Made by a program: the position numbers and the translations under genes
In this document: one piece after another, positions 1 to 64,000 of the stretch
Layout of the letters: each line of letters opens with the position of its first letter
How positions within the stretch are numbered: the first letter of the stretch is position 1
Assembly (NCBI GenBank): GCA_024195265.1
Contig: JAJLRJ010000003.1
Coordinates: 31,437,643-31,501,642 of the forward strand
Length of the DNA stretch: 64,000 nt
Origin: Dendrophyllia cribrosa
Taxonomy: Eukaryota; Cnidaria; Anthozoa; Scleractinia; Dendrophylliidae
Direction of reading: 5' to 3'
The notes under the pieces: generated by a model
Database searches by the model: none
What the model was told of the DNA's origin: nothing
What the model saw: only the letters and a program-made list of their open reading frames with translations

Positions 1-370
1 AGCCTTGTGTTTGTAAACAATTTGAGCGCGTAGCATTGCGAACAAAAATCCCTGAAAATAGAATCTTACAGGTTAGTAGTTTAGTTAATACCTGCATATC
101 ATTATTTTATCTATTACAAAAAAAGACACTGGAAGCACAGCTGGTTTCAAACGTTTTATTAAATTTCATTTAGTTACAAGTTAAAGGTTTAATAATTATA
201 TAGGCTACAAGGGGTGCGCTCCTACAAGAAAAATTTAGAGTCCAGTGGAACCGAGTAGTGTCCATATGTCCATAGAACTTGACACTTCGAATGAAACACT
301 CCAGGGTCCCCCAGACGGTACGGGTCATAAACGGCTTGCTATCGAGACATTTTCGATACCAAGCCAATTT

Positions 371-447
371 CAAAGCCGAAAACAGATTGAAAGCCGAACT
401 GAAAACCGAATCGAAAGCCGAAATCGAAACGTAATCAAAAACCGAAG
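371..447 (+). repeat. Irregular GAAAGCCGAA-type short tandem repeat
   Basis: Seven or so imperfect copies of a 9-12 base unit of the type AAAGCCGAA / GAAAACCGAA run through this stretch. A shorter patch with the same flavour (AAAAGCCGAAATCGAG) lies near 2690-2735. Confidence 0.55.
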
Positions 448-2616
448 ATGCATTGCACTTGAGGATAAAGCTTATCCAATCATCACTCCTCGGCCTCTTT
501 GTATTTGGCCGACGATCTAAAAATGTCACGCACGATAAGATGAATTCGATGATTGAAAAATGACCTTATCCTTCAGTGTCACGCAACATACAGCATAATC
601 GCACGCGAGCTCCACGTACCTCGTGCCACGTTGTAGTGTTTAGCCTCGGGCCGATTGATATGGTGCAACGTCAGTTTTGAAAAAGCTGTATCATACGTAT
701 GTGCTTACGAAACAAACGTTTTGTAAGCAAGCACGTCCTTGCTTACGACTCAGTTCCGAGTGTTTCCGAGTGTGCAATTGGAAAACTTCGAAGTCGAATG
801 CGATAGTTTTAAAGAGACGTTGTACCATTTAAATCGACCCCACCTTATCTGGGTTGCTGTACTGTGTCACGCTTCTCCACCACCCTCGCAGATTCTGGGT
901 CATGGTCTCCTCCTGGGGAACTGTTGTCCTGGCGACGAGTTGGAGTGGCTCCCAAAGATGAAGTCCGGCCGGCCAAAGAAATATTATTTTACTATTAAAA
1001 GCTGTTTCAACTAACATTGATTTCTAGCTTATTAACTGACGCGATGGGCGGAAAAACAGTTCAACAATTTTCTTCAGTTCCACAGCTACTCTTTATGCAG
1101 ATGGGGTTCGAATTGCCTTGCTCTATCGCAATGAATGGAAGACCTAGGTTTACTTTTGTCACCAAGAGGATTTTATCATATTTCAAGAGTCTAATGTGGA
1201 AATCATCAACGTTAGTTGAAACCCCTGACTGTCTCTAGTTATTGCTATATAATGTCTACCCTGACTGCTCTTTTACCTAATCAGGTCATCACCTTCAAGT
1301 TTCCTTTTTTGAGGTGCTAAGCGGAAATTCTTGTTTCAACTTTAGCAGAATTATGAAACTATGGCTAGAACTAAAACATGACGTCGAAATTTTCGGTCAT
1401 CATCCTCTGGTTTGATTCATCGGACTCTTCCATCGCCGCAATGGCAGCTACCTCACCTTCATTATGCTCTTTATTTTCCTATGGCGTTCGACGATCTTTG
1501 TTCTTCTTTCTTCGGCCGGCCACTGTACCACGGACGGGCGCAGTCTTTAACAGGCCGCTTGGCGAACGACAAGAGATGACAACAGTATAAAACTGTTGAC
1601 AACTTCTGCAGAACGAAGCAACCGTTATCTGTGGGCTGTCGATGTGAAGACTACCTGCGCCTACCATTTGTAGACGATCTGCGCCTGCGTGGTGCAATGC
1701 AGGGCTTCCTGACAAGAGATTTCTCCCGCGAGGCAAGATTAACAAGAAGACAAACCGATCGTCTAAATGTCAACTATGCCATAGCGACAAAATCCTCCCA
1801 TTTATCTGTTACCTCGTAAAACTATCTTTAGCCTGTGAAGCGTGCGGAAGAGTAATATTGGGTGCGAATTCAGGGACGCACGCGCAGAGGATAGTTGTAT
1901 CCTCCGCACGCCCGTCCCCGAAATATAATCGCGCCTTATATTAATCTTTCGCCTACTACGCAGACTACTAATTCTATGAAAAGCTTATCATCTTGATATT
2001 GATCCTCCGGCGATGGTTTTGCGTCGTAGGTTGGTCTCGAAGGCTGCCAACGTTTACAATTTGTAAACGATCTATCCTAGGGTGTGTGCATTGTCCCATT
2101 TCGTCCCGCAGTAAACCTGCGATAAGGCATTAGCTCTTCACGGGAAGGACCGCTTGATCGCATGTTACTCTGCTTGTATGACTTAAATCCTGTTTACTGA
2201 ACTACGCTGACAAATTGAGTAGTATGCAAATACCTCATCGGAAATTTTCTCTTGAAAGGCGCTAGAATTTCGTAAGATATGCCACGACGTTCAATTGTGT
2301 CGTTTGTCAAAATGTTTTGCAAGTCAAATCCAACTCGATCACAGAGGTAAAAGCAAACCCAAATTTGCGAGGCTAAACAAACTATCTTCCTGTAACCACA
2401 GAAACCACTAAACTTCTAAGGAGTGGCCAAATAAGGTCTCCTCACAACAGTTGAATGGCCTGTAGTCTCTAGTTTCTGAAATTATGTCTTAACTTAAATA
2501 ATGTCTGGTTGAACCTTACGAGTGAAAGCCTCACTTGCCCAGCGCGTGGACTGTCAAGTGAAGTGTAATAGATAAATAATTAAATTGAGTGTAACTAAGC
2601 GGGAGATAGCGCAGAA

Positions 2617-2665
2617 GACGACGATGACGACGATGACCGGACGACGATGACCCGACGACGACGAC
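2617..2665 (+). repeat. GACGAY trinucleotide microsatellite
   Basis: Impure GAC/GAT trinucleotide array, interrupted twice by CCG-containing triplets. Confidence 0.75.
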
Positions 2666-3314
2666 AAATTTTATCCGAAGAAAAGTCGAAAAGCCGAAAT
2701 CGAGTCGAACCTAATTCGAAAAAAGGCCGACCTAACCGTATTACCCGCTAAGAAACCCAAAAAAATGGGAGGGGGAGGGAAAAAAACCACACCAACCCTG
2801 GGGTTCCCATTAGTTTATCTAATTACAACTACGTTGAATCGAATTAGAAGTCCGGGGACTTCTGGCCGAACGTGTGTGCATGAGGTATGTTTTGAAAGGT
2901 TCATCCAGAGATCTATTTACCCACCAAACCCAACCCATAAAGAATATTACTGACCAATGAGGCATCTCTTATTAGAATTTTTTCTCGGAGATGTATGTCC
3001 TGTGCTGACTTGAACCTGCTCCAATGGAACGGTGGAGGAAGGTGGTCTGGTCTCATCCGCCGGAAGGCTGAACATTAGTTGTCCTGTGGTTGAGAACTGG
3101 CAGCTGAAATGGTTCAATAAAACATTTTGCGAAGGATTCCCTGAGGAAAAATGAAAATAAGATTTAAAAATTGAAGAATGGTATAACTTACAAACTCGAA
3201 CACAGGGTGCAATAAAAGTTTGCGCGCAATAATGTTGCACAGGTATGTGTCCATGCACAATGACAAGAGAGCTACATGAAACCGTTTTAAAAGTAAACAC
3301 ATGCTTCTGAGCGG

Positions 3315-3415
3315 TTTTAAAATACCCGGCCACTGACATATCCCTAAACGTTTGGTAGAACGAGGCACACGAAAACAAAAGAAAGCATTCATATTCAATG
3401 ACATGCAAGGCCAAG
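3315..3415 (+). repeat. Dispersed short repeat, copy related to 40031-40145
   Basis: Shares the segments AATACCCGGCCACT, CATATCCCTAAACG, GAACGA.GCA and TTCAATGA.ATGCAA in the same order with 40031-40145. The second copy shows that this is a small foldback element; here the right end has diverged. Confidence 0.55.
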
Positions 3416-4065
3416 GGGGAGAAGAGAGGACACCACACACCCCCGTTAAGGTTTTTCTTCGATTTTCTTCAAGAACATTTATTGTTAGCACATGCCATTT
3501 TCTTCGTTTATCCTTGAGACACATTTTGGTAAGGTTGAGACAATCGGTTGCTATGGTGACGAGATATGACATAATTTGCACAATTATAATAGAAATTAGA
3601 ATATCAATACGTGTTTCACATTTTTCCGGTGAAAAAAAAACATAAAACGCAACCAAAAGCAGCAAATTGTTAATTCTGTCATATTTTACAGCTCGAGCAA
3701 AAAAGTACTTTTCCCCATAAATTTGATCTTTTAGTAAAATGCAAGATGATGACAAATTGCCAGCAGCGCCGTAAACTATATTGTTTACTTTATCTGGTAC
3801 AGCACATCACTAAGGATGCCTGTAGGTGCCATCCGACATCCGAGTTGCGGACATTAAGGTCTTCGAAAGTAACGACTTTAAAATCCAGGACAGTACCCGA
3901 CAGTATATTTTTAGATCATTACCCTCTGCTGGAAGGAACTCTGTAGTTTTTAGTGATTTTAAAACTCAGGTGAGGAAGTATCTGATAAATAGGGCTAATG
4001 TACGTTTAATTTTTATATATTGTTAAAAGTAGATTATTTTTAACTTTTGTCAGCAGCATCCCTAA

Positions 4066-4215
4066 CACTCTTAAACTCCAATTGTTATTTTAAGAACCAA
4101 ATTGTTAAAACAAATCGACAGGTAAGAACTCTTTTGTTGATTTAATTTTAAGTTCTTACCTGTCGATTTGTTTTAACAATTTGGTTCTTAAAATAACAAT
4201 TCGAGTTTAAGAGTG
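4066..4215. mobile_element. 150-bp foldback MITE with TAA duplication
   Basis: Two ~62-base arms that are almost perfect reverse complements (start CACTCTTAAACT, end AGTTTAAGAGTG) around a ~22-base loop. TAA flanks both ends (4063-4065 and 4216-4218). A 3-bp TWA duplication would fit PIF/Harbinger-type elements, but there is no coding capacity to confirm this. Confidence 0.75.
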
Positions 4216-4317
4216 TAATATTGTACATAGCTAAAGTTTTTTACTATTATTATATTTTAAATATTAATGTACATTTTACAGATGAATGGCCACCTCTCAG
4301 TGGAAATACTGTAATAG

Positions 4318-4319
<2 letters not shown>

Positions 4320-4358
<39 letters not shown>
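4320..4358 (+). repeat. (ATT)n microsatellite
   Basis: About 13 uninterrupted ATT triplets. Confidence 0.9.
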
Positions 4359-4360
<2 letters not shown>

Positions 4361-6016
4361 AATCCGATATCCAAGTTGTGATGATACAGTTGCCTCTCGT
4401 TGATTCCGGTCACTGTAGGTGTTGGCGCGAGGACTTCCTGCGCGAACGCGATGCGAAGTCAACGCAACTCTTTCTCTATTTTACATACCTTGTTGTTTAA
4501 ATAGATAGTTGACGACGAAACGTTTCTCTCAAACTGTTTAACACTTCGTGAATAGCTCCGGTGTATGTTAACTTGTCTTTAAATAATAATTATATTTTTT
4601 GACAACAACTTGGTCAAAATGTTGCACACGAATGTTACAAAATTTCTACGGATCAGTTGATTCAGACAAAATAAAACAAACATTCGTTTTTAGAATTGAC
4701 ATCATACATTTGGCAGAAGAACAAGGCTTACCTTTTTATATTCATCATCATGAACTCGACACAGCCAAGACCCAGCTAACAACATGTTGTTTTCATCAAC
4801 GCCGGTCGCGTGTGTGAATTCGTCGGGACACATTTTAATATTAACGTGCTCGTCTTGTTTTGGAAATGTCCCGTTTCCACTGGCAATCACACACTACAAA
4901 ACAAGAAACAAAGTTCAGTTTATGGCTTTAAAATGAAAATTGTAAAAGAAAGACTATTTAACGACGAAATGACGAAATTTCCTGTCGCATGTTGTCTCAA
5001 CATACTGCAACGAAAGACGCACAATGTGAAGTAAATTGAAGTATTATTTCCTTACCTTTACCATTAATATTTCTATTTGCTAAAATATCTCCTTGAGTCC
5101 CGGCCTTGAGTGGTCTTCAGACGGACTGCTGTAACAGTGTAGTTAAGCGTATAATAAGGGCTAGATAAACTCATTCGAACTTTTCCGTTTTCGCAATATG
5201 TCTTTACTCTCGCGTTCTTCGCCGACTGAATGAACTCATGTTTTGAACGTGGCGCCAAGCAACCACGGGATTGAAATGGTGATCCCTGATTGGCTTATTT
5301 CATTTATGAAAGGCTTCCCATTGCACGTGTCAATGTAGCGGGAAACAAAGGTTGTTTACCATTGGCTGCGGCCGCACCAGAATAGTAATAACCAGGTTAA
5401 TATTTGCAATTAATTGATTAAAATTAGCTGGTTTAACAAAATTCCTGATGCGGCCGCGTATTTTTGGCGTTCACCGAATTTAAACCGTATTCGGCGGTTT
5501 CCATGGAAATTTATTAAAGAACAAGTGATTTTTTTAACCGGGTTTTTTTCAAACCACTTCGCTAGGTGGTTTAGTGCAGGTTAACTTTACCGATCTGTCA
5601 ATCATCTCCACTAACGCGGTAATTTTTTACTTCTTGTTGAATTAGAGAAAAGAAAACCTTCGTGTGTTTATGTTCTCCACAAAACATATAACTGAATTTG
5701 ATCATTTGATGATGTTGTTTTTTAGGCCGAATACCAAAAAGTAAAATGCACGTGCAGAGGCCATGCTTTCGCTCATTAATCCTATTGTTTTGTGCCGCTC
5801 TCGCTGCTTTTGACGTCGTGGCTGCTTTGGTAGGCTTATTTCGTTCTTCGTTCCCATCAGATGAATAGAAACTTAACAATGTTACAAAAAGAATAAAGAA
5901 TAAAGCAAACAAGAAGCTGTACACAGCTTGAACTCGTGGCGTTTTTAAATTATTGCAGCATTGTTTCCCGAGTGTTTTGAGTGCTTTTACGGAGAAACAG
6001 AAGCTTAAAATTATGT
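4359..6016. other. Gene-free stretch
   Basis: No supported gene. A minus-strand frame at 5598-5924 begins with a hydrophobic run but has no ATG in frame. Two NotI-type GCGGCCGC sites at about 5368 and 5451 flank a short AT-rich segment. Confidence 0.5.
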
Positions 6017-6393
6017 CTAATCAAAGGCTCCTAAGAGCCAACCCGTGTAGAAGAAATGCGAACGCGTAACGCAATATTGCCGTAAGCTTACGTTACCACA
6101 CTGACACGGTTCGATATATTTTTCTTTTTTTTTAAAAATTAAACGTAAGGATTTTTGACGAACGGGAAAAAAAAAAAACCGGAACATCACTTTCATAATG
6201 TCCAGTCCGAAGAAAAAAAAAAAACAGGACAAAAAAAAAAAAAAGAAAAAAGAAATCTCGAGCGTGACTTGAACTCGGGCAAAACATCTATCCACTGCGC
6301 TATCGAAGAACATTTAGTCGGTAAGGTCTAAATTTTATTATTTTAAGGTAGATACGCATCAAAACGCGTGTCTCGGTTGAAAAATCCTTTTAA
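6017..6393 (-). repeat. tRNA-containing dispersed repeat, copy 1
   Basis: Matches 42012-42345 over most of its length, including GACACGGTTCGATAT, AAATTAAACGTAAGGA, ATAATGTCCAG and GATACGCATCAAAA. On the minus strand the part at about 6250-6310 is tRNA-like, with an A-box-like TAGCGCAGTGG and a B-box-like GAGTTCAAGTC, and poly-A/T rich segments follow it. This suggests a SINE-type retroposon with a Pol III promoter. The copy is split by the TTAA element at 6394-8664 and resumes at 8669. Confidence 0.6.
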
Positions 6394-6849
6394 GGTGGCT
6401 CGATATAGTTTTTTTTGGCGCGCGCAGATTGGGTTCTAATTTACCCGCGGGACTTTTAAAAATTTGAGTCATGCAAGAAAAAAGATAAACAAACATGGCC
6501 GCAACACTCCTTTCGCAATTTTATTTTTGCGCCGGCCTGGTTGACTGTGTTTTTCGCGTGTATGCAAGCTAGGTTTACATTCTTCTTTCTTTTGGTGGTA
6601 ATGTGATTTACCGGGAAAAAGAAAACAGGGCGGTTAAAGTTCCCTGACAAGAATGCAGTGAAAAATGGTTTCGCGATCGACAACTCAGCCCCCGCATCGA
6701 CGCAATTTTCCTCTGAATACGAGAGAGTTATTTTGGGCTGTTTTTAGGGGCAGTGTATTTTCTTAATCTAAACTCTATTAAAAGAGTAATGCAGAATGTG
6801 TTGGGAAAGACAGTTCATCTTCTAATAAAAACAAACAGCAATAGAGCGT

Positions 6850-7979
6850 GTGCGCGACAAAGTTCCAACCCACTGTATGACATTTGTGGTCGATTCTCGT
6901 CATCAATTAGATAAGAAAATGCACAAAAAAGGGTTATCCAGCTACGAACCACCAGAGGAAATAAAAAGCAAAAAGGAAGCAGACGTTGTATGGCTTTTAA
7001 TGAAGCAGCAAATCAGAAATACTCAAAGGAGAAAATTAGGAAATCTTCGATCTGGCGTTCAAGAAAAGACAACAACACGGCTACAGTGATTATCAATTTG
7101 TAGTTTTTGACACGGAGACAACTTCTTTAGATAAAATAGCAGCTATAACTAAACAGGTAAACACTTACAATTACTATGTGCATTTTCCCAAAATGCAATA
7201 TCAGCTACTACGCTTCTCAGTCGATTTATCAAACTGTCAGTGGAATCGATAAATGGCCAGAAAACTTTGCTCAAAGAAAACGTTCCAGTGCATACTGTTC
7301 ATCTGAGCGATTTCACCACTTTTCTCTCCAGTAATGCTATCGCAAATTGCCACAGTGTTTTGATCGGCCACAATTATTTTGTTTTGACACTCCCACATTG
7401 CTACGCTGTCTTAGGCTCTCTCCTCCGCAGAGGCTCCTATCAGTTAGGCATGAGTTCAAAGAAACACTTTCATCCATGAAAAATTCTATTCGCCGACAGT
7501 CTTCACCTATAGTTGTCAAAACACCCGAATCGCTCAATCCGGGAGGAAAGCCCTGTAGAAGCAATCTTCCATCGGTTTTAAAATCTGTTTTTAATGAAGA
7601 ACTTTTTAGCACATGATGCTTTGGAAGATGTCTTTGCTCTCCATCGCGTATTTATTATTATTTCAATCCCCGTCGTTGTAAACAACGGCAATGTAAATCC
7701 CGCCTCCTTCGCTTTCGAAGACATGGTATTTTTAGACGAACGCTTCCAGCATGGCAATTTGAGGGATAACATCTTTTCTCAGAGTAATAATGGGCTGGTA
7801 AAGCAAAGCCTCCTACAAAAAATTGCAGAAAGTGGCCTGTCCTACCAGGACTTACAGCGTCTCTAGAGAGGCTCGCAATTTTGAGCAGAGCGCCGACAGC
7901 AGCGATTCCATCCACACCACGAGGAACAAAGCATCCAGCGATTTTAGCCAGAATTGTTAATCATTTCGAAGGCAAGTAA
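6850..7979 (+). pseudogene. DEDD-family (DnaQ/TREX-like) 3'-5' exonuclease pseudogene
   Basis: Fragments of one exonuclease can be read in order but in different frames. ExoI-like: VVFDTETTSLDK at about 7104-7139. ExoII-like: LIGHN at about 7361-7375, then FDTPTLL one frame over. ExoIII-like: HDALEDVFAL at about 7612-7641. A tail with IAESGLSYQDL follows and then, in another frame, LAILSRAPTAAIPSTPRG to a stop near 7978. Four acidic catalytic residues in the order D, E, D, D with a final His-x4-Asp is the known family signature. At least three frameshifts break it, so it is not functional here. The family is familiar to me as multi-copy in cnidarian genomes; that part is recollection. Intron positions are unclear. 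Confidence 0.6.
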
Positions 7980-8497
7980 TGTACCAGCCATTACTAGACA
8001 CGATTCATCCAAAAGATAACAGTTTCTATCTCACAAAAAGCTGCACAGCGCGAAAGAGATTTGTCTATAAATGAATAAACAAGAATAACATCCGCAAATC
8101 GACCACAAAATCCGCGTGGAGGAGTGGCGTGACAACTGCCACGCATGCGTAATTGCCGATCTTGTCGTGTCAAAATTTTCAGAAATTTGAAACTTTCGAA
8201 GTCCACACTTCCGCTTCCGCTCGGTAAATTTTTTTCATTTTTTGCATGTTGACTTCGTTCTATCCAAAGTGCGTTTTACGCGATTTTCAAAAAATTCTGT
8301 CAACAGAGAAAAAAATTACCAACGAATTCTAAAAAACGCGTTTTTTCTTTAAAATTTCTGACAGATTTTTTTTAAAGTTGGTACTCGGGTAGAACACAGG
8401 GGTCGAAGGCCGTATGCAAAATTTAAACAGAATTCACCGTGGAATTTTAAAGATAATTGAAGATATGTCTGTTTTGAGGCCCTACTTAAAAGCCCAA

Positions 8498-8519
8498 TGG
8501 CGTTGCCATGGCAACGCCA
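8498..8519. promoter_or_regulatory. Perfect 22-bp palindrome containing an RFX X-box
   Basis: A perfect palindrome centred on GTTGCCATGGCAAC (8502-8515), which matches the established RFX X-box consensus (GTNRCC then RGYAAC). It lies inside the TTAA element, about 150 bp from its right end. Binding is inferred only. Confidence 0.5.
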
Positions 8520-8668
8520 ACCTCGATTCATGTATGGCAAATTAATACTGTAATATTATCTTGATTTCGGGGTAAAATGTGATGACGATCCGCAAAGTAT
8601 AACTCTAATTGTTTTGCCTCCAAATATACTATACAGGGAAACCAAAATACTATATCGAGCCACCTTAA

Positions 8669-9549
8669 ATAGATTTTAACGTTGCACTTGTCGTCGACAT
8701 AAACTAAAATATGCATGCATAAATTTTCATGCGCTAATGTCACACGAAAAACAAACAAGAAAAGTCATGATCAAAGGCGGATTTACAACTCGTGTGCTTC
8801 GCCACGAGCAATGATAACATGATCTCTCACGTTCAAAGTTCAACCTTCTGCAGTGCGGCCGCTCAGAAAAATGAACTCGGTTACTTCATTACAAACACCT
8901 TTTCGAATAAGTAAGGCTTGAGGGAATAGGTTTCAATACAAAAATTAGCGAAAGTCAATAAACGACGTTTCGACATCTTCGGGATGTCATGATTGTCAAC
9001 AAGAGAACATAACGGGAAGCTTTTAGCTTTATGTTCTCTTGTTGTCAAGTAAAAAGGTTGTTCTTGGTGTTGCGGATGGTGTGATCACCAAATGGCGTAA
9101 AACAAAAGACTCAAAAGACACTGAACAATACCCACACCACAACACAAAAGCTAACCAACAATGACTTTCGCAACACCAAAAAACACCCAGTAAAATGTGT
9201 AGGTTAGTTCTTGCATTATAAATAGATCTACAATTATGCGCGTAAGGTGACAAAATGCATTAAGTGACAAGAAAAAGTGACTAATAGGAAACTAGCTGCA
9301 TTTGGAGTCCTTTGATGAATAAACCAAAGTTATGTCTAGTCTTTAATGTCTTAGCGTGATAATACAAATGCGCATTGTTTGATTGAAATAAGAGAGAACT
9401 GGACACGGTTATGCGCTAAAGGTTAACTTTCATATGTCGTCAGTGGATCTGTTCCTGAAGTGAAAATATATTTTCTTGTTATTGCAATTAAGGATTGATA
9501 TTTTAACGTGAAATTTGTTTGCATGAAAACCAGAAGGCAACTAACGTGG
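8669..9549. other. Gene-free stretch with a small MITE
   Basis: The first bases continue the tRNA-containing repeat. A short hairpin occurs near 8999-9046 (AGAGAACATAA with its reverse complement). The MITE at 9061-9183 follows. No gene is seen. Confidence 0.55.
9061..9183. mobile_element. ~120-bp MITE (TTCTTGGTGTTGCG termini), copy 1
   Basis: Inverted termini TTCTTGGTGTTGCG and CGCAACACCAAA bracket a ~95-base core. The core matches 26171-26284 in reverse orientation (ATCACCAAATGGCGTAAAAC, AATACCCACACCACAACACA). Confidence 0.75.
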
Positions 9550-9837
9550 TGTTAGGAATTGCCTCCAAAGCTGAATGATAATCTAACACACTCACAGAAA
9601 TCCCGATTCACTTGTTTTATTTCTTTCTCCCCGTCTCTTCTTGACTCTCACAGTACATTACAATCTCTTCTCAATTTCTCCTTTCTATTGTTCTTTGTAC
9701 TTTCAGTTCCAAAGTTCAAGGCTATCAGGTTCCAACGTCACTTAACACTTCTTTTAAATCACGTCTCTTAATCAAATAAAGCTTAAAATAATGTTTACAA
9801 AGATAATGGTAATAAAAACACCGCACAATTTCCGACA
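9550..9837 (-). repeat. 3' LTR of the BEL/Pao element
   Basis: 288 bp, TG...CA termini, same sequence as 15354-15641. Confidence 0.93.
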
Positions 9838-9847
9838 CCCTCCCCCC
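9838..9847 (-). other. Polypurine tract
   Basis: On the minus strand the ten bases GGGGGGAGGG directly precede the 3' LTR, the expected position and composition for the plus-strand primer. A 9-bp inverted repeat (CATATGTCT / AGACATATG, 9847-9873) sits next to it. Confidence 0.8.
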
Positions 9848-10001
9848 ATATGTCTACATTTAGGAGACATATGTTACATTTATCTCTAGAAACTGAATTA
9901 AAATTAAACGTTCTTGTATTAAAGTAAAAACCGATAAAAAGAAAGAATAGATCAATGCTCAAACTCTACACAGAGTCGTCTTAAATTCAAGTGTTCAATG
10001 T

Positions 10002-13000
10002 TCAATTGGCTTGCTCTTCGTCAGCAATATCTTGCATTCGTACTCTCGCTGCAATTGCTGCGTCACGGGTGGGTCTGAACTCTCGAGCCTCCGGGTTTAG
10101 CTGTTCTTGGGGTGTCAAGGGCGTCCGGTCGCACGACAGTTCCAAGGGGTAGAGATGGTTTACTGCTCTCTCTAGGTGACCACCTCCCGCCCGCAGCTGA
10201 ACTCCTCGAACCACTCCATCCCGGCCAGTGTACAGCTTCTCAACTATCCCCAGTGGCCATTTCCCTCTGTTTCGATCTTCCGAATGAACTATGACAACAT
10301 CACCAACAGTCAAAGTGCTTCCCTTCCCGTCATGTTTCAAATTATGTCGCTCGCGAAGGCCTCTGAGGTACTCCTTGGTCCACCTGCTCCACATGGCGTC
10401 TTTACACCTTTTCATGTACTTGGCCCGTTTACGTAGATCACGAAGCTCACGATGTGGCTCTTTCTCTGGTAGGATGGTGGTACCGATGAACTGCATACTG
10501 TTAGGTGTGATCAAAGGTAATTGAATATCATTCTCCACGTAACCTAGAGGGCGGTTATTTAAGGTCACTTCCACATCCAGGAGTACGTCTTCAAGTTCCG
10601 TCCAGCTGAGGCGACCATTTCCAATCGTTTTGTTAAGGGAACGCTTTACAAGACCAACTAACCGCTCGAACTGACCGCCCCACCATGGGGCGCGGCTCAA
10701 ATTGAATTGCCACTTGATGTTCTCAGTCGACAGGTAATGGTGAAACTGCTCATCTTGCTGCACTTGTTTTAGCCAACTTGCTGCAGCGACAAACGTTTTG
10801 GCGTTGTCCGAATAAATCTTCTCTGGCCTTCCTTTCCTGGCTATCAGGCGCTTTAGACTTCTTAGAAACTCGCTAGTCTCCATGCTCTTGCTAAGCTCCA
10901 AATAGAGTGCTCGCGTGAGGCTGCATGCGTAAAGGATTATGTATGCCTTTCCTTCTTTCTTCTGGGTCACACGGTACTTAATAGGTCCCGCGAAGTCAAC
11001 TCCGACAACTTGAAAGGCGCGATTTCCTTCGGTTCTGTCTCGCGGTAGGTTTCCAGGTGGTGGTCTAGCAGCGGCCCTGACTTGGAAACGGCGACAACCA
11101 TAACACTGCTTAATCACTTTTTTGGTCAGACGCCTGAGCCTCGGCACCCAATAACGCTCTCTGATGCGCGCCATTGTCAAACCGACTCCCCCATGCAAAG
11201 TACGACGATGGGCGTCTTCAACGAGTTTCACTGTGTAGGGGTGCTTGTCAGGCAGATAGACTGGGTAGTGTCCCTGAACTCGACCTCGACACACGAGAAT
11301 CCCTTGCTCATTCTCTTTTAAACCCAGCCTTTGTCGGTCTTCTGTCACTTCATCGCTTTGAGTCTCTTGAGCGCGCTTGGTCCAAAACAGGTGTTGTTTA
11401 TTGATCTCGTCGGTTGTCAGTGGACCCGCCATTCTTTCTTGTTTCTTTAGGCGTGAATTCCGTATGAATCTCGCGGCCCAGGCGACAATTCTTAACGTCT
11501 TCGTCAGGCTAAACTTCCCCAGCAGATCATCAAGGCAGTCAGTTGATGCAGTGACTCCATTAAAAAACTCTTTGGTAACTTTAGCCTCTGTTTGGCTCTC
11601 AGGAGTGGCGCTTGTCACGATGTCTGTAGGCCACTTGTCTTTGTCTGAAAGCCACTCCGGTCCTTGCCACCACAGCTTGCTGTCATCGACTTGCCCTCCT
11701 CGACTTCCCAGGTCTGCCGGATTTTCCTTGGTGGGTACATGGCGCCAATTGATCTCTGAATGCCCTTGTATTTTCATCACTCTGTTTGCTACGAACTGTT
11801 TGTACTCGCCGCCACCCTTTATCCAATGGAGAGCCACTGAGTTGTCCAGCCATCCATAGCTCTGTTTCACAGGAAAACCCTCAAGCGCGCTTCCTACGTT
11901 TGTGATAAGATTTGCTGCCATATGCGCCGACACCAGCTCTAATCGAGGAATGGTGAGCCCCTGCTTCGCTAGTCGAGCTCTTGCAGTAACCAATCCCTGG
12001 CTCACACCCGATGGCTGTCTCACAACTGCATGCACTGTTGCACACACTCCGTTCTTACTTGCATCCCCGAAGGCGTGAAGCTCGATTTCTTCAATCTGCT
12101 CTTGCGCACACGTTAAGGCCCTTGCTACCATGACCTCGGCTGGTAACTCCTTCTTCCATCGTGTCCACTGGTTTGCTAGCTGTGGGGGTAGCGGTGCATC
12201 CCAGGCCACTTTCACGTTACATACATCTCTGTAGATGAACTTTCCCTTTATAGTTAAAGGCGCCACAAGACCAAGGGGATCGTAGATTTTTGCTAGATTA
12301 CGCAACAATGTTCTTTTGGACGCGACTACATCATTTTGAGGCAAAACGACACTGATCTGGTCTTCCTGTTTGTCCCACGGGAGTCCAAGCAAACCACCGG
12401 TCTTTGCTTTTGATTGGCCGAGCTGCTGTTTGGCAAACGTGCCCTCGTCTTCGACTCCTCTCTCACTCTCTTCTAACTCGGCAACATTCGAGTGCCACTT
12501 GTGCAGTGTGAACTTAGCATCCGCGAAGATTTTAATAGCTCCCTCTTTCAGCTGCTGCGCCTCAGGTACTGTTGGTTTCCCGCTGATCAGATCGTCTACA
12601 TACAGGCTTTTGCGCAGTTCAGCAACAAGTTGTGGCATGCGAGTTTCCCAGGTTTCAAGATGACACTCTAGCACTCCCCCAAGGAGAAAGGGAGAAGGCA
12701 CAAGACCGAACAGCGCTCGCGTAAATCTCAACACTTCTACTTCAGAATGTTCGCTGGTCTTCCAATGAAACCTGAGTGCATCTCTCTCTTCCTTCTTAAT
12801 GCGCACCTGAAGAAAGGCCTGTTGCAGGTCCCCAGTGATAAGGACTGGATGGAAACGCATGCGTACTAAAACACTCCACAGGTGATTCTGAAGCGGCGGC
12901 CCGGCATACAGACAATCATTTAAGCTTGGAACTTGGGGGTTCGCGCGAGATGAGGCGTCATAAACGATCCTTAGCTTTGTAGATTCAGCTCCCATACGAA

Positions 13001-15191
13001 TCACCGGCTTGTGGGGTATGTAGAATTCTTTTCCCTGCGGCGGATCACTTGCGACTTCTACTATTCCCTCGGACTTCTGTTTTTCGATGATCTCTGCATA
13101 ACTCTCGGTCACATCCAAGCGTCGAAGTCTGTTCTGGAGGTTGCTGAGCCTTCGCAAACTGACTGCTTTATTGTTCGGTAAAGGCGGGTGGTTACCTTTC
13201 CATGGCAGCGAGGCTTCATACCAGCCTTCGGGATGTCGCACCAATTGCTCTCGGAACTCTGCGTAGACTGCGCGCTGATCATGTTCTGGGGTGTCTTCAA
13301 GCCCTAAAACGTCTAGCCGACAAAGCTCTGCATAGTCCACGTGACTCGTTTGGGTCAGCAGCATATTTCCGTGGTCAATCTCAGTTCCCGGTGACATAAT
13401 AGTCCACCCCAACTTAGTCTTCTCTGCCACTGGTTCCCCTGGGAGTCCAACGCGCGGCCGTTCGGACGTCTTGATCGCTGCATACTCGCTCGCCCCTAAT
13501 ATCAGATGTACTGGGAGGTGTGGCTTAGGGTCGCAGTCCGTCATCTCAACTCCCTTTAGATGAGCGTACGAATCGATAATCTTTTGATAGTGTGGGTTAT
13601 CGATCATCAGCAATTCCCGTCTTTCAACCTTGGTAACATCAACGTTTAATTCTTCACTGCCATCAGTTGAGCGTACTTTGATTGTAGAAAGTTCTACTTC
13701 ACGTGTGGTCGATCCCAGCATCATTTCTATTCGACGAACTTCTTTTGCACGAGAGCGCTTAGGAAGTTTCTCCAACAGCGCGGCCGAAGCATATGAACTC
13801 CCAGCTCCTGTATCTAGAAGTGCACGACACAGTACTCCCTCCACGCTTACTTTCACAACAGGATAAACAACACGCCCTTTGTTCCCGGTAGCTGTCAACA
13901 ATTGGTCTCCTTGGTTGCAAATCGATGTATGATGTTTCTGTCTGCACTTCTGGCAACGCATTTTACTCTTGCATTCGGCAGCATGATGTTTCGGCCCAGT
14001 GCAATTAAAGCACATTCGTTTCCGCGCGAGCATTCTCTTCCTCTCGTCCATCGTGGATACGCGCGTGCAATCCCGCGAGATGTGATTGGCGTCATCACAG
14101 TAAACACAAAGGCGCTGGTTTCTATCTTCTGCGTGGTACAGGCGAGATTTGTTCTCAGGGCGCTTAGGGAGCGTAGCCTTGTTTGCGATGTCATTTTCTT
14201 CAGTCGCTGGGTTTACATCTCTCCATTTCTTCAGGGCCTGGGTTAAACGAGGTAAATCCCAGTCTTGCCAGTTTTCTTGTCCCCTGACCAGATCGGCTTT
14301 GATTCCTTTTAATTTATCCAGCACGCTTCTTGTCATTCCGTTTACTCTTTCGATTTTTCCAAGCGTTTCCAGTGATTGGACGTTAAACAGCAGGGTTTTA
14401 TAAAAGGAATTAACTTTGTTTGGGTCTGCGCTTGTCACGGTGGGGAGTTGTAGAATGTTATTAACGTAGGCGTTGACAATTTCACTCGTTTTCCCATATT
14501 CTTCTTTGATAATGTTTTTCGCTCTTTCATATCCTTCTGTATTAAGCGGCAAACCATCGATATCTGCCCTGACTTTGGGCTCCATTAGCTCTTTCAAGTA
14601 GGCGAATTTTGTCACAGGCGCTAATTCTGTTTTGTCGATTTCGGCCTCGAATTTATTCCAGAACGGCGGCCAATTTGCAAGTGTTCCGTCGAATTTTGTG
14701 ATAGAAAGCTTTGGCAGCTTTGCGGTCACGGTTTTCTTCGCATTTTGTTCTTGCTGACTGGCTTCTACGGCCTTTTGAAATTTCACTTGTTGATCCAACA
14801 GCTCACGCTCATGGCTCATTCGCTCTTCGTGTTTCATCTTCGCGAGGGCCATTTCCTTTTTATCAAATTCCATCTTGTCTGCCAGTCGCTTGTCGTCTTC
14901 CATTTTCCCCACTAGTTGTCTTATTGCTAAGGCCCTTTCGTCCGCTTCCTTTAGAAATTTGTCGTGCTCTTTCGCCCAAGTGCTGACCTGTTCCTCTGAT
15001 TCACCATTTGTAAATTTCAGCTCGATAATGGATTCTTTCACGGTGTGAGCGGCCTGCAATTTAGACATTAATAGTGCCTCGTGTCTCGATATCGCCTCTG
15101 CGTTTTGGGAAGCGATCACTTCATCATTCTTTGCCAGAGAGAATTTTAGAGACAGAATCTTTCCGTTAAATTCTTTCGTACGTTCCTCCAT
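10002..15191 (-). CDS. BEL/Pao gag-pol polyprotein
   Basis: A single 1,729-residue polyprotein that would supply capsid-like Gag, protease, reverse transcriptase, RNase H and integrase for copying the element through an RNA intermediate. Domains in order: a charged coiled-coil-rich Gag part (residues about 1-160) and a Gag core; zinc knuckle-type motifs at about 362-430 (CVYC..., CFNC...); aspartic protease with DTGAG at about 460; reverse transcriptase with YVDDL at about 862; RNase H starting near 1036 (AFGDAS); an integrase HHCC zinc region at about 1318-1370; and a DDE core with GVDFAGP near 1395, SDNAKTF near 1460 and the Glu in GGQFE near 1507. The order PR-RT-RH-IN and the YVDD box fit the BEL/Pao group. 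It starts with an ATG 163 bp after the 5' LTR. No stop or frameshift is present. There is no envelope gene. Confidence 0.95.
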   Translation of the reverse strand: MEERTKEFNGKILSLKFSLAKNDEVIASQNAEAISRHEALLMSKLQAAHTVKESIIELKFTNGESEEQVSTWAKEHDKFLKEADERALAIRQLVGKMEDDKRLADKMEFDKKEMALAKMKHEERMSHERELLDQQVKFQKAVEASQQEQNAKKTVTAKLPKLSITKFDGTLANWPPFWNKFEAEIDKTELAPVTKFAYLKELMEPKVRADIDGLPLNTEGYERAKNIIKEEYGKTSEIVNAYVNNILQLPTVTSADPNKVNSFYKTLLFNVQSLETLGKIERVNGMTRSVLDKLKGIKADLVRGQENWQDWDLPRLTQALKKWRDVNPATEENDIANKATLPKRPENKSRLYHAEDRNQRLCVYCDDANHISRDCTRVSTMDERKRMLARKRMCFNCTGPKHHAAECKSKMRCQKCRQKHHTSICNQGDQLLTATGNKGRVVYPVVKVSVEGVLCRALLDTGAGSSYASAALLEKLPKRSRAKEVRRIEMMLGSTTREVELSTIKVRSTDGSEELNVDVTKVERRELLMIDNPHYQKIIDSYAHLKGVEMTDCDPKPHLPVHLILGASEYAAIKTSERPRVGLPGEPVAEKTKLGWTIMSPGTEIDHGNMLLTQTSHVDYAELCRLDVLGLEDTPEHDQRAVYAEFREQLVRHPEGWYEASLPWKGNHPPLPNNKAVSLRRLSNLQNRLRRLDVTESYAEIIEKQKSEGIVEVASDPPQGKEFYIPHKPVIRMGAESTKLRIVYDASSRANPQVPSLNDCLYAGPPLQNHLWSVLVRMRFHPVLITGDLQQAFLQVRIKKEERDALRFHWKTSEHSEVEVLRFTRALFGLVPSPFLLGGVLECHLETWETRMPQLVAELRKSLYVDDLISGKPTVPEAQQLKEGAIKIFADAKFTLHKWHSNVAELEESERGVEDEGTFAKQQLGQSKAKTGGLLGLPWDKQEDQISVVLPQNDVVASKRTLLRNLAKIYDPLGLVAPLTIKGKFIYRDVCNVKVAWDAPLPPQLANQWTRWKKELPAEVMVARALTCAQEQIEEIELHAFGDASKNGVCATVHAVVRQPSGVSQGLVTARARLAKQGLTIPRLELVSAHMAANLITNVGSALEGFPVKQSYGWLDNSVALHWIKGGGEYKQFVANRVMKIQGHSEINWRHVPTKENPADLGSRGGQVDDSKLWWQGPEWLSDKDKWPTDIVTSATPESQTEAKVTKEFFNGVTASTDCLDDLLGKFSLTKTLRIVAWAARFIRNSRLKKQERMAGPLTTDEINKQHLFWTKRAQETQSDEVTEDRQRLGLKENEQGILVCRGRVQGHYPVYLPDKHPYTVKLVEDAHRRTLHGGVGLTMARIRERYWVPRLRRLTKKVIKQCYGCRRFQVRAAARPPPGNLPRDRTEGNRAFQVVGVDFAGPIKYRVTQKKEGKAYIILYACSLTRALYLELSKSMETSEFLRSLKRLIARKGRPEKIYSDNAKTFVAAASWLKQVQQDEQFHHYLSTENIKWQFNLSRAPWWGGQFERLVGLVKRSLNKTIGNGRLSWTELEDVLLDVEVTLNNRPLGYVENDIQLPLITPNSMQFIGTTILPEKEPHRELRDLRKRAKYMKRCKDAMWSRWTKEYLRGLRERHNLKHDGKGSTLTVGDVVIVHSEDRNRGKWPLGIVEKLYTGRDGVVRGVQLRAGGGHLERAVNHLYPLELSCDRTPLTPQEQLNPEAREFRPTRDAAIAARVRMQDIADEEQAN

Positions 15192-15330
15192 CGCGTTGGC
15201 CCTTATTAGCTTTAGCGTTGTTTTGGCCGATTTGCCAAGTCTGCCAAATCCCAGCGAATCCCTTGATCACGTAGCTATGTACTTGATTTTTCGCAAATCC
15301 CTTGCTCTTGTTCGAGCCAAAATCCCAATA

Positions 15331-15349
15331 TGTCCCGTCGGAGGTGCCA
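15331..15349 (-). other. Candidate tRNA primer binding site
   Basis: Four bases after the 5' LTR the minus strand reads TGGCACCTCCGACGGGACA, beginning with the TGG complementary to a tRNA CCA end. The tRNA species is not identified. Confidence 0.55.
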
Positions 15350-15353
15350 GTTG

Positions 15354-15641
15354 TGTTAGGAATTGCCTCCAAAGCTGAATGATAATCTAACACACTCACA
15401 GAAATCCCGATTCACTTGTTTTATTTCTTTCTCCCCGTCTCTTCTTGACTCTCACAGTACATTACAATCTCTTCTCAATTTCTCCTTTCTATTGTTCTTT
15501 GTACTTTCAGTTCCAAAGTTCAAGGCTATCAGGTTCCAACGTCACTTAACACTTCTTTTAAATCACGTCTCTTAATCAAATAAAGCTTAAAATAATGTTT
15601 ACAAAGATAATGGTAATAAAAACACCGCACAATTTCCGACA
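15354..15641 (-). repeat. 5' LTR of the BEL/Pao element
   Basis: 288 bp; minus-strand orientation makes this the promoter-bearing LTR. Confidence 0.93.
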
Positions 15642-15890
15642 GTGGTACTAGACAATCTGGAACGAACAAAAAGATAATATAAACGAGTTATAAAAATAAA
15701 TGTCTTATAGAAGTGATTCCCCCCAAGGAAGAAAATGAGTTTTTTTATTATAGAATTTAAGGCACTTAGTAACGGTGATGGATAGTGAACAAGTTGAACA
15801 CTTCTGATTTTTCTTGGTTTCGAGTTTTTTTTACCCACATGAAACATTGCAAACCACATGACAACGAAATTGGCCCTCGGCAATATGCTT

Positions 15891-15896
15891 TTTATT
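15891..15896 (-). terminator. Poly(A) signal AATAAA for the four-repeat gene
   Basis: AATAAA on the minus strand 173 bp past the stop codon of the gene at 16069-17607. It is the closest canonical signal noticed. Confidence 0.45.
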
Positions 15897-16068
15897 TGTT
15901 TACACGCATCAAGCAGAAACTAAGAAACGATCTACACTTAATTCTAAACTACATTGTGCGTCTTGATCACTACTAGTCAGGTTTACACTCGACTTTGACA
16001 GGCATCAAATTAGTTTACCATAGTCTACTAATGAAAATATAGGGACTGATCGAGGAGGTTCGTCGCAT

Positions 16069-17607
16069 TCAGTTGTTGACAAACCATTTCTGGCCAACTT
16101 TGTCAGCGGAGTGGCCACGATCTACATGCGCACCAACGGTCCAGCGAGACATCTCTCTCAAGCCAGTTGTGGACACGATAGTGAACCACCAGTATGCATT
16201 CGGCTGAATCATCACCTCATTTGGATTAGGCGCTGTCATCATGCTGACATGGCTAACAGCTTGGGCAGCCACATGGTTTCCATCTTGAGACACCGCCAGA
16301 TTTTGAGCCTTGTATGCGTAGCCTTGCTTTTCATTTCCTTGTACACCGCGTACATCTGCTCCAGCTCTGACAGCTTGCACAAGATTACCTCTGCTTCCAC
16401 TCAGCACGTTACCGGAGGGGTCATTCGACAGGATATGGGTCCAGTTCCGGGTATCTACGAACCACCTCACCTTCAGCTTATTTATAGAATCACCACGATG
16501 CTTGTGCTCTCCCACATTGTACCTTGTGGCGCGAACGGTTCCTGTCGTGGAAACCATCAACCAGTACCAGTAGGCATCATTCTGAAATCCAGTCAATCCA
16601 CTCTTGCTGACATGTTTGATTGCCTGAGCTGTCACGTGACCATTGCGTACAGACAGATTATCAGCCTCCGCAGTGTAGTAGTTCCACTGAGGGATCTGGA
16701 AACGAACTCGGTGGCCAGACATCAAAGCCAAAATGAGTGCTTGGCGCGTACCAGACAGCTGTGTTCCATTGGCATGATGGGAAAAGACTTCTTTCCAGCA
16801 GCCATCCGCAAACCACTCAATTGCCACGGTGTCTTTGGTGTGACCTCGTGATTGGTGGATCCCAACAGTCCAGCGTGACATGTCACGTAATCCTCGTGTA
16901 GTCATCACAATAAACCACCAATACGCATTACTCTGAAACTGGATGAGGTTGCCGCTTAAGCTGATGCTTATGTGGTCTAAACTTTGTCCAGAAACGTACT
17001 TGATACCATTGGTGTTGATTGCAACGTTCTGGAGAGGAAAGGAGTAACTCTTGGTGCTGACACATCGGATTTCCTGTCCATATTTAACACTGCTTACCAG
17101 GTCATTCAAGTTACCTTGCACTTTATTGCCATTCGCCAGATGTGAGTACGATGGCGTTGGAAGGAACGCTGATGTCTGCACGTACCATTTGATGCTCGTC
17201 TTGATGCTGTTAGTACTACGGTGTGTATTGGAGCCCACGTTGTACCTGGTCATCTGCATCAATCCGTCGGTTGACACAATGACCCACCACCAGTAGGCAT
17301 TGTCCTGAAACTTGTCCCATGAAGCTTTGCTGACGTGCTGCAGCAGTTGAGCGAACACGTGACCTGCGTGGACATGGACGTTGTCCGCCTCCGTGCTGTA
17401 AGACGTTCCAATGACCACACGGATACGTGCACCTGATAACACGGCAGATATCAAGCCGTATTCCCACCCAGCTATCGCGTTGCCATTTTCATCGTGGTGA
17501 TACGCCAGTTGCCATGGTAATGAACATGGACTGCATGGAGTTTCCTCTTTGTTGCGAGAAAAACAAAATGGTTGAGAATTAGCATTTTTTTTTACAAAAA
17601 AATACAT
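16069..17607 (-). CDS. Protein of four tandem ~115-residue repeats, family not recognised
   Basis: A continuous frame of 512 codons from the ATG at 17607. The frame stays open upstream to a stop at 17686 without another ATG, so a 5' exon or a later start is possible (acceptor candidates near 17550). After a short Cys-containing lead, four copies of one domain follow (about 33-143, 153-267, 273-385 and 390-511 of the 512-aa form). Each begins near H.NGN..G, contains a HVS motif and NAYWWF or a variant, then M.RW.VG or T.R.NVG, H..RG, and ends IKWFV. Repeats 1 and 3 share TRYNVG and EADN; repeats 2 and 4 share MSRWTVG. That pattern suggests duplication of a two-repeat unit. I recall similar unnamed sequences in other marine invertebrates but no function. 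There is no obvious signal peptide or membrane segment in this exon. A tryptophan-rich, beta-type lectin-like binding role is only a guess. Confidence 0.75.
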   Translation of the reverse strand: MYFFVKKNANSQPFCFSRNKEETPCSPCSLPWQLAYHHDENGNAIAGWEYGLISAVLSGARIRVVIGTSYSTEADNVHVHAGHVFAQLLQHVSKASWDKFQDNAYWWWVIVSTDGLMQMTRYNVGSNTHRSTNSIKTSIKWYVQTSAFLPTPSYSHLANGNKVQGNLNDLVSSVKYGQEIRCVSTKSYSFPLQNVAINTNGIKYVSGQSLDHISISLSGNLIQFQSNAYWWFIVMTTRGLRDMSRWTVGIHQSRGHTKDTVAIEWFADGCWKEVFSHHANGTQLSGTRQALILALMSGHRVRFQIPQWNYYTAEADNLSVRNGHVTAQAIKHVSKSGLTGFQNDAYWYWLMVSTTGTVRATRYNVGEHKHRGDSINKLKVRWFVDTRNWTHILSNDPSGNVLSGSRGNLVQAVRAGADVRGVQGNEKQGYAYKAQNLAVSQDGNHVAAQAVSHVSMMTAPNPNEVMIQPNAYWWFTIVSTTGLREMSRWTVGAHVDRGHSADKVGQKWFVNN

Positions 17608-17689
17608 TTTAGAAAAGGGTGTTGGCTTTGGACACGCAAACCACTGTGGTACTACTTCGGTAAACAATGATGTGTTGATGCAAAATTAA

Positions 17690-18640
17690 GGACCAATTTG
17701 TTGAAATGATTTAACATTTCGTGGAAGAAAACTGTGGAAGAAAGTATTCTTTCTACGCAGTAGCTTTAATTAGTATATATTTAGCGAGAGCAATATTAAC
17801 GAATTTTTTTATCCGTTTAATAACAGCGTCAACCACCTGACTCGTCCCCAAACTTTTCTCCTTAGTCGAGGACAGTATGCGTGAATTTGTGGAATTGTAT
17901 TGACTGAGATGCATGTCGTGGTGCCCAAACCTCGCAAGCAGGCTTTATATTTAACAGATTCCCGTATCGGACTCAAGATTTTCTGTCTGTTTGTCCAGTC
18001 GGGGGAGGGGAAAGTAGCTGAATGAGGGATCAAAGATATTCGTGTATAAATCATTAAGAAAAGAATGGTCAGTTAGAATGTGTTAGAGTGGTTAAAAAAC
18101 AAGACATAAGAATAATTCACAACTACCAAAACACGTTTTGAAGATGTTTGAAGCCGTTAAATTCGAACACAGTGGGTCACAAAAGCCTCATTGTAACTAT
18201 TAAAAGCCTCTGCTTATATTTTAGTGATCTCAAATTCATAGAACAATTAACAGTATCACTCATATCATCCATACATCGTCATTAGTGATCTCGAGTTTAT
18301 ATAAAAATTAATTAACAGTATCATTCATACATCAATAAAACAAATCGGGGCAAAAATCCTTTGCTTCAATGGATTCTCGTTGTTTCGTAGTTGAAGCTGT
18401 ATAGCACTTATTTCTCTCAAATAATCTATATTAAATGCATTTTAAACCGCATAATTGATAAATCCAAAAATGTCTAACCATATTTCAAAGCTTATGGAAG
18501 TCCAACGCATCTGTTACCTCTCTAAGAGATTCAGTAGATTCAGTCAAACTCAGCAAAACCGAAAAATTACAATCTTATCGCATCACGATGAAAATTAGAG
18601 CCGATGATATGATACAGTATATGAAGGCTGATTTGTAAAA
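17690..18640. other. Gene-free, AT-rich stretch
   Basis: No supported gene. It contains a near-duplicate pair at about 18220-18330 (AGTGATCTC...AACAGTATCA...CATAC). It could hold a 5' exon of the four-repeat gene that I cannot define. Confidence 0.45.
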
Positions 18641-18649
18641 TACAGACTT

Positions 18650-18883
18650 TTAGATGTGGGTATATGCTGTATTTGTTTCGTTCTGTCCAATTAATTCGTG
18701 GCAAGCTGGTGAATCTAAAACAACTGAAACAGTCACTGTGGGTAGATAAACAATTCTCGAATAACATCAGACTTACCGACAGCCGTGGAAAAGAAAAACA
18801 AACCCAAAAGCACTGCGTTGAACACAGCAAGCATCACCATATTTTCTGGAAGAGGCTTTCTATGACAGTTATAGCTGTTATTC
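18650..18883 (-). CDS. Candidate tiny secreted peptide (2 coding exons), module copy 1
   Basis: Predicted model. A 5'UTR exon ends with an AGAG|GTAAGT donor at 19343, about 100 bp below a TATATAAAA box. Exon 2 starts at 18883 after a TTTTTTGTTACAG acceptor and carries an ATG at 18840. It encodes a strong signal-peptide-like stretch (MVMLAVFNAVLLGLFFF) up to a GTAAGT donor after 18777. Exon 3 begins at 18714 after TTGTTTTAG, in the matching phase, and stops at 18650-18652. The product would be 42 residues, with one mature Cys and one N-glycosylation-type Asn-Glu-Thr. The promoter and 5'UTR exon are paralogous to those of the gene at 24821-27006. Weak points are the very short product and the lack of homologues I can recall. 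Confidence 0.35.
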
Positions 18884-19439
18884 CTGTAACAAAAAACACT
18901 TTGGTTCACCCAAGAACTTGTATAGGCCGGCGTAATTCAGAGAAACAATTTTCTATACATTTACTGTTTTTAGTTGAAGGGGCGATGTCATCATTTTTAG
19001 TGTTACTGTAAAAAGCCCGAAAAATATATTAATGCCAGTTGAAACCCAGAAATATTGGTGCAGTTTTGTTTTAAATTACTCTACAAGTGTTCTAAGAGTA
19101 AAAAATGAAGTGTCTTTAGATGAACATGGCCAGGACTTGACGAATTGTTTCAAGTTTAGCTAAGTTTAGCTAAGTTTAGCTACCCTGAGTCTTGGAAAAT
19201 TCGCCAATATATAAGCATTTCGTGTATAAGAAAGGTAGTTAGTTTCAATTTGGGCAGTTTTGTTCCACAAATATGAAAATCGCTTGGACATAGCTCTTGT
19301 AAATACAAAGTTGAAAGTAAAAAGAATTGAGAAGCCACTTACCTCTCAGTTCTGTAACCTGGTCACTTCGATCACTTGTGGGGAACGAGCTTGAAGATGG
19401 CTCTTCTGCTTGATGAAGATGGCTATCAATTGGGGTCTG

Positions 19440-19448
19440 TTTTATATA
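19440..19448 (-). promoter_or_regulatory. TATA box, module copy 1
   Basis: TATATAAAA on the minus strand, conserved at 27513-27521 in the paralogous module, roughly 100 bp upstream of a conserved splice donor (19343). Confidence 0.5.
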
Positions 19449-19799
19449 TCTAAACATGGGAAGTTTGAAGTATTTATTTACTATTTTCTTGCCTTTTTAC
19501 CGATTTCCAATTACTCAGGTGCGTTTCTACATTAAAATTGTTTAAACAACAAAATTTATTTGACAAACGCAGCTTGTCTTTTTCTGATTTGAAAGCGAGA
19601 TTTAATTCATTTGGATTATCAACACATTAAGTTTTGTTTGTCATGTTAGATGATTGTCTTTATGTTGTCTTTATGATTGTCTTTATGTTGTTCAATTAAC
19701 CATAAACCTACAAAAAAGTGTTAAACAATTCTATTGTCAATTTTCTATGCTGTTGAAATCGGCAGAAGTAAAATCACTCTAAGACACTTTAAACTAGTT

Positions 19800-20075
19800 T
19801 ATTTTAGCTATTATTAACGTATTGTGAATCAAACAAAGTGTGGAGCTGGTTTATTTTGGATCTCAACCATTCATTCATCTAATAATGATGTATACTAGCA
19901 GAGAAAATTTTGTGAAAAAATCAATGTTTTATGTTTACGTTGAGATATTGTCTTGAATATTAGAATGCAAAGTATATATCATTATTAGCTGAATGACTGG
20001 TTCATCCTCAAGTAACACTTAAGAAAAACTCCACCCTTTGTGTCGGTTCGCAATAGGTTAATATTAGCTAAAAAT
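19800..20075. repeat. Inverted repeat within the local duplication family
   Basis: The left part (CAAACAAAGTGTGGAGCTGG ... ATAATGATGTATA) is followed by its reverse complement (ATATATCATTATTAGCTGAATG ... CACCCTTTGTGT). Related sequence occurs at 28490-28640 and 31850-32040. Confidence 0.55.
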
Positions 20076-23072
20076 AAACTAGTTTAATGTGTTATGCTGA
20101 ATTTAAAGTTTGTTAAAAACAGATGTATTGACACAAAATTTCTCACAAATGTCAGTTTCTGTCATTTCTGTGTAGGAATATAATTCGTTCAACTTTTGTC
20201 AAACAAATACCCAGTTGTCGCGACAATTGAAGATTAAGAGAATTAACTATTAAAAAGATAAACTAACAAGCCACCTAGTAAAGTAAACAGTGAAAGCTTG
20301 AGAAAATCAGAGCTTGTTCTGGAGTGAGGTGCAAGATTGCATAAAATTAATTCAGTTTTTTTAGAACGAAGCATGATACAATGGGACGTACATTGTATTG
20401 TTATTCAATGAGATAGAAATATGATTTCCATCTCATTAAACTAGTTTTCTGCAAACCTGCACCTTAGTGATGTTCTGACAGGGTTTTATTTGCTTTTAAT
20501 TAATTCTGTTTAAATAGTCATAAATTAAAAATAAAGCTCGTCACTTGACAAGGTAACTTGTTATATTCCACGCTGTCGATAAAAAAAAAAGGATTAAGGT
20601 AAAAAGAAAGAATTAAGGTAAAAAGGTGTTTTAGCAAAGTTGTTCTTGTCATTTCAATTTATCTCAAAGCCTCCACGGTGGAGGGAGAATGCCGGCTTGT
20701 CGAAAACTTGAAGATGAACCCTAAAGGTCACATGCTATACCTGAATTTCGTGTTATAGGTGTGGCACAGGGTCCACTATTTAGCAATAGGTAAATTCATG
20801 TGTCTTAATTTTGATCCTGGCTTGTTAGTTCGTTAAAGACAGTGTGTAGACACAAAATTGACACCAAAAGTAATTTTCTCACAAATGTCAGTTTCTGTCC
20901 TTTCTGTGTAGGAAAATTATAATTTGTTCGACTTTTCTTAAACAATTCTTTCTTCGCCCTAGTAAACAAACTTGTCACCAAATTAAACTTAAAGGTTATT
21001 GAGAAAAACCCACTTATGTCCAGGATTGCACGCAGCTACGAAATTTACTATTTTTGCAATTTTTCGTTACAGCTTGCGAATTTCACAAAATTAACGATTT
21101 TTCGTTACAGATCTTGCGAATTTTACAACATTTGCGAAAATTACGAAAAATCGCTAGCTCAACGATTTTTCGGTAGTGTGAATATAATAGTTTTAACCAG
21201 CTAAACGGAAAAACCGGTTCTAATAGTGTTTTCAACCAATGATATTTCGAGAAAGCGTATTAATTTGAACACTCGAAAAGAAATGTTTTATAATAATATA
21301 CGTCGAACTGGGGGTATGGTTACATCCGTGACGCAGTAAGAAAGGCGAGAGAGGCTCATTTTATACACAAAGGGAAAACGTTATCTCCTCTAGGAATAAA
21401 TAGACGTGACCAAGTTCATTGACATACGACACCTACTCTCCTACACCAATAACAATCTATTGTTTTTATTTTCATAATTTCAAACTCTTATTTATAACGA
21501 ACTTTTAGTTTTATCTTCATTTTTCTGTTAGCCCCTGAAGAAGGTTTGTTTTCAAACCAAAATATTGGGCAAATTTGTTTGAATATATATATATATATTT
21601 TGTTTTATTCTTTTGTTTACTCTTTCATCGCCTTGCCGTAAGGTCAGTTTGCCGTTTTCTGATTTTCTACAAGTAATTATTGTACTGATCCAGGTCTACA
21701 ACTGGGAGATCCGGCACCTCTCAACGGTCTGTCGCTGTGCCGGGTCTTGCTGATATTTTATATTTTAGTACGGTTACAGGCCTGCGCGACTCCCGCGTTC
21801 GTGTTTTAGCCGTTCTCAGTAGTTTTGCTCTCACGAGTTTCTCAAGGACCGTCCCTTCTTGTATGATATAATTGGCTTCTGAAAAATGTCGTTTAGCAAA
21901 AATGCCAATCTTTCATAAGAATGTGTTTTAAGTTAGGCACTGATGGTTGATATTGTGTTTATCGTGTTTTCAACCAATCATATTTCGAGAAAATGAATAA
22001 ATCAGGTAATCACAATCCGGCGTGAATGTTTACGTGCACTTGGAAGTCTGCAGTCTTAGGGGATTACCAAAAATGTTCTATAATATAACACAGAAAATAG
22101 TGAGTTATTCCTCTAAATTCCACCCATAGTGGTAGTGGGTAACTATGTTTTTGTAGAAATACACCTTCCCCGCGTTTGTGCTGTTTTTTTTTTATTTTGC
22201 TGCTACACCGTGCAGACGAGATCCAACCAGGTCGAAACAGCTGTCCACGGTTGCATTTTGACTTTCAGTTTGGGCTCTATCAGTGTCGTTGTCGCGTTGA
22301 GTTTTTTTTACATAGTATCAGTCTAGCTTTGATTATTGACCATTAAAAAACTTGTATTAATTTGTCGTTTTTAAGATTCCGATTATCCGAACCAAAACTT
22401 GTTTGTCTTGAATTTGATTTCAGTCGATGCTATACTGTACCTTTGATTTTTCAAACTCCCGAGTTTTCGAACCAATTTCCATTTCCCTAGGAGGTTCGAA
22501 AAAACGAGATTCCACTGTTTAAAGCTGATCTCAAGTAACACAAAATCATGTGGTACATAAACAGTGAACACATCAGGCGACGTGACATTCTAAAAAAATT
22601 GATATTTACTGACGCAAAATTCTGCACCCAGGAATACCAAGAAACACAGAACTTAGAACTAATAGAATTTAGAACTTAGAATCAAGAATATAATAGTAAA
22701 GATCGCTGAGGCTAAGCTTGCCAGCAGTATACTTCTAAGGGGTCCTCCAGAGCACATAACACCATTTGGCATTCGTATATTGCAGGTGCCAGGGTTTGGT
22801 ATTAAAGAGGGAGAGAAAAACATAAACATCCTTAAACTCGTTTTTTCATCTTTTAATGCTACTTCAGCTAATCGTTTTGCTTTCAGATGGTTTATTCACC
22901 TAATCTATTTCACAAGTCATCAGTTAATGGAGTTTCTTCATTCCCATTTGCTTCACAGAATCTTGAGTCCGCGGTTTACTCAGTCTGCAATTAAACAGGC
23001 AAACGAAATTAGAAACGAAGGACTACACGGCAATGATCCCGATATCAGTGATATCTATATAAGACGTCGTTC

Positions 23073-23179
23073 ATTCCTTCCTTCCTTCTTTCTTTCCTTC
23101 CTTCCTTCCTTCCTTCCTTCCTTCCTTCCTTCCTTCCTTCCTTCCTTCCTTCCTTCCTTCCTTCCTTCCTTCCTTCCTT
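23073..23179 (+). repeat. (CTTC)n microsatellite, grading into (CATT)n
   Basis: About 25 copies of CCTT, nearly pure, then CATT/ATTT units to about 23235. It adjoins the tail of a truncated SINE-related copy (23270-23363, minus), consistent with a tail-derived microsatellite. Confidence 0.9.
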
Positions 23180-23269
23180 TATTCATTCATTAAATTAATT
23201 CATTCGCTCATTCATTTATTTATTCATTTATTTCTCAATGATTTCAGCCTTTTCCAGCCAACAACTGAA

Positions 23270-23363
23270 GGATGAACGAATGAACGACTTCTTACATAGC
23301 GCACAAATCACATGTATCATAGCGCTTTACACACACTTATGAGAATGAGATCGGACGTCTGCA
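23270..23363 (-). mobile_element. Truncated 3' part of the tRNA-derived SINE
   Basis: Read on the minus strand it contains GACGTCCGATCTCATTCTCA, ATGTGAT.TGTGC and a CATTC-type tail, matching the 3' third of the element at 25824-26150. The tRNA head is absent. Confidence 0.6.
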
Positions 23364-23647
23364 TTACAAATTACTCTAAATACATTTACACCCATATTTG
23401 CACGTTACAAATCATGAAAGTCATGCATATGTGCAATGAAAATAGTAAGTCAATTTAACATCCCTTTACTACTGAAAATCCGTCAAATATTTCCTTTTTA
23501 TTTTGTGTGCGATTTGTCAAAATGCCTCATGTGACACGAATCCTGTTATATCTTTCACGATGTTTCCCCAGTGATACATCCCGGTTTTCAAAACTGGAGT
23601 TCCTTCATTCCTATTGTTATTAACAGACAAGTAGGCATAACGGGATT

Positions 23648-23797
23648 AATTCAATAAAGGTTGCTTTGGGCATTGGACAATTGCGCATTTGGAAGCTATT
23701 GTTTGGCGGTCACTCAAGTAAAGCATTGCATTGTGTTCCGTATGCCCAAATGCCCAATTGCCAATTACCAATTGCCAAAGCAACCTTCATTGAATTA
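23648..23797. mobile_element. Foldback element
   Basis: Inverted ends TAATTCAATAAAGGTTGCTT and its near reverse complement AAGCAACCTTCATTGAATTA around a core with repeated CAATTGCC/GGCAATTG motifs. Confidence 0.6.
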
Positions 23798-23895
23798 GGT
23801 ATACATCAGTTATGCAGTCATGCACACTGATGCTGAGCTAAATTATATGCGGGGTGCATAGTTCCAGTTCACTGCCCTGTGAATGTTACAATGTA

Positions 23896-24037
23896 TATGT
23901 TGTGGTGCAATTTTATCCTTGGTGCAAATTTTCTTTTCCTTTGTTAAAAACTCATTATCATACATTATCATACATTACCATACCCCAAAACAAAGGAAAG
24001 AAAATTTGCACCAAGGACAAAATTGCACCACAACATA
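23896..24037. repeat. Long perfect hairpin
   Basis: TATGTTGTGGTGCAATTTT...AAAGGAAAAG and its reverse complement form ~50-bp arms around a ~40-base spacer that itself repeats CATACATTATCA. Confidence 0.7.
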
Positions 24038-24820
24038 TGCAATAAAGTTTGTGGCCGGTCGCCAAAATAAACAGATGTCACTTATTAAACAGAATATCAG
24101 CAGCAAAGAGTCCAGAGGAAGGCAACCCGTCTGATTTTGTGGCCAGGACAAGACATCTGACGAGCGACTGGGAGGAACCAATTGAATCTCACTTGAACTT
24201 AGACTTAAATACCTTTGCCTTTTTTTCGGATTCTGCGGTGACATTGACCCAAATAAATATTTTGATATGATAGTTTCTTTACGTACACGTAGTGATCATA
24301 ACTTCAAAATTCGATTTAAGGCCTTTCGCACTAAATATTTTAAGTTCTCTTTTTTAACCGTTATAGAAATGACTGAAACTCTGTACCCAATATTGTAATG
24401 TCTACTGCTAGTCTGGTCTCATTTAAACGCGCCCTGCCGGTAAAACTATTTGAAGGCCGGGAATAATTTTTTCTGCTACTTTCTTGATAGCTTTTGAGAG
24501 TTTTGGCTCTTAATCTAGTATATATATATTTTTTTGTTTTGGCCTTTTCAGAAGTGCTTTTGTTACCGTGAAAAACCGGGTTAACTCAGCACCATTCCTG
24601 TGGGTCGCCAACATGTGGCTCGTGTGTGACGAAACACATTTCAAATGAGAATGTTCAATTCCGCCGTCCGCCTATGTTTGTTATCATGTTTGTTTATTAT
24701 TCGGGACCAAGAGAAAATAATTGGACAGGTCCAAGTGTAATCTCCTGTCGGGACCTGTTTTATGTTATGATGTTGTTTGCATGATTTGCAAAGAGTTATT
24801 AAACAAAAAGCATAAAACAT

Positions 24821-27006
24821 TTAACATTCAACATTAAACAAAGTATCAATTAAAGTAGAAATAACAATTTCAAAGTCAGTTATTACTTTTAAAGACACCT
24901 TGTCACCAGGAGCAGGCTGAAGAGGCTTATTAATTTCCTCGAGGCATTCGTTCCTGCACTCCGCGCTCTGGCTACAAGTTGTGCAACCAGCCATGCCGCG
25001 TCGTTCTCGGCTCAAGAAACTGTTAGCTTTGTCCTTGCCCAAGGAAATACTTTCCGCTGTGAAAGCAATTTAACATTAGTCAGTGAAAAAAAGATTAACT
25101 GTAGTGTTGTATTCTTGTAAGTGCGCAGATTAAAGCTACACAGAACAGCTTAACACTGCCTTGCATCATTGGGATGAAATATTACAACTCTTTCATTTGC
25201 TTTCCCGTAGGAAGAAGTACACAGCTGATGAATGCAGCACCCGAAGATGTTCGGAAGGCCTTTAATAGTCGCCTTAAAAATTCGTAATGAATATGACCCG
25301 GGGTGGGGATACTCCCTAAAATACCTATACGGGTATGTGCCGCCCAACGGGGTCGTGATTTTGGGACTCCTGATCTGGAACAGGTTATCCATTTTAGAGA
25401 CGTTTCCTAGAACGGGGTATAATATTTCGAACGCAAGAAAGCTTCAAATTATCAGCAGCCATTTGAAAGATCCGCAATTTCTAGAACAGGGTATTAAAAA
25501 TTGACCTATTGCTAGAACGGGGTATCATTTTGAGTGCAATATCTTTCTAAAACGGGCTTCAAGACCCGGCCGGGCGGCACATACCTACCCAAAACATAGG
25601 GAATAAGAATAAAAACTAGCGTTTTCTTTTGTAAAATGTCGCCTCAAACTTTAGTAACATCGGAAAATTTAACGCGTTTTGTTTTCGGAGGAATAAAAAG
25701 TGTTCGGAAAATGTTCGGAAAATGTTCGGAAGCTGTTCGGCTTTCTATAATAAAATCTGGCTTCAAGCTTTCGTAACATCGGAAAATCTAACGCCTTTTC
25801 TTTTTGGAGGTTTAAAATTGTCGCCTGGTTACTTAGCTCAGTTGATAGAGCGCCCGTCTGTAGAGCGGCAAGTCGCGGGTTCGAATCCCGGCCGGACCAA
25901 CACTCAGGGTCTCCGATGGGGACGTAAAAAGAACCACTGAGGACGTAACAAAACCCTGGCTGTGACCACTCTCAGTGCCATAAATTGTTCATGGGTAGGG
26001 TGGGGTAGACGAGATCAACAATGGACCGATAGCGGCTGCCTGAGGCGCCTTCATAAGCTGACGTCCGATCTCATTCTCATCTGAACTGTGAGTAAAGCGA
26101 CATGAGACATGTGATACGTGCCCCATATAAGTCATTCATTCATTCGTTTTGCGTGCGAAAAAATGGGTGTTTCTTGGTGTTGCGGAGACTATAGTTGGTT
26201 AGCTATTGTGTTGTGGTGTGGGTATTGTTTACTTTCTTTTGAATCTTTTGTTTTACGTCATTTGGTGATCGCAACACCAAGAAACTGCGGAAAAAATGGT
26301 CAGCTATGATTTTCGGAAAAGTAAAAGCAGCTCATAGTAAATTGGGGGGTAAGATTCCTTCCCCTACGATGAGGATATTCTGCTGCAGAAATATTGCTCA
26401 AACGGCATTAGATTTCATATGGCTTCCTTTCAGGGCACTAAAATGGTATGGAAAAACAATACAACGACATTTCAGGGGTTTCTAACAATCCTCGTTTGGT
26501 GCCTTTAATTCGCTCTCCCTTTATCACAGGATTACCATCCCCTGTTTGAGTGGTGTGCTGTGCATCTCCAATGACGGCTGATCGGTTTATAAAACTAGGC
26601 TTGCTAAAGGCGAATTTTAGGGCTCTTAAAGCTGATAAATATTAAATAAAAACTCTCAAAATAACTGTCAAGTTGTTTAACTTGGTTTTTCTGTGTTTGT
26701 TTGTTTTTTTATCAGTTTTAAGAGCACTAAATTTCGCCTTTAGCAAGGTTAGTTTTCTTAACCGATTAGCCGCCATTGGAGATGCACAGTACACCACACA
26801 AACAGGGGATGATAAACCTGTGCCTATATGAAGAAGTATGCAGCATAAATTAAAACTGCACTCACGTTTGTCCATTTTGGAACCTTCATTGTTTGGTGCT
26901 GCAACACAATATGTAGTCAGCAAGGCTAGTAGCAAGGTCAGTTGGATGAAACGAATCGCTGGCATTTCGATGAGGGTCTGGATGTGGGTACCTTGATTTT
27001 TGGGCT
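24821..27006 (-). CDS. Small secreted Cys-containing protein, Gla-like propeptide motif (predicted)
   Basis: Predicted model: a TATA box at 27513-27521; a 5'UTR exon ending at 27409 with a GC-type donor (AGAG|GCAAGT); exon 2 at 27006-26866 after TTTCACAG, with the ATG at 26965; exon 3 at 25056-24821 after GCTTTCACAG, in matching phase. The product is 111 residues. It has a clear signal peptide (hydrophobic TLLLALLTTYCVA, cut before APNNEG), then KDKANSFLSRERR, then a segment with four cysteines (GCTTC, AEC, NEC) followed by a glutamate pair. ANSFL with basic residues and EC..ECLEE is reminiscent of the Gla-protein start and its carboxylase-recognition region, but conserved Gla spacing is not met, so this is suggestive only. 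An alternative third exon could use sequence just below 26845, which lies in a foldback. Confidence 0.45.
25297..25605. mobile_element. TIR element with iterated TCTAGAACGGGGTAT motif
   Basis: Inverted ends CTCCCTAAAATACC...GGGTATGTGCCGCC and GGCGGCACATACC...ATAGGGAAT bracket four spaced copies of (T)CTAGAACGGGGTAT-like units. It has the same design as 30529-30868 and 56951-57262, with different sequence. Confidence 0.6.
25824..26150 (+). mobile_element. tRNA-derived SINE
   Basis: The 5' head is tRNA-like: A box TAGCTCAGTTGATAGAGC, an anticodon-loop-like CTGTAGA, and B box GGGTTCGAATCCC, ending GGACCA. The acceptor stem halves do not pair, so this is not a working tRNA gene. A ~220-base unrelated body and a CATTCATTCATT tail follow, as expected for a SINE with a short tandem tail. 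A 3'-truncated relative is at 23270-23363. Confidence 0.75.
26171..26284. mobile_element. ~115-bp MITE (TTCTTGGTGTTGCG termini), copy 2
   Basis: The same family as 9061-9183, in the opposite orientation; the termini TTCTTGGTGTTGCG and CGCAACACCAAGAA are exact inverse copies. Confidence 0.75.
26537..26809. mobile_element. Foldback with ~105-bp arms
   Basis: Plus-strand 26537-26640 (CATCCCCTGTTTG, GTGCATCTCCAATG, CTTGCTAAAGGCGAA) recurs as the reverse complement at 26700-26809. Its right arm lies just inside intron 2 of the small secreted-protein model, so it may be an intronic insertion. Confidence 0.65.
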
Positions 27007-27408
27007 CTGTGAAATAAAACAGTCAAATTTTAGGCATTTTAACACTAACAGTAAAAAATTTCGCGAAGCAGTAAATTTCATCCAGATAGAAACAAAAACG
27101 GCTCCAAAATTATCGATAAAGTTGTCCGAAAGTCATTTGAATGTTTCCGATTATTTCCGAAGATTTCCGAGGACAAATCCGAAAATATTTTGACTATTTA
27201 TCAAGGACAAACCGTTTAAAAGACGTTATCTCTTAAAAAGGGCAATGTCGCCATTTTAGTAGCCTGCGTAGCTGGCGTTTTTTTTTGTTGGCGCGCGCGA
27301 TAAAAGGTAGTTACATGTAGTTTCACTGTTTCACTGCCCCAAAAAGTCGAAATCGCTTGGACTTAGCTCCTGTAAATGCAAAGCTAAAAGTAAAAAGAAG
27401 CCACTTGC

Positions 27409-27521
27409 CTCTCAGTTCTGTAGCTTGCTCACTTCGATCCGCGCTTGTGAGGAACGAACTTGGTTGAAGATGGCTCTCAAGCTTGATGAAAATGGCTATC
27501 AATTGCAGTCTGTTTTATATA
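27409..27521 (-). promoter_or_regulatory. TATA box plus 5'UTR exon, module copy 2
   Basis: TATATAAAA at 27513-27521 and a conserved 5'UTR exon ending in ACAGAACTGAGAG, paralogous to 19343-19448. The donor here is GC (GCAAGT) where copy 1 has GT. Confidence 0.45.
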
Positions 27522-27809
27522 TCTTATCATGGGAACTTTAAAGTATTTATTTACCATTTTCTTGACATTTTACTGATTTCCAATTACTCAGGTGCGTTTC
27601 TACATTAAAATAGTTTAAACAACAAAATTTATTTGACAAACGCAGCTTGTCTTTTTCTGATTTAAAAGCGAGATTTAATTCATTTGGATTCTCTTAGCAC
27701 ATTCAGATTCGTTTGTCATGTTAGGTGATTGCCTTTATGTCGTCCAATTAACATAAACCTGCAAAAAGGTGTTAAACAATTCTATTCACAATTTTCTATG
27801 CTGTCATTG

Positions 27810-28250
27810 GCCGTTTTTATGCCAGAGACGTTAAAGTCGTCTAGACGCAATTAACGTCTCAGACGTTAAATGCGTCTGGTATAAAAACGGGAAGCATTAA
27901 AGTAGATGGCAATAGAGAAAAACACGAGATTTTCTAGCAAAAACTATTTTCTGAAGTAACTGGACACGACTAAAGTCGTCCCCAAATAAATTTTAAGAGC
28001 ACGAATATACAAATAGGGCTAAATTCGTCCTTGTTAAGGCCGTCCCGTTTTTATACTAGACGTATTTAACGTCTGAGACGTTAAAGTCGTCTGTTAAGTG
28101 CGTCTGAACGACGCACTTAAAAGAAGACGTTAAAGTCGTCAGACGTTAAACCCGTCTGGCTTATTTTCCGTTTTTATACTAGACGTTAAAGTCGTCTCGA
28201 GACGACTTTAACGTCTCAGACGATATTAACGTCTGTAGCATAAAAACGGC
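27810..28250. mobile_element. TIR element built of iterated GACGTTAAAGTCGTC palindromes
   Basis: Inverted ends GCCGTTTTTATGC and GCATAAAAACGGC, flanked by CATTG on both sides (27805-27809, 28251-28255). The paralogous module at 19755-19770 lacks the insert (CTATGCTGTTGAAATCGG), which confirms the boundaries. Inside are many copies of AGACGTTAA and TTAACGTCT and three internal terminus-like GTTTTTATAC/GTATAAAAAC ends, as if several elements had inserted into or recombined with one another. Confidence 0.75.
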
Positions 28251-28254
28251 CATT

Positions 28255-28915
28255 GAAACCGGCACTGAAATATTGGAATATGATGATTTTCCAAGATGAA
28301 CTAAGAACTCGCCGGCGTCGAGACAAGAAAGGGACTCCTTTTGACAGGGATGCACATCATATTTTAGGGATTAAAATTGGTATCAATATTGTGTCCACAC
28401 ACCTGTTTCTTAACAAACTAACAAGCCAGAATCACAATTAAGACACGTTGAACTAGTTTATCTGCTTAGGTATATTTATTAACCTATTTTGAATTCAAAC
28501 AAAGTGCGGAGCCTGTTTATTTAGGTTGAACCAGTCATTCAGCTAATAATGATGCATGTATACTTTGTATCCTAATATTCAAGACGATATTGCGACGTAA
28601 ACATAAAACATCGATTCTATTCACAAAATTTTCTCTTCCATCGAATCCAGCACAAATACTGGATATACACTGTACAGGTTTTCCAATATGAAATTCTAAA
28701 AATTCGTGCTTCGAGACTAGAAAGGGACTCCCATATTAAAACCACGGGGATCCTATTCGTACTTTTTAGGGATTAAAAACACCTATTTGGTTCCTTTTAG
28801 TTGTGGCAAGAAAAAATGATAATTTTCCCTTGGTTGTAGCTATCAGAATGCTTTTGGGGTAAAAATCTATCCGTCACTGCTTTTAAGGTGATTCCTTAGT
28901 ATTGCATTGCGCATA
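28255..28915. other. Gene-free duplicated module sequence
   Basis: The sequence at 28490-28800 is a direct paralogue of 31850-32160 (CCAGTCATTCAGCTAATAAT, TTTGTATCCTAATATTCAAG). No gene is seen. Confidence 0.5.
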
Positions 28916-29607
28916 CCTTATTGGTACTAATTTTCGCGGGCACTTAATTTTGCGAAAAAAAGGTCGGCATATTTCGCGGGTCTTTATTTTCGCGATTTGG
29001 GTGCAAAATTATTTTCTTGGGGAATTAATTTTCGCGAAAATGAAAAAAAAAACATTTTATTTCGAGAATTTTATTATTTTACACTTGTGTATTGCTGAAA
29101 ATCATCAACTCATAACAAAACCAAACTATAGAAACCGCATCGTGTACCAAAGGCATAGTCAAAGACATTATCCTTATGCTTAACGTTCTTTGGAATTGTA
29201 TAATACAAGGAATACTTGAAAAGTATAAACAGATTGTCGTTTCAAATTACAAAGAACCCGGGATAGATGGCCATTTCGATGACTGTACAAAAGAGGTGCT
29301 GAAAGGACTTGAATATGACGATAGCGATACAGATGAAGAGGTTCAAAGCAACACAAATAGTGAAATGTGACTGTTAAACTGTTGTTTATCATCTATAGGC
29401 ATGCCATAGAGCTTTTACACGTTATACGCAATACGTAGACATGTCGGTTTCTTCATTAAATTGAGAAAACAAGAAATATAGGAGGGTATTAAATTTCGCG
29501 ACATTAAAGTTCGCGGGAATTTTTTTCGCGTCGCTTTAAGTTCGCGATTTTTTTTAAATCGCGAAAATCGCGAAATTAAAGCGACGCGAAAATTAGTACC
29601 AATAAGG
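28916..29607. mobile_element. 692-bp TIR element with TA duplication and TTTTCGCG arrays
   Basis: Perfect inverted ends CCTTATTGGTACTAATTTTC / GAAAATTAGTACCAATAAGG, flanked by TA on each side (28914-28915, 29608-29609), as in Tc1/mariner-type insertion. A related unoccupied site is recognisable in reverse at about 32890-32930. Subterminal TTTTCGCG/CGCGAAAA motifs are repeated about ten times. A 64-residue plus-strand frame at 29176-29370 ends in an acidic tail (DSDTDEEVQ) and might be a fragment of a former coding region. Confidence 0.75.
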
Positions 29608-29609
29608 TA

Positions 29610-30528
29610 GTCACTATTGCGGATAATTTCTTGCACAGTCCGAAGCAAGAGGGTTTCCTTTAAGGATAAGTTGGCCAAATGAATATTAATGAATTGTTTT
29701 CTCCTAAACGAGCACGGTGACCTATCTTTTTTATTGCTTAATTTTACTGTTAAAAGCATCCTCTTTGGGTAAAAAGAGTTAAACAAAATTTCTAGCTTTG
29801 TCAGGGAATAAAGTTAGCGCTAAAACACGTACACACGATTACTCATGGGCATAAAATCATGACCTTGAGATCATGCACGCAAGAAGCGTTTTGAGGCAAT
29901 GTTGTTTGAAGCTGTGTGTATTTGCTGTGAATCATATATTTAATTGTTCCTAAGGGTCGATGCGTTGTATTTACAGTTTCTCGAGCATTCCATTTCAACC
30001 ATGCTTCAAGCTAAAGCTCGTAAAGTAAACTATAAAAGGTGAACCGATGAAATAAACACGCGCGTGACAAGCAGTACTACAAGGGAGAAAAAGGGTAACT
30101 TCAGTCCATCACATTCGCGAGCATGGTGACCATGTTTGCATGGGAGTTACGTCGATGCAATCATATTGCTAATAAAATTACGAAAACCCCTGTTGATGCT
30201 TTTGTTTTTGTAACTCTGGGGGTAAGTTAAAAATAAATTTGTATCACGCCCATAACACGAGATTCTGGTATAGCATGTGACCTTTAGGGTTTATCTTCAA
30301 GTTTTCAAAGCTTTCGACAAGCATTCCCCTCACCCTTTGAGGCTTAGGGATAAATTCTAAATTGTTTGATTTTTTTTTTATCGACAGCGTGAAATATTAC
30401 AAGTTACCTTGTCAAATTAATGATGAGCTTTATTATTAATTTATGACTATTAAAATTATAAAATTAAAAAAAAAACATTGTCAGAACAAGCTCTGAATTT
30501 CTCAAGCATTCCCTGCTGACTTTATTAG
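29610..30528. other. Gene-free duplicated module sequence
   Basis: The sequence at 29630-29900 is related, in reverse, to 32470-32640. The sequence at 30245-30520 is a direct paralogue of 31310-31610. No gene is seen. Confidence 0.5.
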
Positions 30529-30868
30529 CCCCGGGGTGGGGGATCCCATATAAACATGACGGGAGAACTCGGGCGTGCTCGTCGAAAATTTTCGATAAAC
30601 ACCATAAAAGGTACCAGAATCTCGTTTTATGGGCGGGGCTGAAATGGATTTTTACCCCTAAAAGGTACTAATTCTAAAACAACATATGCCATATTCTGTC
30701 ATATTTTTTTTCAGCTCAATACCCTTAAAAGTACCACAGTAATTCTAACGGTGGTAGCTTTCGATTTTATCACCCTAAGCAGTACCAATGTACAAATTTT
30801 GACCCCAAAAAAGGTACAACGATCACCCCCATCATTTTTATATGGGAGTTCCCCCCCCCCCCCCGGGG
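30529..30868. mobile_element. TIR element with iterated AAAAGGTACCA motif, copy 1
   Basis: Ends CCCCGGGGTGGGGGATCCCA and a matching inverse end (TGGGAGTTCCCC...CCCCGGGG). Inside are five to six spaced units of the type CCCTAAAAGGTACCA. It interrupts a duplicated module whose unoccupied version is at about 31605-31625 (GACTTCGCTAGGTGGGTA). Confidence 0.7.
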
Positions 30869-30957
30869 TTAATTAGGTAGGTATAATGTTGGTTTATCTT
30901 CTTGGCTTATTCTCAATAACCTTTAAGTTTGGCCGACAAGTTTGTTTACTTTACAAG

Positions 30958-31006
30958 TTTGTTTACATGATACCACCACAAAATGTGGTGGTATCATGTA
31001 AACAAA
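30958..31006. repeat. Near-perfect 49-bp palindrome
   Basis: Arms of 23 bp (TTTGTTTACATGATACCACC...) around an AAA loop. Confidence 0.85.
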
Positions 31007-31080
31007 TGTAGAGCCATAAGAGGGAACCGGAGTGAACTCGCCCCGGCGCGAAAGTCGCCCCGGTGTCATGTAAACACCCC

Positions 31081-31294
31081 CTTGGTTGCGAATGGAAGAA
31101 AGTGGCGTCAAAGACTCAAACATACCTCACGGGTTGAAATTATAATAACAATAAGTATTGAAAATCACGCGAAAAGCAACAAAAACTTTGGACTTGTTCT
31201 TCGTGCAATTTTCTATGCTGATTGCTATTATAATTTCAACCCGTGAGGTATGTTTGAATCTTTGACGTCACTTTCTCCTATTCGCAACCAAGCC
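31081..31294. mobile_element. Foldback element, ~67-bp arms
   Basis: CTTGGTTGCGAATGG...CTCACGGGTTGAAATTATAA and its reverse complement (TTATAATTTCAACCCGTGAG...CGCAACCAAG) around an ~80-base core. Confidence 0.75.
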
Positions 31295-32640
31295 TTGGAA
31301 CAAGAACACACCCATAACAGGAGATTCTGGTATAGCATGTGACCTTTAAGGTTCATCTTCAAGTTTTCGACACAAACATTCTCCCTCCATCGTGGAGGCT
31401 TTGAGATAAATTTTTAATGACAAGAACAACTTTGCTAAAATAAGATTTTGGTCCGATTCTTTTTTTTTTTTTTCGACAGCGAAGAATATAACAAGTTACC
31501 TTGTCAAGTGATGAGCTTTATTTTAATTTATAACTATTTAAATAGGATTAATTAAAAGCAAATAAAACACTTTCAGAACAAGCTGTGATTTTCTCAAGCT
31601 TTCACGTTGACTTCGCTAGGTGGGTATAATGTTAGTTTATCTTCTTAATAGTTTATTTCTCAATAATTAACCTTCAATTTTTCGTGACAAGTTTACTTGG
31701 TTATTTGTTTGACAGAAGTCGAACAAACTATAAATATAGTTCACAGAAATGATAGAAACTGACATTTGTGAGAAATTTTGTGTCCATACATCTGTCTTTA
31801 ACAAACTTTAAATTCAGCGTCACAATTAATGACACATGAAACCAGTATATTTTTAGCTATTATTAAGCTATTGCGCACCGACACAAAGGGTGGAGTTTGT
31901 CTTAAGTGTTAATTGAGGATGAACCAGTCATTCAGCTAATAATAATCTATACTTTGTATCCTAATATTCAAGACAATATCTCAACGTAAACATAAAACAT
32001 TGATTCTATTCCCAAAAGTTTCTATGCCGTTGAATCCAGCAGTTGGAATGTAATGGTTTTCCAAGATTAGCTATTAACAACTCGTGCTTCAAGACTAGAG
32101 AAAGACTCCAATAATAAAATGACAGGAATGCTCTTCATATTTTTAGGGATTAAAAACACTTTTTTGCCTGACCGTACTTGACCCATGCTAGGGGTGCTGC
32201 TGAGGACTAAAATACACTGTGTAGGGCAACACCCTCTATTTTAAGACCCTGTTCAGGACAAAGGAAAAATTCAACTTGAAAGAGTTTTATTGGCAATTGC
32301 AATTAAGCAAACGTCGCCGATCTTGAATTGCTAAAGAGTCTAAGTACTGTATAAACCATATTTAACGACGACAATCATTTAACCACAGCCTGTTTAGGAC
32401 ATATTCAGACCCGGTTTAGGACAGACTCGCATATATACCCGGTTCAGCGCAAGGAAGCCAAAAACCATCCCTCTTGCGTGCATGATCTCACGGTCATAAT
32501 TTTATGCTCATAAGTAATGGTTTGTAATCGTTTCAAACAATAACATTTTTTCCTGACAAAGAATTTTTTTAACTCTTTTAACTCGAAGAGGATGATTTTT
32601 TAAACACTGCGTTCGTTTCGGAGAAAACAACCACTAATAG

Positions 32641-32810
32641 GCCATTTCCGACTGTTACGTTACGCCTCGTTGTCAAAGCGAGGCTAGGTGCACAACCTTT
32701 TATATGAAAATGAGTTTTCATTCACATGCAAATGAAAGCTCATTTTCGTATGAAAGGTTTCGCACCTAGCCTCGCTTTGATAGAGAGGCTAAAGGCAGCT
32801 CGGAAATGGC
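32641..32810. mobile_element. 170-bp MITE (GCCATTTCCGA termini)
   Basis: Inverted ends GCCATTTCCGA / TCGGAAATGGC. Most of the element folds back (CAAAGCGAGGCTAGGTGC and reverse complement; GAAAATGAG.TTTCATT and reverse complement). Confidence 0.75.
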
Positions 32811-33759
32811 GTATTTATTTGGTGAGCATGGCTTCAAAAGAAACCCTATTAATTTGGACTGTGTGCACCAGTGATGCAAGAAATCATACGCAGTAGTGAC
32901 GCACAATGCAATACTAAAGGCGCCTTCACACGACAAGCTGAAGTTGGCAAACCCGTGTTGGCAAACTTCAAATAGTTAGCAATGAATCTCGTGTTTTCAC
33001 ACAACAATTTTCCAGACACCTCAACCTCGTTTTCTGGGTTCTTTTTTCTCGAGGGAGGAAGATAGACGACCTTGTGAAAAGAACTTCAAGTGCACATACT
33101 GAAGTTGCAGCAAAATTAACGTTCACACGTCAAATGCTAGTTTGCTAACTCAAAAAAGTTGACGAAAAAGTTGGCAAGAATGGACTGCTCACAGGGACAC
33201 CCAACGAGGAGTGTTTAGGAAAACATTTAAAATGGCATCGTACTGTTTATTTTTTTTCCATATAATTTTAGTGCCTTTAACGGAAACTGTGCAAAAGCTA
33301 AATACGGTTTGAGCTTTTCGGTTCTTTTAGCGGAATATTTCAGCAGCAGAAAATTTTAGGGAAAGAAATTCCGAATTAACTAACTGCCTTCAAGTTTCCA
33401 AAAATCCTAGCTGACCATATTTTGTAGCCCAAAATGACATTTTGTATACCTCCAAAAACAAAAGGCGTCAAATTTTTCGATGTTACAAAAGTTTGAGGCG
33501 ACATTTTACTTAACTTAAGAAATCTCTCTTATTACACATTTTTAAGGTGACTAAGGCCTTCCAACCAGATTTCCACTGAATTGATTCGCTGGGTGTTCCT
33601 GTGCTCTGCCTGTTAAGCAGACATTTTCAAGAATTGTTTTATACTTGATACGCACATATTGAGGTATGAATGCAGGCGGGAAGTTTGAAGAGAACGAGAG
33701 AAGCGTAATAGTTTCTCATAAAGATGAGGAGTGCTTGCCATTAAATAAATAAAATTAAA

Positions 33760-33779
33760 GGCTCCTACATGTAGGAGCC
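33760..33779. repeat. Perfect 20-bp palindrome
   Basis: GGCTCCTACATGTAGGAGCC, with the TACATGTA core that is common further right. Confidence 0.8.
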
Positions 33780-33905
33780 AACTCGTGAATATGAAACAAC
33801 ATTCGGTCCCTCTTCTCTCCTACACGTTTTGTTCCACCGACTCCCCCACCAGCCCACTGCATCCAACTGTCCACCCTCCATTCTCTCCAACACCGTGCGC
33901 ATGGG

Positions 33906-34227
33906 TAAAGGCCAGTTTACATATGCGATATTTGATGTGATTTTTGTCACGCTTTCCAATGCAACTTTTGTCGCTAGTGTAAACTAGCGGCGATTTCCTG
34001 TGCGAATCGGGTGCGCCATGTTCTTTTATTTGCAGTGATTTCCCAAAAATCGCCGCCAAGTTGCATCAGGCATGTTCGAAACCTCTGTGACATTGCGTGA
34101 CAAATCGCGCCCAAATTGCACTGAAATTGCCGCCATGAGATTTGAAGATGCAACTTGTGCGCAACAAAAATTGCAACACAAGCGCGACAAAAATTGCACA
34201 AAAAATCGCCTGTATAAACGGGCCTTA
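33906..34227. mobile_element. TIR element with iterated TTTTTGTCGCG/GCGACAAAAA units
   Basis: Inverted ends TAAGGCCCGTTTATACA-type (left TAAAGGCCAGTTTACAT) around many copies of CAAAAATTGC, GTGCAATTT and GCGATTT. Confidence 0.6.
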
Positions 34228-34763
34228 AGGCAGGTGACCATTAAATAATTATTGCATTTAGAACAGGCAAAATATATATGCAAGCCTTATGTACTGGTCA
34301 ACGGAATTACCAAGAAAAGTTAACAGCTGATAGAAGGAAGGAAGGAAGGAAGGAGTGATAATTTGCATATTTGTCCCCATCTGCTAATAACTCGTTCAAC
34401 GCCTCGTGTTTTCACAAGTTAAAAAGTGTCGGCAAGATAAACAAACATCTTTGTCAGTAATCTCTGGAATGTAGACAATAGCCTGTCCACAGTTCATTAC
34501 AGCAGGTATAACGTCGTCATGGACCGGCAATGACAGTGTTATTCTTTCACCTGTAAAACAGTGTCATGCATGTTTGTAGAAATTAAATTTCTGGGTGAGC
34601 ATGCCCCTGGGAGTTTTAACTAAGAGTTATTCCTTGGGACTTATTATTTACTGATCTCTTGTCCATAGTAACTGGAAAAAGGGGGTTTCCGTTATAGCGA
34701 GGCGTCCGTAAAACATGAGTCGACTTTAGATTGTTAATTCCAGGCACGCATCTTGAAGGAGAA

Positions 34764-37700
34764 TCAAGTGTTAGATTTCCAATGTGTTGCCTTTGTTATA
34801 ACTGGTCTCAGGGCAGACATGGTGACAAGAATGGCTTCTTCAGTCCTTATTGTTCCACTTCCTTGGCCAGGGCAGGTGTTGACATAATGATCAAACACAA
34901 GAGATGGATCATTTTCCGCTAATTTTTCATCAGACTCCAAACTGGCCTCCAATCCTTTCAGACCACCAAATACCACCAGCATATGTCTGAGGGGATAAAA
35001 GGAAGGAAATTTAAACAGTTGTTAAAGTCTTTCGCTGCCAAGTAAAGTATCACATTAATTTTGGAAAAATGTCCACAGACTCAAAAGTTAGAACCGCCTT
35101 GTACAGCATAATAAACATCACCACAGAAAAGTACTGCGCGGAAGCTTTCATTTGAATGGTCACACTTTAGGATTTCATCCACAAACTCAAAAGTTAGAAC
35201 CAGCTTGGACAGCATAATAAACAGCACCACAGGAAAGTACTGCTCAGTAGCTTTCATTTGAATGGTCACACTTTAGGTTTTCATCCACAGAATCAAAAGT
35301 TAGAACCACCTTGCACAGCATAATAAACAGCACCACAGAAAAGTACTGCGCGGAAGCTTTCATTTGAATGGTCACACTTTAGGATTTCATCCACAAACTC
35401 AAAAGTTAGAACCAGCTTGGACAGCATAATAAACAGCACCACAGGAAAGTACTGCTCAGTAGCTTTCATTTGAATGGTTACACTTTAAGTTTTCATCCAC
35501 AGAATCAAAAGTTAGAACCACCTTGTACAGCATAATAAACAGTACCACAGGAAAGTACTGCTCAATAGCTTTCATTTAATGGTCACACTTTAGGATTTCA
35601 TTCACGGACTCAAAACAGGAAGAGAGGGATGCAGATTCTTTGTGCCTCTCTTCATTTTGATTCAATCTTCTCACTTTAAAATGACACAAATAGTGACTGG
35701 GCACAACTCTGGTGTTACCCATTCACAATGGTATCAATGACAGAATAGGAAATCAATGTATTTACAGTTGTACATTTGAGGCCAGAAAAGGTTGTGGTGT
35801 TTGTTTATGGAGGGAAACATTTTTGCCAATAACTACCCTGAAATGATGTTTGATAAATAAATAAATTATCTTTCTATTTGATTTCATCCCTTAATTTGGC
35901 TTGAACACCTGGGTGGATTTTGTGATACTCATGCAGTTAAAAGTCAAGCAGGAATAAGAAACAATACTTGATAAGAGGTTGTACATGTATCCTTTGTAGT
36001 TTACCTAAAGTTTGGCATTTCTAGTTTGTCTACTGAGGTTCCCCTTTCTGATGTTCCTATTGTGATGTCATAGCCCTCTTTAAATGGACTCTGTGTAAAG
36101 ACTGCCCCAAATGATGGCGCTAGTCTGACGTTGTAGCCCCAATATATTCCCTGCTCTGTTCTCGGTGCACTAGGAGTTACGACTGTTCCAGAGTGGAATT
36201 TTACACCTGTTGAAGCAAAACAATAAAAATGAAACATGTCAGGGTTTGCACAGGTACTGAATTTTGGTAAATTTGGGGTCACATGTACATGTGTACAAGT
36301 ACATGTGCAGGGTAAAGTCACACTCCAGCCACAAGGAGACCACACAAACACAGGTTAACCCAGGTTTCTCTAGCATGAAGCAACCAGCAATATTGCTTTT
36401 CTCTCCTGGATAGGATACTTGTGCATCACAGGGTTACTAGAGACAAATTATCTTTCTAGACGAATTATCCATCAGTCGAATAATTCGTCTACATGTAGGT
36501 TAAAATTTGAAGATGTTTAGGATGGATAATTCGACAATGAATCTTTGAAGTTTCTCAGTAAAGGACCTGGGAGAGGAAATAGGCAGTCAAATGTCATAAA
36601 CTGTCTATGTTTTCCCTCTAGATACATGTATAAATTTAGAGACAAATTTATCTGTCTTGGATAAATTATCCATCTATCAGCACGTCTTAATTAAGGAGGC
36701 TTGACTTAGTTTTCTTAGTGTGGGGTGCATATTTTGAAATAAAAATTTTTCCAGGGAAGACATGGTTTACTGATTGCTTTCATACAACCATGTACTTCAC
36801 CAAGTTTATGAAATGTGATCAAAGTTTTGTGTCACTGGTTTCCAAGCGACAGTGGTTACCATAGCAATGCCATCTTATTGCCCTTTGTTTTAAACAATTT
36901 TAGTTTTTCTTAAAATCTAGTCAGTCACTTACAGTGTACAATGCATCACTACTTTACTGCAGAGGAAGCTTCAAGAAAATTTATAAGATGGTTTTAGAGT
37001 TATTCAAAAATCATATTTTAGGGCATGATAGGCAAAACAGTAACAAAGCAAATAATTTGCATACATGTTATGCAAAATATTTACAAAATGCTCTTACATA
37101 TTATTTTAAAACAGCCAGCCATTAAAATAATGATTGTCCTTTATCCTTTACATTGCAACTGAGTCGAGCCTCCTTAAAGAGTTTAGCCTCCTTAAATACT
37201 TACATGTACCAACGTACATTGTACATGTATGAATTAGCAGAAGACAAATTTTGCCCCATACAGTGTACATGTAATTTGTCTAAACACCAAATTTTCTATA
37301 TCTAGACGAATAATTTGTCTCCAGTATAAATTGGGCCATTGTCGTTGATACAGTACAGTACAGTACAGTGTAGTACAAGTAGCTTAGTAATAATGTTGCA
37401 CACCTGTATTAGAAGTGTCACCCATCTTGACAGTGACTCGGACTCCTGGTTTAAGACTTTTGTCAATTCTAACTTCTTTCCTCATGCCAACATTCACAAA
37501 CGAACCAGACCCCATCTTGACAGGTCTGTCAAGGACTACCCCCTCCCTGTAGGGCACATCGTCATCTACTTTCATGTGATGTGGGGTATCCAGAGGGTTT
37601 AACAATCCTGGAAGAAAAGAAAATGTTTTTTCACACATTGAGGGGCAATACAGAAAGAAAGGCTGTGCAGTTCAACAGGGATGGAGTACAACTGTAAAAC

Positions 37701-40376
37701 TAAGTGCCTCATGCAATTAGAACCAATCTCCATTGCATATTAAATTTTTTACAATACTGTAAACTAAAATTGTGTGTCTTGCAGAACCTCGCGAAGCTCG
37801 GGGAGAGATGGAATTTCTGGTTTGACTGGAGAGGTTGGGTTGTATTGCCACAATGGCCCGGAATTGGAAGTTCAAACATTCTCGCTCCCAGTCGCTCGTC
37901 ACACTGGATGATGTCAATTGGAGCAATGTTGTGGTTTTGTTGCTAGGCAACTGCAGGACACTAACCTGATAAATATACAAAGGCAACCTGGAGATTCCAC
38001 TGCCATAAAGCAATCCACAATTCTAAATACCTACATGTAATATACATGTACATGTAGCTAGAACTACATAATTACACATGAACAGAAAAAAATAAGAGCT
38101 TGACCTTTCCATCACATGATTTTGTGGTTTAATTTCACTTGTCAAGCCCTTTTAGAACGAATAGCTTGCGAGCCAGGCAGTTTCAGTTGTGCTCAGAATA
38201 AACATGCTATGATCATGATTTGTGCAATGCGCTGCTTGATGTGAACACTTTTCATAGAGGAACATGTTTCATTTCATGATCAGACTAAACATGTTTCAAC
38301 CTAGTGTGAACACAGCATTATATGTACATGTAGTTTTCTACAAGATGTAGCACTCTCATGCTTTTACGCTTAATAAGCTTCATTACATGCACACACACAT
38401 GTACAGTACACACGCACATTATTACCTGCATATTGAAGATCACTATGTTTTGGGAAGAAGTTCTTTCTAAGGTACTGAGGGCACTCTAGATATTGTAGTA
38501 TTCTTGCCAGCAAGATGTTAGGATCAGAGTACCGGTTCAGCCCACCATTAGACTCACTCTGGGCTTTTCCAGACTCGTCAAAGATAACAACTTCGTCTAT
38601 GCTGAAAACTGCCAGAGCACGTGCAATCTGCAAATACAATTGAAGATCAACAAATGACCATCTCTTGTAAATCAAATTTTTCTTTGGTTTGAGAATTTTC
38701 AACGCAGTTTGATTTTTGTTTTTCTTTGTCTCAGAATATGGTAATGAATCATGTTTTGATGAATTGTCACAGATTTCTTTATCTTTTCATCAGACTGAAT
38801 CATTGATTACAAGGTACATGTATATGATTTACACTAAGCAAAACAAAATACCATTGGAGCCCTTAAAAGAACATCATATCCATGACCTCTATAACATGGA
38901 CACTTGGCTTTGTCAGTTTGGTGTCCATATCAGCAAGGTTTAACTGTAATGTAATGTAAACCTTTATTTAAACACAATAAGTACATGTACATGTAGTTAA
39001 AGCTGTATGTGTAACTTAACTGATGAAAATATTAATATAACAAAAAGATAAATACTGTATGTAAATATGTATATATACTGTATCCTTCTAAATAAATGGC
39101 TTTCATCAGCTCCATCCCCAGTCAACTGCCCCCCCCCCCCCCCCCCCCTCCCCCTCTTCTCTCACTCCTTACCTGGCCTGCCAAGTATGTTCGCAGTTCA
39201 GGGGACTGTGCATTGTCAAGGATGGAGCCAGGGAGAGCAAGGCTGACAGTAAAATGACGACCTAAAGCAGAAGGAGTTATAATTTCTTTAAACATTTCAT
39301 CACACAAATGTAAGATTACAGTAGCTCATGCTGAGCATTTACAATAACATATTTTGTTGGGCAGCTACATGTACAACACAAACCTTTTGAGCTTTTGTCC
39401 TCTGTTTTTCTTATTTTTAAAGGTGAACCAGTGTCTTCGTGTTCTGGAGACAAATCACTTTTCCTTTTATTGAGTTTGTGCTTCACTGCAAACAATTAAA
39501 AAACTACAGTGTATGTTCACTACAACTGAGGCCTGGTTTTCACTGGCAATACAAGCACAATAATAATTGCAAGTATAAATGCGAGCAAAATGCTCTGTAG
39601 TGTCCCCGATTAGTGGACCTGTGACAAGACACCTTAAAAAGTAGTAAAAAGAATTAAAGAGAAAGTGAATTGTAGTTACAGTTGTATGCAGCTACTGAAG
39701 GGGTTGCAATTGCTGGTCACGGCGGCCATGTTGGTGGTCAAGAACAAAAGCGTTTCTCTCCGCTGGGAACTAAACTCTATTTTCATGCAAATTCTGCGAC
39801 AAAAATTGTATTGTATTGACCACCAACATGGCCGCCTTGTCACGTGGTTGCAAACCAAGAATTAGAAAATATACAGGATGCAAATCCATGACCATTGTGA
39901 TTCCGGCACAAACACTCTTCCAATGAGATGCAAGGCCAGATGGGAGCTTGGTCAATAATGAGTTCTATTGTGCCTGTGAAATGACTATCCCAAGTGGCTT
40001 TATTGTTTTATAAAAAATTAGGAGCGATTTTAGAATACCCGTCCACTTATTTACATATCCCTAAACGTTTTAAAGAACGAAGCATATGAAAACAAAAAGA
40101 TCCATTCTTATTCAATGAGATGCAAATAAGTGGCCGGGTATTCTACAGTTTAGCCAAAAATTAAAAATAAGCTACAGCGTACCTTTCTTTTTCTTTCTGT
40201 GCTTTCCCTCCACCTAGACGTATAAACACACAACAAAAGAAACAACAGAGTTTCGACACAGGAATCAAAGGAGGCATATGTTAATGTGTTATTGTTGGGA
40301 AATTGATACGAGCCCCAGTAAATTGGAACGAAAGCCAAAGATAATTTTGTGAAAAAATGCTCACCTCATCCGCCAT
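34764..40376 (-). CDS. SPOUT1: SPOUT-domain RNA methyltransferase SPOUT1/CENP-32
   Basis: Eight predicted coding exons, all with GT-AG edges and matching phases: 40376-40365, 40213-40183, 39485-39384, 39261-39173, 38627-38426, 37607-37404, 36206-36005 and 34986-34764. The product is 354 aa, near the human length. The N-terminus is lysine-rich (MADE then KHRKKKK), followed by the SPOUT-fold catalytic region (GRHFTVSLALPGS, IARALAVFSIDEVVIFDE, NPLDTPHHM) and a C-terminus with LVVFGGLKGLE and CPGQGSGTIRTEEA, which contain the S-adenosylmethionine knot region of this family. In humans the protein (C9orf114, CENP-32) is a nuclear RNA methyltransferase linked to spindle-pole and centromere integrity. 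The start codon lies in an AAGATGGCGGAT context. Intron 7 holds the 106-bp tandem repeat. It looks intact. Confidence 0.9.
35081..35610. repeat. Tandem repeat, five 106-bp units with 212-bp higher order
   Basis: TCAAAAGTTAGAACC recurs at 35081, 35187, 35293, 35399 and 35505, exactly 106 bp apart, with a decayed sixth start near 35610. Units 1 and 3 share GCGCGGAAGC and units 2 and 4 share GCTCAGTAGC, so the homogenised unit is 212 bp. Related single copies are at about 51940-52135 (reverse) and 56330-56495. Confidence 0.9.
39129..39148 (+). repeat. Poly-C run in a SPOUT1 intron
   Basis: About 20 consecutive C, then a C-rich tail, 25 bp from the exon 4 donor. On the transcribed strand this is poly-G and could form a quadruplex. 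Confidence 0.8.
39702..39856. mobile_element. MITE with CACGGCGGCCATGTTGGTGG termini
   Basis: Inverted segments GGTCACGGCGGCCATGTTGG and CCAACATGGCCGCCTTGTCA with GGTTGCAA/TTGCAAACC at the outer edges. Confidence 0.7.
40031..40145. mobile_element. 115-bp MITE (TAGAATACCCG termini)
   Basis: Left TAGAATACCCGTCCACTTAT; right end is its near reverse complement ATAAGTGGCCGGGTATTCTA. A diverged relative is at 3315-3415. Confidence 0.7.
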
Positions 40377-40548
40377 CTTGAAAATCTTGTATCGCTATGG
40401 ATTGTGGGTAATACCCATGCACTACTGAATACTACCGCATTTAACTAGTAGGCTCATCTCAGTAATTTTGTCGGCGATTCACGTGTGAGAGAAAAAGGAG
40501 CTAAATTCGACTAAATTTTGAAGTGTTTTGCGAATCATTAGCGAACGG
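40377..40548. promoter_or_regulatory. Bidirectional SPOUT1/EIF3G promoter interval
   Basis: 172 bp separate the two divergent start codons. It includes GGATTGTGGGTAATACCCA and no TATA box. A YY1-type AAGATGGCGGAT spans the SPOUT1 start (40368-40379, minus) and AAGATGGCGGC lies at 40670-40680 in EIF3G intron 1, typical of housekeeping promoters. Confidence 0.65.
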
Positions 40549-43500
40549 ATGCCAGTTCTCGACAAAGAAACCGAGTAGGAGCTCTTTTTTCCTTGTTCTC
40601 ATCGTTTAAAGTCTATATTTTGTCAAGTGTTTCAGTTGGATTTTATTTTATGAAGTTTGGCTCAGGTTAAAGATGGCGGCAAAATAATTAAGTCTTAATT
40701 GTATCATTTGTGACGATTCATCTTAGATGTGACATTGTTATTAGATATTATTGTCATATGTACAGTTTATATTTTAAAAGTAGCGACCTTTAACTTGTTA
40801 AAGACACGTTTTCTTCTCTATCATTTAAGACTGTGATGTTAACCAATTATTACTTACTACATGTACATGTAGTAAGAAACTTACATGTAGCTTGAAAATC
40901 CTGACTTTAATCAAGCTAAGCTTATTAATTGTTGCCTCTTTTTTACAGTGAGAAGCCAAGTTGGGCGGACTTAGTCGAAGAAGGAGAAGAAGGTACAACT
41001 AAACATTTACATGTAGAAGAACAAAAATCAAGTAGAATTTATGTCTATTTAGTATCTTCAAAGGCCCTGTTTATATTGATTCTTTGGGGTTGGATTCAGT
41101 TGAGATATGCTGTATCCTAATATTATTTCTTAACAATAGCCTAATGTTATTCCATCAATAGGCTGTCTTTAGGAGTATAAAATGAACGCAACTTTCATTG
41201 ATGCACTGATAATTCAAACACAGGCGGTCCCACAGTACTGTTGATCCTGGACATCCTTGTAAATGGCTTGAAAATCAGCCCCCTTCACCATTGGTTTTAC
41301 TCTGTGGTTTGAAAAAAGTTCATCATATAATCAAAATTTTGTTGACCCCAAAACAACCAAACCACATACATGTACTGTAATCGGTCATGTCACATACATG
41401 TAACCTTGATGTTGCAATGAATGCATTTGCCTCAAATGTGCTCCGATGATCACCTTTCCTGGAAGCACAGTTCTACTGTACCTGTTCAAGTTTCAGAAAG
41501 TTAAATTCAAGAAATAATTTGAAGACATAACAGGCGACTGCAAGTTCGAATTCATTCTTCACAAATACAACATTTATCATTTACAATGTACCTCTGAAAA
41601 TTTAAATCATTTACCTCTGAAAATTTAAATCATTTACCTCTGAAAATTCCCTTTTGGGACATGGTGAATAAAGAATGTTGTATATAACTTTACTGATCTT
41701 GCGGTCGACTTGTGGTCAACAAAAATTTGATCATGCAATGACCATTTTTCAAACCATGGAGTGAAACTAATGGTACATGAAGCAGACTGATTTTTCAAGC
41801 CATTTCAAAAAAATGTCTGGGATCAATTGAAGGGCCGAGAGCATGTCCAGCCTATATGACTTTTTAGGCCTTTTTTTATTTTTTCTTGCTCAGATTTGTC
41901 CAATTTTGGCATGTGAACTAGAAATTAGTTGCAAAACATTGTTCCGAATTTTTTTCTGTTGTTTTTTCTGTCGTTTTCGAGAAATACCGTATGCAAAAAA
42001 AAAAAAAAATCAATCAATCAAAGGCTCCTATTGTAATGCAATATTGCGGTAAGCTTCTGTTTTCACACTGACACGGTTCGATATTTTTTTAAAATTAAAC
42101 GTAAGGAATTTTGACGAACGCAAAAAAAGTAAATCACTTTCATAATGTCCAGTTCGAAAAAAAAAAAAAAAAAGATGCTGAGCGTGATTCGAACCCGGAG
42201 CCGTCCGAGCGAAAAACCCCGACCAAAGCACTAGACCACCGAGGAACACATGCTCAGTTCAGGCTAAGTTTTATTACTTAAAGCTTGATACGCATCAAAA
42301 TGCGTATCTCGATTTCAAAATCCTTTTAGATCGAATTTAATGTTGCATTAAAGACTCCAAATGCGAAACGTCTTCCCGCCGGCCAGCAACAACTCACTTT
42401 GAGCTGCCCAAAGCTGTATTTCAAGTGCCCGACCACGCACAGCGGACCCATCTACCACTGTCGCAAAGCATGTCCGGAAATCCTACAACAAAACCGAAAT
42501 GGAGTTCCCGCCCGAAAGTTTTTGCAAAATACTATAAGTCTCAAAGCACTTCGGATATCGGGCATTTCGACCACGGCACGGGATGGGAAATGGCCCACAA
42601 CTCTCAACGCTGCCCCTTTTCTGATCCGAAGTGATTCCAGACTTTCCCGCCGGCTCGTCTTCCCGACCAAGGTCCGTTTTTCACCTTGAGCGCTAAATGG
42701 CGCTTCAGACACAAGGAAGGACAAGAAACACGACTCGTTTCTTTGAGAAGTGCTAGAGACTCAAGGATTTCCGGACTTAATGATGTCTTTCAATCACCGG
42801 ACGGGCCTCATACACGTTGGCTTACACACACGCTACAGAGGCGATGTGTTGCCGTAGTGAGCTCACGATAGATAAGCGAGTCAGGCGTGCGTAAATAACG
42901 GTATTTTCGTTTAGTTGTTGGCACTGGTCAGAAGTATTGCAGTCGCATATTCTCACGGCCAAACTGCTTTCAAATGGCTTCGAAATTGCGCTCTGAATGT
43001 ACCGTCAAAGCACTGGAGGGCCAGAACTCTGCTTTTTTCAGGTGAAATTGGTCAAATTCCTTAGGGTTAGTGCAAATTCGACAAGGGCTTGTGATATTAT
43101 TATTGGTTGTACGATAAAATGAGACTATTCTGAGCTATTCTGAGCGAGAAAAAATAAAAAAAGGCCTAAAAAGTCATATAGGCTGGACATGCTCTCGGCC
43201 CTTCAATTGTGATTGGTGCAAGCTTATGTGGTGGTTTCTGTTAAGTGTGTATCCATTGTGCGTATTTGAGATGTTAGACTGTTTATGTACATTTACACAT
43301 AGTATAATTATATTGTTTTTCTTTTAGATCACTTACCTCCAATATCAGAGGTGATCAATGGGGACACCAAAATTGTCACTGAGTTTAAAAGGAATGAAGA
43401 AGGAAAGCTGCTTAAGGTAATTGTAATAATATGTATAATTATGATTCTGTGTATGTTAATACAGGTAACCCTCTCTATGAAGGAGGCCTCCAGGACCATG

Positions 43501-46500
43501 TACAATGTAATAAGCTGTTGCCTGTACATCATAGGAGTGGATCCAGGCAATTCAGAAACAGGTGGCCGAGGGTGGCTGTGGCAGTTATAGCAAGAGCACA
43601 ATCTCACTCCGTAGCGGTAACAACCTTAATAAACAAAAACAAAAATTCCAAACCTGCCTACAGTAAACTGAGTGACTTAATGCAGTAGAGACCATTTTCT
43701 GGTGTCTGTCTTTGAGGGTGTCTTAGAGAGTTGACCATATTAACGCTAACATGTAAGACATCGAGTGGTCATATAAATGGATGAGATTAATTTATTTGCA
43801 TAGGTCTGCATTCTCATTTGACTTAATTGGCTTAACTTAGAAGTATCTTGAAGCCCTATTGTTATAAAATTGCATCAAATCAGTTCATCAGTTCATTTAT
43901 TCCATTACTTTGCATCTTACAGTGTATTGAAGATGACTGTGTCTTCAGATACTTACAGATGCGGCATTATTTTCCTTTACATAAGTGACCCGACAGTGTA
44001 TTGCTTTGCTAACTAGAGCCAGATATCCAAGTTGTAATAGAATCTCAGTGTCATAATCATGTTTTATTTTTACAGATTGTGAGGACCTTTAAAGTTGAAA
44101 CAAAAAGAGTTTCGAAGACAATAGCTAAAAGAAAGGTGGACATTATTTTGGAAATTCTAGCTTTTATGTTATATATACATGTATGAAATGAGTCATAATG
44201 TGAACTGCAGGTGAACAAATTAAGGTGATTCCCAGAAATGAAAATAGATAAACAATTTTCTTAAAACTTTTCCTGATTGTTCCCTAAAAAATACAATAAA
44301 ACACACAGGTCCCCGTGCTCATGAATAAGATGTGATGGACTAAAGTTACGCTATTTATCCCTGTAGTATTAGCTACATGTACACACCCTGTACATGCCTC
44401 ATGCACATGTTTATTTTATCAGTTCACATTATAAGGTAGCTGAAAGCAAACTACATTGTACATGTACAGTACCGCTCGCGTGTATTGCAGCACCTACACG
44501 CGCGTGAAATGCGTGTAAAGTCCGTGTAGTACACGCATTTTACACGAATTTGACGCGCGTGTACACGCGTGTAATAGAAAAGCCTAATTACACGTGTACG
44601 CGTGTATTCCCTTTTTTTTAAAAATGCGTGTATTTTGTGATTCAAATGCGTGTAGTTTGTCAAACAAGAATTCGAGAAGCGACTACATACCCAACGGGAG
44701 GAAGCGAAATCACAACACCGCGCAAATGGCGGATCCAATATTGTTTATTATGGACTCGAGTATCAATGAAAAATAATACTACTTCATGAAATTGTTTTAA
44801 AAGTCAAACTAAGATGAATTCCTTCCGAACTAAATGATACCAAAGATGGGCGAACGTATTTGACTCGACAAGGCTAGAAAGTATCAAGCAGTTCGACTGC
44901 CTGGACTGCTGTAATGTCCGTGTTTCGGCCTGCCAACAGATCAGGACAGATAGCGCCCAAACCGCGACGGTAACGTCTTCAGTTTGGACAGACCACTTTG
45001 AAGCTAATTGTTCCTCGGCAAAAACTCCGTAGCGTAGCCATATCGATTCGCTACAAAGTCGTTTTGCTAAAACATTCAACATTCGAAGATGTTGTTTTTG
45101 AGCTTACATAAATAAAGGCGACTGCGATGTTGTCATCCGTCCGACTCAAAGTACATGTAAGCTTAAATTTCAAACGAGGAGTCAAATAAACAGAGGATCA
45201 TACGATCTTTTTTGCCTGATCATTTTTAAGTTCATCCAATATAAATTTCAATTGTGGAGTAAATTTCAAGTGTAAAATCTGTGCAAATGTCGCAAACACC
45301 TAAAAACAAGGACGGTAGATTTTGGTCACGTGCTAGGCAACGAGATCTGCTAACAGATCGAATTTCATTTCAAGTATCGAATACGTTTCTGGTTTAGGAC
45401 GTTATTATTTATGTCAATAATTTCTGATAGTCTGCAGATTTTTTACACATTTAAGGATAAATATGCTTTAAGAATTCACGAAAAACGAAAGCCAATTTTG
45501 TGTTTATTTAGTTTGAATTCCGAGACAGTCGACGGCGCCGCTAGTTTAGCACAACAGGGATATATTCAGCAGACTTCCGTTAACGGACCTTTCGGTCTCA
45601 GATCGGCAGTAAACCGCTTGCCGAAAATTCTTGTCTGTATAATAAATACAGCAACGTTCAAGACAGGAAGTACATTGTAAGAAATCGAATTCAAAACTGA
45701 TGATTTAAAATACAAATGGAGTCGCCACGAAGTATGTGAACGACACGTTAAATGTTTTCGCATATTTTACGCACAGTCGACGGACAGCCCGAGGACGGAG
45801 TAGCCTCCCACGCAGTCGTTTTTAGGGGTATCGTGTTTCACTCCCCCCCCACAAACGCCTGCTCAACCGTGACCAACATTCCTTTGCCCCGCTTAGCCAA
45901 TCACATTGTACCTACTTAATCTGGTAGGTTGACCTTGACCGCACGACGCTTTTCGCGGGACGAGATCAAAACAACATGGCGGAGAGGAGTGATCTTGATA
46001 AAGCGGTAAGCACTGTGTGCTCCAAGTTTAAGATCTCTCGCTTGAATTTATTTCAGATGAAAGTAACTTCCGAATTTGTAAAGGGAAAAAGCGATATATT
46101 CGTTAATTTACCGACTGGCTACGGTAAATCGCTTGTATATCAAGCTTTGCCTTCAATCTTCGATAGTCTCACCGATTCTTTGGGTCACGTTGTGGTCGTT
46201 GTGTCTCCTCTTATACATTTGATGAGGGACCAAGTCCAATCATTACGAAGTATTGGCATATCCGCCGCTAGTCTGAGCGATTTGGAGTTAGAAGAGGCGG
46301 AAAAAGTGGAAAAAGCAGGCTTTTCGGTTGTGTTTGGCTCTCCAGAGTCTTGGCTGAAAAACGAAAGATGGAGGGAGGTTTTGTTAAGTCCCATCTACGC
46401 GGAAAAGTTATTTTGCATTGCAGTTGACGAGGCTCATGTTATAAAGCAATGGTAAGTTCTAGCTGACTGAAGAACGATTAGAAAGAATTTCGTTTGTATT

Positions 46501-49500
46501 GAGGTGTTCGAGTTTAAGATCCTTGATTGAAAAGTTAAACAGTTGAAGCTCATCAACTGCAATTTGGAATTTGTACGTGTACAATTGTAAATTATAAATC
46601 TATAAATTCAGTTTGCTTAGTATTATATAATGTCAAAGTCCAAGCTTACTCAAATACACAGCACAAATTCAAAAATTCACCAGCATTATGGTCTTCATCT
46701 GCGTATAGGCAGTCATGTACAGGAGACAAAACAGGTTTTTGGTGAATATTTATTATTTCACAGACATATTTGCACTGCAGTTCTCTCAAGGCATCCATAA
46801 TTTACTAAAATAGCTGGTATAATAATTTTGGCTGCCAACATTCATTTTGCCTACCTTCTTCTCAGGGGAACATCTATAAATAACAAGATGGCAGCCTTTC
46901 GTTTAGTGTATGCAGACTTACATGAACTGAGAACTCTTGCTCCATCAGTGAAAATGATGGCTCTTACTGCAACAGCCATAGAAGAAACAAAAAAGACCAT
47001 CATCGATGTTCTTAGAATGACAAATGTGTGTGAAGTTGCTGAAAGTCCGAACAAAGGCAACATAACCTATGTTGTAAGTTACATGCCCAATGATAGTGAG
47101 GTTCAGGACTACTTCAATTGGATTGTTGAAGAGATTAAACAAGGAAGTTCTGAGAAAACAATCATTTATTGTCAGACCATAAAACAGTGCTCACTTATTT
47201 ATGGCACGCTAAAATCAATGCTAGGTCAGTGCATGTACGAAACAAGTTCTAAATGCCCTGTCTTAGAGATGCTACACTCGTGCACACCAGATGACAATAA
47301 AGAAGCAGTATTAAAATCATTTGGCAAAGAAGATGGACCCATCCTAGTTCTGGTTGCTACTATAGCATTTGGGATGGGGGTTGATTGCAAAGCTGTACAC
47401 AGAACTATTCATTTTGGACCTTCAAAAAATGTGGAGGCATTTATCCAGGAGACGGGACGTGCTGGGCGTGATGGCAAGGCAAGTTTTTCCTATCTAGTTT
47501 ACAAAGGTTTGATGCTAAATCATGTTGAGAGGGACATTAAAGAGGACATCAAAACAAAAGACTGCAGAAGAAAAACTCTACTTAAACATTTTGGGATTAA
47601 GGATTTTAAAATTCCTGGTCCCCTTCACACTTGCTGTGATAATTGTGCCAATAGATGTAATTGCAACACTGAAGAATGCAGTAATTACACTTTGTTTGTG
47701 GTTGATGACAATGTTCCTCTTGATTCCCGCCCATTACAACAGAAAAGGCAAGTCAGCGACTCGCAGAGAAAACATGTGAAAAGTGAATTAATTAAGTACC
47801 GCAAGTCACTTGTTATAACATTGATAAGAAAGTCTGCCCATGGTCATGTGAAGAGCTTAACAAATTTGCATACTCTACTTTGTTTTTCTGAGATACAGAT
47901 TGAACAAGTTGTCAGTAACTGTGAGACAATCTTTTGTTTAGAGGATGTCATGAAAACTGTTGAAATCTGGGACATGTGTCATGCGAAAATAATTCTGAAT
48001 GTGCTACAACATGTTTTTGGTGATATTGCCACAAGTGTTGACAATAAAGCAAATGGTACAGAGGGTGAGAGCAATGACGAACTTGATGATGATGAATTAC
48101 TTGGGGAGTGGGCTGCACTTGCTGAAGATGAGGAGCTCTTAAATCTGCTGACAGACAGCTTTTCTTTTCTGAAATGGACAGCACCTATCAGGATGCAACA
48201 CAGCAATCAATGGATTGTTCTGATGTATCTCCAGTGGCCCTTGCATCACTAAAAAATGTAAACATTGACTAAAAATATTCTTATACAAAGTATTTATTTA
48301 ATTTGTTTGTGACATGGGCACTATGGGACTACCCATAGAAAGTAACGAATTAAGTCAAGAAAGCAGGTGAAATTACAAGTCAAGACTGCTTCTCATAATA
48401 GTATTATTGATTATTTATGCCATGTTTTGGTTATCAACTTCTGTGATTTAATAATCATTATTGTTTCTCACTTGATTTAAAAGTGGATATAAAGATAGGT
48501 CATGGTACTTTTTAGCAGTTTCCCATTCCATTTTATCATTACATGAGTTAACAGATTATTAATTTAACAGAACACAAGTTTGAACAAGGTCATTGTATTG
48601 CCAGAAAATATGCATACCTCTAGTGAATGGTTTGTTCTCACATACACATTAGGAAACCTGTGAATGTATATTTTTCATGCTAAAAAGTAGCCTTTGAAAA
48701 CAAATCTCTTTCAAATGACCTACATTGCAAAGGTTATGATATTATCTGGCATTGCACAATGCCTTGTTTGCCGACATCCGTACATTTATTTGTGTTGGTA
48801 CTCATGTTTATTATTTAAACTGAACACTTAAGGGGTCTATGATTTATTTATAAACCATAATAAATATCTAAAATGAGACAAACACTAACCCTGTGGTCAA
48901 AATCCCCCTGTCTCCCCCCCTAAAAAAAAAACCAATAAAATTAGAATCATTAGAATGAGATTTCCTATCAATTGCACCCTTAAACATTGTGTTACATTGC
49001 AAAGTTCCACACAAAGTTCCACACATAGTGAATAGCTAGCTGAATTAATAGTTGCCATATGAGGAAGAGGGGAATTTATCGCCCCAAAAGTGTCATCTTG
49101 CCCCTAAACCATTTTGCATGTTCCTCTTGTGTTTGTTGATCCATTTGAACATTGATGACATGTCAAGGCTTCTAAAGGGATCCCTCTCAAAGCCCCTGAA
49201 ACAGACATAGCTTCTTGAGTCACACTGTTGAAAAATTAAGTTGGAAACACACTTGTCCAGCAGGACAGAAAGATATCCCTATTTTGTGCACACAGTAGTC
49301 TCGGTAATTGTTTCGGAAGTCTTCCTATGGTTCGTTGTTTTCTGTTTGGACACTGGAGTTGACGTTAACAATGGAGCGCTGAAGGCTTGTCGTAAGAGTT
49401 CATCACCCAAGTATTGTGGCGATATCCATGCTACAGGATTTCCGAAAAATACAGCTGGGCGATTATAAGAAGTACAAGTGGAAGCAGAGTACGAGGCGGT

Positions 49501-52500
49501 GGTTGAGGCTGACGATGAGTCCGTGAACTTGAGAGATTTTGGCGCTAAAGCTTGTTTTGTTGTAGTTCAAAGTGTGATATTTTCATCTACGCTTTTGTCA
49601 ACTTGATCGGCTCTTTGCCGTTTCTCCCTTCGCTTGATCGACTCGTAAGCACTACAGATCTCTTCTTTGACACTTTTTAAATTATTTTTTGCTTTTTCAA
49701 TGCGCTGAAGTCTCTTGTAACAACGAGCGTTGCAAACAAACAATTCGGATCCACAGTTGCGGTAAATGTTAATGTTCTCGCCGATTGCCGATTCGATCAG
49801 GCGAGGAAGATCAACAGCACTTCTCCCAAAAATTTTTACTCTTCCAGCAGATGCCTGAGTCAAAGTGTCGCACAAAAAGCACTTGAATTGGCAATCAATA
49901 ATTTTTTTCGGGGTTTCAGGCATCGTAACACGCGAACACGCCATAATCAAGCAACTTCACAGTGCCGCATCTTGAAAATTCGCGGGAAATTATAAAACGA
50001 TTATTTTGATTGGTCATCGACAAACAATGCCTCGATGGTGATTGGCTAGATTGTCTGACAAGTAAAACAATGGCAAAGGAATGTTGGTCACGGTTGAGCA
50101 GGCGTTTGTGGGGGGGAGTGAAACATGATACCCCTAAAAACGACTGCGTGGGAGGCTAAGGACGGAGCCGCTTGTTTAGCACAGGGATACATTGAGCAAA
50201 GACTTTGCTTTGCGTTAACGAAAGTTTATCCATCGGTAAACCGCTTGCCGAAAATACAGGAACGTTCACGACAGATAGTACATTGTAAGAAATCGAATTC
50301 AAAATGAAAACGGAGTCGCCACGAAGTACGCGAACGATACGGTAAATGTTTTGTCCGCTTTTCACGCACACTTAACGGCGCCGCTTGTTTAGCACAATAG
50401 GGATATATTGAGCAAATAGATGAGTTAACGAAACTTTATCTATCGGTAAACAGCTTGCCGAAAATTCGTGTCTGTAAAATAAATACAGCAACGTTCACGA
50501 CAGATAGTACATTGTAAACGGAGTGGCCACGAAGTATGCGAATGATACGGTCTGTACGGTAAATGTTTTCTCCTCTTTTCACGCACTAACATTGTGGTGA
50601 TTTGAAGTTGAAGGATTTCGTGTAATTTTACACGCAATTTCATATCCACTGCGTGTAGTTTGTTACACGCAATTTCATATCCACTATGTGTAGTTTGTTA
50701 CACGCAATTTCATATCCACTGCGTGTAGCTTGCCTGTTACACGCGCGTCAAATGCGTGTAAACTGAGTGTATTACACGCGCTTCACGCGCGTGTAGTGCT
50801 GCAATACACGCGAGCGGTACTGTACATGTATAAGTTAAAATTTAAAAATTTATTGGACAGTATATTAAGCAACTGACCATAAGAAACAGCCTCAAACAGC
50901 ATTGACTCAAATGCATGCATGATTCTAAGGTTGATAACTTTTTTGCTGACAAAGAAATGATTTTGAACTGTTTTAATGCAAACAAGATGATTTTAGCACA
51001 AAAAAGATATAATAAAAAAGTTATGTGTAGGTCACCTTGCACTTTTTGGTAAACTACTGTACATGTAATACTTAGTTTAAAGGAAACTACAGTACATTGT
51101 TTTGTACTATGCACATGCTTGTACTCGCACTATTGATTAAAAAAATATGCATTTATTGTACATGTACATGTAGTAGTACTGTACAACGCAATACTAAGGA
51201 GTCACTGTAAAAAAAAATATTTGAGGAATTTTAATAATTAATTTTTCGATATTTGACCTTGTGTGGGTCAATCACAACTTTGTTGAAACATTTCAGCTAT
51301 GGAGAAAGTTTGGAGATGCGAAGAATGATGGTCCTGGACCAAACCCATCCACAACTACCGTCACTGATGACGTGTTTCTTATACTCACCACGAATAAGGA
51401 GGTAGCTACACTGTACATGTACTTCAAATCTCATTACTTATTTTCACACTTTTTGTATAATTCTATTTGTGGGAATTGGTTTCTCATTCAATATTGTATG
51501 TTACACTTTTGATAAAAGAGTGGATGAATTATTGATATACATGTATGTACATGTACTAGTAATTAGACTGAGTGGAGTACAATTTAGGGAGTAATTGGAT
51601 GAATAATTTCAAATCGGCCTGGCATGTTGCAAGAAGATGATTTAAAATTATGAGCACGGAGTTCAATTTATTTCTAATTATGTACATGTAATCGCACGAA
51701 TAACAAAATTCAAGATTAAAAAGTCATTGTGGACTTTTTTGTGATCAAAACGTCAAGAATATTTTCCATTAAATTTGAAACCTGGAGGGAAATGGCAAAA
51801 AACAAAAAAACAAATAATTGGATATGATTAAGAAGGTACATGTAATACATGTACATGTAGGTCTGTGGAGATGTGAAATAATATTTCTCTTTGAGTTTTC
51901 TGACAACTCAATAGTGAGATACAGTGTATTGAGTCAACAGCAACAGTTAATATGCAGTACTTTTCTGTGGTGCTGTTTATTATGCCATACAAGGTGGTTC
52001 TAACGTAAATGAAATCCTAAAGTGTTACCATTCAAATGAAAGCTATTGTGCAGTACTTCCCTGTGATGCTGATTATAATGCTGTACAAGGTGGTTCTAAC
52101 TTCTGAGTCGGTGGATAAAAATCTAAAGTGTGACTATTCCCAGGGGGGTGGGGGGGGGGGGGGGGGGGGGAGGGGGAATAGGGTGCTAAGGTGCTCAGTC
52201 CTAAATAGAGTATCCTTTTTGATGTTGTAATCCTTGGACAGTTTTCCTTTAAATTGTAGTAGCTAACTTACAGTACAAGTACCTAAACACCCAGCTAAAT
52301 GATAAAGAATATGGTCTGTTAAAACTGAACTACTCGTCTAAACTTCCCATGTACCAAAAAGAAATAAAATCGGTGTCATTTTTCTGTTTTGGGCCTTAAA
52401 AAGGTATCAATTTTTGATTTTCTACCTTTAAATAGGGTCAGGATTTAAGAACTTTCATGGCAAATGCCTATCCTACATGTCAATTGAAATTGACGCAGGT

Positions 52501-55500
52501 CCCCCTCCAGTATTGAGCAGTACAAGTACTTTTCTGTGTTTCTGTTTACACATGTAATGCTCTACAACATGGTTCTAACTTGGAAGTTAAATGGTTAAAG
52601 TGGTTATTAATCGCTCAATACATGTTCCCAGGACCTGCAACAAGAAAGCGACGACCCACTTAAGAAGCTAAGTCAAAGCACGGCGAAGATTGTGCAGTGC
52701 CGTCACTGCAAGGGAGACCATTGGACTACAAAGTGCCCATACAAAGATCAACTGGAAGTCATACAAAGCACAGTCAGTGATCCCAAGCTTCCGACCGGTA
52801 AAGTGGATATGTTTATATATTATTTATCTATTTGTTTACTTACTTACATGTACAGATTTGCCCATTTTTATAGGCAGGTTTGAAAACAGTACGATATGTA
52901 CATGTAATCCCCTGCTAAGTTGAGATACCCACCCCACCTTCAATCATGCCCTGTTTACACTCATTTAAAGTTTTAGCTACATACATGTACATGTACACAA
53001 ATAGAGCAGTTTTCAATTGAGTATCGTAAAACCAAAACCAAAGTAATTACTCTGGCCAATCACAAGATACGCAGACAATCCAATGAACCAATCAAAACTT
53101 GTAGCGAATACATGTAGCCGGCGCCAAGTGCAGTAAAACGTGTGCAAGCAAGTAACGGTTGGTTTTGGTTTTACTTCTGATTGATTGAGAAAATGGCGTG
53201 AAATTTTTTAGCCAATCGCAAAGCGTAGCAATGCAACACCAAAGCAATCACAAAATTACTTTCGATGCTGAATTGAAAACCTCTTTAATGCACACAATTA
53301 ATAGAATAAATAGCATATATATTAATTTGGGTTAAAATCTTTAAACCAGTTTGATTTTTATTATTTTACCATAATCTAAGAGAAAGGAAAATTAACGTGG
53401 TTTGAAAAAATTAATTTAAAAACAAATTAACATATAAATGCATTCAAGAAATGCTGCAGGATAACACTTTGCTCTCAAGAGGTTATGTATTGTACATGTA
53501 CATGTCAATACTGCCTTTGACTAAGAATTGATTTTTTATAAATGGGATTTTATAAAGGATGGTTACTTAAAGGGGCAGTGTTATGGTGATGCTGTGTTAT
53601 TTTAAAAACCAAGGAAATGTTTTGGTACTAACAGAAACCAAAAAATAATGGTCTAGTTTTGTGACAAATCACCACCCTAGCGTTACTACCAAAACTGTCA
53701 ATGAATGTCTCTAGCCACCGACGGATTGGGTCAGAATGAATTGCAACTGCTCTCACATGTTTGTTTCCAAAATGGGCTACAACAGACCATGTTTTGTTTC
53801 TCTTTCAAGAATTGGTTGATTGCTTTGTTATGGTGTTATACATGTCAGGGCTCGAAATTAAAAAAATTCTCAATCGCAAATTGCGAGTAATTCCTAAAAT
53901 TTAGTCGTAAGTTTGAAAATTTTAGTCGCAAAAAAAAAGAACTATTTCTACCGGAACCGGAAATGAGAAACAAGAAATTTCTGAGAAAGTCTGAAAAAGT
54001 GCGCCCATGATACCTTTCTTGGAAACCACGTTAATGGAGCATGAAATCGACGATTGAGTCATGCAACATTCAACGTGAATTTCGCAGGATGTTTCAGATA
54101 AAATTACAACTACCAGTTACAAGTGAGACACAAGACTGTTGAATATAATTCCTTTATTAGCTAGGCCGTAAAGCAGTCGCAAAATCGCGACTAATAGACA
54201 AATTTTAGTCGCAAAAGCGAAATCTTTAGTCGCAAATGCGCCCGATACAGGCGCAATTTCGAGCCCTGCATGTAGTATTATTTTGTAAATACAGGTGTAA
54301 GTGAGGGTATTGTACAGCTGTAGCTGATTGCTTATGATGTACATGTACAGTATGGGTTGTTAAAAGAGTTGCAACTTGTAGTTAAAATTTGGTGTAATGT
54401 TCCTCTGCTGAGTTGTTAACAACCTGCGACTATTTTGGCAATATAAACAGAATCTAAAAATAAATTCTAAAACTGGTACAAAAAATGAGATATGCAATTA
54501 CTTTTCTGTTAAACTTGATGTCTCATCAAAACTGTAAAACAATATAAAATTATTTCCATACATGTACATGCATGCATTGCTGTCTATTTGAACTAAGAAT
54601 AGTTGTGTTGTAAATAACTTTTAAGCAAAGTTTTCTTTGCCTCTTGTTTTAGGAGCAGGAGCAGCTGCAGGTAGTACAGAGCAGCCTGCGGCATCCAAGA
54701 CTGGAAAGTACATTGCACCAGGACTGCGTGAGGGAGCAGCAAACAGACGAGGAGAAACTATGCCCCCGCTCACAAAGAGGTAAAGTATAGAATAGAGTAC
54801 ACTGTACAAAAGTTCAATATGATACAATATTTTGTGGTGATAGGTGATTTGTACATAAAATTATACAGTATACATTGAAATTACTATAGGTTCATAGGAT
54901 TAAAAGTTAAGATTCTTGTGGTCTGACCTCATAAGCTTACAAGAGGTTCAACTGTAGAAGGTTTAAATATCCTTTCAATGTATCAGAATGGTGTTAGAGG
55001 TGGGATGCAAACCCAACACCTCCAATTTGGAGGCCTGGTTGGACAACTGTATAAATTGATTTGTACCAAAATGTCACTGAAGAATTATTTTTGGCATCAT
55101 ATTTTCTCCTTTATTAGATGAATCAGCAACAATTCGTGTGACCAACTTGTCTGAGGACACTAGAGAATCTGACTTACAGGAACTCTTCCGTCCATTTGGA
55201 CCCATTTCCAGAATCTTTCTGGCCAAAGACAAGATTACCAACCAGTCAAAGGTAATCACATTCACATTTTTTTTGTCAGGAAAATAATAATTATTATGGC
55301 ATGGCATGAAGTATTTGCGGGAGTTTTTTGTGTACATTGTAGCATGAAGTTTTTTGTGGGATTTGATTTTTGCAATTTTGCCATCAATCCCCCAAAGGAT
55401 GGAAGTGGATTGCAGTTCATCAAATTTGTTTTTATGATAGACAGTCAAGAAATCAAAATTGCCATTCTGCTGGCACTTTTATCAATCACTATTTTGTTTC

Positions 55501-56815
55501 TTTAGTGTATACATGTATTTCATCACTTTTGGTGATTTTACTGTCATATTTCATGACGCATTGGAGTATGTAACACCCCCTGCAATGGTCAAAATCGTTG
55601 CGAGACAAGCTGCTGCAATTGTTGCAGAAACTTTAAAACTTTAATTGAGATAATTGCCATTACTACACCAGGGCTGTGCTCTAGCAGTGCCCAGGGGCCT
55701 CAGGCTCCTTACTTTTATCTTCGGGCGACTAGAAACACTTACTTTTGCACCCCGACTGAAAATGAAATAAAGGCGATATAAACAACATAAAACCCTAAAG
55801 CAAAACGGTAGTGAAATTTCACTTCATGTGCACTTTAAATGCAACATTTACATGTAGCAGATTCTATCCCAACGTTTGAAATAATTTTTCTTACTAAGAA
55901 GGACACGTGTCCTTAAAAACCCCCATTTTGGTCGAACATTTTACAAAATTGGTTGAACATCTGCCATCTTAGTTATTTTCCCAGACACATCTGTTAGATA
56001 CATGATATGCTATAAGAAGTTTTGCGGTTTGCAATGCATTATAACTGTAGGGTGTAAGATTACCTTCCAAGGGTGGCACAGTTACATTTGACAGATTTCT
56101 TTTTTGCTAATATTTGCATTATCTGCAGGGTTTTGCATTCATCAACTTTGTTCACCGTGAAGATGCTGCCCGAGCCATCCAGAGTGTCCAGGGATTTGGC
56201 TATGATCATCTCATCTTGAATGTGGAATGGGCCAAGTAAGAATTCTGTAGTCGTTTATGTTGTTTGTAAAGCTATACAGCTGATTTTTTTTAACCATTTC
56301 ACTGCTAAGTGCGGCCAAAACACCGAATTTCAGGAAAGTACCACTTTCATTTTAATGGTCGCACTAGGATTTTATCCACCAAAATTTAGAACTACCTTGT
56401 ACAGCATAATAAACAGCACCACAGGAAAGTACTGCTCAGTAGCTTTCATTTGAATGGTCGCACCGTAGGATTTCATCCACAGACTCAAAAGTTTCAGTAA
56501 ACTGTGAGCGGTCGCACTTTTTTTCTCAGATCCGAGAGCACGAGAGCTGATGTATAATAATCTTGCAAATTAACGCTATTTATTCGTCTTCTCGCCGACT
56601 TTTGGCGCCAAAGAAAATTCGAAAATTAAAGGATTGCTCGCATTCTAAAGTTTTAGACAAACTGCACAGTCCCCTACTTTTTTTTCCCAACACCTTTATA
56701 TAAAGAATGATCTTCTTCCCCGCACCTGTACATTTCAATATGACACATATATTTGCGCCATTAAAAATGAATTTATTTGTGTTTTCTTCACAGGCCATCA
56801 ACAAACCAACAGTAG
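40549..56815 (+). CDS. EIF3G: Eukaryotic translation initiation factor 3 subunit G
   Basis: Ten predicted coding exons: 40549-40574, 40949-40992, 43328-43416, 44076-44135, 51297-51401, 52632-52797, 54653-54779, 55118-55251, 56129-56235 and 56794-56815. The product, about 292 aa, is a subunit of the eIF3 complex that helps 40S ribosome scanning. Visible landmarks: [10 protein letters not shown] at the N-terminus; [13 protein letters not shown]; a zinc-binding [28 protein letters not shown]; and a C-terminal RRM with RNP2 (IRVTNL) and RNP1 (GFAFINF), ending LNVEWAKPSTNQQ. One flaw: intron 7 phases disagree by one base, and removing one C from the C5 run at 54763-54767 restores continuity. That suggests an assembly or sequencing error, or a true lesion. 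Intron 2 holds a 1.4-kb TIR element and intron 4 the nested helicase element. Confidence 0.92.
41581..41650 (+). repeat. Three tandem copies of a 24-bp unit
   Basis: ACCTCTGAAAATTTAAATCA repeated, third copy partial. Confidence 0.75.
41824..43209. mobile_element. 1.39-kb TIR element in EIF3G intron 2
   Basis: About 70-bp inverted ends: CAATTGAAGGGCCGAGAGCA ... TTTTTAGGCC at the left and their reverse complement at the right. It contains the tRNA-containing repeat copy at 42012-42345 and ~500 bp (42350-42870) that is less AT-rich than its surroundings, with no gene I recognise. The target duplication is unclear. Confidence 0.7.
42012..42345 (-). repeat. tRNA-containing dispersed repeat, copy 2
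   Basis: Paralogous to 6017-6393. The tRNA-like part (42175-42250, minus) has TGGTCTAGTGC as A-box-like and GGGTTCGAATC as B-box-like sequence, clearer than in copy 1. The intervening anticodon region differs from copy 1. It represents the unoccupied version of the TTAA insertion site. Confidence 0.6.
45976..48252 (+). CDS. RecQ-like SF2 DNA helicase of the inner TIR element
   Basis: Two exons, 45976-46451 and 46866-48252, joined in phase (CAATG|GTAAGT ... TTCTTCTCAG|GG), 620 aa. It is predicted to unwind DNA using ATP. Motif I is LPTGYGKS (45-52), motif II DEAH (151-154), motif III LTATA (192-196), motif V AFGMGVD near 330 and motif [12 protein letters not shown] (353-362). A RecQ-type zinc-binding region follows with CRRK and CCDNC...C.C (about 391-425). 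The C-terminus is acidic (DDDELLGEW) and lacks an obvious HRDC domain. All catalytic motifs look intact. Near 48161-48172 (TTTTCTTTTCTG) a second frame opens and runs coding-like to a stop ~105 bases on, so the true C-terminus may follow a one-base shift. Closest cellular relatives are RecQ/BLM/WRN-type, but the DEAH..KQWGTS context suggests a TE-borne branch. Confidence 0.85.
46452..46865 (+). other. Single intron of the helicase gene
   Basis: 414 bp, GTAAGT donor and pyrimidine-rich TTCTTCTCAG acceptor. The intron falls inside the DEAH..W motif region and keeps the W codon in phase. Confidence 0.8.
48253..49566. other. Non-coding middle of the inner element
   Basis: No recognisable gene. 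The sequence is AT-rich to about 49230, then slightly more GC-rich. No transposase motifs were found in any frame by eye. Confidence 0.5.
49567..49944 (-). CDS. Small Cys-rich (ZAD-like?) protein of the inner element
   Basis: 125 residues from the ATG at 49944, just inside the right TIR region and convergent with the helicase. The N-terminal half has two cysteine clusters about 45 residues apart (CQFKCFLC, then CNARC with YKRL following). An arrangement of CxxC ... CxxxC followed by a basic-hydrophobic helix is reminiscent of zinc-coordinating ZAD-type domains. The C-terminal half ([16 protein letters not shown] ... KRREKRQR) is a charged, probably coiled-coil segment ending in a basic patch. 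It might bind DNA or the TIRs; it could also be the first exon of a larger, lost gene. No firm family assignment. Confidence 0.5.
   Translation of the reverse strand: MACSRVTMPETPKKIIDCQFKCFLCDTLTQASAGRVKIFGRSAVDLPRLIESAIGENINIYRNCGSELFVCNARCYKRLQRIEKAKNNLKSVKEEICSAYESIKRREKRQRADQVDKSVDENITL
50628..50731 (+). repeat. 35-bp subterminal tandem repeat (x3) of the outer element
   Basis: Unit GTTACACGCAATTTCATATC plus 15 more bases ending GCGTGTAGTTT, period 35. It is embedded in the ACACGC-rich subterminal zone and absent at the left end. Confidence 0.85.
51940..52135 (-). repeat. Two reverse copies of the 106-bp repeat
   Basis: GTACTT.TCTGTGGTGCTG, ACAAGGTGGTTCTAAC and TTCAAATGAAAGCTA match the reverse complement of the SPOUT1-intron array. 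A further decayed copy is at about 52500-52610. Confidence 0.7.
52141..52176 (+). repeat. G-rich homopolymer in EIF3G intron 5
   Basis: About 20 consecutive G flanked by further G-runs. On the sense transcript this could form a quadruplex. Confidence 0.8.
56330..56495 (+). repeat. Dispersed 1.5 copies of the 106-bp repeat
   Basis: Same-strand match to the array at 35081-35610 (CCTTGTACAGCATAATAAAC, CACAGGAAAGTACTGCTCAG), in EIF3G intron 9. Confidence 0.75.
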
Positions 56816-56863
56816 AGGTTTGCCTGAACTGATGCTTGTACCTAAACAAACTAAAAGTATCAG

Positions 56864-56869
56864 AATAAA
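56864..56869 (+). terminator. EIF3G poly(A) signal AATAAA
   Basis: Canonical hexamer 49 bp after the EIF3G stop codon. Confidence 0.75.
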
Positions 56870-56950
56870 AAATATTACAATGTTATTTCTTTTTCTCTTG
56901 CTTTTTTTTTGTCTGGCTCGTTATAAAATTGCGAGATCGTAGACGTTCAA

Positions 56951-57262
56951 CTCCCACATAAAAATGACGGGGGTGCTCGTCGGAAATATTCGAAAAACAC
57001 CCTAAAAGGTACCAGAGTCTTGTTTGATGGGTGTGGCTGAAATGAATTTTTACCCCTAAGAGGTACCAATTGTCAAACAACACGTGTCATATTCTGTCAT
57101 ATTTTTTCGGCTTTAGACCTTAAAAGGTACAGCGATAATGTTAACTGTGGTCATTTTACATTTAAGCACCCTAAACGGTACCAATCTGCAAATTTTGAAC
57201 CCTAAAAGGTACGACGAGCAGCCCCTTCATTTTAAAATGGGAGCCCCCGCCCCCTCCCCGGG
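56951..57262. mobile_element. TIR element with iterated AAAAGGTACCA motif, copy 2
   Basis: Homologous along its length to 30529-30868 (ATGACGGG, CACC.TAAAAGGTACCAGA, TCATATTCTGTCATATTTTT). Termini CTCCCACATAAAAATGA and TCATTTTAAAATGGGAG. Confidence 0.7.
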
Positions 57263-57307
57263 CTGAATCTCTGCCTTGACGAGTCATCGGATTACACGGA
57301 ATGATCG

Positions 57308-57415
57308 GCATGCAACCTCGTTCCCAGGGTCTCTCTTCTTCCCGCTCCCTGGAGCCTCTCTCTCGCTCCAGGGGCGGGAAGAAGAGAGACCCTGCAGTTT
57401 GGTAACGTTGCATGC
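57308..57415. mobile_element. Foldback MITE (GCATGCAACC termini)
   Basis: Arms with CCCAGGGTCTCTCTTCTTCC and GGAAGAAGAGAGACCCTG, bounded by GCATGCAAC/GTTGCATGC. Confidence 0.75.
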
Positions 57416-57452
57416 TAGAGGTAACGGATGCTTTGGACTAATATAAGCTTTG

Positions 57453-57867
57453 ACATACACCACTTACATAATGGCGGCCAAATTATTTATTCTTTTATAT
57501 GTATGTTAATTAGCCTCACCGGCCTCGTTGGCGTGTGCAAAATTCAAAAGAATTTTTAATCTAAAACGAGGCCGGTGAGGCTAATTAACTTACATATAAA
57601 AGAATAAATAATAATGTAATACGTTCGTGTTCCAGTACACCAAATTGAAAATCAATAACAATGTTGTCCCCTAAACCACCACCAATCCTAACCACCCGTC
57701 ATGGAACATCACTACACATCATCGCACGTTGCTAGACCTAATCAACTTCCCTAGAAATCATCTAATGGAACTAGACATCATCAAACATCACTAGGCATCA
57801 TATAGGATACTGGAACACGAACTTATTCCCAATAATTCGGCCGCCATTATGAAAGTGGTGTATATGT
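57453..57867. mobile_element. Nested TIR element after EIF3G
   Basis: Outer ends ACATACACCACTTACATAAT...GGCGGCC and GGCCGCCATTATGAAAGTGG...ATATGT. Inside, a foldback with ~45-bp arms (57481-57614; TTAATTAGCCTCACCGGCCTCG) and a second pair TTCGTGTTCCAGTA/TACTGGAACACGAA (about 57623-57826). Confidence 0.7.
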
Positions 57868-57972
57868 TAAGTTTTTTGAGAGAAGTGACAGACATGTGTT
57901 TATCATTGCTATTCCGTTTTTATCTCGTTAATGCGCATGCGCATAAACAAGATTTAGGAATCAATACAAAAA

Positions 57973-58040
57973 GGGACAAAAGTTGTTAACAAAGGTCCAT
58001 TGTTAACTTTTGTCCGGGGGGGGGGGGGGGGGGGGGGGGG
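57973..58040. repeat. Palindrome abutting a G25 run
   Basis: GGACAAAAGTTGTTAACA and TTGTTAACTTTTGTCC face each other, followed directly by 25 consecutive G (58016-58040). Confidence 0.8.
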
Positions 58041-59236
58041 TTACTTCTTCTTTATAGAAGCTATATTAGGGTATTGAGGATATGGTTGGTTAAACTGGTT
58101 AGGATTTCAAGAAGGGCGTCACATACCGCCACTAAAATTTTTGAGGAGCACCCCCGGACCTATTGTTAATTTCCCTAGGGTATTGGGATGTCAGAACTTG
58201 TCATATCACATTACGTCGCCGCAAAGGTATTTAAGTTCTTAATTAAGTTTCGATATCTCACGTTACCAATCAAGAAATATCAATGTTTCAAATTTTCAAT
58301 CATTTGTCGTATAGCCATTAAAGCTGCTTTAGAAATAGGTCAAATGCGTTTTCTTGGGAAACTCGGTTTGAGAATTTCACGGTGTATTTTTACGAATGGA
58401 GACGTTTTAAGGAAGTTAAATGGGACGGAAAAGTTTGTGTTTTACTGATGAGCGATATGGCAGAGCAAAATAGCATGAACTTTGGGTTTGTTCTATTTTG
58501 GAATACTGAATCATTGCTATTACGGTTTGGTTATTATGCAATACTATAGGAAAGACGTCATAGTTTTGGTGAATTAGCTACCGTGCACGAGCAAATTTTT
58601 GCGGAAGGAAAATTTTGTGGATTGCCCGACTGAATTTGTTTTGCGGGAGGAAATTTTTGCGGGTCGAGACAGCAAACATTTCTGCTGGGAGGAAATGTTT
58701 GCGGATTTCTTGTCAAGTATAAATAAAATCCAAGGCATCGGTATTAAACTGCAATTTTATTTCCTGGCCGGAGGTTTCTATAGTTCCCATAGTTATGGTT
58801 GCTGTTCTGGCGCCAATATGAACATAAACAACGAGAAAATTAGTGAGTGAATTATTGTACGTTGTTGTAAAAACGTATCAGTATTATGATAACAGTCTCT
58901 GGTTCTTTTGAGGACGTGTCTGGAGTTGAATCGGGAATACAGATGACTGTTGTGCCGGTCGCCTCGGAGTTATGAAAGCAATATGTTCACTGTTAAAAAG
59001 TTCCTGTTAAGCCGATATACATCATTAAAACAAGTAACTTTTTCTGCGGGAGTATATTTCTGCGGTGGAAAATTTAATACAAAATAAAATAATACTGAAT
59101 AATAATGCAACAATGGACAACCTTGTCTAACTCCCCGTTCGAGCGAAAAGGCCGACGAGAGCCATCCATTGTTTATAACGCACGAGGTAATATTGGTGTA
59201 AACAATGTTTACCCAGCGCCGGAAATTTTGGCCGAA
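58041..59236. other. Gene-free stretch
   Basis: No supported gene. A cluster of GCGG.AGGAAA.TTTTGCGG motifs at 58585-58705 resembles a decayed TIR element. Confidence 0.5.
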
Positions 59237-59476
59237 ATAGTCCTTTTTACAGCTGTGTGCTTGGTGACCTTGCCTTTGAGTGGAAGCGAGGCTGGAGGTG
59301 ACCTTGCTTTGATACAGACCTTGGAGTTTTTCAGATGTAAATTTAGCTAGTTAGCACGAGAAAAGCATTATTAACATATGAAAGGCAGAAAGGTTTGTAT
59401 CAAAGCAAGGTCACCTCCAGCCTCGCTTCCACTCAAAGGCAAGGTCACCAAGCACACAACTGTAAAAAGGACTATT
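59237..59476. mobile_element. Foldback with ~80-bp arms
   Basis: ATAGTCCTTTTTACAGCTGT ... TTGCTTTGATACA and its nearly perfect reverse complement around an ~80-base loop. It abuts the LINE fragment. Confidence 0.8.
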
Positions 59477-59479
59477 AAA

Positions 59480-59835
59480 GCGCTCTAAAACGGGTTGCAA
59501 AAAGCCGTGATTAACCCGGTCGAAAGCCTTTTCCTGATCCAGGCTAATAACAGCGGCCGAAAGCTGTTTATGGTTTACATAGTCGATTGTATCCCGGATC
59601 AGAAAAAGGTTTTCAAAAATACTGCGGTCAGGAATCCCGCATGTTTGATCTTCCCTTAAATAAGCGGTATAACCTTACGTGGTCGGTTGGCTAGTACTTT
59701 AGTACAAATTTTATAATCTGTGTTTAACAGAGAAATTGGTTGCCAGTTTTTCAAGTCTAACTTGTCGTCCTTCTTGTAAAGCAGACGGATAATTCCTTGA
59801 CGTTGTGTGTCAGAGAGTGATCCGTGTTTAAAAGA
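59480..59835 (-). pseudogene. LINE reverse transcriptase fragment (L1/Tx1-like)
   Basis: Minus-strand translation shows, in order, KNWQPISLLNTDYKI, TKVLANR, then after a disruption near 59660 DQTCGIPDRSIFENLFLIRD and SLDQEKAFDRVNH. These are classic fingers/palm motifs of non-LTR reverse transcriptases, with wording closest to the L1/Tx1 group as I remember it. Both ends are missing and at least one frame disruption occurs, so it is dead. Confidence 0.75.
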
Positions 59836-60019
59836 GTATTAAAATTTAGCATGTCTGATCTACTAAATCGTTTTTACTTAATGCCGATGAAGCGAACGAT
59901 TTTATTTGCGAGGACCGGTAGTTGGAGATTTTGAAACCTCGGGCTTAACGGTTTGTTATTTAACATGGAAAGCAAATTCCGCAGGGACGCCCAATAACCG
60001 CCTCAGGTTTTACATGTTT

Positions 60020-60366
60020 TAAAGATAAATTACAGTCCGTACTGCGCAATCTCAGCTCGGCAATGTTTGTGAGACTCACAAACAAGGAACGTTTACTAGC
60101 GAAAAGGAAAATTACGGGACAAACTTACCTTTTCCTTCATTATTAACGTCAGATATCCTTGCCAAACAATAATAACAAGTAAAAGAACCCCAAAGTTGAC
60201 AAAGTTTTCCCAAACCGACGTTTCAGCTTATCAAGCATTCGTATTAAACACTACGGCCGTAATGGCCGACTGATGGTTTACTCCCATTTACTCCATGTAT
60301 GCTTCTAACAAAAGATGAAAACAAACCCCGAGGATTGGGCAGTACGGACTGTAATTCAGCTTTAAG
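60020..60366. mobile_element. TIR element (AATTACAGTCCGTACTGC termini)
   Basis: Left AATTACAGTCCGTACTGCGC; right GGGCAGTACGGACTGTAATT, ~340 bp, no coding potential. Confidence 0.65.
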
Positions 60367-61900
60367 GCTGATTTAGACGAATCAACTGCTGCGTGCTACT
60401 TGTAAATTTGCAGCGCTGATCGCGTCATGCTAATATAGTACACGGCTTCGCTCTTGGGAGATGATTCGTGGCTACAATTGACAGGGCAGTTATAGGAGAG
60501 ACCACTCATAGTCTGTCTAATAAAAACATTGCCAGAGTGAAATTTGGGTTTCCAAGTAATGACTTTTGTGGCCGGACGATGTCAGCCTGTGTGGCAGGCT
60601 CGGCTCATCCTCTGTGTAAGAACCTGTCAAATTTACGAGTGACGTAAGACAAAGAAAACAAAAGGCATAAAACAATAGAGTCAACTGGGAATGCAATACT
60701 ACAAAGGTAAAAAAAACAAAGGAAAAAGTCACAGGTTCTTACACCGAGGTAAACCCGCAGGCTCAAAGAGGAGGGAAAGGGAGGATTTGGGACGCGCGTG
60801 AAGCGACGATTTATCCTCTAGAGACCCGCCGTTTTACACTCTGGGGGATTGCGTAGATGCATGAAATGCAAATTCAATGAACTTGATTTGATAATGAACG
60901 CACGTACGCTATTTTCGAGACTTCATTTTGGTGCGATTTTTCCAAATCATTATAAGTTTTTAATTCAAACCGAGGGTTATGTCACGCGGTGATCGAAACT
61001 TCCCTCGGGTTCTTGGATAGTATATACACTTGTTAAATGTTGATTCAAACAACATCATCATTAAAAAACTCAAAATAATTTTATTTGACTTAAAACGTGT
61101 AAATTGAAAATATTAAATTTTCGGCAGCTTTTCTGTTGCCTTCGTCAGAGTAAAATGACTGTGGATAATTAAAATACTTTCAAGACTTGTCTGGGTCCCT
61201 GAGGGATGCAACAAAAGGCAAGTAAGCTTTTGGGAAAGGCTGGCGTTCATTCACAGCGTTGGTGGTAAGAGTGGAATGTAAAGATTCCAAGAACAAGCGT
61301 TTCTGTCGATTGTTCACTCCATGTTTCAATATTTCCACATAGCTTGGATGAATGTCACGCTCAGTCGGCTCCGCGTGTTGTTTAAGTAATGATCCGCATA
61401 AGAAGGATAGCGCCAACGGCCGGATGGAATGTCAAACACGATGGAATGTCAAGAATTTTCATTGTTAAAACTAGTGATCTCATTGGCCTAGACTCAAAAA
61501 CCGCTAAAAAGTTACGGTTCAAGGTGCATTTTGTCTAATTTTTTTAAGGTTTTAAGTAATTTGAGACCCAATCGCACAACATACAATTTTTAAAAGAAAT
61601 TGTATTTGGGGAACTTCATCAAAGAAGCAAAATAATTAGCTATTGTCTTCTGCTATTCTGATTGGTTAAGCACGAACATTTCCTAAAATTTATTTGACGC
61701 AAATGGATTTTCTTTATTTTTATAATGAAATATAATTATTAACCATCAGGTCCTCCTCTATTCTTGAAATCAAAGATATTCTATGTGGGAAAGAGCCAAT
61801 GCCGCAGAACAATGAAGTTTGCTATCGTTCTTATGTGGAACAATACTTAATCGCCAAATCATCGTTATTCATTTATTTGTCTGTTCATGGTACCTATAAA
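60367..61900. other. Gene-free stretch
   Basis: No supported gene in either strand; short frames only. Confidence 0.5.
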
Positions 61901-61904
61901 GTCT

Positions 61905-62115
61905 GGTTTTTAACCGTGACATAAGCATAAGCGGAAGCATAACAGCGTTTATATGTCCAGTGACAGTGCCCGACATAAGCATAAGCATAAGGACAGGAAA
62001 CAATCCGAGGGATCATAAGGACAAATCTTATGCTGATGTCATCATTAATTCATTTTAACTTGACGCAAATTCTTATGCTTACGTTTATATTTATGCTTAC
62101 CCGGTATGTCGCTAG
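61905..62115. mobile_element. Foldback rich in CATAAG/CTTATG units
   Basis: GACATAAGCATAAGC at the left and GCTTACCCGGTATGTCG at the right, with about nine CATAAG or CTTATG units between them, just downstream of TMEM163. Confidence 0.55.
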
Positions 62116-62238
62116 TGAAAATCAGTACTTAAATGACATTTACTTCTGGAATTCGAAGGTCAAGTAGGGTCTGAGCCCGGGTCTGGGGAACTGTAAAAGT
62201 CCCTTAGATTTCTAGTTTTTTTCCACAAATATGATTTC

Positions 62239-63126
62239 TTACAACTCTGAGTTAAATATCTGCCTGAAAGGCATTTCTTTGTAAACAAAAATATCCACTA
62301 GAATCTTCAAGCCGCTTGCTAGAATGACGAGCGCGAGCGTAATGGCAACTAAATGGTCCAAATACCACAAGTGCGAGATTTGATCCAGGATCAATGAACT
62401 GATAAAAAGACCAAATAAAATCCCACTGGTCACCGCGTCATCAATGCACAGCGAGATAAGCACAGGGCTCTTGTTTCGCTTGGCTATACAGCACTCTAAA
62501 ACGGCAAGAACACAGTAAATGAAACTAAAAGCTAACAGAACTGGCCATGCGATATCGGAGTGCTTCGGTTTGTTTTTGTCTACCAGATGGAAGGTCGACA
62601 CAGCTATTGTGATAGTACCATCTATTGTAAAGGCAACACCAAACGCAATCGATCCATATTTCTCTCTCGCCAACCCAACTTTGCCTTCCCCGTCATCGCT
62701 AAACCGCCAAATTACAACAGAAGCGCTAAATACGGCCAAAAGTGAATCAAGGGCTGATGCGAGGACTGCGGAACTATCCATTGTGGCCGAAGCAAAAAAT
62801 GAAGCTCCACAGAAAATCACCGAAGCGATTAAACTCGCTATTGCAACAGCGAGCGTAGGTCTTCTCCATTTGCGTATTTTGTTGACTTGTGTCACTGTTT
62901 CTTGTTTATTCGTATCTGTATCGTCTGTGGTGAAGGAAACACACGGCGTTTTTTCGACAACACCGTCCTCTACCGCAGGGCTGAGTTCTGCCTTGAAGGT
63001 GGCTGCCAATTTCGGCGAAAGCAGTGGCGACTCTCCCTGGACACGGCGTAAGGTGGGCGATGAAGACGCCTGACCCTTCTCGGGGGTTTGCTCTTTCATT
63101 GCAGACTTACTGCTATCTTTTTCCAT
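62239..63126 (-). CDS. TMEM163: TMEM163-like zinc transporter, single exon
   Basis: 295 residues from a clear ATG to TAA with no intron, close to the usual ~290-aa family length. The N-terminal ~85 residues are hydrophilic, Ser/Thr-rich and cytosolic, followed by a basic patch (IRKWRRP). Six membrane segments are visible at about 91-113, 119-141, 156-178, 192-214, 226-248 and 259-281. Helix 2 carries MDSSAVLASALDSLLAVFSA with Asp117 and Asp127, and helix 5 has a double Asp (229-230). This resembles the cation-diffusion-facilitator metal site known for TMEM163, which effluxes zinc in vesicles and at the plasma membrane. Lack of introns could mean an old retrocopy that stayed functional or normal gene structure in this lineage. 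Confidence 0.88.
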   Translation of the reverse strand: MEKDSSKSAMKEQTPEKGQASSSPTLRRVQGESPLLSPKLAATFKAELSPAVEDGVVEKTPCVSFTTDDTDTNKQETVTQVNKIRKWRRPTLAVAIASLIASVIFCGASFFASATMDSSAVLASALDSLLAVFSASVVIWRFSDDGEGKVGLAREKYGSIAFGVAFTIDGTITIAVSTFHLVDKNKPKHSDIAWPVLLAFSFIYCVLAVLECCIAKRNKSPVLISLCIDDAVTSGILFGLFISSLILDQISHLWYLDHLVAITLALVILASGLKILVDIFVYKEMPFRQIFNSEL

Positions 63127-64000
63127 TGCTCACACATCTTTACGTTAAAAGTAACAGCCTCCTTAAGTGAGTCAGTTTGATGCAGCCCCATTCATTTCTC
63201 ATTTCCATTACATGGTCTTAGTTAAGACCTTTTTGTTAAGCCTATTGTCTTTTTCCGCTTGCAAAATAGGCTTTTCCGAAAACAGCTAACGACAATGATC
63301 ACCGATTAAAATACAAGTGACCGAATCCTTGTAGCTGCATATTTACCAACTCAATAATTCCATTCGTCCGACAATTCTCAAACATGTTTTCACTAAAACT
63401 GACTACCTTGTAAAGCTCGTTGATTCGCAGTGTTGGCACTTTTACATGGGATCAGCTAAAAAATTAATACTCCCCATTTCGGCTCATTTCCATTGCATGG
63501 ATGGATACTCCTTTTAGGACAACAGATTATTGCATCGTTGAAAGTCGCTATTTCAATTTGCTCTTTTACCAGGGAACTCATCAGTCGGGAAGATAATCTC
63601 TACTCTAAGATACAAGTATATACTTCGAGTTAAAGAATGATTTGGCAAAAGACCTGCCATTTTTCTGAAGAATTATTAACGTTGCGGTGGAGACAGGTTT
63701 TCAATTATTATTGATTAAATTTTCACAAATCGACTCGCGCCATTATCCACTCGGACAATAGAAAGAGAACAAACGGATAAGCCGATTGTCTTTACTTTCA
63801 CGCTTCAAAATAAACTTGTCTTAGAACAGCTATCAGTAATGAACACCGACCAAAGGGAAACTGTACGAATCCTTGAAGCTGCTCACACTTGTTTTCGCAG
63901 ATTATTGCATGTAGCACATTTTCTCGTCAATTGTCGTTTGAGTTTGGAAAGTTTTAATACCTAGTCCAGTAGATATTCTATGCAACTTTACATTGACCTT
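63127..64000. other. Upstream region of TMEM163; no gene
   Basis: It contains a diverged ~105-bp direct duplication (about 63245-63350 and 63775-63890; GTGACCGAATCCTTGTAGCT versus CTGTACGAATCCTTGAAGCT). No promoter element can be assigned with confidence. Confidence 0.5.

Follow-up and report, generated by a model that had tools for sequence, protein, structure and literature searches.

The element at positions 45801-50158 is very probably non-autonomous and derived by internal deletion from a member of an AcademH family; full-length copies would have mobilized it in trans. The window, the whole stretch of Dendrophyllia cribrosa DNA analyzed, is 64,000 nucleotides long. The copies of this family, their ends, target site duplications (TSDs), gene content, and shared deletion junction were directly observed. 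The original prediction of a terminal inverted repeat (TIR) element with firm ends was borne out by the TIRs and an exact TSD. The left TIR (88 bp, plus strand) occupies 45801-45888 and the right TIR (87 bp, minus strand) 50072-50158; they differ by one C in a C-run and one substitution, and their paired arms measure 49 nt (98% complementary) and 45 nt (100% complementary). The predicted 9-bp duplication, AGGACGGAG, is exact at 45792-45800 and 50159-50167. Restoration of a repeat unit was also confirmed: once joined, the flanks align across the site of insertion with the next unit, at 76% identity in 248 columns. The flanking repeat units are diverged, and no ~210-bp array was among the TRF entries for 44500-51500.

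Elsewhere in the window, a BEL/Pao retrotransposon at 10002-15266 (minus strand) has a 1754-aa open frame with matches to Pao-type peptidase, DUF1759, RT, integrase zinc-binding, and DUF5641. The 538-aa open frame at 16069-17685 (minus strand) had no Pfam match at E ≤ 0.001, and several internal repeats of ~100 residues with the motif NAYWW were seen by eye. A 296-aa frame at 62239-63129 (minus strand) matched Cation_efflux (E 5e-8), and its product may be TMEM163-like.

The genome search covered 627 Mb in 22 contigs, and nine helicase-bearing copies of the family were found among the scored helicase matches. The short form comprises three copies, namely, the window copy, C22 (4362 bp), and C17s, which carries a ~12 kb insert near the left end. 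The long form is seen in four copies, C1, C2, C4, and C12b, with lengths of 10,071-10,122 bp, and two further copies (C17 and C12a) are longer with extra inserts. The tip TAGCCTCCCACGCAG is common to all nine with one mismatch at most, and, like the window copy, each of the other eight is bordered by an exact 9-bp TSD specific to it. The inserts in C17s (about 12 kb, L022-L023) and C12a (about 18 kb, L019-L021) have match ends overlapping by 5 bp, as expected from a 5-bp duplication.

The helicase gene lies on the plus strand and has two exons (45976-46451, with the donor GTAAGT, and 46866-48252). They are separated by a GT-AG intron (46452-46865), in which ~264 bp of the full-length copies are swapped for ~8 bp near 46666-46673. 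The DEAD and Helicase_C domains of the product passed the Pfam cut-off, RecQ_Zn_bind fell just short of it (24.6 bits; cut-off 25), and the nearest solved structures by sequence were WRN, BLM, and RecQ (E about 1e-33). The gene had been described as intact-looking, which does not fully hold, since the C-terminal end is altered and the protein has 620 aa rather than 627. The T-run near 48160-48172 has one T fewer than that of C22, which changes the final 27 residues. The frame encodes 627 aa in C1, C2, C12a (read across an intron insert), C22, and C17s and 624 aa in C12b, contains an early stop in C4, and is disrupted in copy C17; among the short copies, it is open in C22 and C17s and has the altered end only in the window copy. 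The dN/dS values of 0.27-0.76 in five copies are based on few substitutions and are uninformative on selection.

The short and long forms differ mainly by a deletion. Element positions 1-865, about 874-3474, and 3491-4358 of the window copy align to the 10-kb copies, of which ~5.3 kb are absent between positions 3474 and 3491. The lost segment carries most of a convergent multi-exon gene, and pieces of this gene match Pfam DUF6589 (7.1e-07 and 2.2e-26), together covering profile positions 9-410. Matching remnants of the gene flank the deletion on the minus strand of the window: the N-terminal part of exon 1 at 49291-49944 and a C-terminal stub, spanning roughly codons 1020-1078 in the search model, at 49096-49272. 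The small convergent Cys-rich protein noted earlier is a real frame (49944-49567, minus strand) but a fragment of this larger gene. It corresponds to the first ~125 residues of the transposase-type protein (92% identity over codons 1-227) and ends at a stop after about 125 aa, which is identical in C22. The element had been suspected to be non-autonomous, and this was upheld by the deletion of the presumed catalytic core of the transposase gene. Longer members do carry a gene of transposase type flanked by these TIRs, an outcome named beforehand as refuting, and the suggestion of an unusual mobilization system without a transposase was not supported. Comparison of the copies placed the junction with its filler at approximately 49273-49290, and C22 and C17s have the same junction and filler letter for letter at different target sites. 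Therefore, the deletion occurred once, and its product moved afterward. In C1, C2, C4, and C12b (L009-L016), a tandem duplication of ~147 bp, absent from the window, covers the beginning of transposase exon 1.

The large DUF6589 protein is most likely the DDE-type transposase of these elements. Thirteen acidic columns are conserved in 14 or all 15 of the aligned rows (14 homologues and the search model); 12 of them (codons 458-959) fall in the part lost from the window copy, and one (codon 1019) is at its edge. The model of a Nematostella homologue was weak (mean pLDDT 61, pTM 0.46), and at position 421, where the remaining 13 proteins of the alignment carry a D presumed to be catalytic, this protein has V, which slightly lowers confidence in the AcademH reading. 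VIA-align 2 ranked Hermes at the top for this model, with IstA, P element, ISCth4, and RAG1 below, mixed with UvrC, SPARTA, Prp8, and reverse transcriptase chains at similar Z scores. Foldseek against the PDB gave no match at E ≤ 0.001, and unrelated transporters and synthases were among its top-ranked hits. The evidence for a DDE fold is moderate because only VIA-align 2 ranks Hermes first and its lower rows are mixed. MuDR transposases contain a MULE-type domain, and the TSD length of 8-11 bp alone would fit; the DUF6589 protein may be distantly related to MULE-type transposases. When the pieces of the transposase exons were compared with Pfam, DUF6589 was the sole match at E ≤ 0.1. Our literature search found no mention of DUF6589, alone or together with "transposase." Its convergent position near helicase loci and the moderate resemblance of a homologue's model to DDE transposases link this Pfam family, which has no functional name, with the probable transposase of elements that carry a helicase.

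The pairing of the two genes extends beyond this family. Scoring of 71 of 1005 first-look helicase candidates gave 77 matches at 53 loci, and scoring of 102 of 208 first-look DUF6589 candidates gave 102 matches at 90 loci. DUF6589 was located within 12 kb of 44 of the 53 scored helicase loci, on the opposite strand in every case and convergent in 43 of the 44. In this genome, the helicase is therefore a regular component of such elements, and the chance cargo that had been considered was not supported. The nine scored helicase loci without a nearby DUF6589 include the three short copies. The scored set consists of the most query-like candidates and so may lack host RecQ genes. For 43 of the 90 DUF6589 loci, no scored helicase match was found within 12 kb; these may represent DUF6589 genes outside helicase elements, degraded copies, or missed helicase matches. 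A second family of 10.4 kb in the same genome, with TIRs of 73-76 bp beginning TAGCCTCCTTCGCAG, carries the same convergent gene pair at identities of 50-58% (helicase) and 43-68% (transposase). Seven of its copies were fetched; three are complete at both ends, all with a TSD of 9 bp.

Here, we propose an origin of the short element. The full-length element (about 10.1 kb) would encode a RecQ-type helicase and a DUF6589 protein in convergent orientation. The 5.3-kb deletion, accompanied by filler DNA, would have removed the catalytic core and retained the TIRs, the helicase, and the Cys-rich N terminus. This derivative would then have been moved in trans by the transposase of full-length copies to at least three insertion sites. 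The DUF6589 protein would perform the cut-and-paste reaction, and the helicase may unwind or process transposition intermediates. The KP product represses P elements, and by analogy, the truncated N-terminal transposase fragment could repress the family, while the helicase would be retained in an auxiliary role. Such a regulatory derivative is improbable: the ~125-aa Cys-rich frame is open in the window copy and C22, and the 627-aa helicase is open in C22 and C17s, but the Cys-rich frame stops before the junction, the motif filter found no such frame in C17s, and the helicase of the window copy is altered at its C-terminal end. Slightly less probable still is a fuller version, in which the Cys-rich N terminus would occupy the TIRs as a putative repressor, the helicase would aid processing, and the derivative would be favored over the long copies.

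Miniature copies bear on whether the helicase itself drives movement. The tip pattern (up to three mismatches) was found 51 times in the genome, whereas the reversed control pattern gave no match in the same search. The nine copies account for 18 of these tips; another 24 form 12 close pairs, and 9 are single. The analysis covered 20 of the 21 remaining loci, leaving out a single tip on C3. Both tips (up to two mismatches) were present at 16 loci, with lengths of 43-143 bp, and the second tip was not found within the fetched flank at the other four. All 16 miniatures (L025-L037, L039, L040, and L042; L038 excluded) have an exact 9-bp TSD, and L030 and L031, equal in TSD and length, are probably one insertion that was duplicated. 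Since even the 43-bp copies keep exact 9-bp TSDs, a helicase gene in cis is unnecessary, and minimal ends suffice in this family. Helicase-driven movement with a secondarily gained transposase gene would agree with the presence of the core-less short derivative at three different sites. It is nevertheless very unlikely, given that copies too short for either gene retain ends and TSDs, as trans-mobilization would predict, and that the long form is ancestral, because pieces of both the N- and the C-terminal end of this gene persist in the short copies. The finding is an ordinary one: a helicase-bearing family, very probably of AcademH type, to which the element belongs as a non-autonomous copy. 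Two modest points are new, namely, the probable role of DUF6589 as the transposase of these elements and the movement of a deletion derivative whose helicase frame stayed open in two of its three copies.

Helitrons are not known to have TIRs or TSDs and encode a Pif1-type helicase with an HUH nuclease; the window element resembles them in carrying a helicase, but the Helitron assignment was rejected because TIRs and a TSD are present. Judging from the title of a 2020 paper by Kojima, AcademH reportedly occurs in animals and fungi. AcademX, in the same superfamily as AcademH, has TSDs of 3 or 4 bp and a nuclease instead of a helicase according to an excerpt of PMC10045372, and this assignment was rejected on the 9-bp TSDs of our helicase-bearing element. 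KolobokH encodes a RecQ helicase and a DDD/E transposase, and one rhodophyte Kolobok has a RecQ helicase on the complementary strand, but a Kolobok origin is scarcely credible, because the excerpt of PMC9587614 gives the 4-bp TTAA as the Kolobok TSD and fungi as the only reported source of KolobokH, whereas the TSDs here are 9 bp and vary in sequence between copies. AcademH elements are cited as low-copy in fungi in part of PMC10799480. As excerpted from PMC10045372, AcademH encodes a helicase and has TSDs of 9 or 10 bp; the earlier view that known helicase-bearing Academ elements differ fails for this group. The window element shares the helicase, TIRs, and 9-bp TSD with AcademH and differs in lacking the transposase core, and its putative membership is set by architecture and TSD as compared with published descriptions rather than by a sequence tree.
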